NCBI RefSeq assembly: GCF_900115225.1
Contig: NZ_FOVR01000010.1
Location: 124,001-188,000, forward strand
Direction of reading: 5' to 3'
Length of the DNA stretch: 64,000 nucleotides
Origin: Cohaesibacter marisflavi
Lineage (GTDB): Bacteria > Pseudomonadota > Alphaproteobacteria > Rhizobiales > Cohaesibacteraceae
Position numbers and translations under genes: made by a program. The notes under the pieces were generated by a model. The model saw nothing but the letters and a program-made list of their open reading frames with translations, was not told where the DNA came from and ran no database searches. Positions 1-64,000 of this stretch are shown here, in pieces; positions within the stretch are counted from its first letter, which is position 1; each line of letters begins with the position of its first letter.

Positions 1-976
1 GGTCAGCAATCTTCTGGAAATAGGTCTTCATCGCAATTGCCATGGCAAAGAAGGCATTGTCTGCCACATAGAGGGCGGCTGCCATCCATGGACTTGAGAC
101 GAAGGCATAAGAGGTGAAGATGATGAACAGGCCGACATACTCGATGCCCATCATGCGCCGCTCGCCAAAGCGTCCGATGAACTTGCCGATTTGTGGTGCA
201 AAGATCATGTTGAAGAGGCAGTTGATGAAGAACAGGGCTGCAATCTCATCCACGCGATAGCCGAATTTTTCCACCATCATGAAGCCAGCGAAAACTGTAA
301 AGATCTGACGGCGGGCGCCTCCCATGAAGGTTAGGGCATAATAGAGCCAGTAGCGCTGGCGTAGGACCAGCTTCTTGCGCTGCGGGTTCGGGGCTTCAAA
401 TTGTGGGAAGAGGAACCAGAGAACGGCAATCATGATGATCGTCATCGATCCGCCGATCAGAAAGACGGTCTCGTAAGACAGATGCATCGTTTTCCAGGTG
501 ATAAAAATCACGCCGTAGGCCACCAACTGTGCGGTCGCTGCAACTGCCAGGATGCGTCCCATCATGGCGGGAGCTTTGTCTTTGGGCAACCACTGCAGCG
601 AAAGGGACTGGTTCGCCGTTTCATAATAGTGGAAGCCGATGGACATGATGATGGTCGAGAAATAAAGGCCATAGATGGTCGGCAAAAATCCTGTCATGGC
701 CACGCCCACACCGAGAAAGGCCAGAGCCAGAAAGGCCATGGTCTGCTCGCGCATGATCAGCAATACGAAGATGGCGGTGAAGGCCAGAAAGCCCGGAATC
801 TCGCGAATGGACTGGGCGATGCCGATTTCCCGTCCGGTAAAGCCGACCTCATTGATTGCGAAATTGTTGAGCAGATTATTCCAGCTGGCAAAGCCGAGCT
901 GGTTTGCGGCCGCCATAAGCATGAGCAAAACAAACGGGGTGCGCCAAGAACGGGCTGAAACGGCGGAAGCTTTCAT
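1..976 (-). CDS. MFS transporter, C-terminus cut by window edge
   Basis: Reading leftward from an ATG at 976, an open frame of about 325 codons runs off the window. It begins MKASAVSARSWRTPFVLLML and has many hydrophobic helices, with loop motifs such as FGERRMMG between helices, as in the major facilitator superfamily. The substrate cannot be told from the sequence. The visible part would cover roughly the first ten of twelve helices. The family-level call is firm; function and the true stop are unknown. Confidence 0.8.
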   Translation of the reverse strand, partial: MKASAVSARSWRTPFVLLMLMAAANQLGFASWNNLLNNFAINEVGFTGREIGIAQSIREIPGFLAFTAIFVLLIMREQTMAFLALAFLGVGVAMTGFLPTIYGLYFSTIIMSIGFHYYETANQSLSLQWLPKDKAPAMMGRILAVAATAQLVAYGVIFITWKTMHLSYETVFLIGGSMTIIMIAVLWFLFPQFEAPNPQRKKLVLRQRYWLYYALTFMGGARRQIFTVFAGFMMVEKFGYRVDEIAALFFINCLFNMIFAPQIGKFIGRFGERRMMGIEYVGLFIIFTSYAFVSSPWMAAALYVADNAFFAMAIAMKTYFQKIAD

Positions 977-1132
977 GACGGAGCCTTTGAAAAAGCGAAC
1001 TCGGAAGGGAACTGATATCTAGCAGGCGCTCCGCAACCCCGTCAAATCAAGAAAATTGATCGTCCTATTCGTCTGGCGCTCTTTGCGCATGGCTTGTCGC
1101 GTTTGCTCGCCTTGGTTCGGCTGGCAATAAGC

Positions 1133-2257
1133 CTAGCGTTTGGTGCCTTTGTTTTTGCCGCTCAGCTCCTCTTCTTCTTCCTTCTCCATCTCTTCGGATG
1201 TGGCCCTGAGGGTTTTTATGACAGCCCCCAACTGCGGCTGCGGTTCGGTGATGAAGGGCATGGGGCGACAAAGGGCGATGGTGGTCAGGCCAATGCGCGC
1301 GGTCAAGATGCCGTTGAGCAGACCCTCGCCGAGCTTGGCAGAGAGGCGGGCGGCAAGGCCATGGCCGACAATCTGCTGGAGCAGGCTTTCGCCTGCAGCC
1401 ATGCCACCCGTTACTGCGAGGTGACTAGCGATGTGTCCAGTCAGGCGCAGCATGGCGACGAAGCCGGGGCGGTTGCCATAGCTCTCGGCAATGAAGCGGA
1501 CCATGCGGATGGTCTCGACCAGCACTACCACGATATCGAACAGGGCGCGGGGGCTAAGGGCCGTGACCACGGCCACGCGCTTGGCCGCCTGATGGACACG
1601 ATGGGTCACCAGACGGTCAATCGGAGGCATAAGAATTTGCTCTGTCTGGGCGAGAATATCTTCCCGATCGAAGAGGTGTGGCAGGTCCTGTTTGAGGGTC
1701 TGGCGGGCGCGGAATAAAGACGGCTGTTCCTTGTACAGATCGAGCAGATTGTTGGCGATCTGTTGTGCGTCCTTGCGGTCGCCTTCTTGATAAATATCTT
1801 CAACCTTGGCGCGTAGATGGTCCAGATGAGAGAGGCGACGCAGGGCCAGAAGCTCCCGCGCAACGAAGAAGAGAAGAGACAAAATCGCGATGGCAACAAG
1901 CGCCAGCCCTGCCCAGCCAAGATAATCCCAGCGGGCGAAAAGGTCGCGGATCAGGCGGTCGAGCCAAAGCCCGATGGCCAGCATCACAATGCCTGAAAAG
2001 GCACTCCAGAAGAAGGCGGAGAGAGACCATCCACGTTTGCGTACGGGCTTGTATCGGGTCTCGCTTGTCTCATTCACCTTATCGAAATAGTCCTCACTGT
2101 CTGGTGTGAAGTCCGATGTCATCGACAGGGTGGCGGCGGTGTCTGGCGAGGGGCGCGCAATGTCTTCGCCATAGGCTCCTCGGTCTAGCTTGACGGCTCG
2201 GGGTGCACGCTTGCGTGGGCTGGGTTGATCGTTTCCTGCGTTGTTGTTCTTGGTCAT
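1133..2257 (-). CDS. YcjF/TIGR01620-like inner membrane protein (DUF697 family)
   Basis: 374 residues. A polar, Arg/Lys-rich N-terminal region (about 1-70) is followed by two membrane helices near 75-100 and 112-137. A helical C-terminal domain of the DUF697 type follows, and the tail is very acidic then basic (EEEEE...KNKGTKR). Its ATG overlaps the stop of the upstream ycjX-like gene by four bases (ATGA), so the two are translationally coupled. YcjX and YcjF pairs are widespread in proteobacteria and associated with envelope stress; the biochemical role is not settled. Family assignment rests on topology and the ycjX neighbour. Confidence 0.8.
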   Translation of the reverse strand: MTKNNNAGNDQPSPRKRAPRAVKLDRGAYGEDIARPSPDTAATLSMTSDFTPDSEDYFDKVNETSETRYKPVRKRGWSLSAFFWSAFSGIVMLAIGLWLDRLIRDLFARWDYLGWAGLALVAIAILSLLFFVARELLALRRLSHLDHLRAKVEDIYQEGDRKDAQQIANNLLDLYKEQPSLFRARQTLKQDLPHLFDREDILAQTEQILMPPIDRLVTHRVHQAAKRVAVVTALSPRALFDIVVVLVETIRMVRFIAESYGNRPGFVAMLRLTGHIASHLAVTGGMAAGESLLQQIVGHGLAARLSAKLGEGLLNGILTARIGLTTIALCRPMPFITEPQPQLGAVIKTLRATSEEMEKEEEEELSGKNKGTKR

Positions 2258-3810
2258 TTCAGAATATCTCCCAGCAAATAGTCGAGGGCCCTGTCAAGGC
2301 GAATATGGGGAAGCGAGCGAGCGACACCCTCGGCATCCTTGTCGAGCTCTGGCGGCCTGAAGCGGACAAAACAGAGCGGGTCTTCAAAATGCTCTGGCTG
2401 TTGAGAAAGTGATTCAACTTGGCCGGTTTTGTCTTCAAGTGTTGAATCCGCTTTTGGGTTGTAAGTGGGGTGAGAAACTGATTCAACTCGTTTGAAAACT
2501 GATTCAGGATCTTTGGGTAAGTCTCCGGGAAATAACGCGAATTCTGTTTCTCCATCAAATTCATCCTCACCCAGAGATTCACCTTGCATCGGAATGCCGA
2601 TAAGAGAGGGCAATTCGTCTCCCTCAACGGTGAGGGTGGCTTCCCGTGTTGCCCTGACTGCCGCAATGGCCATGGTCTCATAGTCTGCACCGGAGGCTTC
2701 TACCCGCTTGGCTGCACGTTCAACAAGGCGACTGAGGATGCCTTCCAGCCGGTCATGCGAGGTGTGGTGCAAGTGGTCTGCCTTGGTTGCTGCAAAGAGG
2801 ATTTTGTCGATGCGACGGGAGACGAGATTGCGCAGCCAGAAATGCGAGCCGGGACGGAAGGCACGCAGAATTTCTGTGATGGTATCTTCCAGCTCGGCCA
2901 GCGTGTCGGGGCCTTCGTTAAGGGCTGCAAGCAGGTCGATCAGAACGATCTGCCGGTCGAGGCGGGCGAAGTGATCACGATAGAAGGGCTGGACGATGGA
3001 GGTTTTGTAGGCCTCGAAGCGGCGCTCCATGATTGCCCACAGGCTCTTGCGATCCTTGCTATAGAGCGCTTCGGGCAAGGGGGCGAATGTGAGGGCCGGA
3101 CTATCCTGCAAATCGCCGGGCATGAGAAAGCGCCCCGGCGTGAGAAGAGCATAGGCCCCCCGCGCCTTTTTGGCTTTCAGAAGATACGCGGTAAAGTTGT
3201 TGGCTGTTTCGCGGGCGATGGTTTCCAGTACCGGTTCGTCGCCTTGTTCGTTCGCGTCAATCTTGCTCTGGATGCTGTTGGCATAGGCCATCCAAGCTTC
3301 GGAATAGGGCTTGTAGAGCGGTTGTCGAGCCTGCTGGAAGGAGCGCTTTGACCAGCTTTGGAAGCTGTGATCCATCAGGGTCAGATCGAGTAGCCACTCG
3401 CCCGGATAATCGACGATGTCAAGGGCGAGGCGATCAGATCGCAAGGTGCGTTTGAGGGTGTCGCGAGACTGGTAGCGCAGGGACAGGCGCACCTGACTGG
3501 TGCGGCTGGTGGAGGAGGGCCAGATGCGTTTGTCGGTCAAATCCGCGACATGATCTTCATAGCGAAAACGCGGAGTCAGGCTGTCTGGTTGGGGCGTGAT
3601 TTCGGCGGTACCAATGCGCCCTGTGGCGTGGGCCTCGAAGCGGGGCAGGCGTCCGCGATGGATGATATTGTGCAGGCTGGAGGATATGAAGATGGTCTTG
3701 CCAGCTCGGGCGAGGCCTGTCACCCCGAGGCGAACCGATGGCTCTGTCATATCGCTCGCGAAGTCGGCCAGATTGGCCGTTGCGATGCGAAGCTCTTCAA
3801 GGACTTTCAT
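2254..3810 (-). CDS. YcjX-like P-loop NTPase (DUF463 family)
   Basis: 518 residues. A Walker A motif, GLARAGKT, sits at residues 32-39, and a DxPGEW segment near 130 would serve as a switch/Walker B region, as in the YcjX family. The start is an ATG at 3810 with a GAGG ribosome binding site eight bases upstream. It is coupled to the downstream ycjF-like gene by a four-base overlap. The C-terminal part (about 425-480) contains a low-complexity acidic insert with an in-frame repeat not expected in the family core, annotated separately. YcjX proteins are thought to act in the cytoplasm with membrane YcjF; their client is unknown. Confidence 0.82.
   Translation of the reverse strand: MKVLEELRIATANLADFASDMTEPSVRLGVTGLARAGKTIFISSSLHNIIHRGRLPRFEAHATGRIGTAEITPQPDSLTPRFRYEDHVADLTDKRIWPSSTSRTSQVRLSLRYQSRDTLKRTLRSDRLALDIVDYPGEWLLDLTLMDHSFQSWSKRSFQQARQPLYKPYSEAWMAYANSIQSKIDANEQGDEPVLETIARETANNFTAYLLKAKKARGAYALLTPGRFLMPGDLQDSPALTFAPLPEALYSKDRKSLWAIMERRFEAYKTSIVQPFYRDHFARLDRQIVLIDLLAALNEGPDTLAELEDTITEILRAFRPGSHFWLRNLVSRRIDKILFAATKADHLHHTSHDRLEGILSRLVERAAKRVEASGADYETMAIAAVRATREATLTVEGDELPSLIGIPMQGESLGEDEFDGETEFALFPGDLPKDPESVFKRVESVSHPTYNPKADSTLEDKTGQVESLSQQPEHFEDPLCFVRFRPPELDKDAEGVARSLPHIRLDRALDYLLGDILK
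2402..2509. repeat. In-frame direct repeat inside the ycjX-like gene
   Basis: On the + strand tgagaaagtgattcaact (2402-2419) recurs at 2471-2488 with one mismatch and at 69-base spacing, exactly 23 codons. A shorter third copy (tgaaaactgattcagg) starts at 2493. On the coding strand these give VES[VL]S-type peptides in the C-terminal insert. The stretch is more AT-rich than its surroundings. Confidence 0.7.
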
Positions 3811-4075
3811 ATCTTCCGCCTCTTAAATGGATAAGGCGCGCCGGATGGGGAATGCGATTGGTGCCGGATTCCTTCTCTGAGGCTGCAGCCTGCCTGACGC
3901 TGAGCCGAAGGGGCTCATTCAGGCTTGTTTCTTTAGCATGTAGGCGAGGAGAGGGGAGATTGCAATCAATGCGGGGGATTTAGGTCAAGGCAAGGAGTGG
4001 CATTATAGGGCCTCTCCCTGCATCTAAGATGAACTGTGAGTCGCTGCTGTTTAGGTTAGGCTGCCTGTTGCTTTC

Positions 4076-4645
4076 CTAGCGGCGAAAGAAGGTCGGGGCA
4101 GGATTTTCGACAATCAGCTCTTCTTCGTTATGGGCGATGTCTTTTGGCTTGATGAAGTCCAGCAGATGGCCGGACTTTTGGGAAATGTCATTCCAGTCGC
4201 CGCAATTGAATTCCAGAATAGCAAGGGCGGCGGTGGGATATTTCACGCGCATCTGCATGATTAGCTCAGGATCTCCCGATCCGGCCAGCTCGACAGCAAT
4301 GTCCTGAAGGCCGGTATTGTGACCCACGATCATCAGATTCTTGCTGTTTCTGGCATTCTCCTTGAGGAGGGAGAGATAATCGGGATTGTTGCCTTCGTAC
4401 AGAGCATCCAGCAGCCTCAGGCTGACGTCGCCGGTGAGGCTAGGGATGATCCCTGCCATGGTTTCCTTGGTGCGCTGTGCCGAAGAGCATAGGATACGGT
4501 CCGGATTATAGTGGCGTGCTTTCATGACACGTCCGATCTTTGGGGCGTCTCTCTGGCCGCGTTTGTTCAGCGGGCGATCAAAGTCGTGCAGAGATGGGTC
4601 CGACCAGGATGATTTTGCGTGTCGCAGCAGAAAAAGCCTAAGCAT
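4076..4645 (-). CDS. sixA: SixA-type phosphohistidine phosphatase
   Basis: 189 residues. LLRHAKSSW at the N-terminus is the RHG/RHA phosphatase signature. VGHNTGL in the second half carries the other catalytic histidine of the histidine phosphatase superfamily. SixA proteins dephosphorylate phosphohistidine, for example on HPt domains or PTS proteins. I chose the ATG at 4645 because AGGAGA lies just upstream and the RHA motif starts six residues in. The frame stays open for 142 more codons upstream to 5071, but that extension looks unrelated to the family. It stands alone, divergent from flgE. Confidence 0.85.
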   Translation of the reverse strand: MLRLFLLRHAKSSWSDPSLHDFDRPLNKRGQRDAPKIGRVMKARHYNPDRILCSSAQRTKETMAGIIPSLTGDVSLRLLDALYEGNNPDYLSLLKENARNSKNLMIVGHNTGLQDIAVELAGSGDPELIMQMRVKYPTAALAILEFNCGDWNDISQKSGHLLDFIKPKDIAHNEEELIVENPAPTFFRR

Positions 4646-5064
4646 CGGGTTTCTGTCTCCTGTTGTCGTTGTTTTCTGGTTCTTGCCTGACGGGGCGTGC
4701 CATTTGCCCGAAGTCGGCGCAGGCAGCTTTAAAGTCCGGGCGTTGTGGCCTTTCGCTACCGTGCTGTCAACCGTATGGCCAACTGTGCGGCCTGTGTGTC
4801 TGGTGCGTGCGGGCGAAGCCGGATGTCTTGGAGCTTTCTTGCTCAGCAAGGCTACAATTTCATGACAGGGGGGAGCTTTTGGCTTTTTATTCCGAAAATG
4901 CCGGGGAAAGGCACGCTGGCGGGCGGCATCAATCATATCCGCCAAACGCACTGCCAATCGGTGCTTAGACCGGTATTGCATGGACCGAGCGCCCATGTGG
5001 AGGTGTTTGCCTACCGTCGCAATTTTTGCCGATATGTGTCCGCTGTGGGAAAGAAATTGCCTAC
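4646..5064. other. Gene-free stretch between sixA and the flgE promoter
   Basis: About 420 bases with no convincing gene. An open frame continues upstream of sixA on the minus strand, and a 107-codon frame lies on the plus strand (4745-5068). Neither encodes recognisable domains, and the two overlap one another. The sixA ribosome binding site is at the left edge. Confidence 0.5.
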
Positions 5065-5079
5065 TTAACAAAGGGTTAA
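5065..5079 (+). promoter_or_regulatory. CtrA-type box upstream of flgE
   Basis: TTAACAAAGGGTTAA is an exact TTAA-N7-TTAA match to the CtrA recognition sequence of alphaproteobacteria. A further TTAA lies at 5085-5088. It sits about 60 bases upstream of the flgE sigma-54 element. CckA, which leads to CtrA phosphorylation in relatives, is encoded in this window. Binding is inferred. Confidence 0.6.
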
Positions 5080-5125
5080 AAAAGTTAAGTGTCTGTATTT
5101 ATAAAAATATTTCTATTTGTGAAAA

Positions 5126-5142
5126 ATGGCCCGCTTTTTGCT
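5126..5142 (+). promoter_or_regulatory. Sigma-54 promoter of flgE
   Basis: TGGCCCG-CTTT-TTGCT at 5127-5142 matches the consensus TGGCACG-N4-TTGCW with one mismatch. The invariant GG and GC are twelve bases apart as required. The predicted transcript start is about 35 bases upstream of the flgE ATG. Sigma-54 control of the hook gene is established in Caulobacter, where FlbD and FliX are the regulators. Confidence 0.75.
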
Positions 5143-5186
5143 AGCTCAATGGTAATCTGATTTGTATCTGGTCAAAGGGATGTCCC

Positions 5187-6569
5187 ATGAGTCTTTATTC
5201 AGCGCTTACAACTTCGGTCGCCGGTTTGGCAGCGCAGTCCTCTGCTATGCAGAATATTTCTGGCAACATCGCCAACACATCGACCAATGGCTTCAAGCGC
5301 GTTGATACGGCGTTTGTCGATCTGGTTAGCGACTATAACGCAAACAGTCGCAATCAGACGTCCGGGTCAGTGCTTGCCAGCTCGCGCCAGACCAACACGG
5401 TGGCTGGTTCTGTTGATTCTTCGCAGACTGCGACGCATATGTCGATCAGTGGCGATGGCTATTTTGTTGTCTACGAGAAAATTGGCGAGACCGATGGTCA
5501 GCCCATTTTTGACGGGACGCCGCTCTATACGCGCCGCGGTGACTTTACTCAGGATGAAGACGGCTATTTTGTCAATGAAGCTGGCTATTATCTGGCTGTT
5601 ATCGAGTTGGATGATGCGACTGGTAACCCGGTGAGCTCCGTGCCCCAGCCGACTACCTTTGAAGAAGGGTTTATGGCCGCAGAGGCAACAACCAAGCTGA
5701 CTTATAACGGCAACCTGCCTTCCATTCCGACGACGACGGATCCGACTGGTTATCTGTTGACTGGTGGTGCCGGCTATGCGGTTGACCCGACTACTGCCGG
5801 TGCCGGCGTTGTTCAGGCTCAGGATGAGGTTCAGTTCCTTAGTCAGTCCATTTCTGGCGGCGCGATTACGGCCTATGTTGCCAATGGTGAGAATGCCAGC
5901 GTTCAGCTGCGTTGGGCCAAGATTGCAGAAGGTAACCCCTCTGCTGTTCCACCAACCGAAGATACCTGGAACCTGTTCTACAAGTCTGACTCGAGTGCAA
6001 CCGGTGCCGCGACCAAATGGACAAACGTAGGGCAGGACTACACCTTTGATACCACAGGCAAGATGACGTCGCCTCTGGCCAATGTGACGGTTCCTGCTAT
6101 GACCATTGATGGTGTTGCGCTTGGCAATATCATTCTTGATCACGGCGGCAATGGGGATGGTATCACCGCTTATGCAACGACCACTGGTATTGCCAACATG
6201 AATCTGTCACAGGATGGGGCAGCCGCCGGTGAACAGACCAGCATTTCCATCGATGATGCGGGCTATGTTGTGGCCAACTATTCTAACGGCAAGTCGAGCA
6301 ATATGGCCTCGGTCATTCTGGCGTCCTTTGATGGCGACAACTATCTGGCGCGTGCTGGTGGCGGTGCGTTCCGGGCGACGGATGATTCCGGTTTGGCCAT
6401 TCTTGGTGCAACAGGATCCATTCGCGGATCTTCTCTTGAATCATCCAACGTTGATATCGCGGATGAATTCTCCAAGATGATTATCTCGCAGCAGGCCTAT
6501 TCGGCCAACACGCGTGTTTTGTCTACGGCGCGGGATATGCTGACAGAAGTCATGCAGGTCATTCGGTAG
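5187..6569 (+). CDS. flgE: Flagellar hook protein FlgE
   Basis: 460 residues. The N-terminus MSLYSALTTSVAGLAAQSSA with NISGNIANTSTNGFKR carries the rod/hook family motif (ANxxTxGFK). The C-terminus SSNVDIADEFSKMIISQQAYSANTRVL is the matching conserved D0 helix. Between them lies the variable surface domain. FlgE polymerises outside the cell into the hook joining rod and filament. It is the first gene of a flgE-flgK-flgL run and follows its own CtrA box and sigma-54 element. Confidence 0.97.
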   Translation: MSLYSALTTSVAGLAAQSSAMQNISGNIANTSTNGFKRVDTAFVDLVSDYNANSRNQTSGSVLASSRQTNTVAGSVDSSQTATHMSISGDGYFVVYEKIGETDGQPIFDGTPLYTRRGDFTQDEDGYFVNEAGYYLAVIELDDATGNPVSSVPQPTTFEEGFMAAEATTKLTYNGNLPSIPTTTDPTGYLLTGGAGYAVDPTTAGAGVVQAQDEVQFLSQSISGGAITAYVANGENASVQLRWAKIAEGNPSAVPPTEDTWNLFYKSDSSATGAATKWTNVGQDYTFDTTGKMTSPLANVTVPAMTIDGVALGNIILDHGGNGDGITAYATTTGIANMNLSQDGAAAGEQTSISIDDAGYVVANYSNGKSSNMASVILASFDGDNYLARAGGGAFRATDDSGLAILGATGSIRGSSLESSNVDIADEFSKMIISQQAYSANTRVLSTARDMLTEVMQVIR

Positions 6570-6635
6570 GCATTTGGTTCAGCCCCTTTGCTTCCTCGTC
6601 AATGGGTGGCGGGGAAGAGGGGCGGAGGATAGTAT

Positions 6636-8495
6636 ATGGCGTTGTCACAAGCATTATCGGTCGCATCATCCGGGTTGAAGGCTACCAGCCGAGACCTCGA
6701 GATTGTTTCGTCCAATATTACAAATGCCAACACGCCTGGTTACACCAGAAAGATTTCCAGCCGTCAGGACATGGTTCTGAACGGGCAGGTAACCAGTGTC
6801 ATTCAGACTGATGCGCAGCGGACCCTTGATCTGGTGGCGCAAAGGCAGTTCTGGTCTGAAACCGGTGCGACGAGCTATTCAAAGACCATCAATGACTATC
6901 TCACGCAGGTTGATGCCATGTTTGGCCAGCCGGGGGATGGCAACTCTCTGGATTCGCTGGTCAACGCCTTTGCTACATCGCTACAGGCGTTGGAGACCAG
7001 CCCAGATGATGCAACGACCCGGCTTGAGGTGCTCAACAATGCGTCTGTGATGACGCGCGCCATGAATGATGCGTCAGAGACCTTGCAGGCTTTGCGTCAG
7101 GATGCCGAATTTGCGATTGAAACGGCGGTTCAGGATACAAACGAGATCCTGAAGCATATCGAGAAACTGGATCTGCAGATCCAGGAGCTGACCCTATCCT
7201 CGGGCGAGTCGGCTGTTGGCCTGATGGACCAGCGCGACGCCTATGTGTCGCAACTGGCCGAACTGATGCCGGTGCGCGTGACGCAGCGCGAGAATAACTC
7301 GATCCAGATTTCCACGACCAGCGGCATGACACTCTATGATGTGTCAGCATCGCAGTTCGAGTTTTCCGCTTATGGCACGGTAGGCCCTTATACCGAGTGG
7401 GATTCCGCCGCGACAGACAATCAGCTGGGCACGGTGTATCTGAAATCGAACAATAGTGATTTGCATGACGTCACCCTGTCTGGTGGATTTGGTGGCAGCA
7501 AGATCGGGGCGCTGCTGGAGCTGCGCGACGATATTCTGGTGGAAGCCCAGAACCAGCTCGATAGTCTGGCTGACGGTCTGGCCGACGCTTTCGGTAAGTT
7601 CGATGTGGAAGGTACGGCGGTTACCGCAGGCGCGCAGGCAGGCTTCGATCTTGATTTGACCGACCTGCAATCTGGCAACGAGTTCAGCTTCACCTATCAG
7701 GATGTGGGGACGGGGCAGACCAACACGGTCACTTTCGTGCGTGTCGATTCAGCGTCTTCCCTGCCTCTGGATGATGAGGTGACAGCGCGTAATGATGACA
7801 CCGTGGTGGGGATCGATTTCTCTGGTGGCATGGCAAGTGTTGTCACTCAGGTGCAAACGGCGCTCGGTGGTGCCTTCAGTGTGAGCAATCCTGCGGGCAA
7901 CACACTGCAGATCCTGGATGATGGTGCCGCCAACACGGTTTCCATCCAGTCGTTCGATGCCGAGGCGACGGCTACCGGCCTTCAGCAGACAGCAGGAGCC
8001 TTGCCGCTGTTCGTTGATGGAGGCGAGGGGCCGGGACTTTATACCGGCAGCGTAGACGGTATGGTGCAGCAGACCGGCTTTGCTGCGCGTATAACGGTAA
8101 ACGAAGCGCTCTTTAATGATCCGACCCTGCTGGTGCAGCATAGCGCAAGTACAGGGATTGGCGATCAGACGCGTCCAGCGGCGCTTAATAACGCGCTGAC
8201 AGAAAATGAACTGGCTTTCACCTATCAGCAGGGTGGGGCGCCAGTGTCCATGACGGTGGATGAATTTGCCCGCCAAGTTATCTCCTTCCAGTCCCAGCAG
8301 GCCGCTACTGCCCAAACGCGGCATGAAGGGCAGGAGATCGTCATGAACAATGTGATGTCGCGCCTTGAGCAGTCCTCCAGTGTTGATGTGGATGAAGAAC
8401 TGGCGCGCCTGTTGGAGTTGCAGACAGCCTATTCGGCCAATGCGCGCGTCATGACTGCCGTTAAAGACATGATGGATGCCCTTATGCGGATTTAG
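6636..8495 (+). CDS. flgK: Flagellar hook-filament junction protein FlgK
   Basis: 619 residues. N-terminal SGLKATSRDLEIVSSNITNANTPGYTRK and C-terminal LLELQTAYSANARVMTAVKDMMDALMRI are the D0/D1 signatures of FlgK (HAP1). FlgK caps the hook and seats FlgL and the filament. A GGAGG sits seven bases before the ATG. It lies 66 bases after flgE with only an imperfect GC-rich stem in the gap, so read-through from flgE is likely. Confidence 0.96.
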   Translation: MALSQALSVASSGLKATSRDLEIVSSNITNANTPGYTRKISSRQDMVLNGQVTSVIQTDAQRTLDLVAQRQFWSETGATSYSKTINDYLTQVDAMFGQPGDGNSLDSLVNAFATSLQALETSPDDATTRLEVLNNASVMTRAMNDASETLQALRQDAEFAIETAVQDTNEILKHIEKLDLQIQELTLSSGESAVGLMDQRDAYVSQLAELMPVRVTQRENNSIQISTTSGMTLYDVSASQFEFSAYGTVGPYTEWDSAATDNQLGTVYLKSNNSDLHDVTLSGGFGGSKIGALLELRDDILVEAQNQLDSLADGLADAFGKFDVEGTAVTAGAQAGFDLDLTDLQSGNEFSFTYQDVGTGQTNTVTFVRVDSASSLPLDDEVTARNDDTVVGIDFSGGMASVVTQVQTALGGAFSVSNPAGNTLQILDDGAANTVSIQSFDAEATATGLQQTAGALPLFVDGGEGPGLYTGSVDGMVQQTGFAARITVNEALFNDPTLLVQHSASTGIGDQTRPAALNNALTENELAFTYQQGGAPVSMTVDEFARQVISFQSQQAATAQTRHEGQEIVMNNVMSRLEQSSSVDVDEELARLLELQTAYSANARVMTAVKDMMDALMRI

Positions 8496-8531
8496 CCGGC
8501 AAGTGCGGCGACTGGAAATGGAACCTGAAAC

Positions 8532-10034
8532 ATGATCGGTACTCTTAATGGATTTTCATCCTCTGTGATGATGAATGTGCTGAGAAACAATTCCAGCCTG
8601 ATGCAGGATCTTACCATTCAGCTGAGCACTGGTAAGAAAGCGCAGACCTATGGCGGTTTGGGCCGTGATGCCGGCATGGCGCTAGATTACCGATCGCAGA
8701 TCACCTCCGTTAAAGGCTACCAGAGCAGTATCGAGCAAGCGCAGGTGCAGATCTCGATGATGAATCTCGGGCTTGAGCGCGTTGTCGAAATAGGGGCGGA
8801 AATCAGTGGGTCAGCAACGGGCACTCAATATGATATCTCGTCCAACAATCAATCTGTTGCGCAGGTTACCGCTGCCACCCTGTCCAGGGAAATGATCGGT
8901 ATTCTAAACACCGAAGTGGATGGGGACTTCGTCTTTTCGGGTACGACAACCGACGTTGAGCCTGCGATCAACTATGATCGCATCGTGTATGGCTATGGAG
9001 GCGAAGATGGCCTGCTAACGGTCACTGACGAGCGCATTCGGGCTGATGCAGGGGCTGATGGATTGGGGCGCCTCGACTTGTCCACGGTTGGTCCGACCAT
9101 GACACTCAGTGAAGAGGTGACCGATTTTGGTTATAAGCTGAGTGCCGTAACGAGTACTCTTAGCAATGTGACTGTGGCCGGTCCTGCGGGGAGCCCTGCG
9201 AGCATCGATGTTACCGTGACGGGCGAGCCGGTCGCGGGGCAGGTGCTCAGCTTTACTTTTGATATGCCCGATGGGTCTTCTGAGATCATTCAGATGACCG
9301 GGCATCAGGGGGCCACAAGCCCTTCTGAGGGGAAATTTTCGGTCAGTGGTGCTCCGGGTACGATTGCTACTGCAATTCAGGACGTGCTTACCTATCAACT
9401 TGGTCAGAATGTCGCCTCCGCTGGTGAAGCAGCCTCCCGTATTCAGGGCTCGATGGATTTTTTCCTGACGTCAGGGGGGGGAGAGCCAAAGCGCGTTGTG
9501 GGGGTGCCAGAAACGGCGACAACACTGGATACGGCTACGGCGGCGGGCAAGCCGACCTTGAACTGGTATGTCGGTGATAATGATGCGCTGGTTTCTTCAC
9601 GAGATACTGCCAAGGTGCAGATCGACAACAAGCTGGATGTGTCCTATGGCGCGCGAGCCAATGAAGACAGCATTGCGCGTCAGCTGGCTTATATGACCGC
9701 CTTTTCGTTGCCGACCTATGATCAGAATAGCGATGCCGATGAAGAACGTTATACCACCTTTGCCGATGCGATTTCGTCCGGTCTTTCCAGTGTCAATCAG
9801 GGAGATGTTGTCAAGACGACGCTGACGGAGATCGGCGTAGCCAGCAAGGTCATGGAGGATGCGAATCTGCGTCACCATACGAGCCTTAGTATGTTGCAGA
9901 CGGCTTTGACGGACAAAGAAGGCATCAATGATGAAGAGGTGGCAGCCAAGATCATGACCATCCGCACGACGATTGAAGCGTCCTATCAGGCTGCTTCGAT
10001 GATGTATAACCTGTCTCTGACCAAGTTCATCTAG
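8532..10034 (+). CDS. flgL: Flagellar hook-associated protein FlgL
   Basis: 500 residues, longer than the roughly 300-residue enteric FlgL. The N-terminus resembles flagellin (SSLMQDLTIQLSTGKKAQTYGGL) and the C-terminal helix (EASYQAASMMYNLSLTKFI) is typical of flagellin-like D0 domains. FlgL is the second junction protein between hook and filament. The extra length is a Gly/Thr-rich middle domain. It lies 36 bases after flgK and is followed by a strong terminator. Confidence 0.93.
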   Translation: MIGTLNGFSSSVMMNVLRNNSSLMQDLTIQLSTGKKAQTYGGLGRDAGMALDYRSQITSVKGYQSSIEQAQVQISMMNLGLERVVEIGAEISGSATGTQYDISSNNQSVAQVTAATLSREMIGILNTEVDGDFVFSGTTTDVEPAINYDRIVYGYGGEDGLLTVTDERIRADAGADGLGRLDLSTVGPTMTLSEEVTDFGYKLSAVTSTLSNVTVAGPAGSPASIDVTVTGEPVAGQVLSFTFDMPDGSSEIIQMTGHQGATSPSEGKFSVSGAPGTIATAIQDVLTYQLGQNVASAGEAASRIQGSMDFFLTSGGGEPKRVVGVPETATTLDTATAAGKPTLNWYVGDNDALVSSRDTAKVQIDNKLDVSYGARANEDSIARQLAYMTAFSLPTYDQNSDADEERYTTFADAISSGLSSVNQGDVVKTTLTEIGVASKVMEDANLRHHTSLSMLQTALTDKEGINDEEVAAKIMTIRTTIEASYQAASMMYNLSLTKFI

Positions 10035-10082
10035 GCCTTTTTGGGTCAAAGTCGGCCCTGCCTGTTAACCCTGAAACGAGAA

Positions 10083-10107
10083 AAGCAGCCTTTGAGGCTG
10101 CTTTTTT
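10083..10107 (+). terminator. Intrinsic terminator after flgL
   Basis: AAGCAGCC (10083-10090), loop TTTGA, GGCTGCTT (10096-10103), then a run of T to 10107. It closes the flgE-flgK-flgL transcript. Confidence 0.9.
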
Positions 10108-10232
10108 GCATTTTGCGATCAGGGCGTTGAAATTTTCAAAAGCCATAAAGCGAAAAAGCGTCGGACCGGAAAGGTACGACGCTTGAGCGTTTTTGGAAAC
10201 CCTATGCCATAGTGCGACATCCGCTCTCGGTT

Positions 10233-10601
10233 CTAACCGTCAGCGCGCAGACCTTCAGCGATATTGCGGTTGATGTTGATCAGACTATCAACGGTCGCCG
10301 ATTTGGGGTCCGTCATGATCCGCAGCGTATGGTTGAATGTGAAGATGCCGAGATTCACCAGATTCTGGCGCAATTCCTTAGGCATTTCATGATCTTCGCT
10401 CATGAGTTCGCCTACAAAAAGGGTCCAGATCTTGCGGTTGAATGTCAGAGCTTCATCCAGTTGCGCAGGGGTGGTGTCTGCAGATTTTGTTTTCTGCAAC
10501 TTGGCAGCAGCCTTGATTAACAAAGCTGCTTCACGCTCCCTGGGGGACCCTGCATGAGAACTGGCGTCCTGATAAGCTCTAGCCGCTGAATGGTTGTACA
10601 T
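10233..10601 (-). CDS. flaF: Flagellar biosynthesis regulator FlaF
   Basis: 122 residues and all helical, matching FlaF (AARAYQDASS at the start; LTFNRKIWTLFVGELM and LRQNLVNLGIFTFNHTL in the middle). In Caulobacter FlaF promotes flagellin synthesis and secretion and opposes FlbT. Its start overlaps the end of flbT by 23 bases, so the two are co-translated. Both follow the flagellin genes on the minus strand, beyond the flagellin terminator. Confidence 0.93.
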   Translation of the reverse strand: MYNHSAARAYQDASSHAGSPREREAALLIKAAAKLQKTKSADTTPAQLDEALTFNRKIWTLFVGELMSEDHEMPKELRQNLVNLGIFTFNHTLRIMTDPKSATVDSLININRNIAEGLRADG

Positions 10602-10977
10602 TCCGAAGTAACTCCTCTTCGAACCTTATGAGAGCTTTTGCTTCTTTTAATGCAGGATAAAAGGAACCGGTTAATATTTTGTTATTTACGCTGTCAATTA
10701 TCGTTAACGCGCTGGGGGCAGCGTGTAAAAAATCATTTACCAAAGTGAAGTACATGTCCTTATGCTCGGCTAGATCTTGCGCCAGATACATAAGTTGTAT
10801 GCATAGATATATTCTTTTTGCAGGACTATTTGCCGTTTCGGACGTGAGGATGTCTTTTTCGCGTAATATTGGCGCCTGTCCATCGACAAAGAAGCGCGCA
10901 CGGTGGTCACCGTTTGTAATGACACTGTTTCCGATAATAATACGCTCGCCTGGGCGCAGTTCTATTTTAAGAGACAT
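10579..10977 (-). CDS. flbT: Flagellin mRNA regulator FlbT
   Basis: About 132 residues beginning MSLKIELRPGERIIIGNSVITNG, the FlbT signature. I chose the ATG at 10977 because GAGGA lies six bases upstream. An in-frame start six codons earlier has no better site. FlbT of Caulobacter binds the 5' leader of flagellin mRNA and triggers its decay when hook assembly is incomplete. The hairpin-rich leaders of the two flagellins next door are plausible targets. The downstream partner is flaF. Confidence 0.93.
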   Translation of the reverse strand: MSLKIELRPGERIIIGNSVITNGDHRARFFVDGQAPILREKDILTSETANSPAKRIYLCIQLMYLAQDLAEHKDMYFTLVNDFLHAAPSALTIIDSVNNKILTGSFYPALKEAKALIRFEEELLRNVQPFSG

Positions 10978-11187
10978 CTTTATTCCTCTATTCACACAAG
11001 TGAATGTCTGCGTCTATTTGGTATTTTTGACAGGATCAATAATAGCTGCGTTGTATTAATAAACCGCTCAGAGAAATTGTTTTGAGAATTCTCGAGACGT
11101 ACAACCCAACCACTGGCTGCTTCTGTAATTTATTCTGATTGTCTTGCAAAGATCAAATAGAAGAAAAAGACGTTTCCCATAAAACAA

Positions 11188-11218
11188 AGAAAGGCGGAGT
11201 ATTGCTCCGCCTTTCTTA
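11188..11218 (-). terminator. Terminator of flagellin A
   Basis: AAGAAAGGCGGAG (11188-11200), loop TATTG, CTCCGCCTTTCTT (11206-11218). This is a perfect 13-base stem, U-rich on leaving in the minus-strand direction. It separates the flagellin gene from flbT-flaF. Confidence 0.9.
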
Positions 11219-11236
11219 CGTGTCTTTTTAGCCTAA

Positions 11237-12643
11237 TTAAGCTCGTAGGAAGCTGGTAACTGCCTGATCGGCCTGCGATGCCAGAGACAAAGCTGTTGTA
11301 GACAGCGTCTGACGGGTCTGCAGAGCCAACATGTTAGCGCCTTCCTCGTTCGAATCTGCCAGAACCAGGTTGTCTGCACCGGTTTGCAGGGTGTTGATCA
11401 TTTCCTTGGTGTAATCCTTGCGGATCTGCACGGTGGAAAGGTTGGAACCGAAGGTTGATGCCTGTTTGCGCAGGGTAATCAAAGCGTCAGACAGGGCGTC
11501 AAGCTTGAGGTTGGACTCGTCGGTGTCCAGTGTCGTTGCATCGGTCAGAGCCAAACCGGAAGCGGTCAAGTCTGCGGACTGGATGGTCAGCTCGGACTTG
11601 GTCTCATCGCGTTTTTCGTTGAACGACACAGTCAGGTCATTGCTTGAACCGTCGATCAGGTTGATGCCGTTGTAGCTGGAGTCGCGCGCAAGCTCATCAA
11701 TCTGATCCATAATGCCGTTATACTGATCAACCAGCTCGGTGTTGGAAGCATCCTGTGTACCAGCAAAGTTCTTGATGGTCAGAACGTCGTTGGTACCGGA
11801 AGCCGCGCCGGTGAAGGTTGCATCGGTACCACCGGGATCCGTTGCGGTTAAGGGACCTGCACCATCCGGGTCGATGTCGGCAAATTGGCCAAAGCCAAGG
11901 CCTGCCCAAACGGAGGTGTCCTGAGCACCAGCAGAGGCTGCTGCGCCATCATCATGGGAGATTGACAGGGTTAGTTCTGCGTTGCCGTTGGCACTGATAT
12001 CCAGACGACCGTCTTCCGTGATCTTGGCAGTTGCAACACCAGAGGCGTTGATGTCATCGACCAGGTCTTTAATGGTGTAAGCCTGAGAACCCGTGGTGTC
12101 CAGATCACCATCTGTGAGGCTTTCCCCTGTATTGGAGAAATGTTCAACAAGATCGAAGGTTTTGGTTACGCCCGATTCAGACTTGGATTCAACGGTGAAG
12201 TTGGTGCCTGCGGCGAAGCCGATGTTTGCGCTGTTGAGGGCGATGCCTTCAGCACGTTCCTTGGCTGTTGATTCAGATGCGCCCGAGGTATTGATGCTTC
12301 GGTTGCCCTGAATGTTGGTGCCGGTGTTGGAATTGTTGTTTGACTGAGCCTGACGAACGGTTGCCTGTGCACTTTCCACCAGATCGGTAATCGCGGAGAT
12401 ACCATTGTCAGCAGCTTCGATCGTTTTGATCGAGTTTGAAATGCCGTCTAGCAGATTGCTAAGGTCGTTGGCGCGCGCGCCGAGGCTTTCAGAGGTAAAG
12501 AAGTTGGTTGGGTTATCCAACGCCGAGTTGACTTTTTTACCCGTTGCCAGGCGATTTTGCGTTGTTGACATCATGTCCGCGGTTTTTTGCAGGGACAAAA
12601 GGTTTGAACGCACGCCGGCTGAGAGAGTGATATCCGAAGACAT
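11237..12643 (-). CDS. Flagellin A
   Basis: 468 residues. Conserved flagellin ends are present: MSSDITLSAGVRSNLLSLQKT with RLATGKKVNSALDNPTNFF at the N-terminus, and ANMLALQTRQTLSTTALSLA with a terminal SFLRA at the C-terminus. The ATG at 12643 is preceded by AAAGG; eight extra in-frame codons lie upstream. It is a close tandem paralogue of flagellin B. The middle domain is almost identical in protein sequence, and a short Pro/Gly insert (DPDGAGPLTATDPGG) distinguishes it. Exported as filament subunit. It has its own terminator and leader hairpins. Confidence 0.96.
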   Translation of the reverse strand: MSSDITLSAGVRSNLLSLQKTADMMSTTQNRLATGKKVNSALDNPTNFFTSESLGARANDLSNLLDGISNSIKTIEAADNGISAITDLVESAQATVRQAQSNNNSNTGTNIQGNRSINTSGASESTAKERAEGIALNSANIGFAAGTNFTVESKSESGVTKTFDLVEHFSNTGESLTDGDLDTTGSQAYTIKDLVDDINASGVATAKITEDGRLDISANGNAELTLSISHDDGAAASAGAQDTSVWAGLGFGQFADIDPDGAGPLTATDPGGTDATFTGAASGTNDVLTIKNFAGTQDASNTELVDQYNGIMDQIDELARDSSYNGINLIDGSSNDLTVSFNEKRDETKSELTIQSADLTASGLALTDATTLDTDESNLKLDALSDALITLRKQASTFGSNLSTVQIRKDYTKEMINTLQTGADNLVLADSNEEGANMLALQTRQTLSTTALSLASQADQAVTSFLRA

Positions 12644-12648
12644 TGGGT

Positions 12649-12703
12649 TACCTTTCTGGGTACTCACACACAGATATTGTTTATTCAGCCTCCTTCTGAG
12701 GCT
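12649..12703 (-). promoter_or_regulatory. Flagellin A leader hairpins
   Basis: In the transcript, AGCCTC-AGAAG-GAGGCT forms a 6-base stem (12703-12687). TACC-CAGAAA-GGTA (12662-12649) then forms a mini-hairpin holding the AAAGG ribosome binding site. Flagellin B has the same kind of elements. They are candidate targets for FlbT or other post-transcriptional control. Confidence 0.5.
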
Positions 12704-12873
12704 TAAATAGATGTTCGCGCGTAAACCCTAATTTAAGGTTAACCAGATCTTTCGTATTAACCTAAACAAAGCGTTTCGTTTCCGGTTGTACAAAAAGAGT
12801 CGATTTCTGTGTCGGATCAGAAACTTGGAAATGATTGGAAATTTAATTTTGTCTAAAGGGGGGAGGGCGAAAG

Positions 12874-12905
12874 GTTAAAAAAAACGGGGCCTTTGGGCCC
12901 CGTTT
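12874..12905 (-). terminator. Terminator of flagellin B
   Basis: AAACGGGGCC (12882-12891), loop TTTG, GGCCCCGTTT (12896-12905). On the minus strand the stem is followed by eight T. It separates the two flagellin genes into individual transcripts. Confidence 0.92.
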
Positions 12906-12928
12906 CGCGTTCGTATGGTGCTTTGAAA

Positions 12929-14320
12929 TTAGCGCAGGAAGCTGAGAACTGCCTGGTCGGCCTGTGATGCCAGGGACAGAGCCGTGGTCGACAGAGACTG
13001 ACGGGTCTGCAGTGCGAGCATGTTTGCACCTTCCTCGTTGGTGTCAGCAAGAACCAGATCATCTGCACCAGTCTGCAGGGTATTGATCATGTCCTTGGTG
13101 AATTCCTCGCGGATCGTCACCGTGTTCAACTGAGAACCAAAGCTGGAAGCCTGTGTACGCAGCGTAGAAAGAGCTTCGGACAAAGCATCGAGCTGATTGT
13201 TTGAGTCTTCGGTGTTCAACGAAGTTGCATCAGCCAAGCCGAGGCCGGAAGAGCTCAGGTCTGCGGACTCGATGGTCAGCTCGGACTTGGTCTCATCACG
13301 TTTTTCGTTGAAGGCAACCGTCAGATCGCTGCCTGTTCCGTTGATCAGGTTGATACCATTGAAGCTGGAGTCACGAGCGAGTTCATCGATCTGATCCATG
13401 ATATCATTGAACTGTTCAACCAGCTCAGTATTGGAAGCATCCTGTGTACCAGCATAGTTCTTGATGGTCAGAACGTCGTCGGTACCAGAGGCGGCTCCAG
13501 TGAAGGTTGCGTCGGTGTCACCTGGATCGGTGGCGCCATCGCTACCCGGGTCGATGTCTGCGAAGGTGCCGAAGCCGAGGCCTGCCCAAACCGACGTATC
13601 CTGAGCACCAGCAGAAGCGGCGGCACCGTCATCGTGGGAGACGGTCAGGGTCAGTTCGGAGTTGCCGTTGGCGCTGATATCCAGACGACCGTCTTCCGTG
13701 ATCTTGGCGGTTGCAACGCCAGAAGCGTTGATGTCGTCGACAAGATCTTTGACGGTGTAAGCTTGGGAACCAGCAGTGTCGAGGTCGCCGTCAGTAAGGC
13801 TTTCACCAGTGTTGGAGAAATGCTCAATCAGGTCGAAGGTCTTGGTTACACCAGATTCGGACTTGGATTCGACGGTAAAGTTGGTGCCTGCAGCAAAGCC
13901 GATATTTGCACTGTTGAGGGCGATGCCTTCAGCGCGTTCCTTGGCAGTTGATTCAGATGCACCAGAGGTGTTGATACCTGCTGTGCCCTGAATGTTGGTG
14001 CCAGAGTTGGAAGCATTGGCTGCAAGAGCCTGGTTCACCGTGGACTGCGCACTTTCAACCAGATCGGTAATCGCAGAGATACCGTTATCAGCAGCTTCGA
14101 GAACCTTGGTAGCGTTACCGATGGAGTCCATCAGGTTGTTCAGCTCGTTTGCACGGCTGTTCAGGTTTGCCGAAGTGAAGAAGTTGGTTGGGTTGTCAAG
14201 CGCGGAGTTGACTTTTTTACCCGTTGACAGGCGTCCCTGAGTGGTCTGCATCATGTCTGCAGTGTTCTGCAGGGAGAGCAGGTTTGCGCGTACGCCGGCG
14301 GAGAGAGTGATATCGGACAT
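12929..14320 (-). CDS. Flagellin B
   Basis: 463 residues with N-terminal MSDITLSAGVRANLLSLQNT and C-terminal ANMLALQTRQSLSTTALSLA, ending SFLR. It is paralogous to flagellin A. Differences cluster in parts of D0/D1 and in a short acidic loop near residues 265-275, while the central domain from about 125 to 260 is nearly the same. At DNA level the shared centre differs mainly at third codon positions, so the copies are not fresh duplicates. An array of four small hairpins precedes the start. Confidence 0.96.
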   Translation of the reverse strand: MSDITLSAGVRANLLSLQNTADMMQTTQGRLSTGKKVNSALDNPTNFFTSANLNSRANELNNLMDSIGNATKVLEAADNGISAITDLVESAQSTVNQALAANASNSGTNIQGTAGINTSGASESTAKERAEGIALNSANIGFAAGTNFTVESKSESGVTKTFDLIEHFSNTGESLTDGDLDTAGSQAYTVKDLVDDINASGVATAKITEDGRLDISANGNSELTLTVSHDDGAAASAGAQDTSVWAGLGFGTFADIDPGSDGATDPGDTDATFTGAASGTDDVLTIKNYAGTQDASNTELVEQFNDIMDQIDELARDSSFNGINLINGTGSDLTVAFNEKRDETKSELTIESADLSSSGLGLADATSLNTEDSNNQLDALSEALSTLRTQASSFGSQLNTVTIREEFTKDMINTLQTGADDLVLADTNEEGANMLALQTRQSLSTTALSLASQADQAVLSFLR

Positions 14321-14328
14321 TTATCCAT

Positions 14329-14398
14329 AACCTTTCTGGTTAGTACTCGTCAGCCCTTCGTGGGCTTCGTCCTTCGTGGACAACGACCTTTCGCGGTC
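14329..14398 (-). promoter_or_regulatory. Four tandem mini-hairpins in the flagellin B leader
   Basis: Reading with the transcript: GACC-GCGAAA-GGTC (14398-14385), GTCC-ACGAA-GGAC (14381-14369), AGCCC-ACGAA-GGGCT (14366-14352), AACC-AGAAA-GGTT (14341-14329). The first three recur at 16-base spacing and share A-rich CGAA-type loops. The fourth contains the ribosome binding site AAAGG. The arrangement suggests a structured regulatory leader; the binding partner is inferred. Confidence 0.6.
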
Positions 14399-14399
14399 A

Positions 14400-14849
14400 T
14401 CCGAACAATGCGCGCCAAAACCAGAATCATTTGTAAAAATAGTTGGTTAACGGAAAGCAAGGTTAATAGAGAGTAAGCGTTTCTGTTCTATGGTTACTAA
14501 AATATGGATAGATAGAATTGCGGGTCGGGAAGCGCTTTGTGAACAATCAACTAGTGTTTTTCTGAATGTATCAAATTAGGAAATTTGGGAAGTCTCGTTG
14601 AAGGCCGGGTGAGGAAAACCGATGCATTTGGCACGTGAGTGTTTCAATTGCGCAGAGAAAATTTTTAAAAGTTATAATCGGCTGGTAATCTTTGGAAGAA
14701 AAGCGGCGTTGAAATGAGGGGATTTACGCGGCCCTGAGCATGATAGCCGAGGGGGAAAACGGGGTGGAAGGGCGCAAAAAACATGCCGCGTCATTCCTTC
14801 TCTTTTGAGCCTTCTTTATAAGGGCCATCGAAACTCGCTTCATATGAGG
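14400..14849. other. Gene-free stretch upstream of flagellin B
   Basis: About 450 AT-rich bases. The part next to the flagellin must hold its promoter. TTAA elements occur at 14446-14449 and 14462-14465 but with a 12-base gap, not a CtrA spacing, and I find no sigma-54 element. Nothing recognisable lies in 14520-14849. Confidence 0.4.
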
Positions 14850-15935
14850 CTAGAGATTGAGAAAATTTGCTTTCCCCAGCTTGAGAATGCTTTGCAAGAT
14901 TTCCTCTCTCACAACAGGTGCAGTGTCTCTCAAGGCCCGCTCGCTAGCGGCTTGAACTTTGCTCTGCCAATCCGCTTCCGTAGGAGATATGGGGGGCTCA
15001 AGCCCGAGCATTGAGCAGATGCCCTCTATTTTGGGGGTGTTTGAAGGCAGGCATACGAGCGGGGTTTGCAGGCTTGCGGCCGCAATCGTGTGGTGAAATC
15101 TCGCCGAAACCAGCAGGCTTGCGGAGCCGATCACATCTATCCACGTGTCAATGTCTTGCGCGTTCAGCAGTTCAAGCTTAGGAATCTCGCTTTTCATTTG
15201 CTCAAAATGCTTGAGGTCCTCAGGCGCAGGACTGCTCTTGGCTCCGGCCAGATAAACGGCTTTCCTATCGCCATCGACGAGAGGGTGAAGCGCTGCAGCC
15301 AATTCTCCTGCGAGCGCATTGTTAAGAGAGACACCACCGGACAATATGATCGGGCCATCTGGGCTGACGGTACGGTCATACCCATTGCGCGCGATAAAAA
15401 GGGGCAGGCAGTCAAAGCTTTGCACTGCATTGATACCCAGGCGTTTCAGGACTTGGGTGGAATGGACTTCACGGCTAGCTACCAGATCCAGATGCTTGAG
15501 GATTTCACCGTAAAACTGATCAACTTTTTCTGATGGCTCAAGGCTGCCGCTCGGATAGGCCGAATGATTGATGAGTGCGACTGTCTTGTTGGCATATTTT
15601 TTTGCGAAATACATCAGATAGAGCAGCTGCCATGGCCCCAGAGCATGCTCATGCAATGTTCCTTCGCCATTGCAGAGTACGAGATCTGCCTGTGTGATGG
15701 CCCGCACAATCGGCATATTGGCTGCGGTGAACCGTTTGGCGACCTCGCTGCTGTCAAAGTCCGGTATTTGTTGCGGCAACTCGGGAAGAGGTGTGTGTGT
15801 TTGCTCGACAGGCAGATAATTGACGTAGTAACCGCGCTCTACAAGAGTATCATAAATCTCGATTGACGTGCCAAAGCAGCCCCAGTGATATGAGTTGGCG
15901 GTGAAATTGAGTATTAAGCAGTTCTTTCGGAGCAA
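14850..15935 (-). CDS. Polysaccharide pyruvyl transferase family protein
   Basis: 361 residues. Features of the pyruvyl transferase family include the N-terminal ANSYHWGCFGTSIEI segment, LVLCNGEGTLHEH in the middle, and the LLVSARFHHTIAAASLQTPLVCLPS motif near 290 (the [ST]xRxHxxIxA signature). Such enzymes transfer pyruvate or related groups to surface sugars. The start is a TTG at 15935 with GGAGG five bases upstream. It lies beside flagellins and TPR glycosyltransferases, so a role in flagellar or surface glycan modification is plausible but inferred. Confidence 0.75.
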   Translation of the reverse strand: MLRKNCLILNFTANSYHWGCFGTSIEIYDTLVERGYYVNYLPVEQTHTPLPELPQQIPDFDSSEVAKRFTAANMPIVRAITQADLVLCNGEGTLHEHALGPWQLLYLMYFAKKYANKTVALINHSAYPSGSLEPSEKVDQFYGEILKHLDLVASREVHSTQVLKRLGINAVQSFDCLPLFIARNGYDRTVSPDGPIILSGGVSLNNALAGELAAALHPLVDGDRKAVYLAGAKSSPAPEDLKHFEQMKSEIPKLELLNAQDIDTWIDVIGSASLLVSARFHHTIAAASLQTPLVCLPSNTPKIEGICSMLGLEPPISPTEADWQSKVQAASERALRDTAPVVREEILQSILKLGKANFLNL

Positions 15936-15945
15936 GATCGCCTCC

Positions 15946-16260
15946 GCTGTGTGTGACTATTCTAGATGCAGCCGTTTTATGCTGTTTCGAATCTTCTAAC
16001 TTCCAAGCTTCTAAGCTCCAGAATCAGTTATAACCTGAATTACTATGGGATACAGCCCGCAATATCATTTCGTTGGTAGCAGAGAACGGGTTGGGAAGAT
16101 CGCTCAGGCATGCCTGTGTCCGAGAGCTATTGGGGTGTTTCAAGTGGTCATTCGTGTCACTCGGCAACCGACCGCTCAGATGCTTGACAGGCGGTGCTTG
16201 TGTGCTTCATTCTTTTTTAACTTCGCAACTTTTTTGGCATTTGGACTGCGCTTTGGCTTC
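15946..16260. other. Divergent intergenic region before the TPR-GT41 gene
   Basis: About 315 bases. The frame of the rightward gene is open from 16045, but the 72 extra codons are Cys/Phe-rich and unlike the family. No promoter or terminator can be called with confidence. Confidence 0.4.
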
Positions 16261-18420
16261 ATGACGAAACTTTCCGTACGGCAAACCCTCTCGCGCGCGA
16301 AGTCATTTGCCCGCAAAGGTGAAATTGATAAGGCCAGAGCCTTATATCAATCTATTATTGATAGCTATCCTTCCAACATCAGTGCCAAACGTGAGCTTGA
16401 AAAGCTTTCCCAAGCGCATTCTCAAGTTAAGGGAGGCGCTACTCTTTCGAATATGCCTGCGGATCAGGTTCTTTCTCTTGAGACTGAAGCAGATGCGCGC
16501 AAGACGCGCGATTTTACCAGCGCTCTTGTCAAGAATGTTCCGACATCTTTGGTTGCCTGGAGCCTGTTGGGGGATGCAAGCCGCAAGCTCGGTTTGCTGG
16601 ATGAGGCAGAAGGTGCCTATAGGATGGCGATCGAGCTCGATCCATCCAGCGCAGAGCTGCATAATAAGCTGGGAGTTGCCCTAAGAGAGCAGGGCAAGAT
16701 TGAAGAGGGTGTTCATTGCTATCAAAAGGCCCTCAGCCTGGATAGTCGCAATGCCGAGGCCTATGTGAATCTGGGTGTTGTCTTCAGAAGCCTGGGGCGG
16801 CTTGAAGAAGCAGAGCTATTCTACCGTAAAGCAATCGAGTTTCAGCCCGATTTATCGAACGCTTTTAATAATCTGGGCAATGTGCTGCGCCTTCAGGGGC
16901 GAACGCAAGAGGCCGTGGTCGCGTTCGAACAAGCGCTACAGAATGATCCGCTCTCTACGCTTGCTCTGAATAATCTTGGGTCCACCTACCGCACGCAAAT
17001 GATGTTCGATAAGGCAATCGAGGCTTTTGAACGGTCTTTGCAACTCAAGCCTGACCGTGCAGATACCCGAGCCGAGTTGATTTGGACTTGCGCCAATATT
17101 TGCGATTGGGATCGTTTGAAGCGATTGCTGCCGGATGTCGCCGATCTCGGTGTTGCTTCTGATCCCATTCAGCCATTCATGCTGATTTCTACCGATGGCA
17201 GTGCGGAGAACCAGTATCTGCGTGCGAAAAACTATGCGCGTAGTACCTTCAAACAGCAAACGGATCTGCGGCCACAGTGGGACGCCGGGGGCCGTATTCG
17301 GATCGGCTATTTTGGATCGGACTTTCACGATCATGCAACAATGCATCTGATGTCCGGTCTTCTGCGCTGCCATGACAGATCCCGGTTTGAGATTTTCGTT
17401 TACAGTTATGGCGTTCATTCCGGAGGTGAATGGCATGACTTTATTATCGAACATTGTGATCATTTTTTCGATATCAGCGCGCAAGCCGACCATGTCGTGC
17501 TGGAGCTGGTGCATTCCCATCAAATTGACATAGCTTTCGACCTCAAGGGATACACGAAAGATTCCAGGATCGATCTATTCCAATATGGGCTAGCGCCTAT
17601 TCAGATTAGTTATCTTGGCTATCCCGGAACCGTTGCTGCTGACTTCATGGACTATGTTATTGCAGATGAGGTTGTCATTTCAGAGCGGCAAAGAGCATTC
17701 TTTAGTGAGAAGGTCATTTATTTGCCCAACTGCTATCAGCCCAACGACAATCGCCGGGTGATTGCGCCAGACACCATGTCGCGCAGCGAAGCGGGGCTGC
17801 CTGAAAGTGGATTTGTCTTTTGCTGTTTCAACAACAGCTACAAGATCTCGTCTTCCGAGTTTGATATCTGGATGCGCTTGCTTGGTGATGTCGAAGGCAG
17901 CGTTCTATGGCTGTTGAGCACGAATGACTTTGCAAAGACCAATCTCAGAGCTGAGGCGAAGAAGCGCAATATCGATCTTGAGCGTATCGTATTTGCAGAT
18001 TGGGTTCCGCAAAATGAGCATCTGGCACGATTCCGGCTCGCAGACCTGTTTGTTGATACATTTATCTGCAACGCTCACACGACCGCCAGTGACGCGCTTT
18101 GGGCCGGTGTGCCTGTTGTAACCATGGTGGGAGACCAGTTCCCTGCAAGGGTTGCTGCGAGTTTGCTTCATGCGGTTGGACTAGAGGAATTGGTTACATC
18201 TTCTCAAGCTGACTATGAGCAACTGATCAAGACATTGTCTATTGAGCCCGACCGTCTGAGGGCTCTGCGAAAGCAATTGCAAGAGGATAGAATGACTTCG
18301 CCCCTGTTTGATACAGAGCGCTATACGCGCAATTTTGAAGAGGGGATTGCCCAAGCCTATGCCATCTACTCGAATGGAGAGAAAAGGCGCGATATTCGGG
18401 TGATCGAAGCAGAGCGTTGA
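16261..18420 (+). CDS. TPR-containing GT41 (OGT/SPINDLY-like) glycosyltransferase
   Basis: About 719 residues from the ATG at 16261. Residues about 1-330 are TPR repeats (e.g. SAELHNKLGVALREQGKIEEGVHCYQKAL). Residues about 345-700 form an O-GlcNAc-transferase-type catalytic region: RIRIGYFGSDFHDHATMHL, then DTFICNAHTTASDALWAGVP and GDQFPARVAASLLHAVGLEEL near the end, which is the nucleotide-sugar site. GT41 enzymes attach sugars to Ser/Thr of proteins recognised through the TPRs. The ribosome binding site is weak; the frame extends 72 codons upstream without family similarity. Its position beside the flagellins suggests flagellin as substrate. Confidence 0.85.
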   Translation: MTKLSVRQTLSRAKSFARKGEIDKARALYQSIIDSYPSNISAKRELEKLSQAHSQVKGGATLSNMPADQVLSLETEADARKTRDFTSALVKNVPTSLVAWSLLGDASRKLGLLDEAEGAYRMAIELDPSSAELHNKLGVALREQGKIEEGVHCYQKALSLDSRNAEAYVNLGVVFRSLGRLEEAELFYRKAIEFQPDLSNAFNNLGNVLRLQGRTQEAVVAFEQALQNDPLSTLALNNLGSTYRTQMMFDKAIEAFERSLQLKPDRADTRAELIWTCANICDWDRLKRLLPDVADLGVASDPIQPFMLISTDGSAENQYLRAKNYARSTFKQQTDLRPQWDAGGRIRIGYFGSDFHDHATMHLMSGLLRCHDRSRFEIFVYSYGVHSGGEWHDFIIEHCDHFFDISAQADHVVLELVHSHQIDIAFDLKGYTKDSRIDLFQYGLAPIQISYLGYPGTVAADFMDYVIADEVVISERQRAFFSEKVIYLPNCYQPNDNRRVIAPDTMSRSEAGLPESGFVFCCFNNSYKISSSEFDIWMRLLGDVEGSVLWLLSTNDFAKTNLRAEAKKRNIDLERIVFADWVPQNEHLARFRLADLFVDTFICNAHTTASDALWAGVPVVTMVGDQFPARVAASLLHAVGLEELVTSSQADYEQLIKTLSIEPDRLRALRKQLQEDRMTSPLFDTERYTRNFEEGIAQAYAIYSNGEKRRDIRVIEAER

Positions 18421-18520
18421 GGTCTGCTGCTCTGTATCTCAGAAGCGTCCGCGCAGGGCGCATAGCCACGCACCCTGTCGAACAGGCGCGTATATTTGCA
18501 CTTGGCGGGCAGGCGTATCT

Positions 18521-18910
18521 CTAGATATTTATTTCGAAATGAGGCAGGTCGTCCTCTTCGTTTTTTGGCTGAGTTTTGGCCTGATAGGCACGCACCTGCA
18601 AAAACTCTTCCGCTGACGTGTCCTCTTCCTGTTCGGTTTCCAAGGTGTTTGTCAGTTCCAGAAGGTCGTCGCCGGATAGCATCTGACGATTTTTGCGGCG
18701 CCCTTGTCTTTTGGGCTTATCCTTGGGCCGTGACTTTTCCTTGTCAGGATCAACGGCTTCATATCCGGTGTTACCGTGTTTGAAATCGATGGCCTGATCA
18801 CGAGGAACATCCTCGACCGAGTCATCGCTCAAGTTATTACTGGTCTTCTTCGCCGCAGTTTTACCCAGCGTAGTGGCTGGCGGCTGCATCTTCTGAACAG
18901 AGAGATCCAT
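18521..18910 (-). CDS. Hypothetical charged protein
   Basis: 129 residues, very polar and rich in Lys, Asp, Glu and Gln. It has a basic stretch (DKEKSRPKDKPKRQGRRKNR) in the middle and an acidic C-terminal half; no membrane segment or signal peptide. GAGG lies seven bases upstream of the ATG. I do not recognise it. It lies downstream of the flgI-flgJ-flgN-TPR run on the same strand, separated by 157 bases, so it may be transcribed with them. Probably disordered. Confidence 0.6.
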   Translation of the reverse strand: MDLSVQKMQPPATTLGKTAAKKTSNNLSDDSVEDVPRDQAIDFKHGNTGYEAVDPDKEKSRPKDKPKRQGRRKNRQMLSGDDLLELTNTLETEQEEDTSAEEFLQVRAYQAKTQPKNEEDDLPHFEINI

Positions 18911-19067
18911 TTACGTACCTCATACTCAATGCGCAGTCGTATGAAATAACTATATCTTAAAAAGCGGTCCTTGTCATTTCTTCTTCATTTTGGCAAATAT
19001 TTTAATAAAAATGCTGGAAATTCATAAAGATATTGTTGGCTTTATAGGAAAGCGGTTTTGATTTTCT

Positions 19068-21032
19068 TCAGTTAGTCTGTCTAACGATGCTTCTATGGTC
19101 GCGATTCTGAAGCAGCCAATCAGACATGTCATCAAGATAGTCATGCACCGTTTTGCCCCACGGAATGGAACGACAAAACTGGTCTTCATACCAGGGTATG
19201 AATTGTTGCCCGAGATTCTCCGGCAGATGAACGAGATCCATCCGGTAGCTTTTTACGCCCATGGCGCCGGCCATATCTGCACTGCTGTTTGCCGGACCTG
19301 CAAACAGATCAAGGCAGGCTGTAAATGCTGCCGTGTTCAGTAGGTCGTCATTTATGTCCAAGCCGGGAATATGATAAATCGGCACATCGAACTCTTCGCG
19401 GAAGGCTTTGATTTCTTCTTCTGAGGCGGAATATTGCAAGTTGAAAAAATCGAAGCCAGGTAAGCGCAAGATCGGTAGTAAATCTTCTAGCGAGAGATAG
19501 TTTCGGTCGGTCAATTTGTTCTTCTTGATGCTAGACCATGCCAGACCGACTTTTGTATTGCCATTGTGCCGCATGAGCTCGTGCTCAAGGAAGGGCTTCA
19601 TAATCTCATGCGGTAACCGAATTGCCATTGTCTTGTCGATAAATGACCGCAGATTGGGTCTGAACAAGGTATAAAGACAGGTGAGGGGGATTTGATAGTC
19701 ATAGTTCCCGTCAACTTTCTCATATTTGTTCATCAGCCGCTTCTGTTGCTTGCCGGGGAAGAGGCCTATCGGTGCAGCAGCTTTGCCCGCTGCGTTGTCT
19801 CTACTGTCTTCCAGCTGAAAGGTTTCAACCTGCCTAGGCAGTTGCTGGATATCGATTTCGGGCAAAATGACCCTGAGCAAGTCGAGGGTCTTCTTTCTGG
19901 ACAAGAGGGTTGTTTGCACTTCTGAGGGGATTTCTTTCATCAGTTGGACATGCTTGAAAACATCTCCGATCCCCTGATCAGACCATACCAAAAGCCGTTT
20001 TCCTTCGATGGATTCTCCTTTCCAATGAGGAACATCAAGATCAAGGACCGGGTTTTGCGTCTGTATTTCGAAACGGGCATATTCGTCTTTTGCGGCCTGA
20101 GCAATGTTGCCAAGGTTTTTCTGTACGAGATTTCTCTCGTATTTCAGCCCGGCCTGCTCGGGTAACGCCCTGATGCTCTTGTTGAGATCCTCAAGGGCTT
20201 CTTCGAATTTTCCAAGAAACATGCGCGCTCTACCACGTCCTGCTCTGAGGTGAGCGTCCTCTGGGAATCTGGCTAAGGCCCTGCTTAGAAAAGTTTCCTC
20301 TCGATCAAAGAGTGCGAGATGATCAAGGCTTGCGCCTATCATTCGTCTGGCAGCGGGAATCTCCAGTGATGCATTTGCGTGCTTTTCAGAGTAGGCAACA
20401 ATGTCCTCATAAGCCTGATTGCGCAGTCGGTCCTCAAGCCAGCGGATATGTGCTTCGGGGATGACCGGTGTCGCTTGCATGGCGCGCTTGAAACATAGGA
20501 TTGCTGCATTTTCCAGACCTGCCGCAGAAAAAATGTCTCCAACCAGAGCACAGAGCTGCAGGTCTTCAGGAAAGGACTGAAGGGCGTTTTTTCCCAATGT
20601 TACGAGAGGGGTAAAGGCTGCCGGAGACGCATTTCCGGTTTGGCGGGATTCCTGTGCGGTCGCAGCGTACATGCAGGCGATCAAGTCCGCCCATTTTTGA
20701 GAATTGGTAGGAGCTTTGGTGACCGCATTCTGGAAAAATTCAACGGCGTCGTTGAACAGCTTGGCACGCTGAAGTGTCCGTCCGGTCTTGGACTGCAGCT
20801 CAATGTCTTCGGGATTCTTTACGGCCAGATCGACCATTGTTGCCGATGCTTCATGGGGTTTGCCGAGCGTAAAAAAGATTTCTGCCAACAATTCTCTTGC
20901 TGGCAGGAAATCCGGATAGGTTTGAATTTGGTTATGGCAGATTTCTGCTGCCTGACTATAGCTGGCAGCGTTAAAAAGCTTTTGTGCCGCTTTCAACTCT
21001 TTTTCGGCGCGCTTTTTATTCGCTCTATTCAT
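19068..21032 (-). CDS. TPR protein with GT9-like C-terminal domain
   Basis: 654 residues. The N-terminal half (about 1-310) is built of TPR-like repeats. From about 335 comes WKGESIEGKRLLVWSDQGIGDVFKHVQL, the segment that joins TPRs to a heptosyltransferase-like (GT9/GT-B) domain in many bacterial proteins, and later KVGLAWSS and DLFAGPANSSADMAGAMGVKSY. It begins 18 bases after the flgN-like gene and so is probably part of the flgI operon. Caulobacter FlmG, a TPR glycosyltransferase for flagellin, has a comparable layout. Whether it is catalytic or only a flagellin-binding adaptor cannot be decided here. Confidence 0.7.
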   Translation of the reverse strand: MNRANKKRAEKELKAAQKLFNAASYSQAAEICHNQIQTYPDFLPARELLAEIFFTLGKPHEASATMVDLAVKNPEDIELQSKTGRTLQRAKLFNDAVEFFQNAVTKAPTNSQKWADLIACMYAATAQESRQTGNASPAAFTPLVTLGKNALQSFPEDLQLCALVGDIFSAAGLENAAILCFKRAMQATPVIPEAHIRWLEDRLRNQAYEDIVAYSEKHANASLEIPAARRMIGASLDHLALFDREETFLSRALARFPEDAHLRAGRGRARMFLGKFEEALEDLNKSIRALPEQAGLKYERNLVQKNLGNIAQAAKDEYARFEIQTQNPVLDLDVPHWKGESIEGKRLLVWSDQGIGDVFKHVQLMKEIPSEVQTTLLSRKKTLDLLRVILPEIDIQQLPRQVETFQLEDSRDNAAGKAAAPIGLFPGKQQKRLMNKYEKVDGNYDYQIPLTCLYTLFRPNLRSFIDKTMAIRLPHEIMKPFLEHELMRHNGNTKVGLAWSSIKKNKLTDRNYLSLEDLLPILRLPGFDFFNLQYSASEEEIKAFREEFDVPIYHIPGLDINDDLLNTAAFTACLDLFAGPANSSADMAGAMGVKSYRMDLVHLPENLGQQFIPWYEDQFCRSIPWGKTVHDYLDDMSDWLLQNRDHRSIVRQTN

Positions 21033-21050
21033 GAACCAAAAAGACCTAGC

Positions 21051-21557
21051 TTATGAGCGTGTGTCGATGGAGATGCCCTGCTTCTGGCTTACTTGCACGG
21101 GGGCCTGACCTGCGTTGCCATACGTCTGGGCCTTGGCGCCCTTCTGGATCACCTCGTTGATGTCGCCTACCAGCTCGGAAGAGACTTCCTTGGCTGTCGC
21201 AATTACGGCCAGGTTGGTTTGCAGGGTGGACTGGAACATTTCATGGCGGCGTGCCAATAGTTCTGCATCCTGCGGGGCCAATTGCTTGACGAGCGAAGCG
21301 TTGGCGGCAATGGACTTCTGCAACAGCATATACTGAATGGAAAGCTGGTTCTTGGCTTCAACAAGATCCAGAGCTTCTTTGATTTCGCCGTTTCGCAGAA
21401 GAGCGGTTTCCTCAATCAAGACATTGTCGAGCGCATCCATGATCTGTTCGATGGCCCCAAGCAAGCGCTGTACGTCTTCGGGGCTGCCAATTGGGGCTTT
21501 GGCGAGCGCTGCGGCCTGGGTTACAGGATTCTGGGGGGCATTCTGGTGCTCGGACAT
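21051..21557 (-). CDS. FlgN-like flagellar export chaperone
   Basis: 168 residues, a predicted helical hairpin bundle (IEQIMDALDNVLIEETALLRNGEIKEALDLVEAKNQL) resembling FlgN, the chaperone for FlgK and FlgL. The C-terminus is Gln/Gly-rich and disordered. It starts two bases after the flgJ-like stop and is the third gene of flgI-flgJ-flgN. In Caulobacter the gene at this position is called flbY (from memory). Similarity is by fold pattern, so moderate confidence. Confidence 0.65.
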   Translation of the reverse strand: MSEHQNAPQNPVTQAAALAKAPIGSPEDVQRLLGAIEQIMDALDNVLIEETALLRNGEIKEALDLVEAKNQLSIQYMLLQKSIAANASLVKQLAPQDAELLARRHEMFQSTLQTNLAVIATAKEVSSELVGDINEVIQKGAKAQTYGNAGQAPVQVSQKQGISIDTRS

Positions 21558-21558
21558 T

Positions 21559-21861
21559 TTATTGTTCCATTTCCTGCATGCTGATCAGCTCTCGCATTAC
21601 GGAGTCCGCAATGCCGATGCCGCCAGCTTTTGTGATTTCATCTGCATAGGTTTCTGTCAGCAGACTGCGATAGGTGTTCTGCGCATAAGAGTCGCCGAAT
21701 TCGTCTCCTCCCACGCCCTCGAACATGCCCGAGAGCATTTGTGAGAGGAACACACTTTCAAATTCCTGAGCGGCCTGACGGGCCTGTTCTTCCCGGCTCA
21801 GGTTGGTTTGAAGGCCCTTGTTCTGGGCAATTGAAAAGGGGGTTGAAGTGACTGCGGTCAT
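21559..21861 (-). CDS. flgJ: FlgJ-type rod-binding protein (N-terminal domain only)
   Basis: 100 residues. The core RQAAQEFESVFLSQMLSGMFEGV and GGIGIADSVMRELISMQ match the rod-binding domain of FlgJ. The muramidase domain of enteric FlgJ is absent, as is usual in alphaproteobacteria where this protein is also called CheL. It helps rod assembly in the periplasm. The ATG overlaps the flgI stop by one base (TAATG). Confidence 0.85.
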   Translation of the reverse strand: MTAVTSTPFSIAQNKGLQTNLSREEQARQAAQEFESVFLSQMLSGMFEGVGGDEFGDSYAQNTYRSLLTETYADEITKAGGIGIADSVMRELISMQEMEQ

Positions 21862-22970
21862 TACATCACCTCGATTTCTGCCTGAAGGGCGCCTGCGGCC
21901 TTGATGGCCTGAAGAATGGAAATCATGTCACGCGGGCCAACCCCCAGAGCATTGAGACCGGACACCAGATCGCGAAGGGGCACACTGCCTTGCAGCAGGG
22001 CCAGCTTTTTCTCGGTGTCCGTGTTGACGTCAACATTCGAGCGCGGAGCGGCGGCAGTCTGTCCGTTCGCAAATGCGTTGGGCTGGCTGATCTGTGGCGT
22101 TTCGCTGACGGTGACCGTCAGGTTGCCTTGAGCGATGGCGACGGTGCTGACGCGCACTTCCTGTCCCATCACGATAATGCCGGTGGTTTCATCGATAACG
22201 ATCTTTGCGGGCAGATCCGGCTCCACATTCAGCTGTTCGATGTCCGTGATCAGGTCAACCATGTTGCCGTTGAAGTGTTTCGGCAGGGTAAGGCGGATGC
22301 CCGTCGGGTTCAGCGGCTCGGCAACCGGCTGGCCGATCAGGTCGTTGATTGTCTGTGCAATGCGGCGAGCAGTCGTGAGATCCGGGTTGCGCAGGGAAAG
22401 GCGCAGGGTCGTCATGCTTGCCAACTGGAAGGAAAGCTCGCGTTCAACCACGGCGCCGTTTGCGATGCGACCAGATGTCGGCACTCCTTGCGTCACGGTT
22501 GCCGCATCGCCTTCGGCGGTGAAACCGCCAATGGCAATCGGGCCTTGCGCAATTGCGTAGGTTTCACCGTCTGCACCCATCAGTGGGGTTACCATCAAGG
22601 TGCCGCCCTGCAGGCTACCCGCGTCACCAAGGGCACTGATTGTAGCGTCAATGCGCGAGCCCTGCACTGCAAAAGGAGGCAACGTTGCCGTTACGATGAC
22701 GGCGGCGACATTCTTGGTGTTGAGGTTTGTGCCAGAGATGTTGACGCCCATCCGTTCCAACATTGACTGCAAGCTCTGCTTGGTAAAAGGGGCGCTGTTG
22801 AGCGAGTCGCCGGTGCCATTCAGCCCCACGACAAGGCCATAGCCAATCAACTGGTTGTCTCTGATGCCTTCGAAGTCAACAATATCCTTGATCCGGGATG
22901 CGCTATGCGCCGGAAGAACGGCCATGCAGAGAAGTGCAAATACCGTCAGGATGAAAGAACGCAGTGACAT
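21861..22970 (-). CDS. flgI: Flagellar P-ring protein FlgI
   Basis: 369 residues. Signal peptide MSLRSFILTVFALLCMAVLPAHS, then RIKDIVDFEGIRDNQLIGYGLVVGLNGTGD, the FlgI hallmark. The C-terminus VSGLNALGVGPRDMISILQAIKAAGALQAEIEVM is equally typical. FlgI polymerises into the peptidoglycan ring around the rod. It is first gene of a minus-strand operon (flgI-flgJ-flgN-TPR/GT9) behind a sigma-54 element, divergent from fliX. Confidence 0.97.
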   Translation of the reverse strand: MSLRSFILTVFALLCMAVLPAHSASRIKDIVDFEGIRDNQLIGYGLVVGLNGTGDSLNSAPFTKQSLQSMLERMGVNISGTNLNTKNVAAVIVTATLPPFAVQGSRIDATISALGDAGSLQGGTLMVTPLMGADGETYAIAQGPIAIGGFTAEGDAATVTQGVPTSGRIANGAVVERELSFQLASMTTLRLSLRNPDLTTARRIAQTINDLIGQPVAEPLNPTGIRLTLPKHFNGNMVDLITDIEQLNVEPDLPAKIVIDETTGIIVMGQEVRVSTVAIAQGNLTVTVSETPQISQPNAFANGQTAAAPRSNVDVNTDTEKKLALLQGSVPLRDLVSGLNALGVGPRDMISILQAIKAAGALQAEIEVM

Positions 22971-23044
22971 TGTTGGTAAACCTTTTCAATCAGGCTGTTG
23001 GTGCTATGGGCTTTTCATTTTGCAAGAGTGTTCGCTATTCACTT

Positions 23045-23060
23045 TGCAAAGCATGTGCCA
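23045..23060 (-). promoter_or_regulatory. Sigma-54 promoter of the flgI operon
   Basis: On the minus strand TGGCACA-TGCT-TTGCA matches TGGCACG-N4-TTGCW with one mismatch and correct GG/GC spacing. The predicted leader to flgI is about 65 bases. Confidence 0.72.
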
Positions 23061-23178
23061 ACAGGCGGGAGTGGCTGGTTTCTGCCAAGAAAGCGCAGAA
23101 AGGTACGCTTTTTAAAGGTATTTTAGAATGTTTCCGATAATGTTGAAATTAAGTCCACTGCAGAAATTGCCGAGTTGG

Positions 23179-23193
23179 TTAACGTTGCGTTAA
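23179..23193. promoter_or_regulatory. CtrA-type box between flgI and fliX
   Basis: TTAACGTTGCGTTAA is an exact TTAA-N7-TTAA site, with another TTAA at 23203-23206. It is placed to serve fliX, and could also affect flgI. The rest of this 333-base gap holds the flgI sigma-54 element and a hairpin. Confidence 0.65.
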
Positions 23194-23215
23194 CTAATTG
23201 GGTTAATCTTTTCCT

Positions 23216-23247
23216 AAGGCGCCGGTTTCGGCGTCTTGCGGTTTTTT
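23216..23247 (+). promoter_or_regulatory. Terminator-like hairpin in the fliX leader
   Basis: AAGGCGCCG (23216-23224), loop GTTT, CGGCGTCTT (23229-23237) with one G-T pair, followed after GCGG by six T (23242-23247). It lies between the CtrA box and fliX. It may be an attenuator, or the end of a transcript reading out of this gap. Confidence 0.5.
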
Positions 23248-23303
23248 GTGCGGGATTGATTTGGTAGAGTTGGCGTGAGCCACAGATAAACGAAGGATTT
23301 GAA

Positions 23304-23732
23304 ATGCGCGTTCAAGGTGGATCTGGAACAAAGCATATCGGAAAGACTGGCAAGGCCGGAGCATCCAAGTCATCCTCTGGCAGTTTTTCTGTGCCTGAAG
23401 AGACGCAAAGCGCAACCCGCTCCCAGCAAACCGCCCAGAGCAGTGCTGTGCAGGACATGTCTTCGTTGCTGGCTCTGCAATCTGTCGATGATGCCCTTCA
23501 GGGTAAGCGTCGCAAGGCTGTGCGCAAGGGCAACAAGATGCTGGATTTGCTTGAGGAGCTGCGTATGGGGATTCTTTGTGGAACCCTATCGCTCGCCGTC
23601 TTGCAGCAACTGGAACGGCTGTCTAGCGATCATGAACAGACTGGAGATGAGCGAATCGATGCTCTTATTGAAGAAATAGCTTTAAGAGCTCAAGTTGAAG
23701 TCGCAAAACTTGAAGCTGTTTCCGCAAACTGA
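23304..23732 (+). CDS. fliX: Flagellar assembly regulator FliX
   Basis: 142 residues. The N-terminal MRVQGGSG, a disordered Ser/Gln segment, and a helical C-terminal half (LLALQSVDDALQGKRRKAVRKGNKMLDLLEELRMGILCGTL) match FliX. In Caulobacter FliX couples early basal-body assembly to the sigma-54 activator FlbD. AAGGA lies eight bases before the ATG. The divergent flgI/fliX arrangement is that of Caulobacter. It fits the sigma-54 elements in this window. Confidence 0.92.
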   Translation: MRVQGGSGTKHIGKTGKAGASKSSSGSFSVPEETQSATRSQQTAQSSAVQDMSSLLALQSVDDALQGKRRKAVRKGNKMLDLLEELRMGILCGTLSLAVLQQLERLSSDHEQTGDERIDALIEEIALRAQVEVAKLEAVSAN

Positions 23733-23878
23733 GTATCCGTTGCTAATTTAAGATCAGTTCCATGGGGTTACGCCCTAAAATTAATCTCTTTATACTTTTT
23801 TTATAATGAGTAGTTGTGCGCGAGCCTTGCTACCTCTATATAACTCTCGTCTTTTCCAGGGAACTAAGGGGTTAGCCC

Positions 23879-24295
23879 ATGTCGATCGAGATAGATAGTG
23901 ACTATCGTCCTTCGGACAGTGAGCCCTTCATGAACGAACGGCAAATTGAATATTTTCGTCTAAAACTACAACAGTGGAAAGACGATATTTTGAAAGAAAG
24001 CCGTGAGACTTTGCAACATCTTCAGGATGAGAATTCTAATCATCCCGATCTTGTTGACAGGGCCTCTTCGGAAACTGACCGGGCGATCGAATTGCGCGCG
24101 CGCGACCGGCAGCGAAAACTCATATCCAAAATCGATGCAGCCTTGAAGCGGATTGAAGATGGATCCTACGGATATTGCGAAGATACCGGGGAGCCCATTT
24201 CTCTGAAGCGTCTGGATGCACGGCCAACGGCTACTTTGTCCATCGAGGCGCAAGAACGCCACGAGCGCAGAGAAAAAGTCTATCGGGACGATTGA
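23879..24295 (+). CDS. dksA: RNA polymerase-binding transcription factor DksA
   Basis: 138 residues. A coiled coil (about 20-90) is followed by GSYGYCEDTGEPISLKRLDARPTATLSIEAQERHERRE, the DksA zinc-finger region. Only one of the four zinc cysteines remains (GYC; the others are Thr, Arg and Ala), the single-cysteine form seen in alphaproteobacteria. It binds the secondary channel of RNA polymerase with ppGpp. AAGGGG lies seven bases upstream. A strong shared terminator follows. Confidence 0.93.
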   Translation: MSIEIDSDYRPSDSEPFMNERQIEYFRLKLQQWKDDILKESRETLQHLQDENSNHPDLVDRASSETDRAIELRARDRQRKLISKIDAALKRIEDGSYGYCEDTGEPISLKRLDARPTATLSIEAQERHERREKVYRDD

Positions 24296-24346
24296 TCCCG
24301 ATGGGTTGTCTGCTTTTTTAGTGAGCTGATACGAATTCAATAATAG

Positions 24347-24381
24347 AAGGCGCGGATCCTGAAGATGGATCCGCGCCTTTT
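24347..24381. terminator. Terminator between dksA and flgH
   Basis: AAGGCGCGGATCC (24347-24359), loop of seven, GGATCCGCGCCTT (24367-24379) followed by T residues. It lies between convergent dksA and flgH and mainly serves dksA. Confidence 0.88.
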
Positions 24382-24528
24382 ATTTGTGATCAGGCCAAAT
24401 TTGGGAGCATGGTTCTGATCACGGATCGGGAGGTCGGTTTGGGAGCGGACCTCGCCGGAAACCGGTCCTGGTGGTTATCAGAACCGATTGGGGAGCGTGG
24501 GAGCTGCGGGCTCAGGCCCGCAACGCGG

Positions 24529-25272
24529 TTAGAATGGCAGGATGACGTCCATGACCTGCTGGCCATAGCGTGGTTGCTGGACATCGGAGAGCTGGCCGCG
24601 GCCACCATAGGCAATGCGCGCTTCGGCAATTTTTTCCGATTCAATGGTGTTGTCAGACGCGATGTCTTCTGGCCGAACGATACCGGCGACGAGAATTTCA
24701 CGAACCTCGAAATTGACACGGATCTCCTGACGGCCCTCGATCACGAGATTGCCGTTTGGCAAAACCTGAAGAACAACAGCCGCGACGGATGTTGTAATGG
24801 TTTCAGACCGATCAATGGCTCCCGTTCCTTCGGATGAAGAGGTGGATGACGCGTTGGCCAGATTGGTCGCGTCAATTTCATTGATGCCAGACAGGGCGCT
24901 GCCCAGAATGGAGCCGACAGAGCCTGTAAGGCCGACATTGTCGTTGCCGCTGCGGCTGCGAGAGGTCGTGTTGTCGATTTTTGCGCTGTCGGTGATACTG
25001 ACCTGTACGGTGAGGATATCACCGACTTTGGCGGCACGCTGATCCTTGAAGAATTTGCGTGATCCGGTTTGCCAGAGCGAGTTCGGGCTATAGGCGGCCG
25101 GTTCTACGGTCGGCATCGGCATCTGCACAGGCTTGTAGCCTTTCTGGGTTGTTGGATTGTCGATGGCGGCCAGAGCAGGGGCCTTGCCGATATTTTTCAA
25201 ACGTTCGCCAGCACCGCATGCGCTGAGCGCGGAAGCCATGAGGCAGATTGTCAAAATTTGTCTCGTTTTCAT
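24529..25272 (-). CDS. flgH: Flagellar L-ring lipoprotein FlgH
   Basis: 247 residues. A lipoprotein signal peptide has the lipobox LSAC (Cys19). NSLWQTGSRKFFKDQRAAKVGDILTVQVSITD and GNLVIEGRQEIRVNFEVREILVAGIVRPEDI are FlgH signatures. It forms the outer-membrane ring of the basal body. Last gene of flgF-flgG-flgA-flgH, starting two bases after the flgA stop. Confidence 0.97.
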   Translation of the reverse strand: MKTRQILTICLMASALSACGAGERLKNIGKAPALAAIDNPTTQKGYKPVQMPMPTVEPAAYSPNSLWQTGSRKFFKDQRAAKVGDILTVQVSITDSAKIDNTTSRSRSGNDNVGLTGSVGSILGSALSGINEIDATNLANASSTSSSEGTGAIDRSETITTSVAAVVLQVLPNGNLVIEGRQEIRVNFEVREILVAGIVRPEDIASDNTIESEKIAEARIAYGGRGQLSDVQQPRYGQQVMDVILPF

Positions 25273-25274
25273 GA

Positions 25275-26318
25275 TCAGTTGGCTCCAAGGGATGCGACGA
25301 TACTGCCGGGTTGACCGATTTCAAGCAGGCCATGTCCGATGACCTCGGCGCGGATAACGCGGCTGGTCTGGGAATTCTGTACAGGAATGACATCGCCCTT
25401 CGAGCCATCGGAGAGGGCCTTGCCCATGATGGACAGATTGAGGTTGCCTGCATTGAAGACGATGGTGACCATGTCAGACCGTTTCACCATGTCCGGCTCG
25501 GTGAAATAGGCCGCATTGGCGATGATGCCTGCGCGCAGAGACTGACGGGCAGCCTTGCCTATGACTTCGTTCAGAGTTGCCGCGCTTGCCACTTGCGCTT
25601 TCTGGCGTGGCATTGGCGTCAAGGTAACATCGGATTTCGAGATGATTTCGCCGCGTCGTATGGTGCGGCTCAGAACTGGCACCATGACGGTTTCCATCGC
25701 CTCGCCACCAAGGCGAATAACGCCAAGGTCGTCGCGCCCATAGATCTGCAGATTGGCAGAAAAGCGTCCGCTCATCCGGTCGTAACGCAAGCTTCTGATT
25801 TCAAACGGGCTAAAGCCACCGGGGGCTGCGTGCTGGTCAGACAGGTGGTTCGTAAGCTCGATATCGAGCTTGGCTGTGTCATCGACATATCCCTTTGCCT
25901 TCAACTGGGCTTCCAGTTTGCTGAGAATGTCCATTTCGGTTACCAGCTCGGACAGGCGGGCGACGCGGACGACCGAAATATTGTTGGTCGTGATCCTGCT
26001 GAGACCTGCTTGCAGGGCGGCATCGATTACGCGGTCTGCCTGAATGGTGCCGCTTTGCCCCAGAGAAGGAGCGCGAAAAACGGCCTTGTTTGCGTAGGAA
26101 CCAGCATTCTGGAACAGATCGCCAAGTGTAACCAGGCGGGTATCGACAGTGACATTCTTTTTCAGGATTGCGGTGTCGGCATTGAAAGTGGTCGCCCAAG
26201 CGCTCGGACCGGCAAGAAGAATGGCGCTGGTGGTCAGTGCGGTAAAAACGGCAGCCTTGATCCTGCGTCCCAAGTCGGCAGCCTTGCGTTCCCGATATGT
26301 GTTCAATGAAAATCTCAT
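25275..26318 (-). CDS. flgA: P-ring assembly chaperone FlgA
   Basis: 347 residues. A long basic signal peptide (cleavage near AWA-TTF) is followed by a C-terminal SAF-type domain (VPVLSRTIRRGEIISKSDVTLTPMP ... GKAARQSLRAGIIANAAYF). FlgA assists FlgI polymerisation in the periplasm. The N-terminal half is longer than in enterics, as usual in alphaproteobacteria. Ten bases after flgG. Confidence 0.95.
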   Translation of the reverse strand: MRFSLNTYRERKAADLGRRIKAAVFTALTTSAILLAGPSAWATTFNADTAILKKNVTVDTRLVTLGDLFQNAGSYANKAVFRAPSLGQSGTIQADRVIDAALQAGLSRITTNNISVVRVARLSELVTEMDILSKLEAQLKAKGYVDDTAKLDIELTNHLSDQHAAPGGFSPFEIRSLRYDRMSGRFSANLQIYGRDDLGVIRLGGEAMETVMVPVLSRTIRRGEIISKSDVTLTPMPRQKAQVASAATLNEVIGKAARQSLRAGIIANAAYFTEPDMVKRSDMVTIVFNAGNLNLSIMGKALSDGSKGDVIPVQNSQTSRVIRAEVIGHGLLEIGQPGSIVASLGAN

Positions 26319-26328
26319 TTTATCTGGC

Positions 26329-27114
26329 CTAGCTTAGCTGTGAGGTTGCCGACAGCATGTCGTCTGCTGCCTGAATGACACGGGAGTTCATTTCATAAGC
26401 GCGCTGTGCTGCGATCAGGTCGGAGATCTCGGTAACCGAGTTGACGTTGGCACTTTCCAGATATTTTTGCAGCATGTTGCCGTAGCCATCTGCATTCGGA
26501 ACCGCAACCTGAGGCGCGCCACTGGCGTTGGTTTCCAGAAAGAGGTTGTCGCCCATTGGTTCCAGACCGGCCTTGTTGATGAAGCGTGCCAGCGTCAATT
26601 GACCAAGTGTCGTGTTCTGCGTGCTGTTGCCGACGGTGACCTGGATCTCGCCATCGTTGCTGATGGTGATGTCGCGGGTGTCGTCGGGGAAAGTGATGCC
26701 GGGCTGTACTTCGTAGCCATCAGCGGTCACCAGTCGACCTTCGCTATCAATCTCGAAAGACCCGTCGCGAGAATAGGCTGTTGTGCCGTCTGGCAGGGTA
26801 ATCTGGAAGTAGCCTTCGCCACGAATTGCGACGTCCAGCTCCTTGCCGGTGCTTTCCAGTGATCCTTGCGACATGATGCGTGAGGTTGCGGCCAGTCTGA
26901 CACCAGACCCGATCTGCACCCCGACTGGCACCTGATTGCCCTGTGCGGAGGTGTTGGAACCGGAGCGGCGCAGATCCTGGTAAAGCAGATCCTGAAACTG
27001 GGCGCGCTGCTTCTTGTAGCCAGTGGTCCGCATGTTGGCGATGTTGTTCGACGTGACCTCGACGTTGCGTTCCTGCGCCATCATGCCAGTGGATGCGATA
27101 TGGAGGGCTCTCAT
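26329..27114 (-). CDS. flgG: Distal rod protein FlgG
   Basis: 261 residues, the standard size. MRALHIASTGMMAQERNVEVTSNNIANMRTTGYKKQRAQFQDLLYQ and the C-terminal LESANVNSVTEISDLIAAQRAYEMNSRVIQAADDML identify FlgG. It builds the distal rod through the periplasm. Second gene of the flgFGAH operon, 24 bases after flgF. Confidence 0.98.
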   Translation of the reverse strand: MRALHIASTGMMAQERNVEVTSNNIANMRTTGYKKQRAQFQDLLYQDLRRSGSNTSAQGNQVPVGVQIGSGVRLAATSRIMSQGSLESTGKELDVAIRGEGYFQITLPDGTTAYSRDGSFEIDSEGRLVTADGYEVQPGITFPDDTRDITISNDGEIQVTVGNSTQNTTLGQLTLARFINKAGLEPMGDNLFLETNASGAPQVAVPNADGYGNMLQKYLESANVNSVTEISDLIAAQRAYEMNSRVIQAADDMLSATSQLS

Positions 27115-27138
27115 TTTCGATCTCCTGTTCTAGTTGCG

Positions 27139-27879
27139 TCAGGCATTCAATCTGCCGAGTTTGTCAATTGCGTTCTCGCGTAGATCGTTGGTTGCCTTGA
27201 GCGCCTTGGCGAGAGAGCCATAGGAGCGCGAGACTTCGATCATGCGGGAAATTTCAACTACGCCATGCACGTTGGATTGTTCGACATGGCCACCCATGAT
27301 GTTGGGATCTTCAACGGCAACAGCATTCTCTCCGATGAAGAGAGACTTGCCTTCCTTCTTCAGGGTTTGAAGATTGTCGAAGGTAACGACCTGCAGTTGC
27401 CCCAACTCGCCCTGATCTGATGTGATCAGGCCGTCGCGGGCAATTTCGAAGTTGGTGTCTTCGGGCGTTACCGTGATCGGGCCGTCAATGCCCTGAACCT
27501 GATAGCCTTCTGTTGTTACCAACTGGCCCTGGCCGTTGATTTCGAATTCGCCATTGCGCGTGTAGCGTTCCCCTTGCGGAGTGTTGACGACGAAGAAGGA
27601 CGAGTCATCGTTGATGGCTGCGTTGGCCGGATTGCCGGTCGCGACGATCGAGCCGGGCTCGAACTGAAGCACGATGACGTCATCTTGTACATAGGACAGC
27701 TTTTTGTCCGAAGACCGAAAATCGTTCATTTCGGCCACGGGCATGACATATTCCTTGAACAGCAGGTTGTCTGATTTGTAGCCTGCCGTGTTGATGTTTG
27801 CCAAGTTGTTGGCGATTACATCCATTTTACGCCGCAGAACCATCTGCCGCGTCAGACCTATAAGTTGTAGGTTCTCCAT
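27139..27879 (-). CDS. flgF: Proximal rod protein FlgF
   Basis: 246 residues from the ATG at 27879 (MENLQLIGLTRQMVLRRKM). The frame is open 37 codons further, but the conserved FlgF start is here. DVIANNLANINTAGYKSDN and the C-terminal HVEQSNVHGVVEISRMIEVSRSY fit the family. First gene of flgFGAH. A sigma-54 element lies about 75 bases upstream, and the operon diverges from fliL, the Caulobacter arrangement. Confidence 0.96.
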   Translation of the reverse strand: MENLQLIGLTRQMVLRRKMDVIANNLANINTAGYKSDNLLFKEYVMPVAEMNDFRSSDKKLSYVQDDVIVLQFEPGSIVATGNPANAAINDDSSFFVVNTPQGERYTRNGEFEINGQGQLVTTEGYQVQGIDGPITVTPEDTNFEIARDGLITSDQGELGQLQVVTFDNLQTLKKEGKSLFIGENAVAVEDPNIMGGHVEQSNVHGVVEISRMIEVSRSYGSLAKALKATNDLRENAIDKLGRLNA

Positions 27880-27936
27880 AACCGTTAACCACTTTGCTCC
27901 CAAATGATGCGCATCTCTGCTCCCCAGCGTGATGCG

Positions 27937-27951
27937 TTCAATGTTTGTTAA
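27937..27951 (-). promoter_or_regulatory. Near-match CtrA box upstream of flgF
   Basis: TTCAATGTTTGTTAA fits TTAA-N7-TTAA with one mismatch. It touches the flgF sigma-54 element, so bound protein would interfere with or modulate that promoter. Confidence 0.4.
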
Positions 27952-27966
27952 GCATGATGCGTGCCA
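27951..27966 (-). promoter_or_regulatory. Sigma-54 promoter of flgFGAH
   Basis: On the minus strand TGGCACG-CATC-ATGCT matches the sigma-54 consensus except the first T of the -12 element; GG/GC spacing is correct. The predicted leader to flgF is about 60 bases, close to that of flgI. Confidence 0.7.
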
Positions 27967-28120
27967 AATTGCGAAAGCTATATATTTCAATAGGTTGTTG
28001 ATTTATAATTGGCGCTGCGGCAATGAATTCAGGGTGCAAAAATGCCCAGTGGGAAAAAGTTGCCTATTTGGCTGTGGTTAAGGTTTAGAAAGGTTTTGTT
28101 AACCTTTTCTGCGCTATTTA

Positions 28121-28139
28121 TTAAGGGTTATTAACCATG
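28121..28139 (+). promoter_or_regulatory. CtrA-like half sites before fliL
   Basis: TTAA at 28121-28124 and 28131-28134 are separated by six bases. The second forms TTAACCAT, a good CtrA half-site. A further inverted pair AAAGGTT/AACCTTT lies at 28089-28107. The N6 spacing is off the usual N7, so this is tentative. Confidence 0.4.
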
Positions 28140-28170
28140 ATTGATGAATCGTTATCAGATTGGGTCCGAT

Positions 28171-28671
28171 ATGTCGGAAGAGAATGAAAATGGTGAAGAA
28201 GAGGGAGGCTCTGGCGGCGGCAAAAAGAAGCTGATTGTCATCGCAGCCCTTGCGCTCGTTCTGCTGATTGGCGGTGGCGCTGCAGCCTATTTCTTCCTGT
28301 TCTCCTCTTCTTCTTCCAACGAGTTGATAGAGCCGGAGAACGATCCGAATGCAGAGCCGGAGAGCAAGGCCTATTTCTACGATCTGCCTGAAATGACTGT
28401 GAATCTGAATTCCCAGAACCGTCGTGCGCAATATCTGCGTCTCAAGGTGTCTCTGGAGCTGATCAGTCAGGAACAGGCGCAGAAGATCGAGCCGTTCATG
28501 CCTCGGGTGCTGGATGCATTTCAGGTTTATCTGCGAGAGCTCAGAACGCGGGATCTGGAAGGATCTGCCGGTTTGTTCCGCCTCAAGAGAGAGCTGTTGA
28601 AACGGATCAATGATGCGATTTATCCGGTTAAAGTGAATGATATTCTGTTCAAGGAAATCCTGATTCAGTAG
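28171..28671 (+). CDS. fliL: Flagellar basal body-associated protein FliL
   Basis: About 166 residues. A short acidic cytoplasmic tail (MSEENENGEEEGG) is followed by one membrane helix (KLIVIAALALVLLIGGGAAAYFFLF). The periplasmic FliL domain has YDLPEMTVNLNSQNRRAQYLRLKVSLEL. FliL surrounds the stator and supports torque. The start is uncertain: ATG at 28171 has the family-like N-terminus, and an in-frame ATG lies at 28144. First gene of fliL-fliM-DUF6468-motE. Confidence 0.93.
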   Translation: MSEENENGEEEGGSGGGKKKLIVIAALALVLLIGGGAAAYFFLFSSSSSNELIEPENDPNAEPESKAYFYDLPEMTVNLNSQNRRAQYLRLKVSLELISQEQAQKIEPFMPRVLDAFQVYLRELRTRDLEGSAGLFRLKRELLKRINDAIYPVKVNDILFKEILIQ

Positions 28672-28679
28672 GACTTCAA

Positions 28680-29843
28680 ATGGCTGACGATGATGACAGC
28701 GTAGACCTGATGGCCGATTGGGGCGCCGCTCTGGAAGAGCAGGGTGCCGGTAGTGCCGATGAAATGGCTGCGCAATGGGCTGCGATGATTGACGAGCCGA
28801 TGGACGGGGACGAAAATTCCTCGCGCGGCGCTGATCGTGTGCTTAATCAGGAAGAAATCGACAACCTGCTTGGATTCAGTCTGGATGATGGCTTTGCCGG
28901 CGAGCGCAGCGGTGTGCGTGCGCTGATCGACTCGGCCATCGTTTCTTACGAACGTCTTCCAATGCTGGAGATCGTGTTCGACCGCCTGGTTCGGATGACG
29001 ACCACCAGCCTGCGCAATTTTACTTCGGACAACGTCGAGGTTTCTCTGGATTCCATCACGTCAATCCGGTTCGGGGATTATCTGAACTCTATTCCGCTGC
29101 CCGCCATTCTGACGGTGTTCAAGGCTGAAGAGTGGGATAACCTTGGATTGATTACGGTTGACTCAAGCCTCATCTATTCCATCATCGATGTTCTGCTTGG
29201 TGGCGGGCGGGGCACATCTGCGATCCGTGTCGAAGGGCGTCCTTATACGACGATCGAGCTGAACCTGGTGCGCCAGATGATCGACATCGTTCTTGAAGAT
29301 GCCGAGGCTGCATTTGCGCCGCTGTCACCGGTCAATTTTACGCTGGAACGTCTTGAGACAAACCCGCGCTTTGCGGCGATCTCCCGCCCTGCCAATGCGG
29401 CCATTCTGGTTGAATTGCGCATCGATATGGAAGATCGCGGCGGCAAGATTGAAATGTTGCTGCCTTATGCGACCATCGAACCCATTCGTGATCTACTCTT
29501 GCAGATGTTCATGGGTGAGAAATTCGGGCGTGATCCCATTTGGGAAGGGCATCTGGCAACGGAAGTCTATCATTCGCAAATCAGCGTTGATGCGCTTCTG
29601 TTCGAGAAGAAAATGTCCCTTAATGACATCATGAAACTGGATGTCGGGCAGACCTTGATGCTGGACAGTGGCCCGGATGATCCGGTGCGTCTGAAATGCG
29701 GAAATGTCTATCTGACCAAGGGGGTCATGGGACAGCATAACGGGAATATTTCCGTTCAGGTATCCAATAAACTGGCTAAGCCGAAAATGACGCTTTCTGC
29801 GTTTGAAAAAGCCGCTCAGGGCGGATCTGGAAAGGGTGAGTAG
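28680..29843 (+). CDS. fliM: Flagellar motor switch protein FliM
   Basis: 387 residues. EIDNLLGF (59-66) is the CheY-binding motif; an acidic extension of about 50 residues precedes it. Then come the middle CheC-like domain and a C-terminal SpoA domain (DIMKLDVGQTLMLDSGPDDPVRLKCGNVYLTKG). FliM forms the C-ring that switches rotation. Eight bases after fliL; the stop abuts the next ATG directly. Confidence 0.97.
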   Translation: MADDDDSVDLMADWGAALEEQGAGSADEMAAQWAAMIDEPMDGDENSSRGADRVLNQEEIDNLLGFSLDDGFAGERSGVRALIDSAIVSYERLPMLEIVFDRLVRMTTTSLRNFTSDNVEVSLDSITSIRFGDYLNSIPLPAILTVFKAEEWDNLGLITVDSSLIYSIIDVLLGGGRGTSAIRVEGRPYTTIELNLVRQMIDIVLEDAEAAFAPLSPVNFTLERLETNPRFAAISRPANAAILVELRIDMEDRGGKIEMLLPYATIEPIRDLLLQMFMGEKFGRDPIWEGHLATEVYHSQISVDALLFEKKMSLNDIMKLDVGQTLMLDSGPDDPVRLKCGNVYLTKGVMGQHNGNISVQVSNKLAKPKMTLSAFEKAAQGGSGKGE

Positions 29844-30419
29844 ATGTCTGCTGGAATGATGATTGAATTGCTTGTCGCCTTTTTGCTCGTTCTGACGATT
29901 GGCTATTGTATAACGCTGAACCGCCGACTGAAACGGTTACGCAATGATGAAGAAGCTTTGCGGGCGACCATCGCGGAATTGATTACGGCGACCGAAATTG
30001 CAGAGCGCGCCATTCTGGGCCTGAAGGCAACCGCAGGGGATTGCGACAAGAATTTGTCCCATCGTCTGATGGAAGCCGAGCGGTTGGCTTCTGAGCTTCA
30101 ATATTACGTTTCCCAAGGGGAAGGTGTCGTTGGCCGGCTGGTCAAGATTTCCGACGCAGTGCGTGGCGGCGCTGTCGCTGCAGCCGCCGAGCCACAGAAG
30201 CTGGCCGCACACGCTGCTCTTGATCGCGATGTGGAGTATGACCGCGTCAATAGCGGGTATCGTGGTGTTTCTGCTCATGCGCATTATGAAGCCATGGAGC
30301 GCGAACAGTCTGCGCCGTTGGTGGAAGCAGTTGAAAAACCCCGTAATCTCAAGGATGTGGCTGCGGCGACGTCTGAACGTTTGATGGCCATTCGGCAAAA
30401 AAGAGGTGTTGCGGCATGA
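29844..30419 (+). CDS. DUF6468-like membrane protein of the fliM operon
   Basis: 191 residues. One N-terminal membrane helix (IELLVAFLLVLTIGYCITL) is followed by a basic stretch and a helical region (EALRATIAELITATEIAERAILGLKATAGDC). The tail is disordered. The gene after fliM in alphaproteobacteria usually has this layout; in Caulobacter one gene of this group is the flagellar-positioning gene pflI (from memory, so not asserted). It starts directly at the fliM stop and overlaps the next gene by four bases. Confidence 0.7.
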   Translation: MSAGMMIELLVAFLLVLTIGYCITLNRRLKRLRNDEEALRATIAELITATEIAERAILGLKATAGDCDKNLSHRLMEAERLASELQYYVSQGEGVVGRLVKISDAVRGGAVAAAAEPQKLAAHAALDRDVEYDRVNSGYRGVSAHAHYEAMEREQSAPLVEAVEKPRNLKDVAAATSERLMAIRQKRGVAA

Positions 30420-31135
30420 CCCAAGTGCGTTTGCTTCCAACCGTTCTTATCGCGGTTGTCGGGCTATTGTTTATCAAGGTGGCTCATCTGGTGGTCTATA
30501 GTGACATGTCTGCCGTATCCACCACGCCCGCACTGGCTCAGGAAGCGCCTGCACCTGCTGCTGATGGTGGCGCTGCAGCGGGAGATACTGGCAATGCTCC
30601 AGCTCCGGCTGATATGCCCGCACCGAATATGGATGAAGAGCCACCCTCTCTGGTGGATGGCATGCGGATTGATCCGACCCAGAGTTCGCGCTCCGAGCTT
30701 GCCATTCTGGAGCGACTGGCCAATCGTCGCAAGGAACTGGACGAACGCGCCAGAAGTATCGAAATGCGTGAAGCCTTGCTGAAGGCGGCAGAGAAGCGTT
30801 TGCAACAGCGTGTGGATGAACTCAAGTCGCTTGAGCAGACCATTGCTCTGGCGACCAAGAAGCGCGACGAGGAACAGCAGGCGGACATCAATCGTCTGGT
30901 AGCCATGTATTCTTCGATGAAATCCAAGCAGGCTGCGCAAATCTTCGAAGTCATGGATCAGGACATTCTGCTTGATATTGTCAAATCCATGAAGTCACGC
31001 AAGCTGGCCGCAATCATGGGCCAGATGAAGGCGGAATCAGCCAGCTCATTGAGTGCTGCAATCGCCAATAGCAATTCGCTCGAGCAGAATGTGCAGTCGC
31101 TGGCGGCGGATGAATTGCCCCAGATCGGGAATTAG
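30416..31135 (+). CDS. MotE-like periplasmic protein
   Basis: 239 residues. An N-terminal membrane helix or signal (LLPTVLIAVVGLLFIKVAHLVVY) is followed by an Ala/Pro-rich linker and a coiled coil (about 95-160, rich in Lys, Glu and Gln). The C-terminal domain is MgtE-N/FliG-like (AAQIFEVMDQDILLDIVKSMKSRKLAAIMGQM). In Sinorhizobium MotE is a periplasmic chaperone for the motor protein MotC. Its ATG overlaps the upstream stop. Last tightly coupled gene of the fliL operon; a large TPR gene follows after 142 bases. Confidence 0.75.
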   Translation: MTQVRLLPTVLIAVVGLLFIKVAHLVVYSDMSAVSTTPALAQEAPAPAADGGAAAGDTGNAPAPADMPAPNMDEEPPSLVDGMRIDPTQSSRSELAILERLANRRKELDERARSIEMREALLKAAEKRLQQRVDELKSLEQTIALATKKRDEEQQADINRLVAMYSSMKSKQAAQIFEVMDQDILLDIVKSMKSRKLAAIMGQMKAESASSLSAAIANSNSLEQNVQSLAADELPQIGN

Positions 31136-31277
31136 TCTGGTGATTGATGCAGACGTGTTTAACGGCTTTGGTAATTAGCCGGAAAGCATTTTCGTTTAGG
31201 TTGGTCTCCAGAGAAAAAGATGGGTGATGTTCGTATTTGCAGATCACCCGTTTTGCTTTGAGATCCGGAGAGCTTTT

Positions 31278-34200
31278 ATGACGGAGACGGCGCGGCAGTT
31301 TGCGTTGAAATATGATCAGGTGTGCAGCCCGATCCGCTCCCTTGCGGGTGGACTGGGGCGTGGACTTGCATCTTTCATTCTGCTTTGCCTGCTGTTTGTC
31401 TCGGTCTTTGCAAGCCATAGTTTCGCGCAGCAAATTGACGGCGGCGCAGATGGCTCGCAGACCGGCGAGCTTGAGATCGTTACAACCCAGGAAGAGGGGT
31501 TCGGGCGGATCATTCTCAACTTCAAAGGGCGCAATCTGTTGCCGGGCTACTCAATCAAGCAGGAAAACAGCATTTTTGTTATCCGCTTCGATGAGTCTGT
31601 CAATTCCTCCCCGGTTATGTCTTTGCCAACAATCCTGCCGGATTATGTCACGGTTGCGCGACTGGATCCGGACGGGCAGGGCATCCGGATTGCGTTGAAG
31701 CCCAATGTGCGTATCAACACTATGGAAGCGGGCGAGCGGTTATATATCGATCTGTTGCCGACCAGTTGGACAGGCCTGCCGCCTTCCTTGCCGCCAGAAG
31801 TGGTGCGCGAGCTAGCCAAACGCGCTGAAGAAGCGTTGCGTCTTGCCAGATCTCTCGAGCAGGCCAAAAAAGGCTCGCAAGTACGCCCCAAACTCGATCT
31901 GCGGATCGGTGATCATCCGACCTTTACGCGTGCGGCTTTTATCTGGAACATTCCCTTTGACTCCACATTCGAGCGTCAGGGGCCGGAAGTCCGAGTGTTT
32001 TTCAACCACAAGGCGGATGCGGATCTATCCAAGCTGCGTGCAGAGCTGCCTCCTTTGGTGAGTGACATTCAGATGTCCCATGAAAATGGAGGCACGCTGT
32101 TCAGGATTTTTGTGGCGCCCACATCGGATGTACGTGCTTTTCGCGAAGATGATTCCTACATCGTCGACATAACTGGCGACAAGGTTCTGTTTCAGGCGCA
32201 GGGCGCTGAAGACAGTATCACACGTGCCGTCTCTAGTCCCGGCGACAGTGGAGTTCTTATCGCCAATGGGACGGGGGGGAGCGCAGATGCTGCAGCGCCT
32301 GCAGGCAACAACCGGTTAGCCGATGCCAACAATTGGCCTGCGGCAGATACGAATAATGCAGCTGACGAGGTCATTCTCGGGCCGGGGCCGAATGGTGAAA
32401 GTCAGGACAATGCGCTCTTTGCCAATTCGCAAGTGACCGAGCCAATCGCTCCGACCGTTGCTGGTGCAGCTGACCCGAATGCTCAGAATGCAGCGCTCAA
32501 TGGGGCGCCCGATGAGCGCTATCTTGCCATACCACCGGCAGCTGCTGAAGTGGAGGCGGTCAATCCGCCCTCGATGTCTGGTGCGACCGCCAAGGTGGAA
32601 GCCCCTTCCGAGCTGGTGCCAGCGCCTGCGCAGGTTTCGACGCCAACTCCATCACCGGTGGTGATTGAGGAAACGACGGTACCTAATGTCGACGTTATGC
32701 CTGTCGCGCCGGAACAGCAGCAAGCTCAGATGCCAATTGCTCAGGCAGGTACGACCCAGGAGCAGGTTCTACCCGGTGAAGAGAGCATATCAGGTGCGGC
32801 CAATGCAGAACGTATGACTGGCGCTTTGCCGGATTTGACCGCGCAAATGCTGCCTGTCGAGGCCAAGGCCTTCGGGCGTTCGGTTCGCCTGTTCTTTCCA
32901 TTCAAGAATCCCACTGCGTCTGCCGTTTTCAAGAAAAGTGGTGTCATCTGGGCCGTGTTCGATACGCCGCTAGGGCTTGATGTCTCTGCGGCGCGCGGGC
33001 AGCTGAATGCCATCGCGGATGATCTGGAAGTATGGCGCTCCGGTCGTATTGCCGTGTTGCGCATTCCGCTCAAAAACTCCCGTCTGGTCACATTTTCCCC
33101 TGAGGGATATGGCTGGCTTTTGACGATCGGAGATATGGTGGTCGAACCGACCAAACCGCTGCATATGGCGCGAACCAAGATCAGCGGCGGTCGCTCTGCC
33201 ATGCGCGTTAAGTTCGAAGGTACAGGAAGTATCCTCAAACTGCGCGATCCGGGCACCGGCGAGAATATTCATGTGGTCACCGGGCTGGGGCCTGCGCGCG
33301 GCTTTGTCAAATCGCAGCAACTTGTTGATTTCGCCACTCTGGTTTCTGCGCACGGCATTGCGTTGACCGAAAGAGTGGATGATTTGCAGGTGGCGCGTGA
33401 TGGCGGGTTCATTTATATCAGCTCGAGCAACGGCTTGACCCTGTCAAACTCGGGAGCAGCGAAGGTCGATCTGAGTGGGCTGACCTCCGGAAATGGTACT
33501 GTGAGGGAGACCTATCTTAATCTGGAGTCGCTGATTGCTCCGTCGCCGACGGTTTTTACCCGCGAAAGACAGGCGCTGGAAGCGAAGGTTTCCCAGTTTG
33601 ATGACCAGATGGCCATTCAGAGCGAAATGGCACTCGCCAAGCTGCTGCTTGCCAATGGTTATGGCACAGAAGCGCTTGGCCATTTGCAGATCATTGAAGA
33701 TACAGCCCCAGAATTTGCGCGCGGTCGCGGGTTTCGCACATTGTTTGCGGCTGCCGAACTGTTTTCTGGACGGCCGGATTCGGCTTTCCGTCGGCTAAAC
33801 CATCCCGAATTTGACAATGACGCAGATGCTTCTGTTTGGCGTGGTCTGGCCGCTGCCCGTTCGGGGCGCTGGCGAGAAGCCGAGGACGCTCTGGATCTTG
33901 CCTCAACGGTGGCTCAGGATTACAGCATTCATGTGCGCAACATGATGTTGCTGGACGGCGTCGAAATTTCCTTGTTGGACCAGCAGTTTGGCAGCGCATC
34001 TGCTGCTTTGGCCGAAGTGAATCCTGCTTATCTGGATCAGGAAGGTGTTGCGCGCTACAATCTGCTACGGGGCAAGATTGCTGTTGCAAGAAATGAATCC
34101 GCCGAGGCGCTGGAAGCCTTCAAGACAGCGCGGGAGACCCGATATCTGCCGATTGCGACAGATGCGTGGTTGCAGGAAATCAAGCTCAAGAATCAGGAAA

Positions 34201-35285
34201 AGCAGCTCACCAATGACGAAGCCATTGATGAGCTTGAGGGACTGACGACCATCTGGCGCGGCGATGACGTGGAACTGAATGCTTTAAGGAGCCTTGCTCA
34301 TCTTTATGTCGACAAGGGGGAATTCCGCAACGCCTTCGAAACCCTGAAGGCGGCGACCAGTTCGGACGCGGCTTCGGACGTGACACGCGTTTTGCAGGAA
34401 GAAATGAACGGCGTGTTTTCGTCGCTCTTTCTTGATGGCAAGGTGGATGAATTGTCGGCCATCAAGGCCTTGTCGCTCTATTACGACTTTCGCGAGCTGA
34501 CGCCGGTTGGCCGTCGCGGCGATGAAATGGTCCGGCGCCTGGCCGACAAGCTGGTGGAAGTGGATCTGCTGGATCGTGCCGAAGAGCTGCTTAAACATCA
34601 GGTTGACAATCGCCTCAAGGGAGCCGCCCGCTCACAGATTGCTGCCGACCTGGCTGTGATCTATTTGCTCGACCGTAAACCCAACAAAGCGCTGGATGTA
34701 TTGCGCAGGACGCGACAGTCGCAGTTGCCGCTTTCTCTGGAGCGTCAGCGCCGGTTGGTTGAAGCCAAGGCTCTGGCAGAGTTGAACAAGGTGGATCTGG
34801 CTCTTGATCTCATCAAACCCCTGCAAGGGGGAGATGTGGAGCAATTACGCGCCGATATTCTCTGGCGCTCCAAACGCTGGCAGGATACTGCCGAGCAAAT
34901 CGAGCAGATGATGGGAGATCGATGGAGCGTGCCGGATCCGCTGGATCAGGATGAACAGACTAACATTTTGCGGGCGGGTATTGCCTACAGCCTTTCTGAT
35001 GACCGGTTGGGGCTGGATCGTCTGCGCAGAAAATATGCCAAGATGATGTCGGATACGCCTGTTTCTGGCGCGTTTGATGTGGTGACGCTGCCCATTGAGC
35101 AACGCAGCGGTCAGGAGTTCCAGGCCATTGCACAGGAAATTGCGGGTATCAGTACCATGGAGCGGTTCCTCAAAGAATATCGCAGCCGCTATTTGCAGCC
35201 CAATGGCGGGGCTGGCAATGTTGCCGAGCAGGCCGTTCCAGCTGCTAACGCTGCAGGCAATGGCGAGACTGCACCGCAAGCCTGA
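31278..35285 (+). CDS. Large exported protein with AMIN-like beta domains and TPRs
   Basis: 1335 residues from the ATG at 31278, chosen for GGAG seven bases upstream; the frame is open 18 codons further. A membrane/signal segment (FILLCLLFVSVFASHSFA) is followed by repeated beta-rich blocks of AMIN character at about 60-165, 205-300 and 525-615. A Pro/Ala-rich linker lies before the third. From about 755 to 1310 it is TPR-like (e.g. LLANGYGTEALGHLQIIEDTAPEFARG). The TPR half should be periplasmic. Its place at the end of the fliL-fliM-motE run suggests a flagellar motor or ring role; no specific function is recognised. Confidence 0.7.
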   Translation: MTETARQFALKYDQVCSPIRSLAGGLGRGLASFILLCLLFVSVFASHSFAQQIDGGADGSQTGELEIVTTQEEGFGRIILNFKGRNLLPGYSIKQENSIFVIRFDESVNSSPVMSLPTILPDYVTVARLDPDGQGIRIALKPNVRINTMEAGERLYIDLLPTSWTGLPPSLPPEVVRELAKRAEEALRLARSLEQAKKGSQVRPKLDLRIGDHPTFTRAAFIWNIPFDSTFERQGPEVRVFFNHKADADLSKLRAELPPLVSDIQMSHENGGTLFRIFVAPTSDVRAFREDDSYIVDITGDKVLFQAQGAEDSITRAVSSPGDSGVLIANGTGGSADAAAPAGNNRLADANNWPAADTNNAADEVILGPGPNGESQDNALFANSQVTEPIAPTVAGAADPNAQNAALNGAPDERYLAIPPAAAEVEAVNPPSMSGATAKVEAPSELVPAPAQVSTPTPSPVVIEETTVPNVDVMPVAPEQQQAQMPIAQAGTTQEQVLPGEESISGAANAERMTGALPDLTAQMLPVEAKAFGRSVRLFFPFKNPTASAVFKKSGVIWAVFDTPLGLDVSAARGQLNAIADDLEVWRSGRIAVLRIPLKNSRLVTFSPEGYGWLLTIGDMVVEPTKPLHMARTKISGGRSAMRVKFEGTGSILKLRDPGTGENIHVVTGLGPARGFVKSQQLVDFATLVSAHGIALTERVDDLQVARDGGFIYISSSNGLTLSNSGAAKVDLSGLTSGNGTVRETYLNLESLIAPSPTVFTRERQALEAKVSQFDDQMAIQSEMALAKLLLANGYGTEALGHLQIIEDTAPEFARGRGFRTLFAAAELFSGRPDSAFRRLNHPEFDNDADASVWRGLAAARSGRWREAEDALDLASTVAQDYSIHVRNMMLLDGVEISLLDQQFGSASAALAEVNPAYLDQEGVARYNLLRGKIAVARNESAEALEAFKTARETRYLPIATDAWLQEIKLKNQEKQLTNDEAIDELEGLTTIWRGDDVELNALRSLAHLYVDKGEFRNAFETLKAATSSDAASDVTRVLQEEMNGVFSSLFLDGKVDELSAIKALSLYYDFRELTPVGRRGDEMVRRLADKLVEVDLLDRAEELLKHQVDNRLKGAARSQIAADLAVIYLLDRKPNKALDVLRRTRQSQLPLSLERQRRLVEAKALAELNKVDLALDLIKPLQGGDVEQLRADILWRSKRWQDTAEQIEQMMGDRWSVPDPLDQDEQTNILRAGIAYSLSDDRLGLDRLRRKYAKMMSDTPVSGAFDVVTLPIEQRSGQEFQAIAQEIAGISTMERFLKEYRSRYLQPNGGAGNVAEQAVPAANAAGNGETAPQA

Positions 35286-35371
35286 TTTCCTCCTGTTGAC
35301 CATGAAGTCACGATCCGGGGCTTTGGTTGGCATGGTATCTGGGTGGCGCGAAAGGTAGATAGCAAAATAGC

Positions 35372-35393
35372 GGCGCACCCTGAAGGGCGCACC
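35372..35393 (-). terminator. Weak terminator-like stem after fliP
   Basis: GGCGCACCC / GGGCGCACC with loop TGAA pairs at 7 of 9 positions. On the minus strand it is followed by CGCTATTTTG. It lies between the convergent large TPR gene and fliP. Confidence 0.35.
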
Positions 35394-35435
35394 GCTTGGA
35401 CTTCTTCTTTTATACTCGCGATAGAAAAGGGGAGG

Positions 35436-36263
35436 CTAGCTCCCCAGGAAACTACGCACGAGCGATCCTGTGATCAGGTTCCAGCCATCAATCAACACAA
35501 AGAAAATAAGCTTGAACGGCAGCGAGATCACGACTGGCGGCAACATCATCATGCCCATCGACATGAGAATGGAAGCGACCACCAGATCGATGATGATGAA
35601 GGGCAGATAGATCAAGAAGCCAATCTCGAAACCTCGTCTCAATTCACTGATCATGAAGGCCGGAACGAGAACGCGGAGGCTCAAATCTTCCGGTGTTTCC
35701 GGCGCTTCCTGATTGGCCATGTCGAGAAACAGAGCAAGGTCATTCTCGCGCACATGCTGTCGCATGAACAGGTGGAAGGGGCGAGATGTGAGATCAAACG
35801 CTTCGGCGGGTTCTATCGTGCCCTGCACCAGTGGTTCGATGCCGGTATTGTAGGCTTCCTCAAAGGTTGGGGCCATGATGAAGGCCGTCAGGAATAGCGC
35901 CAGTGATACCATCACCGTGTTGGGCGGCGATGTTTGCAGGCCAAGCGCCGAGCGCAGCAAAGAAAGCACCACAACAATCCGGGTGAAGGATGTCACCATG
36001 ATCAGGATCGAGGGCGCAAGAGACAGGACCGTGATCAGGGCGACCAGTTGAACTGCCCGCTCTGTCAGGGTCAGGTCATCCCCGAAGCCAATGGATAGCT
36101 GCTGGGCGAAGGCCGGGTTGGGATAGATCACCAAGCAGAAGGCCGCGACGGCAATGCAACTCATGACCCCTAGAAGTAGGAAACGGCCCCATGATCGGGG
36201 CCGAGTACCTTTATGCTTTTGGTCTCGTGCAGCTGACGTCTCTTTCGAGCTGAATAGGTTCAT
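35436..36263 (-). CDS. fliP: Flagellar export apparatus protein FliP
   Basis: 275 residues. A basic N-terminal extension and signal peptide precede the core: LAPSILIMVTSFTRIVVVLSLLRSALGLQTSPPNTVMVSLALFLT and LRRGFEIGFLIYLPFIIIDLVVASILMSMGMMMLPPVVISLPFKLIFFVLIDGW, unmistakable FliP. It forms the export gate with FliQ and FliR. Its ATG overlaps the fliO stop by four bases. Confidence 0.97.
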   Translation of the reverse strand: MNLFSSKETSAARDQKHKGTRPRSWGRFLLLGVMSCIAVAAFCLVIYPNPAFAQQLSIGFGDDLTLTERAVQLVALITVLSLAPSILIMVTSFTRIVVVLSLLRSALGLQTSPPNTVMVSLALFLTAFIMAPTFEEAYNTGIEPLVQGTIEPAEAFDLTSRPFHLFMRQHVRENDLALFLDMANQEAPETPEDLSLRVLVPAFMISELRRGFEIGFLIYLPFIIIDLVVASILMSMGMMMLPPVVISLPFKLIFFVLIDGWNLITGSLVRSFLGS

Positions 36264-37885
36264 TTTTTAATTTCGCTCGAAAGCTCATTCAGGAGCCTGT
36301 TGATCTCGTCATCGTAGGAAGCAGATTTGGAGAGAGGCTCTATTTCGGGCTCTTGATCGGCCTTGTCTGACGAGGGGGCCTGCGGTTTGGGCTGTGCTTC
36401 GTCAGCAGGTGGGGTGGACTGCGCCTGCTCATCACCGCGCTGTTCCGAAGGGGCTTGTTGCTGTTGTGGCATTGGACGGGGCCGCTGTGGCAGCGGGGTT
36501 GCCGCTGCCCGTTGATGCGCTTCAGCCTCATTGGCAGCGTCAGGATTTTGCCGAGGAGCCTGTGGTGTCTTTGGCTCTTGCGGCTCCGGGCCGCGAGATT
36601 CCGCAGCTTGTGGCCGAGGCCGCTGCGGCTGAGGACGTTGGGCCTGAGAAGGTTGAACCTGTGGAGCTGGCTTTGGATCTGCTCCCTGGTCTCCCCTTTG
36701 TGATGCCTCAACAGACGCCTGATCAGGCTGTTGAGTTGGCTGAGAGAGCGTTTCTGTTTCCTTGCCTGCAGCTTTGCTTCCCGCGTCAGCTGAGGCCGAA
36801 TCCTGTGCATTGGTGGTCTGCTGTTCAGACGGCGTTCTGTTTGCTTCAGCGCGCTGCTTAGGCGTCTCTGGCTCCCTCTTGGCGCTTTCAGGCTGATCAG
36901 GAGAAGACGGTTTAGGCGATTTCTGCGTTGCAGGAGCCTGCGCTTCAGAAGCGCGCGCTTCAGTGGGCAGTGCTTCGATAGGTTGGTTTTTGGAAGCGGA
37001 GGTCTCTCGTCCAGCGGGATGCGTAGGCTTGCTATCCTGCTCTTTGACAGCCTTGACATCATGTTCGCCGGACGACGGCTTTTCGCCATTATCTGGCTGT
37101 GCGATGGGCGAACGCTTTACAGGATCGACATGCTGTCCGCGATCCTGAGGAGCTGCGGGATGGATGGTACGTGGCGCTTCCGGTTTCGGTTGCCGCTGCG
37201 CGTCCTGCCTACTCTGCTCAGAGGCCGAGCCTTGATGAATGACAGGGGCTTGCTGTGGCCGTGGGTCTCTTGGTTGCAGGTTGTTCCGTTCGGCCGGATG
37301 GACCGGTGGCGCCATGCCGGGGCCACCGGTACGGGCTGCTGGTCTTTGCAATTGGTCCTGTGGGCGCTGCATATGAGGAGCTGTCGGGGAGCCTGAAACC
37401 GGTTGGCCTGGCTGTTGTGCCGGGGCTGTCGGACGCTGAGCCTGCATGCGAGGAGCGGCCGTTGATGTTGGTTGGGATGTCTGCTGCTGGGCAGGCATCT
37501 GCTGTGCCGGGCTGGACGGTGCAGGAGCTGGCTGCGCTAATGGCGGTTGAACAACCGGTGCGGCCTGTTGTGGCTGCATCTGTGCATGTGATGGCTGCTT
37601 CTGCATTTGCTGGGCGGGGATGTGATGTTCGACCAACAGGTCGGATTCTCCGCCGATGAGCAACAGATGCTCGACATGATCGCGCTGCACCAGAAGCAGG
37701 CGACGCTTGTGATCCACCGCGATCACTTCCTTGATTGACAGCCTTGGATCTTCACCCTGTCTGGCAATGCGTGCCGATACTAGATTCAGCTTTTTCATGA
37801 TCCATGTCAGTAGAAATATCAAAATCAGGATCACGCCAAAGCCGATCAGGACCTGAACAAGCACTCCGCTTTCAATGCTCAACAT
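36260..37885 (-). CDS. fliO: FliO with a very long Pro/Gln-rich tail
   Basis: 541 residues from the ATG at 37885 (GGA six bases upstream); 19 in-frame codons lie before it. The membrane helix (VLVQVLIGFGVILILIFLLTWIMKKL) and the next 60 residues (RLSIKEVIAVDHKRRLLLVQRDHVEHLLLIGGESDLLVE) are a normal FliO. Residues about 95-515 are a low-complexity tail dominated by Pro, Gln, Ala, Glu and Ser. A short hydrophobic/acidic helix (YDDEINRLLNELSSEI) ends it. FliO helps assemble FliP. Typical FliO proteins have some 100-150 residues. Confidence 0.88.
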   Translation of the reverse strand: MLSIESGVLVQVLIGFGVILILIFLLTWIMKKLNLVSARIARQGEDPRLSIKEVIAVDHKRRLLLVQRDHVEHLLLIGGESDLLVEHHIPAQQMQKQPSHAQMQPQQAAPVVQPPLAQPAPAPSSPAQQMPAQQQTSQPTSTAAPRMQAQRPTAPAQQPGQPVSGSPTAPHMQRPQDQLQRPAARTGGPGMAPPVHPAERNNLQPRDPRPQQAPVIHQGSASEQSRQDAQRQPKPEAPRTIHPAAPQDRGQHVDPVKRSPIAQPDNGEKPSSGEHDVKAVKEQDSKPTHPAGRETSASKNQPIEALPTEARASEAQAPATQKSPKPSSPDQPESAKREPETPKQRAEANRTPSEQQTTNAQDSASADAGSKAAGKETETLSQPTQQPDQASVEASQRGDQGADPKPAPQVQPSQAQRPQPQRPRPQAAESRGPEPQEPKTPQAPRQNPDAANEAEAHQRAAATPLPQRPRPMPQQQQAPSEQRGDEQAQSTPPADEAQPKPQAPSSDKADQEPEIEPLSKSASYDDEINRLLNELSSEIKK

Positions 37886-38112
37886 AGGGTTTCCAATCTT
37901 GTCTTTATTCAGTCGTTGTGAGTTCAGACTCGTGCTTTCCATTTCTGCGTACAGCGAAAAACATGCCTCGAGCGAATCTGAATCTATGATAGCATTTTAA
38001 CAATCTTGAAATATTTTTGGCGGTTTTTATTCGCAAACTGCAAATTTTACCCCTTGTAATTTTTAACAGAACAGTCCGGTTTCAGCCGTTTTTTCTTGTG
38101 ACTTCCAATTCG

Positions 38113-38127
38113 TTAAGAACTTGTTAA
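38113..38127. promoter_or_regulatory. CtrA-type box between fliO and flgB
   Basis: TTAAGAACTTGTTAA is an exact TTAA-N7-TTAA match, followed by CCA as in good CtrA sites. It lies in the 326-base gap shared by divergent fliO-fliP and flgB-flgC-fliE and could control both. I see nothing else in the gap beyond the flgB ribosome binding site. Confidence 0.65.
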
Positions 38128-38211
38128 CCAATTGATAGGCAAAATTTGCCGTAAGGGCTGATGAAGGCATCGCCTTGCATTGCTGCGCACTTAAATTCAC
38201 GAGGCAAACCT

Positions 38212-38619
38212 TTGGCAATTGGAGACCTGAAACTATTTTCGATGCTTCGTTCCAAGATGCATTGGCATCAAACGAGGCAACGCGTGTTGGCCGAGAATAT
38301 CGCAAACGCGGATAGTCCCCAATATAACGCCAAGGATCTTGCTCCGGTCAATTTCGATAGTGTCCTGAATATCCCGCGCGAAAGCGGGCTGCAGACACGC
38401 AAGACCAACAGCCATCACTTGCAGGGAAAGGCGATCTTTCCGGATAACAAGCTGGTTGGCAAGGATGTGGACGGCTTCGAAGTGACACCCTCGGGTAATA
38501 ACGTGAATCTCGAAGAGCAGATGATGAAAGTGACGGCCAACCAGATGGACTATCAGGCGGTTGCCAGCCTTTATTCCAAGGGCTTGGGGATGATCCGCAC
38601 TGCTGTCAGAAAAGGTTAG
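38212..38619 (+). CDS. flgB: Proximal rod protein FlgB
   Basis: About 135 residues if started at TTG 38212, where GAGG lies seven bases upstream. The N-terminus LAIGDLKLFSMLRSKMHWHQTRQRVLAENIANADSPQYNAKDL then aligns with other FlgB proteins. An ATG at 38161 would add 17 residues without family similarity. NVNLEEQMMKVTANQMDYQAVASLYSKGLGMIRTAVRKG is the typical end. FlgB is the rod subunit nearest the MS ring. Confidence 0.92.
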   Translation: MAIGDLKLFSMLRSKMHWHQTRQRVLAENIANADSPQYNAKDLAPVNFDSVLNIPRESGLQTRKTNSHHLQGKAIFPDNKLVGKDVDGFEVTPSGNNVNLEEQMMKVTANQMDYQAVASLYSKGLGMIRTAVRKG

Positions 38620-38729
38620 AGGCTGAGCACGTGCCTTGGCGATAGCCCGGGGCTCTGGGCTCGGGATGAGGTTTGAAACGCGTACGGGATCAATGAGGGT
38701 TCGACGCCAATTGAAAGGAAGAAGACGAG

Positions 38730-39140
38730 ATGGATTTCCTGAAATCGATCATGATTGCAGCTTCCGGCCTGCATGCGCAAAGCGGCCGCATGCGTGTGAT
38801 TTCGGAAAACATTGCCAACTCTGATTCTACGGCCAGGGAGCCGGGCGGGGACCCTTATCGGCGTCAGATTCCGTCCTTCCGCTCGCGGTTTGACAAAGAG
38901 GTTGAGGCCAATCTTGTCGAATTGGGTCGTGTGTTGCCCGATCAATCGGACTTCCGCATGCAGTATGATCCGGGCAGCCCGGCAGCCAATGACGAAGGCT
39001 ATGTGAAGCTTCCCAATGTCAATTCCCTGATGGAAGTGACCGACCTGCAACAGGCGCAGAGAAGCTATCAGGCCAATCTGAACGTCATTACCGCCACCCG
39101 CCAGATGGTCACCAAGACGCTTGATATTCTCAAGGCGTAA
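38730..39140 (+). CDS. flgC: Proximal rod protein FlgC
   Basis: 136 residues. MDFLKSIMIAASGLHAQSGRMRVISENIANSDST and the end VTDLQQAQRSYQANLNVITATRQMVTKTLDILKA are FlgC. GGAAGAAG precedes the ATG. It assembles with FlgB, FlgF and FliE in the proximal rod. 110 bases after flgB, with no terminator between. Confidence 0.96.
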   Translation: MDFLKSIMIAASGLHAQSGRMRVISENIANSDSTAREPGGDPYRRQIPSFRSRFDKEVEANLVELGRVLPDQSDFRMQYDPGSPAANDEGYVKLPNVNSLMEVTDLQQAQRSYQANLNVITATRQMVTKTLDILKA

Positions 39141-39197
39141 TCCGTTCCTAATCGCCCCCAACCCCAATTGGCCGTGCTGGGCCTGACGAGTTAACCA

Positions 39198-39518
39198 ATG
39201 ATTAATACTTCCTTGAGTGCTGCGAACGCTTATAATCTAGCTCAACAGCTTACGAATCAGACTAACCCGGACCAGTCACTGCAGAAGGCCGCCGATACGA
39301 AACCCGATTTCGGAGCGATGGTCAAAGACGGTGTTCAGGGCGTGCTCGACAAAGGGGATGTTGCCGAGAAAACCGCAACATCCATGATTGATGGCAAGGC
39401 CGATGTTGTTGATGTCGTAACTGCGGTTGCAGAAACCGAAGTGGCGTTGGAAACGATGGTATCCATTCGGGATCGTGTGATCTCCTCCTATGAGTCGATC
39501 ATGCAGATGCCAATCTAA
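39198..39518 (+). CDS. fliE: Hook-basal body adaptor FliE
   Basis: 106 residues, the usual size. The C-terminal DVVDVVTAVAETEVALETMVSIRDRVISSYESIMQMPI is the conserved FliE part joining the MS ring to the rod. The N-terminus is variable. Third gene of flgB-flgC-fliE; fliQ follows after 73 bases. Confidence 0.95.
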   Translation: MINTSLSAANAYNLAQQLTNQTNPDQSLQKAADTKPDFGAMVKDGVQGVLDKGDVAEKTATSMIDGKADVVDVVTAVAETEVALETMVSIRDRVISSYESIMQMPI

Positions 39519-39591
39519 TGGAATGGGCGCGTTTTGCGCGCCTTTTCGTGCCGGATCGGTTTCTAGCCTCACCATCTGAAGGAGATTTGAT

Positions 39592-39855
39592 ATGACCGGT
39601 CCGGAAGTACTCGATATTGCGCGTGAAGGCGTATGGGTGCTAATCAAGATCGCTGCGCCGCCAATGGTTGTCGGGTTGGTGATCGGTGTGGTCATTGCTC
39701 TTTTCCAGGCGTTGACGCAGATTCAGGAAATGACCTTGGTGTTTGTGCCCAAGATCATTGCCATTTTCCTCACCATTCTCATTACAATGCCCTTTTTCGG
39801 GGCGACATTGAGCACTTATATGCGAATGTTGATGGAGCGTGCCATTTCAGGCTGA
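39592..39855 (+). CDS. fliQ: Flagellar export gate protein FliQ
   Basis: 87 residues, two membrane helices (VLIKIAAPPMVVGLVIGVVIALFQALTQIQEMTLVFVPKIIAIFLTILI), the FliQ signature. AAGGAG lies seven bases before the ATG. It packs with FliP and FliR in the export gate. Confidence 0.97.
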   Translation: MTGPEVLDIAREGVWVLIKIAAPPMVVGLVIGVVIALFQALTQIQEMTLVFVPKIIAIFLTILITMPFFGATLSTYMRMLMERAISG

Positions 39856-39891
39856 CGGTTCTTACCCAGCGTCTGACGGTGCGAATGAAGC

Positions 39892-40653
39892 ATGCTCATC
39901 GACCTCCTTCCTCAAACGGCCTACATCTTTGTTCTGATCTTTTCCCGGATCGGAACCTTGTTCATGTTGCTGCCAGCTTTTTCTGAGCAGGCGGTATCTG
40001 TGCGTTTGAGGCTGGTGATTGCCTTGATGACCTGTCTGGTGCTCTATCCCATGGTTTCGGGCAACTATGGGGCCGTGCCGGGCACCTTTACGGGTATTCT
40101 CGTTGCCATGGGGCGGGAGATGATTGTGGCCGCCTTGATCGGGCTTTCCGTAAAGCTGGTGATGGCGGCCTTGCAGATTGCCGCGACCACAATTGCTTTC
40201 CAGATGGGTTTGAGTTTTGCCATGGGGTCGGACCCGTCTTCTGGCCAGCAGACGGTGCAGATCGGCACCTTTCTGAGCATGCTGGCCGTGACGATGATCT
40301 TCATCACCAATCTGCATTACTTGATGATTGCCGCGATGTATGACAGCTATCAACTGTTTCCGGTCAATCAGCCGATTCCGATCGGAGATATTGCCCAATA
40401 CGCAACGGATATTCTGGCAGAGTCTTTTGTTATCGGCATCAAACTGTCATCACCCTTTATCGTCTATGGGCTGATCTTCCAGTTTGCGTTGGGGCTGTTA
40501 TCCAGACTTATGCCGCAGTTGCAGGTGTATTTTCTGGCGATGCCTGCCAACATCTTTGTTGGCCTGTTGTTGTTGATGGTGCTTCTGGTCACGATGATGA
40601 CCTGGTATCTGGGGCATGTTGAAGAGGTGCTTGGCAATTTCATCGTGCGGTGA
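39892..40653 (+). CDS. fliR: Flagellar export gate protein FliR
   Basis: 253 residues, six or so membrane helices. FSRIGTLFMLLPAFSEQAVSVRLRLVIAL near the start and ALGLLSRLMPQLQVYFLAMPANIFVGLLLLM near the end are FliR motifs. Thirty-six bases after fliQ and followed by flhB in the usual order. Confidence 0.97.
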   Translation: MLIDLLPQTAYIFVLIFSRIGTLFMLLPAFSEQAVSVRLRLVIALMTCLVLYPMVSGNYGAVPGTFTGILVAMGREMIVAALIGLSVKLVMAALQIAATTIAFQMGLSFAMGSDPSSGQQTVQIGTFLSMLAVTMIFITNLHYLMIAAMYDSYQLFPVNQPIPIGDIAQYATDILAESFVIGIKLSSPFIVYGLIFQFALGLLSRLMPQLQVYFLAMPANIFVGLLLLMVLLVTMMTWYLGHVEEVLGNFIVR

Positions 40654-40706
40654 CGAGCCGCGCATTAGGTGAGTGCATTTGGAAAGACAGGATGTAGGAG
40701 ACTGTC

Positions 40707-41792
40707 ATGGCCGATGAAAATGACGACTCAGAAAAGTCGGAAGAGCCCACGCAAAAGCGTCTTGATGACGCGATAAAGAAAGGCGATGTGGCCAAGAGTC
40801 AGGAAGTATCCGCCTGGTTCTCCATGATGGGGACCGGACTGGTGCTTGCTGTGCTTGGTGGCTATATTGCCAAGGGCGTTACCAATAATCTGAAGGGTTT
40901 CATCGAGCATTCCTGGGACTTGTCGATCAATGGCTCACTGCTGGCCCAGCTCTGGGCCAAAGTGAGCTATTCAATGCTCGGCATTCTTATTCTGCCCATG
41001 CTGGCGCTTGTGACAGTGGCTGTGATCGGCAATCTCATTCAACACAGATTCGTCTTTACCACCGAGCCCATTAAACCAAAGCTCTCTAAGGTCAGCCCGG
41101 CCAGTGGTTTCAAGCGCCTTTTTTCCAAAGAGAGCCTTGTTAATTTTGCCAAAGGACTGGTCAAGCTCGGTGTCGTTGGCGCCTTGTTCTGGTTTCTGCT
41201 TTATCCCGAGCGCGACAAGCTGGACGTGGTGATCGGGCTGGAGCCGCTTGCGCTGTTGCCGCTAGTGCAAAGTCTGGCGATCAAGCTTATTTTCGGGGTG
41301 ATCCTCTTTATGGCGGTGGTTGCCGGTATCGACTATCTCTATCAGCGCAATCGCTGGCATGAGAAACAGAAGATGACCATGCGTGAGGTCAAAGAGGAAT
41401 ACAAGCAGCAGGAAGGTGACCCAATGGTCAAGGCCAAGCTGCGGCAGGTGCGCATGGAGCGCAGCCGCAAGCGCATGATGGCCGCTGTTCCCGAGGCCTC
41501 TGTGGTGCTGACCAACCCGACGCATTATTCGGTGGCGCTCAAATATGATGCCGGAGCCATGCAGGCGCCTGTCTGTATCGCCAAGGGGGTGGATGACACA
41601 GCCATGCGCATTCGAGAGATTGCTCGTGAGCATGAGATTCCGATTATCCAGAATCCTCCTTTGACCCGGGCGCTCTATGCCACCGTTGAAATCGACGATG
41701 AAGTTCCTGAAGAACACTATAAAGCTGTTGCTGAAGTGATCAGCTACATCATGAAACTGAAAAATCGGTCAAGTTGGTCTAGCCGCAACTGA
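40707..41792 (+). CDS. flhB: Flagellar export switch protein FlhB
   Basis: 361 residues. An acidic/basic N-terminus (EKSEEPTQKRLDDAIKKGDV) is followed by four membrane helices and a cytoplasmic domain with the autocleavage motif NPTH at 270-273 (LTNPTHYSVALKYD). Cleavage there switches export from rod/hook to filament substrates. AGGAG lies six bases before the ATG. Last flagellar structural gene of the fliQ-fliR-flhB run. Confidence 0.98.
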   Translation: MADENDDSEKSEEPTQKRLDDAIKKGDVAKSQEVSAWFSMMGTGLVLAVLGGYIAKGVTNNLKGFIEHSWDLSINGSLLAQLWAKVSYSMLGILILPMLALVTVAVIGNLIQHRFVFTTEPIKPKLSKVSPASGFKRLFSKESLVNFAKGLVKLGVVGALFWFLLYPERDKLDVVIGLEPLALLPLVQSLAIKLIFGVILFMAVVAGIDYLYQRNRWHEKQKMTMREVKEEYKQQEGDPMVKAKLRQVRMERSRKRMMAAVPEASVVLTNPTHYSVALKYDAGAMQAPVCIAKGVDDTAMRIREIAREHEIPIIQNPPLTRALYATVEIDDEVPEEHYKAVAEVISYIMKLKNRSSWSSRN

Positions 41793-41862
41793 AGTTTTCA
41801 GGCAACTTGAAGGCCAACGATTCTAGAAGGCATAGCCGCTAAGCAAGGCAGGGACACACCAG

Positions 41863-44523
41863 ATGGGCAAGCTGACAGGTCAGGAAAACATGGAGCCGGC
41901 CATGATCGATCACAGTGAAGGATCTGGAAGTATCAAGTGGCTGTTGTTGCTTGCTTTTCTTCTTGTTGGCGTGGCTGTTGCCCTGGTCGTTTTCAAAGGC
42001 GAGATCGGTGGCCAGATCCAACTGGTGTTTTTGAGCGTTCTGGCTGGCTTGGGGATTCTCTCCCTGCTGGGCTTCGCTGTGGGGCTGATACAGCTGGGTA
42101 ATCCGGCGCCTGCACCGCATCTGACGCGACAATTTGTGGATAGTATGAATGAGGGGATCCTTGTCTGCGATGGCAAGGACAGGCTCGTTTATGCCAATAC
42201 TGAATATGCCCGCTTGACGGGGGCCGAGGATGCTTCGGCCATTCGATCCATAGAGCGCAGCTTTGCTGGCGAACCCGACGCAGCTGAGGCGATCTATCGC
42301 CTGTCTGAGGCCGTGCGCTCCGGCCGTCCGGCGCTTGAGGAATTTCGCCTGTTCAAGGCACCCAGCGGTGGAGGCGATGACGAGCATGAAACGCAGGCGC
42401 GCTGGTTCCGTATCCGCGTGCGCAAAATGCAGGATATCGGGGTCAGCGGCAAGGTTGAGGATTTGTTCGTCTGGCAGGTCAGCGATATCACGCGCGACCG
42501 AGAGCGGCAGGAAAATATCTTTCAGGAACTGCAGCTTGCCATCAATTATCTCGACCATGCTCCGGCAGGCTTCTTCTCGGCTGAGCCGGATGGGCGTGTC
42601 ATCTATATGAACGCAACGCTGGCGGATTGGCTGGGCTATGATCTGGCGCAGTTCGAGCCGCGGCAATTGAACCTCAATGAGTTGGTTCCCGGGGATGGAA
42701 CAGCCCTTCTGGAAGCGGCCAACAGCGCGCCGGGAATGCCGAAAACCGAGATGATAGACCTGGATCTGGTCAAGAGCAACGGCCAGAGCTTGCCAGTGCG
42801 CCTGATGCATCGGGTGCCGATGGCGTCTGACGGAACGCCGGGTGCGTCTCGTACGCTGGTGCTGAACAGAAGTCCGGGCGAGGATATTTCCGAAGAGTTG
42901 CGGGTTGCCGAGGTGCGCTTTGCGCGCTTCTTCAACAACACCCCGATTGCCATTGCCGCGCTGACGGGCGACGGTCGCGTATTGCGCACCAATGCGCCTT
43001 TTGCGCGTATGTTCAAGGCTGAAGTGCCCACTGAACAAGGGGTGCAAGAGGGAGAGAGCGAAGAAAAGACGCCGTCTATCCTCAATCTGGTCGCCGAGAA
43101 GGATCAGGAGAATCTCACCGCAGCAATTGAAATGGCTCTTCAGGGCCAGAGCAATATTCTGCCGGTGGAATGCCTGCTTGCCGAAGACAAGAATCGCACC
43201 GTGCGCTTCTTCCTCTCCGGAGTGGAAGATAGCGAAGGGGATGATGAGCAGATCATTGTCTATGCGCTTGAAACGACAGAGCAGCGGGCGCTTGAGGAGC
43301 AATTTTCCCAGAGCCAGAAAATGCAGGCCGTTGGCCAGCTGGCCGGTGGTGTTGCCCATGACTTCAACAATGTGCTGACCGCGATTATCGGCTTTTCCGA
43401 TCTGTTGCTGACCAGCCATCGTCCGAGTGATCCTGCCTTTCAGGATATCATGAATATCAAGCAGAATGCCAACCGCGCCGCATCGCTTGTGCGGCAGCTT
43501 CTGGCCTTCTCTCGCCGCCAGACGCTGCGCCCGCAGGTACTTGCGTTGGGGGATGTTCTGGCTGACCTCTCGATCCTGCTGGATCGTCTGCTTGGCGAAA
43601 AGGTCGATCTTGATCTGGTGCATGGACGCGATCTCTGGCCGGTCAAGGCAGACCTCAACCAGCTTGAGCAGGTGATTGTCAACCTGGCGGTGAATGCGCG
43701 CGATGCCATGCCAGATGGGGGGCATCTGACCATTCAGACGCGCAATATGGGCAAGGATGAAGCCGAGGAAATGCCCTACAAGCAGCTGGAAACGGCTGAC
43801 TATGTGCTTTTGGAAGTGGTCGATAGTGGTACTGGTATTCCCGCCGATATTCGCGACAAGATTTTTGAGCCTTTCTTCTCGACCAAGGATGTGGGCAAGG
43901 GCACCGGCCTTGGCCTGTCGACCGTTTACGGCATTATCAAGCAGACGGGTGGCTTCATCTTCCTTGAGAGCGAGATGGGGCAGGGCACGACCTTCCGCAT
44001 CTTCCTGCCGCGTTATGTGGAAGAGGCCAAGGCGATAACCATTGATGCGGCGGCAACAGATGATCCCGAGCAGCAGGCACTTGAAGTGGCTGCCGACGAA
44101 GCGGGCAAGGAAGTCGTCAGCGAGGCTCCTCCTGCTGTCACCGATTTGACTGGTAACGCCACGATCCTGCTGGTGGAAGACGAAGAGGCTGTGCGTGCCT
44201 TTGCCGCTCGTGCTCTGGCCTCGCGTGGCTATCAGGTTTATGAAGCTGGGTCCGGTGCCGAGGCGCTCGAATTGATCCATGAAATCGACGAGCCGATTGA
44301 TCTGGTTGTATCCGATGTCGTCATGCCCGAGATGGACGGTCCGACTATGCTGGGCGAGTTGCGCAAGATCAGACCTGAGTTGAAAGTCATCTTCATGTCC
44401 GGCTACGCTGAGGAAGCCTTCCGCAAGAATTTGCCGGATAATGAAGAATTCGGTTTCCTGCCCAAGCCTTTCTCCTTGAAGCAGCTGGCTACCAAGATCA
44501 AGGAAATGCTCGATGACGCATAA
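41863..44523 (+). CDS. cckA: Cell-cycle hybrid histidine kinase CckA
   Basis: 886 residues. Two membrane helices (about 23-46, 50-77) are followed by a long PAS-containing region (about 85-470) and a HisKA domain with H-box [17 protein letters not shown] (phosphoacceptor His499). An HATPase_c domain with NAVNARDAM-type N box and [12 protein letters not shown] follows, and a C-terminal receiver with Asp818 ([13 protein letters not shown]). This order is CckA, which passes phosphate through ChpT to CtrA and CpdR. At about 200 residues above Caulobacter CckA, the PAS region is enlarged. AGGGA lies eight bases upstream. Adjacent to flhB, as I recall for Caulobacter. Confidence 0.9.
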
Positions 44524-44562
44524 GCGTGCGCTTTGGTGACAAACGCGATAAAAGACAAAAAG

Positions 44563-44598
44563 AAAAGCCCGCCGATCTCATGATCTGCGGGCTTTTTT
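44563..44598. terminator. Bidirectional terminator between cckA and psuG
   Basis: AAAAGCCCGC (44563-44572) pairs with GCGGGCTTTT (44587-44596), with an inner GATC/GATC pairing. T runs leave on both strands. It serves convergent cckA and psuG. Confidence 0.92.
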
Positions 44599-44623
44599 GT
44601 TTATTGCGGTCTGATTGCGTGGC

Positions 44624-45541
44624 CTAGAGGGCCTTGGCAATCCGGGCTGCCAGACGAGCATTGTTCTTGACCAGAGCGATGTTGGTAACAAGGCTGTCGC
44701 CTTCGGTCAGATCCTTGATGCGCGAGAGCACGAAGGGTGTGACTTCCTTGCCTGAAACGCTGCGCCGGTTTGCTTCGCTGATGGCTTCAAGGATGAAGGT
44801 TTCCATTTCGTTGCGCGGGATCTCGTCGGCTTCGGGCACAGGATTGGCAACAATCATGCCGCCTTCGAGGCCAAGGGCCTTGCGCATGGCATAGAGGGAC
44901 GCGATATCCTTTGGGTCATCCAGGCGCAGCGGACAGGAAAAACCGCTTTCACGGGACCAGAAGGCTGGAAATTCGTCAGTTCCAACGCCAACAACCGGCA
45001 CCCCAAGAGTTTCAAGCACTTCAAGCGTCTTGGGAATGTCGAGAAGCGCCTTGACGCCAGCTGAGACCACCATGACAGGGGTTTTTGCCAGTTCCTGAAG
45101 GTCGGCAGAGATATCAAAGCTCTCTTCTGCGCCCCGATGGACACCGCCGATGCCGCCTGTGGCAAAGGTGGAGATGCCTGCCAACGATGCGCAGATCATG
45201 GTGGCCGCGACGGTGGTCGAGCCGCTCTTGCCTGCTACAAGGGCATAGGCGAGATCGGCGCGGGAAAGCTTCATGATGTCGTTGCGCTGTGCCAACTCTT
45301 CAACCTGTTCGGTTGTAAGACCCACATTGATCACACCATCCAGAATGGCGATGGTTGCCGGACAAGCGCCTTCTTTGCGGATGATGTCTTCCACTTCCAG
45401 TGCGGTGGACACATTCTCGGGATAGGGCATGCCATGGGTGATGATGGTTGATTCAAGGGCCACGATGGGCTTGCCTGCGGCGCGGGCAGTTGCCACTTCG
45501 TCGCTATAGATGATGGGCAAGGAGGAGGTTTCAATGCTCAT
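44624..45541 (-). CDS. psuG: Pseudouridine-5'-phosphate glycosidase
   Basis: 305 residues, the family length. GKPIVALESTIITHGMPYPEN near the start, GKSGSTTVAATM around 100 and FATGGIGGVHRGAEESFDISADL around 140 are PsuG signatures. It splits pseudouridine 5'-phosphate into uracil and ribose 5-phosphate with a metal cofactor. It lies 68 bases downstream of a PfkB-type kinase, which would supply the substrate. Confidence 0.93.
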   Translation of the reverse strand: MSIETSSLPIIYSDEVATARAAGKPIVALESTIITHGMPYPENVSTALEVEDIIRKEGACPATIAILDGVINVGLTTEQVEELAQRNDIMKLSRADLAYALVAGKSGSTTVAATMICASLAGISTFATGGIGGVHRGAEESFDISADLQELAKTPVMVVSAGVKALLDIPKTLEVLETLGVPVVGVGTDEFPAFWSRESGFSCPLRLDDPKDIASLYAMRKALGLEGGMIVANPVPEADEIPRNEMETFILEAISEANRRSVSGKEVTPFVLSRIKDLTEGDSLVTNIALVKNNARLAARIAKAL

Positions 45542-45609
45542 GATGGTCGGCTTTCTTGTTCGCTCTTATCTAGAGGGCTTCTACCACTAGGGCAGGGAGC
45601 GCTTTAAGG

Positions 45610-46542
45610 CTAGCTTTGGGGGATGTCTGCAATGCAGGAATCCAGAACGGGGCGGTTTAGCATGTCCGGTACGGCTTGTTCACTCATCAGGCTGAGGCTT
45701 GCGCCTGCCATGCCATAGGTGAGTGCCTTTTCAAACGGAACCTTGAGCAACAGGGCATGCAATACGCAGGCCGTCAGGGTGTCGCCTGCTCCGTTGGAGG
45801 ATTTGATCTTGACCGGAGGAGCGGGCAAGGTCCAGCTCTCGTCTCCGCGCCATGCGCTCAGCCCGGCATTGCCCTTGGTGATGATGCCGGACTTGACGCC
45901 AGCTTCCGAGAGGATCTCTGGTAATGCATCAAGCTCGGCAAATTCATCCGCCAGAATAGCTGCTTCTGCCTCGTTGCAGAAGAGCAGGTCAATATCGGGC
46001 AGAATATCCTTGGCGCGATTGGCCTTGGGACCGGACACCGCGCTTACGGCCAGTTTGTGACTGCCCTTGTTCTCGGCAAGGGCCTGAAGTACAGACGGGG
46101 AAAGATTGGTGTCGGCAACGATTTTTGAGGGCGTGGGGAAGATGTTGAGGCAGCCAATGACTTCCTCGACCGGATAGGTGTCATAGATTCCCATGTCGGC
46201 AATGGCTGCTACGAGAGCCCCATTGCTATCTTCAATCGCGGTGTAGGTCGCGCTTCTTTGCTTCACGCTGGTCAGAATGAGAGAGATGTCGATATTAGCT
46301 GCGAGCAGCTGCTGCTTGAGCAATTCGGCATCGTCATCCTGACCGGAAATGGTCGAAAGGGCGACATTCCAACTGAGCTTGGCCAGACAGCGGGCAATGT
46401 TGCCTGCCACGCCGCCGACATTTCGGGTGAGAGTGCCGGGGTTGGATTGTTCCGGCTCAAGGCGAGCGGTGGAACGGGCGATCCTGTCGATATGGGCACC
46501 GCCAATCACGAGGATATCCGGAGTGAAGGAAACAGGGGTCAT
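45610..46542 (-). CDS. psuK: PfkB-family pseudouridine kinase
   Basis: 310 residues. DILVIGGAHIDRIARS at the N-terminus and the GAGD catalytic motif (SSNGAGDTLTACVLHALL) near 255 define the PfkB/ribokinase family. The specific role, phosphorylating pseudouridine, is inferred from its position just upstream of psuG on the same strand. AT-binding loops look intact. Confidence 0.85.
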   Translation of the reverse strand: MTPVSFTPDILVIGGAHIDRIARSTARLEPEQSNPGTLTRNVGGVAGNIARCLAKLSWNVALSTISGQDDDAELLKQQLLAANIDISLILTSVKQRSATYTAIEDSNGALVAAIADMGIYDTYPVEEVIGCLNIFPTPSKIVADTNLSPSVLQALAENKGSHKLAVSAVSGPKANRAKDILPDIDLLFCNEAEAAILADEFAELDALPEILSEAGVKSGIITKGNAGLSAWRGDESWTLPAPPVKIKSSNGAGDTLTACVLHALLLKVPFEKALTYGMAGASLSLMSEQAVPDMLNRPVLDSCIADIPQS

Positions 46543-46632
46543 GCTCTGCTCAAGCTCATTTCAAGTGGTGACAACACTATCAGACTTGTCGGGATGCGAC
46601 GAGGAAAGAATGGTTTCTTTTCGCGCCTCATA

Positions 46633-46661
46633 GAAAAACCGCCGCTTGCAAGGGCGGCGGT
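46633..46661 (-). terminator. Terminator of mmsA
   Basis: ACCGCCGC (46638-46645) pairs with GCGGCGGT (46654-46661). On the minus strand the stem is followed by five T. It separates mmsA from psuK-psuG. Confidence 0.85.
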
Positions 46662-46727
46662 CGATCTTCTGTGAGGCATATAGAGCCAATGGGGGCTGCT
46701 TGTAAAGAGCCCCATTGGTGCCTGATG

Positions 46728-48230
46728 TCAGTCCATGGCCTTGAAATTGAATTCGCCGCCTTCCTTGATGCCGGAAAACCAGCGGGCAGTGACTGTTTTG
46801 GTCTTGGTGTAGAAGCGGAAGGCATCGGGACCATATTGATTGAGGTCGCCGAAGGAGGATTTCTTCCAGCCGCCGAAGGTGAAATAGCTAAGGGGAACCG
46901 GGATCGGGAAGTTAATGCCAACCATGCCGACATTGACGCGGTGGGCAAAATCGCGCGCGGTGTCACCATCGGCGGTGTAGATAGCCGTGCCATTGCCATA
47001 GGCATTGTCCATGACCAGCTTCAGAGCCTCTTCATAGCTCTCTGCGCGCACCTGACAAAGAACCGGGCCGAAGATTTCCTCTTTGTAGATGGTCATGTCT
47101 GCTGTGACATTGTCAAACAGACATGGGCCAACGAAGAAACCATTCTCAAAGCCTTCAAGCGAGAAACCACGCCCATCTACGACCAGTTTGGCGCCTTGTT
47201 CTACGCCACTGTCGATGAGACCGAGAATGCGGCTCTTGGCGGCTGCGGTTATGACCGGGCCATAGTCGATATCCTCGCCCTCAGTGTAAGCGCCGACCTT
47301 GAGTTTTTCGATGCGGGCGACGAGTTTTTCTGTGAGGGTATCGGCGGTTTTCTGGCCGACTGGAACCGCCACAGATACGGCCATACAGCGTTCGCCTGCG
47401 GCGCCAAAGCCTGCGCCGATCAGGGCATCTGCTGCCTTGTCAAGATCCGCATCTGGCATGATGATCATGTGGTTCTTGGCCCCGCCGAAGCATTGGGCGC
47501 GTTTGCCATTGGAGGCCGCGCGGCCATAGATATATTGTGCGATTGGGGTGGAGCCGACAAAGCCGATGGCCTGAATTGTGTCATTGTCCAGAATGGCGTC
47601 TACGGTTTCCTTGTCGCCGTTTACGACCTGTAGCACACCGTCCGGCAAACCGGCTTCCTTGAGCAGTTCGGCAAGACGGAAGGATGTGGAGGGCACTCGT
47701 TCGGATGGTTTCAGGATCATGGCGTTGCCGCAGACCAGCGCTGGTGCCATTTCCCAAAGCGGGATCATGGCAGGGAAGTTGAAGGGCGCAATGCCTGCGA
47801 CCACCCCCAGAGGCTGACGCATGGAGTAAAGGTCGATGCCCGGTCCGCCATTGTCGGTAAATTCGCCCTTGAGCAGATGCGGCGCGCCCATGCAAACTTC
47901 AACCACTTCCAGACCGCGCTGCACATCACCGCGAGCATCTGGCAGGGTTTTGCCATGTTCCATACTTACCAACTCGGCCAGCTCGTCCATATGCTCATTG
48001 ATCAGGGCTCCGAATTTCATCATGACGCGGGCGCGGCGCTGTGGGTTGGTCGCGGCCCATGCTGGCTGTGCCTTGGCGGCGGCATCCACAGCGGCATTCA
48101 GCTCGTCGATTGTTGCCAGTGCGACCTTGGCCTGGATTGCTCCTGTCGCAGGATTGTAAATGTCGGAAAAACGCCCCGATGTGCCGGCGACGAGAGCGCC
48201 GTTGATATAGTGGCCATATTCGCGGGTCAT
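46728..48230 (-). CDS. mmsA: CoA-acylating methylmalonate-semialdehyde dehydrogenase
   Basis: 500 residues. An aldehyde dehydrogenase with the MmsA-type pattern: YINGALVAGTSGRFSDIYNPATG, GVVAGIAPFNFPAMIPLWEMAPAL and FGAAGERCMAVSVAVPVG with catalytic Cys282. It converts methylmalonate or malonate semialdehyde to propionyl- or acetyl-CoA in valine, inositol or beta-alanine catabolism. GGGAGG lies five bases before the ATG. Divergent from a LysR regulator that probably controls it. Confidence 0.93.
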   Translation of the reverse strand: MTREYGHYINGALVAGTSGRFSDIYNPATGAIQAKVALATIDELNAAVDAAAKAQPAWAATNPQRRARVMMKFGALINEHMDELAELVSMEHGKTLPDARGDVQRGLEVVEVCMGAPHLLKGEFTDNGGPGIDLYSMRQPLGVVAGIAPFNFPAMIPLWEMAPALVCGNAMILKPSERVPSTSFRLAELLKEAGLPDGVLQVVNGDKETVDAILDNDTIQAIGFVGSTPIAQYIYGRAASNGKRAQCFGGAKNHMIIMPDADLDKAADALIGAGFGAAGERCMAVSVAVPVGQKTADTLTEKLVARIEKLKVGAYTEGEDIDYGPVITAAAKSRILGLIDSGVEQGAKLVVDGRGFSLEGFENGFFVGPCLFDNVTADMTIYKEEIFGPVLCQVRAESYEEALKLVMDNAYGNGTAIYTADGDTARDFAHRVNVGMVGINFPIPVPLSYFTFGGWKKSSFGDLNQYGPDAFRFYTKTKTVTARWFSGIKEGGEFNFKAMD

Positions 48231-48368
48231 GTGGACCTCCCAAATGCATGTTTATTGTGGTTGGGTGCATAGTGTATCAACAAAAATCGAATAGCAACGC
48301 TCGTCAAAACTCATCCGTTGTGCAAATATTAAAGTTTGGGAAGCAGCCAGGAGAGCCGGAGAGACAGG

Positions 48369-49250
48369 ATGAATTGGGATGATGTGCGCATTTTTCTGGC
48401 GGTGGCGCGGGCGGGGCAAATTTTGCAGGCCGCGCGGCGTCTGGGGCTTAATCATGCCACGGTTGCCCGACGTCTTTCCTCGCTGGAGGAAGCTTTGCAG
48501 GCCAAATTGCTTAAACGGCATACTACGGGCTGTAGTCTGACACCTGAAGGGGAGAGCTTTCTGCTGGCCGCCGAGCGTATGGAAACGGAGATGCTCTCTG
48601 CGCGGGCCGACATCGGGGCGGCGGATACCTCCGTTTCTGGCGTTGTGCGCATCGGGGCGCCGGATGGCTTCGGGGTTGCCTTTCTGGCGCCTCGTCTTGC
48701 GCCGCTGCTTGAGCAATATCCTGATCTCACGGTCCAGTTGGTGCCGGTGCCGCGATCCTTTTCGCTGGACCGGAGGGAAGCGGATATCGTGATCACAGTC
48801 GAACGGCCGTCGCAGGGTCGATTGGTGGCGCGGAAACTGGTGGACTATAGTTTGGGATTTTACGCCTCAGAGGACTATGTGGAGCGGTTCGGCCACCCGG
48901 CGAGTCTGGACGATTTCAAGTGCCATCGTCTGATCGGGTTCGTGGAAGATCTCATCTATTCGCCCTCGCTGAATTACAAGGCCGAGATGATGCGCGGCTA
49001 TCAGCCACAGTTTGAGTGCGCCAGCGCGCTGGGGCAGACAGAGGCCGTTCGGGCCGGACTGGGCATAGGCATTCTGCATGGCTTCATGGCGCGGGAAGAC
49101 CCCAATTTGGTTGAGATCCTGCCCGAGCGCCGCATTCAGAGGGCTTATTGGGCGGTCTATCACGAAAGTACCCGGCAGTTGAGACGGATCAAGGCGGTTT
49201 CGGATTTTGTTTATAGGTTGGTCGAGCAAGAGCGCGCGATCTTCCGATAG
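48369..49250 (+). CDS. LysR-family transcriptional regulator
   Basis: 293 residues from the ATG at 48369 (GGAGAGACAGG upstream). The N-terminal helix-turn-helix MNWDDVRIFLAVARAGQILQAARRLGLNHATVARRLSSLEEAL is LysR, followed by the effector-binding domain (GVVRIGAPDGFGVAFLAPRLAPLLEQYPDL). It is transcribed away from mmsA across 138 bases, the usual layout for a LysR protein and its target. The effector is unknown. Confidence 0.88.
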   Translation: MNWDDVRIFLAVARAGQILQAARRLGLNHATVARRLSSLEEALQAKLLKRHTTGCSLTPEGESFLLAAERMETEMLSARADIGAADTSVSGVVRIGAPDGFGVAFLAPRLAPLLEQYPDLTVQLVPVPRSFSLDRREADIVITVERPSQGRLVARKLVDYSLGFYASEDYVERFGHPASLDDFKCHRLIGFVEDLIYSPSLNYKAEMMRGYQPQFECASALGQTEAVRAGLGIGILHGFMAREDPNLVEILPERRIQRAYWAVYHESTRQLRRIKAVSDFVYRLVEQERAIFR

Positions 49251-49328
49251 ACTTTTGAGCCGTATCTCCCAATCTTTCTCCATGCGGCAATTTGACTCCC
49301 CGGAAATGAGAAACACTCTTTAAAATGG

Positions 49329-49373
49329 TTGACAAACGAATAGTCTGGAAGACATATTTAGAATAATTCTAAA
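49329..49373 (+). promoter_or_regulatory. mbfA promoter with Irr-type iron control element
   Basis: TTTAGAATAATTCTAAA (49357-49373) is a perfect 17-base palindrome matching the iron control element bound by Irr in Hyphomicrobiales. TTGACA (49329-49334) and CATATT (49353-49358, 18-base spacer) form a sigma-70 promoter whose -10 overlaps the palindrome. Repression when iron is low is the natural reading. Confidence 0.8.
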
Positions 49374-49388
49374 TTAAGGTATCCGCCA

Positions 49389-50372
49389 ATGGTTTTGAGT
49401 CTTTTTTCCAACAGCAAGCGCGCTTTCACGTCGCTTTCCGAAAAGGAAGTGCTTGCTTTGGCTATATCCTCAGAGGAGGATGATGCGCGCATCTACAGGG
49501 CCTATGCCGAGCATCTGCGCGCCGACTACCCGCAAACTGCGAAAATCTATGAAGATATGGCCGCTGTCGAAGATCAGCATCGCTGCAATCTGATTGAGAT
49601 GTATAAAAGCCGGTTTGGCGATGTGATTCCGCTTATCCGGCGCGACCATGTTCGTGGCTTCTATGATCGCAAGCCCGATTGGTTGATGAAGACTCTGACG
49701 CTGGAGAAAATCCGCAATGAGACCATCGCCATGGAAGATCAATCTGCACGCTTCTATCGCGTTGCGATTGATCAGGTAACCGATGCCGATACGCGCAGGC
49801 TATTGGGTGATCTGGCTCTGGCTGAAGAGGGGCACGAGGATATTGCTCGCGAATTGCAAGATGAGCACACGCCCGATGCCGTCAAGGATGATGAGCAGAG
49901 CCATGAGCATAAGCAGTTTGTGCTGACATGGGTGCAACCCGGTCTGGCGGGGCTCATGGATGGGTCCGTTTCCACGCTCGCGCCGATTTTTGCCGCCGCT
50001 TTTGCAACGCAGGACACCTGGCAGACCTTCCTGATTGGTCTTTCGGCTGCGGTTGGTGCCGGTATTTCCATGGGCTTTACGGAAGCGGCCCATGATGATG
50101 GCAAAATCTCGGGGCGTGGCTCGCCCATCAAGCGCGGAATCGCCTCTGGTGTCATGACCATGGTCGGTGGCCTGGGGCATGCGCTGCCTTATCTTATCCC
50201 CTTCTTCTGGACGGCGACCGTGATTGCCGTGGTGATCGTCTTCTTTGAACTTTGGGCCATTGCCTGGATTCAGAATAAATATATGGAAACGCCATTCCTG
50301 CGGGCTGCTTTCCAGGTCGTGCTTGGCGGAGCACTGGTGCTGGCTGCCGGTATCCTGATCGGCAGTGGCTAA
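49389..50372 (+). CDS. mbfA: Membrane-bound ferritin-like iron exporter MbfA
   Basis: 327 residues. A ferritin-like domain (about 15-160) has iron-ligand Glu/His pairs (SSEEDDARIYRAY, VEDQHR, MEDQSARFY, EEGHEDIA). A VIT1/CCC1-like membrane domain with several helices (QPGLAGLMDGSVSTLAPIFAAAFAT; GISMGFTEAAHDDGK) follows. MbfA in Bradyrhizobium and Agrobacterium exports iron, protects against peroxide and is repressed by Irr. The iron control element 16 bases upstream supports this. Confidence 0.93.
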   Translation: MVLSLFSNSKRAFTSLSEKEVLALAISSEEDDARIYRAYAEHLRADYPQTAKIYEDMAAVEDQHRCNLIEMYKSRFGDVIPLIRRDHVRGFYDRKPDWLMKTLTLEKIRNETIAMEDQSARFYRVAIDQVTDADTRRLLGDLALAEEGHEDIARELQDEHTPDAVKDDEQSHEHKQFVLTWVQPGLAGLMDGSVSTLAPIFAAAFATQDTWQTFLIGLSAAVGAGISMGFTEAAHDDGKISGRGSPIKRGIASGVMTMVGGLGHALPYLIPFFWTATVIAVVIVFFELWAIAWIQNKYMETPFLRAAFQVVLGGALVLAAGILIGSG

Positions 50373-50612
50373 AGCGTCATCTCTATGTCCCGATATTAGG
50401 GCTCGCGCATGCGCTTGGGATGTGAGGCGCGGTGTGCGGGCCTTTTTCTTTGCCGGCCTCACGCGGCGTTCACTTTCAGTTGATCGACATAAAGCGAAGG
50501 GTTAATTGCCAGATTGTCGCAGCCTTTGATAGGCTACTGCAATAGAACCAAAATCCTCGCCTCGTTCTTTGCTAAAAAAGGGACGTGGGAAGGATGTTGC
50601 AGGAGAGATATT

Positions 50613-51143
50613 ATGGCAGCCCCAAGTTCATACCAAGGCCCTCGCGCTGAACATAAAGGTCAGCAGAGCGTGTCGCAGGATGCTCATATTGCTTTCGAGA
50701 AGGCCTATTCTCAGACAACGGTAGGCGATATCCTCGAGGAAAAGGATGGTGCTTTATTTTCTGTGACTGTCAGCTCCAGTCTTGCTTCTGTAATCGCTGA
50801 ACTCCACACCCACAAGATCGGTAACCTGCCGGTGATTGACCCTAATGCGGGATTGGTCGGTGTGATTTCCGAGCGCGATATCATCCGCGCAACCGGCGAA
50901 TTCGGAGAAGAGGCGTTGTCTCGTCCGGTTCGCGATTTCATGACTGCCAATCCGCAAACCTGCTCTCAGGAAGACAAGGTCGGCGATGTCATGATCCGCA
51001 TGACCGAAGGGCGCTTCCGGCATATGCCTGTTGTCGACAATGATGTGCTTGAAGGCGTCATCTCCATTCGTGATATCGTCATTCATCGCGTCAAGGAAGT
51101 GGAGTTCGAGACCCTGCGTCTTAAACAGCTCATGGTTGGCTGA
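50613..51143 (+). CDS. CBS-domain protein
   Basis: 176 residues from the ATG at 50613 (AGGAG seven bases upstream). Two CBS motifs occur: IAELHTHKIGNLPVIDPNAGLVGVISERDIIRA and MTEGRFRHMPVVDNDVLEGVISIRDIVIHR, forming one Bateman module. These bind adenine nucleotides or NAD. No catalytic domain is attached; a partner is not evident. Confidence 0.88.
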   Translation: MAAPSSYQGPRAEHKGQQSVSQDAHIAFEKAYSQTTVGDILEEKDGALFSVTVSSSLASVIAELHTHKIGNLPVIDPNAGLVGVISERDIIRATGEFGEEALSRPVRDFMTANPQTCSQEDKVGDVMIRMTEGRFRHMPVVDNDVLEGVISIRDIVIHRVKEVEFETLRLKQLMVG

Positions 51144-51189
51144 TCTATCATAACGCCAAGCATCTCTGGCGCCGATTGCGCCGGAGATG

Positions 51190-51219
51190 TGATCTGATCC
51201 TTGCGCCATTCCGTATCTC
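51190..51219 (+). promoter_or_regulatory. Possible ECF-sigma (RpoE/ChrR-type) promoter of the SDR-NTF2 pair
   Basis: TGATCT (51190-51195), 18 bases, TATCTC (51214-51219). This is the same spacing as the TGATCC-N18-TAAAAG element before rpoE. A TGATCC also lies at 51195-51200 with a worse -10. Placed about 25 bases before the SDR start. Confidence 0.4.
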
Positions 51220-51242
51220 TGAGCAAAGGAGAATGATACGGC

Positions 51243-52001
51243 ATGAGCAATCAGCTTGAAAACTACCAGCGGGTCTGGATCATCGGGGCTAGCTCTGGCA
51301 TGGGCGCTGCTTTGGCAGAGATGCTGGCTCAGCGCGGCAAAGAGGTGATTGTCAGCGCGCGGCGCGCTGAGAAGCTCGAAGCGCTTGCCCAGCGCTCCAG
51401 TCTGATTACGCCTCTGCCTCTTGATGTGGAGGCCCCGGATGCGGTAGCTGAAGCGGTATCCAGCCTTCAGACTGCGGGCTCTCTTCCCGATCTTACCATC
51501 TATTGTGCTGCGATTTACGAGCCGGGCGGGATGGCCCAGCTTGATCCTGAAAAAGCAAGGCAGCATATTGGCGTCAATTATCTGGGCGCTGTGTCTGTTC
51601 TGTCGGCTCTTTTCCCGAAATTGAAGGAAAAAGGCTCAGGGTCGATCGCCATTGTGTCGTCTCTCACCTCTTATTGTGGTTTGCCGATGGCTGCGCTTTA
51701 TGGTCCGACGAAGGCGGCGCTTGCCAGCCTGTGCGAGACGATCAAGCCGGAGTTCGATCAGGCCGGCCTGCAGCTTCAGCTCATCAATCCCGGCTTTGTC
51801 GATACGCCTCTTACGGAGAAAAACAGCTTTCCCATGCCGTTTATCCTCTCGCGAGAAGAGGCTGCTCAGCGTATTCTCAAGGGGCTTGAGCGCTCAGCCT
51901 TTGAAATTGCCTTTCCAACACGCATGGCGGTTGCGCTCGGTCTGTTGCGCAGGCTTCCCTATGGTTTGTATTTCCGCTTGATGAGGAGGATGCTTCGATG
52001 A
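51243..52001 (+). CDS. Short-chain dehydrogenase/reductase
   Basis: 252 residues. NAD(P)-binding GASSGMGAALAE near 17 and the catalytic Ser...Tyr-x3-Lys (SSLTSYCGLPMAALYGPTKAAL) near 150 are intact. The substrate is unknown. AAGGAG precedes the start. The stop overlaps the next ATG by four bases. A similar SDR occurs in sigma-E/ChrR-controlled operons of Rhodobacter (from memory), so a stress lipid role is possible. Confidence 0.85.
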   Translation: MSNQLENYQRVWIIGASSGMGAALAEMLAQRGKEVIVSARRAEKLEALAQRSSLITPLPLDVEAPDAVAEAVSSLQTAGSLPDLTIYCAAIYEPGGMAQLDPEKARQHIGVNYLGAVSVLSALFPKLKEKGSGSIAIVSSLTSYCGLPMAALYGPTKAALASLCETIKPEFDQAGLQLQLINPGFVDTPLTEKNSFPMPFILSREEAAQRILKGLERSAFEIAFPTRMAVALGLLRRLPYGLYFRLMRRMLR

Positions 52002-52444
52002 GTGTTCCCACAGAACAAAGAGCAGAGGTGGCGCGCCTTTATGCGCAATATTTCGAGACCCTCAGCCCAGAATCCGCAAAGGATGCGCAGGCTCTGATCA
52101 GTGATGATGTGCATTTCATCGATCCGTTCAACGATGTCAAAGGCAGAGAGAATTTCCAGCGGGTTGTCGACAAGATGTTCGAGGATGTGAAAGATCCCTG
52201 TTTTCAGATTCTGGATCTGGCATGGTCGGATGCTGCGGATCTTTGCCTCATGCGCTGGGATTTCTCATGCACGGCGCCGGTGATCGGGTTCTGGACAGTG
52301 CGCGGAGTGAGTGAAATTCGGTTCAATGATCAAAACCAGATTTGTGCTCATTATGACTATTGGGATGCGAGCAGACACTTTTATGCGCGCTTGCCGGTGA
52401 TTGGCTGGATGATCCGCAAAATCCAGAAGAAGGCCAGTATCTAG
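51998..52444 (+). CDS. NTF2-like (SnoaL-type) protein
   Basis: 148 residues. LYAQYFETLSPESAKDAQALISDDVHFIDPFNDVKGRENFQRVVDKMF and the later beta strands fit the cone-shaped NTF2-like fold used for binding or isomerising small hydrophobic ligands. It is translationally coupled to the SDR upstream. A shared terminator separates it from the convergent cfa-like gene. Confidence 0.75.
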   Translation: MSVPTEQRAEVARLYAQYFETLSPESAKDAQALISDDVHFIDPFNDVKGRENFQRVVDKMFEDVKDPCFQILDLAWSDAADLCLMRWDFSCTAPVIGFWTVRGVSEIRFNDQNQICAHYDYWDASRHFYARLPVIGWMIRKIQKKASI

Positions 52445-52493
52445 GGGGCAGGCAGGGCAGCCGCCTGATCCGATGACTGTTGCTGCATATGGA

Positions 52494-52526
52494 AAAAGGC
52501 ATGTCCAATTGAGGGGCATGCCTTTT
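52494..52526. terminator. Bidirectional terminator between NTF2-like and cfa-like genes
   Basis: AAAAGGCATG (52494-52503) pairs with CATGCCTTTT (52517-52526). A and T runs flank both sides. It serves both convergent operons. Confidence 0.9.
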
Positions 52527-52593
52527 GTTTTTCGGGCCTTTTGTTTTCCCGTCAGTTTGCGACAGTGCAGCTTCTTCCGAAGAGGGCTTAATA

Positions 52594-53850
52594 TTATGCG
52601 GGTCGTTCGTAGCAATAATGGCCCACATTGATGGTGTTATTGGCGAACCCTGCCTCACAATAGGCGAGATAGAACAGCCACATACGTTTGAAACGTTCGT
52701 CATAGCCGAGTTTGGAGATCTGCGGCCACTGCGCCAGAAATGCCTTGCTCCAGCGCGCCAGAGTCTTGGCATAATCCTGCGTGAATGTTTCCCTGAAGAC
52801 CGGAATGAGGCCTGCCTTTTTGGCGTGGTCATCCAGATGAACTTCCGTGGGCAACATGCCTCCGGGAAAGATGAAGGTCTGGATAAAGTCTGCGCCGCTG
52901 CGATATTTTTCAAAACCATTTTCGTCGATGGTGATCGCTTGCAGCGCGGCTCTTCCGCCCGGACGCAGATTGTCGTGCAGATGCTTGAAATAGACCGGCC
53001 AGTGCTCTTCGCCGACGGCCTCGATCATTTCGATGGAGGCGATGGCGTCATATTGTCCGGTCTCGTGGCGATAGTCGCGCAAGTGGAAGCGGGCAAGGTT
53101 GTCAAAGCCTTTGGATTTGGCCCTGTTAATCGAATAGTCGAGTTGCTCGGTTGAGAGGGTCAAGCCTTCCACCTTGCAGCCGATAGTGGCTGCGCGTTCT
53201 GCAAAGGCCCCCCAGCCACAGCCGATTTCGAGAATGGTGTCTCCGGGGCGAGCATTGCTCAATTGTAGCACCCGATCCAGTTTGCGCAGCTGGGCCTGTT
53301 CCAGCGCCTCATGCTCTTCGGTCTTGTAGGCAGAGGAATAGGTCATCGTGGGATCAAGCCACAATCGGTAGAAATCGTTGCCCAGATCATAGTGGAACGA
53401 GATATTCTTGCGGCTGCCCTTGATGCTGTTGGCTCGGGCCAGGTGTTTGAGATGGGCGATCCAGCGGGCGACCTTGCCATGGGAATAGAGTTTCTCATAT
53501 GTGGCGCGGTTCCTCAGGCACAGATCAAACAATCTTGCCAGATTGTCGCAGCTCCAGTGAGCCGAAATGAAGCTTTCCGCGACCCCAAGCATGCCGCGAG
53601 TGACAATGCTCCAGAGCGTTCGATTGTTGTGAATCTGGACCTGTACGATTGGCTCTTTCTCATTGCCTGACCCGAATAGGAGCTTGCCGCCTGAAGGCAG
53701 GATAAACTCGACATGGCCATAGTGCAGGCCTGAAAAAATGGGACTGAGGAAGCGGTGCCAGAGGCGCCCTTGCATCGTAGGCACCACGGACCCTGCCATG
53801 GAGCCAGACCGATCAAATTCCGCATGCGTTAGATTCTTCTGCAAACTCAT
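52594..53850 (-). CDS. Cyclopropane-fatty-acid synthase-like methyltransferase
   Basis: 418 residues. SAM-binding motif ILEIGCGWGAFAERAA near 200, FHYDLGNDFYRLWLDPTMTYSSAY, and YCEAGFANNTINVGHYCYERP at the end are Cfa-family features. Such enzymes methylenate or methylate unsaturated acyl chains of phospholipids. Its ATG overlaps the DUF1365 stop by four bases. The FAD oxidase-DUF1365-Cfa trio lies divergent from rpoE-chrR. In Rhodobacter related Cfa-like methylases under RpoE/ChrR control make furan fatty acid precursors. Confidence 0.88.
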   Translation of the reverse strand: MSLQKNLTHAEFDRSGSMAGSVVPTMQGRLWHRFLSPIFSGLHYGHVEFILPSGGKLLFGSGNEKEPIVQVQIHNNRTLWSIVTRGMLGVAESFISAHWSCDNLARLFDLCLRNRATYEKLYSHGKVARWIAHLKHLARANSIKGSRKNISFHYDLGNDFYRLWLDPTMTYSSAYKTEEHEALEQAQLRKLDRVLQLSNARPGDTILEIGCGWGAFAERAATIGCKVEGLTLSTEQLDYSINRAKSKGFDNLARFHLRDYRHETGQYDAIASIEMIEAVGEEHWPVYFKHLHDNLRPGGRAALQAITIDENGFEKYRSGADFIQTFIFPGGMLPTEVHLDDHAKKAGLIPVFRETFTQDYAKTLARWSKAFLAQWPQISKLGYDERFKRMWLFYLAYCEAGFANNTINVGHYCYERPA

Positions 53851-54698
53851 TGATGCAATCCTTTACCAAGTCTGGAGCGGTGAAGGCTTGAAACTTGCTC
53901 GGACGGCACGGGCGGTCGTTTGTGAAAAGGCGCGCCCTTGCGCCATAATTTCAAGGCTTCAAGATGTATGGCTGCGAGGATTTTCCATCCGCTCTGGATC
54001 AGCCTAACAAAAGTTAATGTTAGATTTCTAGTGGTGAAGGCCTTTTTTTGTGCGGTAAAGGAGGCCATCAGAGAAGAGGGTTGCTGGCCGCTCAATGTGA
54101 TTTGGTAGGACAGTTTTTCGTGCGGTAAGCGAATTGAGAAATTGTACTTTCCTTCAATATCCAGAAAAGGTGATACGTAGAATATCTTTTTCCCCTCATG
54201 GCGCAGCCTTTGGCCTTGTGACAAATTGCGCTCCTCATTGGTGAGAGCATAGATATAGTGAAAGCGTTCTCCGAATGTATTGCTGACCTGATAGAGGATC
54301 GCCTTGAGGTTGTTCTCCTGATCGCAACAGAAAAAGAGTGTTAGTGGATTGAAGCTGCGTCCCAGAACTCTTGGAAAGGTCAGCGCAGTAAAGCGGGTGG
54401 GGCGGTTAGCTTCCTCTGAGAATTCGCCAGAAGCTTCCACCAGATGCTCAAGATAGTCTTGCAGACTGTCGAATCCGGGTCCGATATAGTCCGCCTCATG
54501 AAAGCTGATGAGGTTAAAGTGGTTGACGGAAAAGAGGCGCGAACGTTGGTTTATCTCGTCAAGCTTGTCGAGCGGCAGGAGCATTGAGGTCACCCTGTAG
54601 GCAAGGCGATGTTCCACTGCGCCGCTGCGCACATGGCTGACGATGCCTTCATAAAGACAGGCATCAGGGGCAAAGGTGAGGGCTTCGTTGTTCATCAT
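53847..54698 (-). CDS. DUF1365 family protein
   Basis: 283 residues from the ATG at 54698, which overlaps the stop of the FAD gene (ATGA). LYEGIVSHVRSGAVEHRLAYRVTSMLLPLDKLDEI and PRVLGRSFNPLTLFFCCDQENNLKAILYQVSNTFGERFHY are DUF1365 signatures. The frame is open 68 codons upstream inside the FAD gene, but this is a shadow. Biochemical function unknown; the constant pairing with Cfa-like and FAD genes points to lipid modification. Confidence 0.88.
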   Translation of the reverse strand: MMNNEALTFAPDACLYEGIVSHVRSGAVEHRLAYRVTSMLLPLDKLDEINQRSRLFSVNHFNLISFHEADYIGPGFDSLQDYLEHLVEASGEFSEEANRPTRFTALTFPRVLGRSFNPLTLFFCCDQENNLKAILYQVSNTFGERFHYIYALTNEERNLSQGQRLRHEGKKIFYVSPFLDIEGKYNFSIRLPHEKLSYQITLSGQQPSSLMASFTAQKKAFTTRNLTLTFVRLIQSGWKILAAIHLEALKLWRKGAPFHKRPPVPSEQVSSLHRSRLGKGLHQ

Positions 54699-56089
54699 TT
54701 TGCTAAAGCCAAAAGCTCTGCCTTGTCGCCTTTGCCAAGTGTCCGTGCTGTTCTTGCTTTTGGTGGAGCAACAAAGATCCGGTTTGAAGGATCTTCTAGC
54801 GTCCATGGTCGCGGTACGCCGCCGAGCTGCTCCGCAACCGCAAGGCCAGCCTGAATGCCATCCTCGTGGAAACCATAACCGAAATAGGCCCCGCAGAACC
54901 ATGTCCGTCGAATGCCCTGAAGTGCCCAGAGTTTATTCTGGGCTTTAATTGCCTGCATTGAGAAGACAGGATGATGATAAAGCTGCGAACGCAGAACGGT
55001 GCCTTCTGCCGGTTGCTCAATCGGGTTGAGCGTAACAAATAGATCGTCCTTGCAGGCCAACGGCTGAAGCTTGTTCATCCAATAGGTCACACAGAGCCGC
55101 GGATCGCTTGCTTCGCCTTGCTCGCCAGCGCCGCTATCCTGAATATAGTTCCAGCTTGCCCAGGCCGCTCGGCGACGTGGCATCAAGGCTGGATCCTTGT
55201 GCAGGATCGCCAGATTTTTGTGATAAGGAATGGCCTCCAGCGTGGTGCGTTCGGCTTCATCCATATCGCCGCCACTGGCACCAAGGATCTGCAAGGCCTG
55301 ATCGGCATGGCAGGCAAGCACCACATGGTCATAGCGCTTTTCAAGGCCCTGACGGGTGCGGATCGTCACGGAGCCGGGGCGTCGCTCCAGCGCGGTGATG
55401 GATTGATTGAGATGGATATCGCCTGATACAAGGCTGGCGATCTTCTCGACATAGCGTTTCGAGCCGCCGGGAATGGTGCGCCATTGCGGACGATTGCGGA
55501 ATTGCACCAGCCCGTGGTTGATCGAAAAGCGCATGAAGGCTTCGAAGGGAAACTTCATCATTTCTTCTGACGGAATGCACCAGATGGCGGCGCCCATTGG
55601 CACCAGATGATCATGGATGAAGGCATCAGAGTAATTGTTGGCCTTTAGATAGTCTTCCAACGTCATGGATTGGGCCAGAGCGGTTTCGATATCACGAGGG
55701 GCCTCCATATAAAAGCGCCTGATATCTGTCAGCATTTTCAAGAAGCGCGGATTGAGAGCGTTGGAAGGTTTGGCGAAGAGGCCCTTTAAGCCCTGTCCGC
55801 TATATTCCTGATCGCTATCGCGCAAGGACGCGGAGAAGGACATGTCAGATAGCGCAGTGTCGACTTCGAGATGGTCAAACAGTCGGGTCAGGTTCGGATA
55901 GGTGCGCTCGTTATAAACGATAAAACCGGTATCCACATCAATCGGGCCAGTGGATGTTTCCACGGTCTGCGTATTGGCATGCCCACCCAGACGATCGTCT
56001 TTTTCAAAAATATCGACCCTATGATTCTTCGAGAGAAGCCAGGCTGCCGAAAGTCCTGAAATACCTGATCCGATAACTGCTATCTGCAT
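54695..56089 (-). CDS. FAD-dependent amine oxidase-like oxidoreductase
   Basis: 464 residues. Dinucleotide-binding motif AVIGSGISGLSAAWLL at the N-terminus with RLGGHANTQTV as the second FAD segment, and a C-terminal FCGAYFGYGFHEDGIQAGLAVAEQLGG. It resembles the NAD(P)-binding desaturase/oxidase proteins linked to DUF1365 and Cfa-like genes. Probably oxidises acyl chains in stress lipid synthesis (inference). CGGAG lies six bases before the ATG. First gene of the operon, divergent from rpoE. Confidence 0.85.
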   Translation of the reverse strand: MQIAVIGSGISGLSAAWLLSKNHRVDIFEKDDRLGGHANTQTVETSTGPIDVDTGFIVYNERTYPNLTRLFDHLEVDTALSDMSFSASLRDSDQEYSGQGLKGLFAKPSNALNPRFLKMLTDIRRFYMEAPRDIETALAQSMTLEDYLKANNYSDAFIHDHLVPMGAAIWCIPSEEMMKFPFEAFMRFSINHGLVQFRNRPQWRTIPGGSKRYVEKIASLVSGDIHLNQSITALERRPGSVTIRTRQGLEKRYDHVVLACHADQALQILGASGGDMDEAERTTLEAIPYHKNLAILHKDPALMPRRRAAWASWNYIQDSGAGEQGEASDPRLCVTYWMNKLQPLACKDDLFVTLNPIEQPAEGTVLRSQLYHHPVFSMQAIKAQNKLWALQGIRRTWFCGAYFGYGFHEDGIQAGLAVAEQLGGVPRPWTLEDPSNRIFVAPPKARTARTLGKGDKAELLALAK

Positions 56090-56111
56090 TGTAAACTCCG
56101 CGGTTTTTCAA

Positions 56112-56141
56112 CTTATTCGTTTTATCCGAGGCAATGGATCA
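56112..56141 (-). promoter_or_regulatory. RpoE-type -35 element of the FAD-DUF1365-cfa operon
   Basis: On the minus strand TGATCC (56141-56136) is followed after 20 bases by TAAGTT. The -35 is identical to that before rpoE. The spacing is looser than for rpoE, so the -10 is uncertain. Confidence 0.5.
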
Positions 56142-56205
56142 CTTTCTAAAGTCAGAGTTTTTCTATCTTACAAAATTTTTTTTGCCTTCGGGCTCGCACT
56201 TTTTG

Positions 56206-56235
56206 TGATCCGCCTTTGTACTTACCCAGTAAAAG
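56206..56235 (+). promoter_or_regulatory. RpoE-type promoter of rpoE-chrR
   Basis: TGATCC (56206-56211), 18 bases, TAAAAG (56230-56235). TGATCC is the -35 recognised by RpoE of Rhodobacter, whose gene is autoregulated. The predicted leader is about 75 bases. Confidence 0.65.
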
Positions 56236-56314
56236 GTCATGAACGCATTTTGGGATGGATTTGATGATGACAATGGTGCAAGCTCTCTCGAAAAGATCGA
56301 AGGGAGGCGGGTGT

Positions 56315-56869
56315 ATGACCGCTGGCCAACTCAGTGCCATGCTTGTTGCGTTGGGTGAACATCATGATCGCGGTGCCTTTCGGCAGCTGTTCGATCATTT
56401 TGCGCCGCGCTTGAAGAGTTTTTACCTTAAAGCGGGAACGAATCCGCAGATGGCTGAAGAGCTGGTGCAGGAGACCTTCACGCAGATCTGGCGTAAAGCG
56501 CATTTATATAGGCCTGATAAGGCCGCAGCTTCGACCTGGATCTTCACCATCGCCCGAAATCAGCGCATTGATCGCCTTCGCTCTGAAAAGAGCTTTGTTT
56601 ACAAGGATGAGGATTTCTTTGCTTCCAAGCTGGTGTCTGATGAAGAGCAGACTACAGAGGTTCATCGCAATGAACTGGTGGAGCGGGTTTCCAAGGCCAT
56701 GGCCCTGTTGCCCAGCAATCAGGCCGAGATTGTGAGCATGGCCTTTTATGACGAAGCGACCCATGCAGAAATTGCCCAGAAACTGTCATTGCCCTTGGGG
56801 ACTGTCAAATCCCGCATGCGGCTGGCATTTGGGCGCTTGAGAAATATTTTGTCGGAGGTGGAAGCATGA
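56315..56869 (+). CDS. rpoE: ECF sigma factor of the RpoE/ChrR type
   Basis: 184 residues from the ATG at 56315, which has GGAGG seven bases upstream; the frame is open 20 codons further. Region 2 (FDHFAPRLKSFYLKAGTNPQMAEELVQETFTQIWRKAHLY...STWIFTIARNQRIDRLR) and region 4 (LPSNQAEIVSMAFYDEATHAEIAQKLSLPLGTVKSRMRLAFGRLR) are complete. It is coupled to chrR by a four-base overlap. In Rhodobacter this sigma is freed by singlet oxygen and drives photo-oxidative stress genes. Confidence 0.93.
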   Translation: MTAGQLSAMLVALGEHHDRGAFRQLFDHFAPRLKSFYLKAGTNPQMAEELVQETFTQIWRKAHLYRPDKAAASTWIFTIARNQRIDRLRSEKSFVYKDEDFFASKLVSDEEQTTEVHRNELVERVSKAMALLPSNQAEIVSMAFYDEATHAEIAQKLSLPLGTVKSRMRLAFGRLRNILSEVEA

Positions 56870-57552
56870 TTCACCATCATTTGAGCGACGAAATGATACT
56901 GGCCTATGCTGCTGGCAGCCTTTCTGCCGGGCAGGCAATGGTGGTGGCTTGTCATCTGGACATTTGCCCCGCCTGTGCTGCAAGGGTGGCAGAAGCTGAA
57001 GTGATCGGTGGCGCTCTGATCGCTGATGTCGAAGAGACCGCTGTATCTGATGACCTGTTTAACCAGATTTTGGTGGATGTGGATGAAGCTCAAAGCTTCC
57101 CTGAGCCCGAGCGCACTGGTGCGTCAGCATCAGGTGATCTGTCTTCATCGTCCTATCTTGACGGGCGCTATGTGCCCCGCCTGCTGGCCAATATGATCGG
57201 TGATGACTTTGCTGCTGTGCGTTGGCGCACTGTGGGGCCGGGTATCAGACAATTCGTCTTGCCGGTGCCTTCATCGGAAGGGGAGAAGGTACGCCTTCTC
57301 AAACTCTCGCCGGGGTTTGTTACGCCCGATCACAGTCATCACGGCAGTGAATTGACCCTTGTGCTGAAGGGCTCCTTTTCTGACGATACGGGCCGGTATC
57401 GGGTTGGGGATATTCAGGATGCCGAAGAGGACATGCATCATCAGCCGATGGCCGATACTGAAGAGGACTGCATCTGTCTGGTTTGCACCGATGCGCCCTT
57501 GGAATTCAAGGGTGTGATCACGCGGCTGTTGCAGCCGATTATCGGTATCTGA
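56866..57552 (+). CDS. chrR: Zinc anti-sigma factor ChrR
   Basis: 228 residues. The N-terminal anti-sigma domain has His5 and HLDICPAC (His30, Cys34, Cys37), the zinc site of ZAS anti-sigma factors. The C-terminal cupin domain has DHSHHGSE (His156, His158, Glu162) and His191/192, the second zinc site that senses singlet oxygen in Rhodobacter ChrR. All ligands are kept. It holds RpoE inactive until the signal arrives. Confidence 0.95.
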   Translation: MIHHHLSDEMILAYAAGSLSAGQAMVVACHLDICPACAARVAEAEVIGGALIADVEETAVSDDLFNQILVDVDEAQSFPEPERTGASASGDLSSSSYLDGRYVPRLLANMIGDDFAAVRWRTVGPGIRQFVLPVPSSEGEKVRLLKLSPGFVTPDHSHHGSELTLVLKGSFSDDTGRYRVGDIQDAEEDMHHQPMADTEEDCICLVCTDAPLEFKGVITRLLQPIIGI

Positions 57553-58325
57553 TGGCGGTCAACTCCGTGCCTGAGGCTCTCATGAAAGACAAGGTCGAGC
57601 GTATCGCCGTGATTGGTGCCACGGGTAGCATCGGGGCTGCTTTGTCGGATAATCTTATGGAACTTTTTCCTTCGGCGACGCTGCTTGCAGTCGGGCGCAG
57701 CGTACCTTCAAGGGAGGAGAATGCGGGCCATAAGGCTCCGGTTTGCATTGGAGGCTTCGATCTACTTGAAGAGGAAAGCATTCACACTGTCTGCTCTCAA
57801 ATCGTAGCCGATGGAATGCCCGATCTCGTCTTTGTCGCAACGGGGATTCTGCATGACGGCGATGCCTTTCCCGAGCGATCGATCAAGGATCTCAATAGGC
57901 AATCGATGCAGCATCTGCTGGCTGTCAATCTGGTCGGGCCAAGCCTCATCATGAAGCATCTTCTGCCTCATGTGCCGCGCAAGGGCGCTTTCCGTATGGG
58001 GCTTTTGAGTGCGCGGGTCGGCTCGATATCGGACAATCAGCTTGGTGGCTGGTATAGCTATCGCACGTCCAAGGCTGGCCTTAACATGATGATCAAGGGA
58101 GCGGCAATCGAGCTCAAGCGGCGCAATCGGGATGCCATTCTGGTTGGCCTGCATCCGGGCACGGTTGAGAGTGCCTTGTCCCAACCCTTTCAACGGAATG
58201 TTCCCCCACAAAAGCTTTTCACGCCAGAGCATGCGTCCCGCTGTCTGGTGGAGGTTTTGCTATCGCGAAGCCCTGATCAGTCCGGCCTGTGCTTTGACTG
58301 GGCGGGCAAGGAGATTGAACCGTGA
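57552..58325 (+). CDS. Short-chain dehydrogenase in the rpoE operon
   Basis: 257 residues from ATG 57552, which overlaps the chrR stop (TGATG). An ATG at 57582 with GAGG five bases upstream is an equally good start. RIAVIGATGSIGAALSDNLMELF binds NAD(P). WYSYRTSKAGLNMMIKGAAIELKRR carries the Tyr-x3-Lys pair. Similar to C-factor-like SDRs. Fourteen or so of its last bases precede a GTG overlap with the photolyase gene. Confidence 0.88.
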   Translation: MAVNSVPEALMKDKVERIAVIGATGSIGAALSDNLMELFPSATLLAVGRSVPSREENAGHKAPVCIGGFDLLEEESIHTVCSQIVADGMPDLVFVATGILHDGDAFPERSIKDLNRQSMQHLLAVNLVGPSLIMKHLLPHVPRKGAFRMGLLSARVGSISDNQLGGWYSYRTSKAGLNMMIKGAAIELKRRNRDAILVGLHPGTVESALSQPFQRNVPPQKLFTPEHASRCLVEVLLSRSPDQSGLCFDWAGKEIEP

Positions 58326-59749
58326 GCGATATCGCCATTCATTGGTTCCGGCAGGATCTGCGCCTGTCGGATAATCCCGCACTTGCCAAAGCGGTTGAGA
58401 AGGGGGACCTGATCCCCGTTTATATTCTGGATGACGAGAATGCCGGAGCCGACGCCATGGGCGGGGCCAGCCGCTGGTGGCTGCATGAGGCGCTTCGGAT
58501 TTTGAATGATCAGCTCGGTGGTCATTTGCGGCTCTATAAGGGCGATGCCAAGGAAATTCTTCCAAAGCTGGCTGCGCTACACGATGCGCGCGTGGTGAGT
58601 TGGACCCGCTGTTATGAGCCATGGCGGGTGACGCGCGACAAGGCCATCAAGGAAAGGCTGGATGCGCAAGGCTGCGAAACGATCCGGCTGAATGGTTCTT
58701 TGCTGTGGGAGCCCTGGGCCATCAAGAAGCAGGATGGCACACCCTACAAGGTCTTCACTCCCTTCTTTCGCAAAGGATGCCTTCAGGCCCCCCCGCCAGC
58801 AGTGCCCATGGATGCGCCCGAAGACATCCATTTTGCCGATCCGAAAAAGGAGGATGGTGCAGTTGCGCTCGACGGGCTGTCCCTGTTGCCCGAGATCGAG
58901 TGGTATAAACAGATGGCGCCGCATTGGGAGATCGGTGAGGCTGGCGCTCAGGCGGCGCTGGAGCGCTTTCTGGACGAAGGGTTGAATGGCTACAAGTCGG
59001 GCAGGGACATCCCCTCCCTGCCGCATGTGTCGCGTCTCTCGCCCTATCTGCATTGGGGGCATATTTCGCCCAACCAGATCTGGCATGCGCTGGATTGTCT
59101 GGAGGACGACGCGGTTCCTGATCGGGATGTCGATCATTTCCGCTCCGAGCTGGCGTGGCGGGAATTTTCCTACTCCTTGCTCTATTACAATCAAGAGCTC
59201 ACGTCTGTGCCCTTGCAGCCCAAATTTGCCGGTTTCGAATGGCAGAATGATCCTGCCAAGCTGAGCGCCTGGCAAAAAGGTATGACGGGCATTCCCATCG
59301 TTGATGCTGGCATGCGGGAGCTGTGGCAGACCGGCTACATGCATAATCGTGTGCGGATGATCGTTGCCTCCTTCCTCATCAAGAATATGCGAACGGATTG
59401 GCGCAAGGGCGAAGCATGGTTCTGGGACACGTTGGTGGATGCTGATCTGGCCAACAATGCTGCCAGCTGGCAATGGGTGGCGGGCTGCGGCGCAGATGCG
59501 GCTCCCTATTTCCGGATTTTCAACCCCGTTTTGCAGGCCGAGAAGTTCGATGCTGATGGCGACTATATTCGCCTGTATGTCCCCGAGCTCGTAAAGCTGC
59601 CGAATAAATATCTGTTCAAGCCATGGACGACCCCCAAGGACATAATGGCTGAAGCTGGCGTTCGACTTGGGGAAACCTATCCGATGCCGGTTGTCGATCT
59701 CAAGGCAAGCCGCGAAGCTGCGCTTGATGCTTACAAGGCGCTGAGCTAG
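58322..59749 (+). CDS. phrB: Deoxyribodipyrimidine photolyase
   Basis: 475 residues, starting with GTG that overlaps the SDR stop by four bases. AIHWFRQDLRLSDNPALAKA is the antenna-binding N-domain. WREFSYSLLYYN, NRVRMIVASFLIKNM, and WFWDTLVDADLANNAASWQWVAGCGADAAPYFRIFNP form the FAD domain with the electron-transfer Trp residues. It repairs pyrimidine dimers with blue light. A photolyase in the rpoE-chrR operon matches the light-stress role of this sigma factor in Rhodobacter. Confidence 0.95.
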   Translation: MSDIAIHWFRQDLRLSDNPALAKAVEKGDLIPVYILDDENAGADAMGGASRWWLHEALRILNDQLGGHLRLYKGDAKEILPKLAALHDARVVSWTRCYEPWRVTRDKAIKERLDAQGCETIRLNGSLLWEPWAIKKQDGTPYKVFTPFFRKGCLQAPPPAVPMDAPEDIHFADPKKEDGAVALDGLSLLPEIEWYKQMAPHWEIGEAGAQAALERFLDEGLNGYKSGRDIPSLPHVSRLSPYLHWGHISPNQIWHALDCLEDDAVPDRDVDHFRSELAWREFSYSLLYYNQELTSVPLQPKFAGFEWQNDPAKLSAWQKGMTGIPIVDAGMRELWQTGYMHNRVRMIVASFLIKNMRTDWRKGEAWFWDTLVDADLANNAASWQWVAGCGADAAPYFRIFNPVLQAEKFDADGDYIRLYVPELVKLPNKYLFKPWTTPKDIMAEAGVRLGETYPMPVVDLKASREAALDAYKALS

Positions 59750-59857
59750 CCGCTGGCCAGCTTACCGGCTTTGGGCTATAAAAAAGGGATGTGTGTCCGC
59801 TCGATGGTTCCTCGCTATACGGGCTTTTGTCCTTTGTTTTCCCCTCGGGAGTATACC

Positions 59858-60715
59858 ATGCCGCTATTTGATGATCGCCTCTGCACGCTTGGAGAAGGCC
59901 CCCTTTGGCATCCTCTGCGCAAACAGCTTTTCTGGTTTGATATCATGGGCAAGACCCTGTTGACCCGCACCGGGGACAGCGTGCAGTCATGGACATTTGA
60001 TGAATATGTCAGCGCCGGAGGCTGGGTGGACAAGGAGCGTATTCTCATAGCGAGCTACAGCTCCCTGTTTGTCTTCAACGTGGAAACGGGCGCTCAGGAG
60101 AAGCTCTGCGATCTTGAAGCCGACAAGCCGGAAAATCGCTGCAATGATGGGCGGGCAGACCCCTATGGCGGTTTCTGGATCGGCACGATGGGGATCAAAT
60201 CCGAGCCCGGGGCCGGTGCCTTTTATCGCTATTATCGCGGTGAGCTGCGCAAGCTCTACGCCAACATCACCATCACCAATGGCGCCTGTTTTTCAGCCGA
60301 CCGGCAATGGGCCTGCTTTACCGATACGAAGAGTCGGCAAATGATGCGGGTTGCGCTGGATTCACAGGGCTGGCCCAAAGGGGAGCCTGAGGTGTATCTC
60401 GATTTTCGTGCAGATGATCTCAATATTGACGGAACGGTGTTTGATGTCGCTGGTAATGTCTGGATCGCTCATTGGGGAATTCATGCGGTGCGTGCCTATG
60501 GGCCAGATGGAAAGCAAGTGCATGAAGAGGTGTTTCCGGTGACGCGGGTTTCCTGTCCAGCATTCGGTGGGGATGACTTCAAGACGCTTTATGTAACCTC
60601 GGCCCGAAGTGGTGCGAAGGAAGAGGAGCTGGCGCGTGAGCCGTTGGCCGGTGCGACCTTTGCCTGTCGCCTCGCATTTGAAGGGCAAGCGGAAAACCAG
60701 ATCCTGCTGGCTTGA
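59858..60715 (+). CDS. SMP-30/gluconolactonase family protein
   Basis: 285 residues from ATG 59858 (GGGAG six bases upstream). CTLGEGPLWHPLRKQLFWFDIMG gives the first metal ligand Glu. NRCNDGRADPYGGFWIGTMG and LNIDGTVFDVAGNVWIAHWG supply the Asn and Asp ligands of this six-bladed propeller. It hydrolyses sugar lactones such as gluconolactone or arabinonolactone. It stands alone, 108 bases after phrB, and may belong with sugar catabolism downstream. Confidence 0.88.
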   Translation: MPLFDDRLCTLGEGPLWHPLRKQLFWFDIMGKTLLTRTGDSVQSWTFDEYVSAGGWVDKERILIASYSSLFVFNVETGAQEKLCDLEADKPENRCNDGRADPYGGFWIGTMGIKSEPGAGAFYRYYRGELRKLYANITITNGACFSADRQWACFTDTKSRQMMRVALDSQGWPKGEPEVYLDFRADDLNIDGTVFDVAGNVWIAHWGIHAVRAYGPDGKQVHEEVFPVTRVSCPAFGGDDFKTLYVTSARSGAKEEELAREPLAGATFACRLAFEGQAENQILLA

Positions 60716-60780
60716 TCCGTTTTACATTATCTGGTGACATCCTCTAGAGGGCTCTCCGCAGCTTTGGCTCGTGTGCATAA

Positions 60781-60810
60781 GAAAGCCCGCAAGCTGCGGC
60801 TTGCGGGCTT
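60781..60810 (-). terminator. Terminator of the aldolase operon
   Basis: AAGCCCGCAAGC (60783-60794), loop TGCG, GCTTGCGGGCTT (60799-60810) is a perfect 12-base stem. On the minus strand it is followed by TCTTATG, a short U-rich tail. Confidence 0.78.
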
Positions 60811-60879
60811 CATGCCGATCAGGACATCCAAAGTAAGTGGGGTGGGACGCTGCCCTGATGTGTCTGCTAAGTCAACCGA

Positions 60880-61737
60880 TCATGAGGCAATCGGGAGACG
60901 CAGTTTGGCAAGTTCAGCCGCTTCTTCTACAGAAACATTGTCGTGGATGACGGCGCGGCAGGCTTTCATCAGCGCAAGCGGATCGTCGGACTGGAAAATG
61001 GAACGGCCGAACAGAATACCGGCTGCGCCTGCATTGACGATGTCGGAGACGAGGCTCAGTGTGCCATAGTCGCTGTTGGTTTTCGGCCCGCCTGCCAGCA
61101 TGATCGGAACCGGAAGCTGCGCAGTGATTTGCTTGAGGGCTTCTGCGCTGCCCGGCCAGTCGGTCTTGATGATGTCTGCCCCCATTTCGACGCCGATGCG
61201 TGCATGGAAGCCGACAAAATCTCCGTCATTGATGTCTTCAGCCAGAGCATGACGGGCGCCCATGGTTTCGATGATATGCACGATGCCGCGTTCACGGGCG
61301 GCTGTGTTGACATCGGAATTGGCGCGGAAGGCTGCCGTTTCCACATCCGGGTCGTTATGGCCAACAAACAGATAGGTGATGACGGCTTCTGCACCCAGAG
61401 CAACCGCATCATCGACAGAAGCGATCAGGCGGGTATAGCCATCCTTATAGGCCAGCGGTGTGCCCTCGCGCCACATGGTGGTCTGGTCCAGACGCAGGAT
61501 GAGGTCCGGTCCGCCATTTTCCACCAGCCGCGGGCCAAAGTGCAATGCCGACCCCAGAGGCAGAATAACGGCATCAACGCCTGCTTCTGCCATATTGTCG
61601 AGCATTTGTTCTGGTTGCTCCATACCCTTGCAGGTGCCCAGTTGCAACGAATGGTCAAAGGCGATGCAGAAGCCACGTTGCGTTTTCGGATTCAGGATGC
61701 GGGAGAGGCGCACTTTTTGGCCCAGTTTCTGAAGCAT
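60880..61737 (-). CDS. DhnA/LsrF-type class I aldolase
   Basis: 285 residues, a (beta/alpha)8 aldolase of the FbaB/DhnA/LsrF group. RGFCIAFDHSLQLGTCKGME holds the conserved FDH-G segment. GADIIKTDWPGSAEAL contains the Schiff-base Lys, and VPIMLAGGPKTNSDYGTL is the phosphate-binding region. Substrate is probably a phosphorylated sugar acid product made by the kinase encoded two genes upstream. Fifteen bases after a deoR-type gene in a three-gene operon. Confidence 0.85.
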   Translation of the reverse strand: MLQKLGQKVRLSRILNPKTQRGFCIAFDHSLQLGTCKGMEQPEQMLDNMAEAGVDAVILPLGSALHFGPRLVENGGPDLILRLDQTTMWREGTPLAYKDGYTRLIASVDDAVALGAEAVITYLFVGHNDPDVETAAFRANSDVNTAARERGIVHIIETMGARHALAEDINDGDFVGFHARIGVEMGADIIKTDWPGSAEALKQITAQLPVPIMLAGGPKTNSDYGTLSLVSDIVNAGAAGILFGRSIFQSDDPLALMKACRAVIHDNVSVEEAAELAKLRLPIAS

Positions 61738-61751
61738 TGCTCTTGTCCTTG

Positions 61752-62576
61752 CTAAACGAGGTCGAAATCAATCCTCGAGTGATTAAGTCTCTGTTTCGTT
61801 GCTTCATCCAGTTGGCGATCGATAAACACCTTGTCGAATTCGGTGAGATCGGCAAATTGGGTGAGAGCGCGTGTTTTGAATTTTCGTGACGTCAATAAAA
61901 GGGCTTTTCGTTCGGAGGCCGCCATCAGCGCCCGTTTTACGCGGACAATCTCCTGATCCTGATGAAACAGGCGATTGTCGATGACCGAAGAGGCCGACAT
62001 GAAGACCCAGTCCGAGCGCAATTGGCTGAGAGCCTGCTCGCAAATGAGGCCAGAGAAGCTTTTGTGCGTGTCGCTATAGTTGCCGCCGGTGACGATCAAC
62101 TGGACATTGGAAGAGCCTCTGAGGCGCTCGCAGACGGCCAGAGAATTGGTGATGACCGTGATATTCTCGATTTGCTCAAGGTGATCGCACATCATCAGGG
62201 TCGTGGTGCTGTCATCGAGCATGATGGCGCTGCCAGGTTCCACCAACTCGGCTGCAGCCTGGGCAAGTTCCTTCTTGATGCTCTCGTCGGTCTGGCTGCG
62301 GAAATGAAAGTTGCTTTCGAACAAAAGCGAGCTTTCTGCCGTTGCGCCGCCGCGTTCCTTGCGCAAAAGGCCTCTGCTTTCGAGCAGATCCAGATCCCGA
62401 TGCACCGTCATGCGGCTAACGCCCAGTTCCTTTGCCAGATGGTCCAACTGCACGGTCTTCTGGCTCTGCACCATCGACAGGATTTGTTGGCGCCGTTCTT
62501 CAGCCTTCATCGGCTGTTTTGAATCTGCGTCGGAATGCTCTTCTTCCAAGCTGGTTTTTGCTTTTGATTTGGCCAT
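61752..62576 (-). CDS. DeoR-family transcriptional regulator
   Basis: 274 residues. The HTH region KAEERRQQILSMVQSQKTVQLDHLAKELGVSRMTVHRDLDLLESRGLLRKERGGA is DeoR. The sensor half (LDDSTTTLMMCDHLEQIENITVITNSLAVCERL and FMSASSVIDNRLF) binds sugar phosphates. A 22-residue charged tail precedes the HTH. Lies between kinase and aldolase genes and probably represses the operon. Confidence 0.9.
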   Translation of the reverse strand: MAKSKAKTSLEEEHSDADSKQPMKAEERRQQILSMVQSQKTVQLDHLAKELGVSRMTVHRDLDLLESRGLLRKERGGATAESSLLFESNFHFRSQTDESIKKELAQAAAELVEPGSAIMLDDSTTTLMMCDHLEQIENITVITNSLAVCERLRGSSNVQLIVTGGNYSDTHKSFSGLICEQALSQLRSDWVFMSASSVIDNRLFHQDQEIVRVKRALMAASERKALLLTSRKFKTRALTQFADLTEFDKVFIDRQLDEATKQRLNHSRIDFDLV

Positions 62577-62578
62577 GG

Positions 62579-63946
62579 TTATTTCCCACTCATCACACGT
62601 CCGAAGAAGTTATCTTCTCCCACCTGGCCACCTTTAAGTGAAATCTCGGTCCCGTCGATAGCACTATCGACGGAATGCACACGACACAGCGGTGCGCCGG
62701 GGACAAGTGGCCCCGCAACCTCGAGATTCTTGATGCCCATGGCCGAAACAGCATGGCTGGAGCTGTCGCCGCCAGCGAGAATCGTTCGTGTCAAGCCGGT
62801 CGCCTTGATGGCGTGTTTGAGAATGCGGCCCGTGCTTGACCCCATGACAGGGGAACTGTCCGCAGCCGTGAGGCCCTTGCGCTCAAGAGCGGCGCGTGTG
62901 GCTGCAATCTGTGGGTCATTCGGGCCGCGCGCCGTATGCAGCACGATGCCCTTGTGTTCAGAACTGAGCTGAACCAGCTCTTCGGCCAGACGTTTTTCTT
63001 CTTCTTCGCCCTTTTCCACCAAAGCGACCGTATCGATGGCCTTGACGAAGAAGCCGTTGGCTTCGGCCCAAGCGATCTGTTTGTCGGTGGTGGGGGAACA
63101 GCTGCCGCAAATGGCGATGGTGCGATCGACCGCGCCGCGTGGTAGCGGGGGCTCTACCAGCGGCAGGGTGCCTTCTTTGGTCAGATAATCAGCCAATGCA
63201 TATTCAACGCCCGATGAACCGACCACAAAGGTTGGCTTGATCTGGCTGCGTTCATGCAGCAACTGTCCCGTCTTGTAGGTTGTCGCATCATCGAAGGTGT
63301 CCAGAATGACAGCGTCATTCTCGTCGCACAGCTTTGCGAAGGCCTCGGAGGCATCCTCTGCCAGCATGCGCCGGAAATCGATGCCCTCGATCTTGCGGTT
63401 CGTCTGAAGGGTCAGATGGGCGCGCAAATCCGACTCGTTCATTGGGGTCGAGGGATGTTTGCTCATGGTTGGATGACGGTCGATGCGAAAGGCTTCGCTG
63501 TCTCCCGCTACGCTGGCTGCGGCAAACAGATTGGAAAAGACGACATAGCGCTTGAGGCGCGTGACGCCGACAATGACCGGCACCGTCGCGTCAAAAATAT
63601 CGTGGCCAAGCTCGATAGCCTTACCGATATTGCCGATGGTTGGCGCTGAATCAAAGGTAGAGCAGGTCTTGTAGTGACAGATTGGTGCGCCAAGCGCCTT
63701 CAATTTGGCAAAGCTCTCTGCAAGATGGGTTTCCATCCATGCGGGAGACTGGCTGCGGCTGGTACCGGCGACGCCAACGGCGCGGATATGCGGATAGGCT
63801 TTCAGATCGTCATGAGAAGGCGGTTCCAGAAAGAGCATGGCGGGAATGCCGGCCATGGTGACGGATTCCAGTGCATCTGTGGAACCGGTAAAGTCGTCTC
63901 CATAGAAGGAAAGAAGCAGATTTTGCTTTTTGCCTGTATCTGTCAT
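62579..63946 (-). CDS. Four-carbon acid sugar kinase family protein (DUF1537)
   Basis: 455 residues from ATG 63946; a TTG nine codons earlier is possible. FYGDDFTGSTDALESVTMAGIPAMLFLEP is the N-terminal substrate domain, and ILAGGDSSSHAVSAMGI is in the nucleotide-binding C-terminal domain of the OtnK/DtnK/DUF1537 kinases. These phosphorylate tetronates and related acid sugars. First gene of kinase-deoR-aldolase, two bases before deoR. The usual OtnC/OtnI partners are not in the window. Confidence 0.88.
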   Translation of the reverse strand: MTDTGKKQNLLLSFYGDDFTGSTDALESVTMAGIPAMLFLEPPSHDDLKAYPHIRAVGVAGTSRSQSPAWMETHLAESFAKLKALGAPICHYKTCSTFDSAPTIGNIGKAIELGHDIFDATVPVIVGVTRLKRYVVFSNLFAAASVAGDSEAFRIDRHPTMSKHPSTPMNESDLRAHLTLQTNRKIEGIDFRRMLAEDASEAFAKLCDENDAVILDTFDDATTYKTGQLLHERSQIKPTFVVGSSGVEYALADYLTKEGTLPLVEPPLPRGAVDRTIAICGSCSPTTDKQIAWAEANGFFVKAIDTVALVEKGEEEEKRLAEELVQLSSEHKGIVLHTARGPNDPQIAATRAALERKGLTAADSSPVMGSSTGRILKHAIKATGLTRTILAGGDSSSHAVSAMGIKNLEVAGPLVPGAPLCRVHSVDSAIDGTEISLKGGQVGEDNFFGRVMSGK

Positions 63947-64000
63947 GATCTGAATATGCCTCTTGGACTTCAATTTATCGGCGTTTTGTCGCCTTGGATA

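Follow-up and report, generated by a model that had tools for sequence, protein, structure and literature searches.

Four small hairpins stand in a row in front of a flagellin gene; are they a conserved structure of the mRNA, and if so, what reads them? The question is raised by the leader of flagellin B in the 64-kb stretch of DNA analysed here (hereafter the window), where a sequence-only reading had described four tandem mini-hairpins at 14329-14398. We found all four in place on the minus strand:

14385..14398, minus strand: H1, GACC-GCGAAA-GGTC (from sequence, fold and congeners)
14369..14381, minus strand: H2, GTCC-ACGAA-GGAC, with an ANRAN pentaloop (from sequence, fold and congeners)
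14353..14365, minus strand: H3, GCCC-ACGAA-GGGC (from sequence, fold and congeners)
14328..14342, minus strand: H4, TAACC-AGAAA-GGTTA around the AAAGG ribosome site (from sequence and fold)
12929..14320, minus strand: flagellin B gene, 463 aa, start ATG at 14320 (Pfam Flagellin_N and Flagellin_C)

Geometry and rarity of the array

The regular spacing noted at the outset was confirmed: the GG-to-GG distances are 16, 16 and 24 nt (H1-H2, H2-H3 and H3-H4), and the 5' arms of H1 and H2 lie 17 nt apart because the H1 loop has 6 nt. The core of H4, AACC-AGAAA-GGTT (14341-14329), encloses the AAAGG ribosome site as had been claimed, and is extended by a T-A pair (14342/14328). Both the MFE and the centroid folds of the leader contain all four hairpins, and AAAGG is predicted to be paired within H4. 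The stability of the leader as a whole is ordinary (z -0.92; 38 of 200 shuffles fold equally well or better), and global fold stability was hence discarded as evidence. The array is unusual in its arrangement, not in its overall stability. When disjoint hairpins with 4-bp stems and 5-6-nt loops were counted per 75-nt stretch of both strands, this was the only site in the window with four of them, showing up on either strand because the stems are symmetric; when the leader was shuffled 20000 times with its dinucleotides preserved, four hairpins never appeared, and three did so 14 times. A search of the window against Rfam 15 gave no match at or above the gathering cut-off.

Two further elements were noticed around the array. 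An out-of-frame ATG (14326-14328, minus strand), 8 nt ahead of the flagellin B start, lies at the end of the ribosome-site hairpin (TTATGGATAAATG); it is retained as TTATGGGGAAATG in several congeners and is in frame in one (G013). Upstream of the leader, at 14445-14466 (minus strand), two TTAACC repeats, which may be CtrA-like half-sites, are followed by a conserved TTTTAC..ATGATTC block, and TTAACC precedes many flagellins across the order.

Flagellin B leaders of the genus

Flagellin B leaders were collected from 17 of the 18 genomes of the genus, our own included; the remaining genome (G009) gave no flagellin match. H1 and the ribosome-site hairpin are present in all 17, and the number of hairpins is two in 5, three in 9 and four in 3 congeners. 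The H1 stem, GACC/GGTC, is identical throughout and thus contributes no covariation, while its loop is AAGGAC, ACGGAC or AAGGAT in eight congeners, literally CANGGANG with the closing pair included, and ACGAAC, ACGAAT or GCGAAA in nine. H2, present in 12 and absent in 5 congeners, is paired in every version of its stem, namely, GTCC/GGAC (8), GATCC/GGATC (2), GCCC/GGGC (1) and GGCC/GGCC (1); a raw MAFFT alignment, which misplaced the end of H2, was left out of the pair counts. H1 and H2 follow each other at a pitch of 16 nt in 10 of 12 H2-bearing congeners and at 17 and 20 nt in the other two; the last pitch stays at 22-24 nt in all 17, independent of the hairpin number. H3 was seen only in the window species and two congeners (G002, leader L034; G013, leader L043), and is, judging from its letters, probably a copy of H2, duplicated as a 16-nt unit, in which one pair differs by a compensatory change (T-A to C-G). 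The suggestion that such an array serves for counting did not fare well: with the hairpin number so variable among the congeners, avidity or tuning is likelier.

A near-constant loop on variable stems

In these leaders, where the motif had been noticed ahead of being counted, ANRAN pentaloop hairpins with 4-bp stems numbered 41 against 1.4 expected in a first set of 30 leaders (mostly congeners), and 51 against 3.4 expected in an order set of 108. Hairpins with the reverse-complement loop, NTYNT, numbered 0 against 0.6 and 6 against 2.8, respectively. By a strict count, at least one ANRAN pentaloop hairpin is carried by 29 of the 30 leaders of the first set and by 47 of the 108 of the order set. 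The loop is near-constant while the stems vary freely, which points to a protein as reader.

In a sample of the class, ANRAN-bearing leaders made up 11 of the 47 from FlbT-bearing genomes (1.6 expected), a figure to be read with the fact that three genomes (G222, G302 and G123) give 27 of the 47 and that one of the 47 belongs to a further flagellin of our own genome. The corresponding figures were 5 of 13 for genomes with CsrA and no FlbT (0.6 expected; leader L197, whose start was not found, omitted) and 1 of 10 for those with neither (0.4 expected). The motif is therefore not specific to FlbT bearers. Leaders of similar layout were noticed ahead of flagellins in CsrA-bearing, FlbT-lacking Alphaproteobacteria (L199, L202, L204, L208 and L209); L199, for example, has GGC-AGGAT-GCC and a ribosome-site hairpin TTCC-AGGAA-GGAA. 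Three leaders of FlbT-bearing genomes outside the order (L218, L221 and L224) have loops such as C-AAAAC-G and C-ACAAC-G (e.g., GGGC-AAAAC-GCCC), which on their sequences appear to be drift from AGRAN.

Compensatory changes in the stems

A covariation analysis of related leaders had been proposed as a check on the array, and compensatory changes were indeed found in relatives by three kinds of test: one anchored on the loop, one on the ribosome site and one on an alignment of 29 leaders. The first two do not select on stems and include related genomes. They cover the first set and an order set that equals that of the loop count plus a few additional loci; the order set is nearly all Hyphomicrobiales, with at least two leaders (L122 and L128) from Rhodospirillales.

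With CAGRANG as the anchor at -100..-18, three further outer pairs were formed in 34 of 46 distinct sites against 13.6 expected from permuted flanks (0/2000), and at -300..-110 in 0 of 22 against 0.8. Three pairs were found around the control loops CBGRANG in 2 of 17 sites (1.1 expected), CAGYNNG in 3 of 18 (1.4) and the reverse complement in 0 of 8 (0.7); the scrambled-loop control and the set with neither FlbT nor CsrA gave one site each, too few for use. CAHRANG, which includes the ACGAA- and AAGAA-type loops, was paired in 14 of 24 sites against 5.0 (0/2000).

Of 149 leaders, 99 have CC..AGRA..GG at the ribosome site. Over the whole set, this hairpin has a Watson-Crick first outer pair at 49 of 84 distinct sites against 29.2 expected (0/2000), a count in which overlapping registers of one site may enter twice, and the third is weakly over chance (28 against 21.5; 120/2000). 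The register control, AGRA..GG without the CC arm at largely the same sites, gave 8 of 57 against 11.0. When the first set is taken by itself, the first outer pair forms no more often than expected by chance (10 of 18 against 9.5; 939/2000), but two outer pairs together are found in 10 against 4.3 (0/2000).

The alignment test concerns the two-hairpin form, which is found in the leader of flagellin A:

12688..12702, minus strand: upstream hairpin of the flagellin A leader, GCCTC-AGAAG-GAGGC
12649..12662, minus strand: ribosome-site hairpin of the flagellin A leader, TACC-CAGAAA-GGTA
11237..12643, minus strand: flagellin A gene, 468 aa

Two-sided changes occur in 8 of 10 pairs, 6 of 6 in the upstream hairpin and 2 of 4 in the ribosome-site hairpin; the 29 leaders were hand-picked among those with a CAGRA-type upstream hairpin, so that the test is biased towards that hairpin. 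The alignment holds 36 cells with two-sided changes; 0 of 500 shuffles equal it on any measure, slid structures score below the real one on every measure, and G-U pairs occur. RNAalifold alone predicts the upstream hairpin from this alignment, with 5 of 5 pairs covarying, and does not predict the ribosome-site hairpin. AAGGAGG in the upstream hairpin of flagellin A, also considered as a hidden decoy ribosome site, was rejected, as it is not conserved in relatives.

Where the two-hairpin form is found

A covariance model (R1) built on the two-hairpin form detected the flagellin A leader in its own genome with an E value of 5.8e-16, the next match having 0.005. This search did not pick up the flagellin B leader, and R1 thus covers the two-hairpin form only. 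There were 19 further matches in the genome (E 0.005 to 10), 11 of which were inspected as loci, and none of these lies ahead of a flagellin. The best of the non-flagellin matches (G000:C25:221918-221964, L281; E 0.005) adjoins an ORF that by eye resembles a response regulator, and is probably due to chance.

Among 81 genomes of the order, 37 were matched at E <=0.1. For all of the 13 strongest matches (E <=2.6e-4), a flagellin start follows within about 8 nt; 12 of these loci were read, one at a contig end (L301) being placed from its length, and the second match in G018 was placed by coordinates. At least four of the 12 genomes with strong matches (G000, G060, G031 and G018) had fed the model. 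Among the weaker loci (L303-L320), 6 of 18 adjoin a flagellin start and 12 do not. FlbT is encoded in 12 of the 12 genomes with strong matches against 49 of the 81 overall, a co-occurrence confounded by flagellation.

A probable translational operator and its candidate reader

The hairpins are, with near certainty, a conserved RNA structure. The sequence-only reading had seen in them a multi-site RNA platform, and this is well supported by the compensatory changes, the fixed loop motif and the strong model matches found only at flagellin starts. The leader would in all likelihood be a protein-bound translational operator. As for the protein, FlbT had been said to be encoded some 3 kb from the flagellin B leader, and the genes of both FlbT and FlaF were found there:

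10579..10977, minus strand: flbT, candidate hairpin reader (PF07378, E 1.2e-41), its start inferred at MSLKIEL
10233..10601, minus strand: flaF (PF07309, E 9.7e-34)

FlbT is thus encoded near the flagellins, as in a FlbT-regulated leader. It is reported to bind the 5' UTR of flagellin in Caulobacter (Anderson and Gober 2000, via PMC4347634 and PMC3930126), where flbT and flaF also lie near the flagellins and a flagellin leader is the target. The accessible part of the reviews gives no binding motif and leaves the mechanism unsettled (PMC4347634; also PMC3930126), whereas a concrete, conserved hairpin motif is found here. This gene context and the published interaction with leaders make FlbT the probable reader of the hairpins.

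As a whole, therefore, we favour a multi-hairpin translational operator, real, conserved and without a match in Rfam, which looks like a CsrA operator, probably works like one and is probably read by FlbT. Each of the repeated hairpins displays a short loop rich in A, in most cases A-N-R-A-N between a closing C and G, and the last contains the ribosome site. A protein that binds RNA, most likely FlbT, would grip an upstream hairpin and the ribosome-site hairpin jointly and so control initiation, most likely by blocking it as long as the hook is unfinished. Further hairpins, gained on the upstream side at intervals of 16 nt, would raise the local avidity or bind more protein. We infer that the binding of FlbT represses and that the hairpin copy number tunes avidity. 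FlbT together with the flagellin FljJ represses translation in Caulobacter until FljJ is secreted (PMC7591256). FlbT is also described as promoting the decay of flagellin mRNA in Caulobacter and as an activator in Brucella (PMC4347634), so that the direction of control could be either.

Short stems near a ribosome site can stabilise an mRNA or keep the site accessible. Passive hairpins of this kind, serving a highly expressed mRNA with no dedicated reader, are an unlikely alternative, consistent as they are with stem sequences that vary freely. A stabiliser does not need a near-fixed loop, however, and ANRAN is enriched here while its reverse complement is much less so; loops of other kinds at these positions have no stems, and the ribosome site itself is paired. 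A temperature-responsive switch, in which a weak ribosome-site hairpin melts on warming, would suit H4, a short and A-rich hairpin closing over the ribosome site, but would leave unexplained the upstream hairpins with like loops and the covariation of both, and we regard it as very improbable. We give equally little weight to DNA operator palindromes for a transcription factor: the stems are palindromic and a promoter region is probably near, but the loops are strand-asymmetric (the 51 ANRAN and 6 NTYNT loops in the 108 leaders), G-U pairs occur and the last hairpin lies on the ribosome site. CsrA itself as the reader, as in Campylobacter and Bacillus, is the least probable of all and largely refuted here, barring a gene in a missing part of the assembly that was also missed in relatives: the loop and the two-hairpin layout match CsrA operators, and CsrA-bearing, FlbT-lacking Alphaproteobacteria have like hairpins (5 of 13 leaders; three pairs in 6 of 10 sites against 1.7), but PF02599 was found in 0 of 61 genomes, our own and 60 relatives.

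The likeness of the favoured operator to those of CsrA is nonetheless close. In the proven flaA operator of Campylobacter jejuni (PMC4894983, as far as the text was available), the flagellin leader folds into two stem-loops that carry ANGGA in their loops; the second covers the ribosome site, and the hairpins are supported by compensatory changes and likened to CANGGANG hexaloops. The leader here likewise ends in a hairpin over the ribosome site with compensatory changes. The flaA sites are 21 nt apart, 18 nt being called optimal for a CsrA dimer, compared with 16 and 22-24 nt here; furthermore, the present leaders have up to four hairpins and a loop relaxed to A-N-R-A-N, often a pentaloop, in genomes where CsrA was not found. 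ANGGA is absent from the loops in the window (GCGAAA, ACGAA, ACGAA and AGAAA) and occurs literally in H1 of the eight congeners above. With no CsrA found and no GGA in the loops of the window, the leader is not classed as a CsrA operator. Sponge RNAs of the RsmZ/CsrB type also have stem-loops in series, whose GGA-type motifs serve several dimers (PMC4894983, again from the part available), whereas the array here lies in cis, within the mRNA under control, and its last hairpin sits on the ribosome site of that mRNA.

The consulted part of the open literature on FlbT contains no hairpin motif, and an earlier account of the hairpins in single leaders may exist. Given a review that, in its accessible part, offers neither a binding motif nor a settled mechanism (PMC4347634), a conserved hairpin whose loop is defined allows a direct test of how FlbT acts, and in bacteria without detected CsrA such a test is not confounded by CsrA.

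FlbT and CsrA across the Alphaproteobacteria

Among 289 Alphaproteobacteria, FlbT was found in 106 and CsrA in 62 (61 over the cut-off). The two occur together in five genomes (G132, G209, G236, G307 and G312) against 22.7 expected (Fisher p 1.7e-8, uncorrected for relatedness), which suggests one checkpoint with two alternative readers.

A distant relationship of the two proteins is a possibility that profiles suggest and structure searches do not. In hhalign, FlbT 4-41 aligned to CsrA 2-45 with P 1.3e-4, a probability of 54% and a score of 27.0, compared with 25.1 for the best of 300 column shuffles; broader profiles gave P 1.4e-4 and a score of 25.9 against 19.3 for the best shuffle (0/300 reach it). 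Among the 13 Pfam families listed at E <=10 for a set of 23 FlbT proteins, CsrA (PF02599) does not appear; in this comparison HMMER filters drop most matches above about 0.1. A PDB sequence search with FlbT gave no convincing match, the best being other proteins (E 0.48 and 0.062). AF2 models of FlbT (mean pLDDT 90-91) have five short strands, followed by helices in the full model. In Foldseek, neither the full model nor the N-terminal 48 residues matched anything at E 0.001, and no CsrA was among the best 50 matches of each. CsrA is a swapped dimer, which may hide a fold match. We hold only tentatively, as a rather unlikely reading, that FlbT is related to CsrA, though highly diverged from it, and has taken over an ancient operator of flagellin genes, of which the present array would be an expanded version. 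On this view, Alphaproteobacteria mostly have either CsrA or FlbT, and both would read tandem A-N-R-A hairpins that end on the ribosome site.

Other genes around the flagellins

Beside the flagellins, we also noticed a protein of the polysaccharide pyruvyl transferase family (14850-15935, minus strand; PF04230) and two proteins that by eye look rich in TPR (16045-18420, plus strand; 19068-21032, minus strand); these neighbours might possibly concern flagellin glycosylation. Outside the window, the same genome has a second FlbT and further flagellin-like genes (G000:C19:181499-181870 and 237416-241130), and the leader of one further flagellin (L193) contains GACGC-AAGGAAAA-GCGTC, with AAGGA again in the loop.
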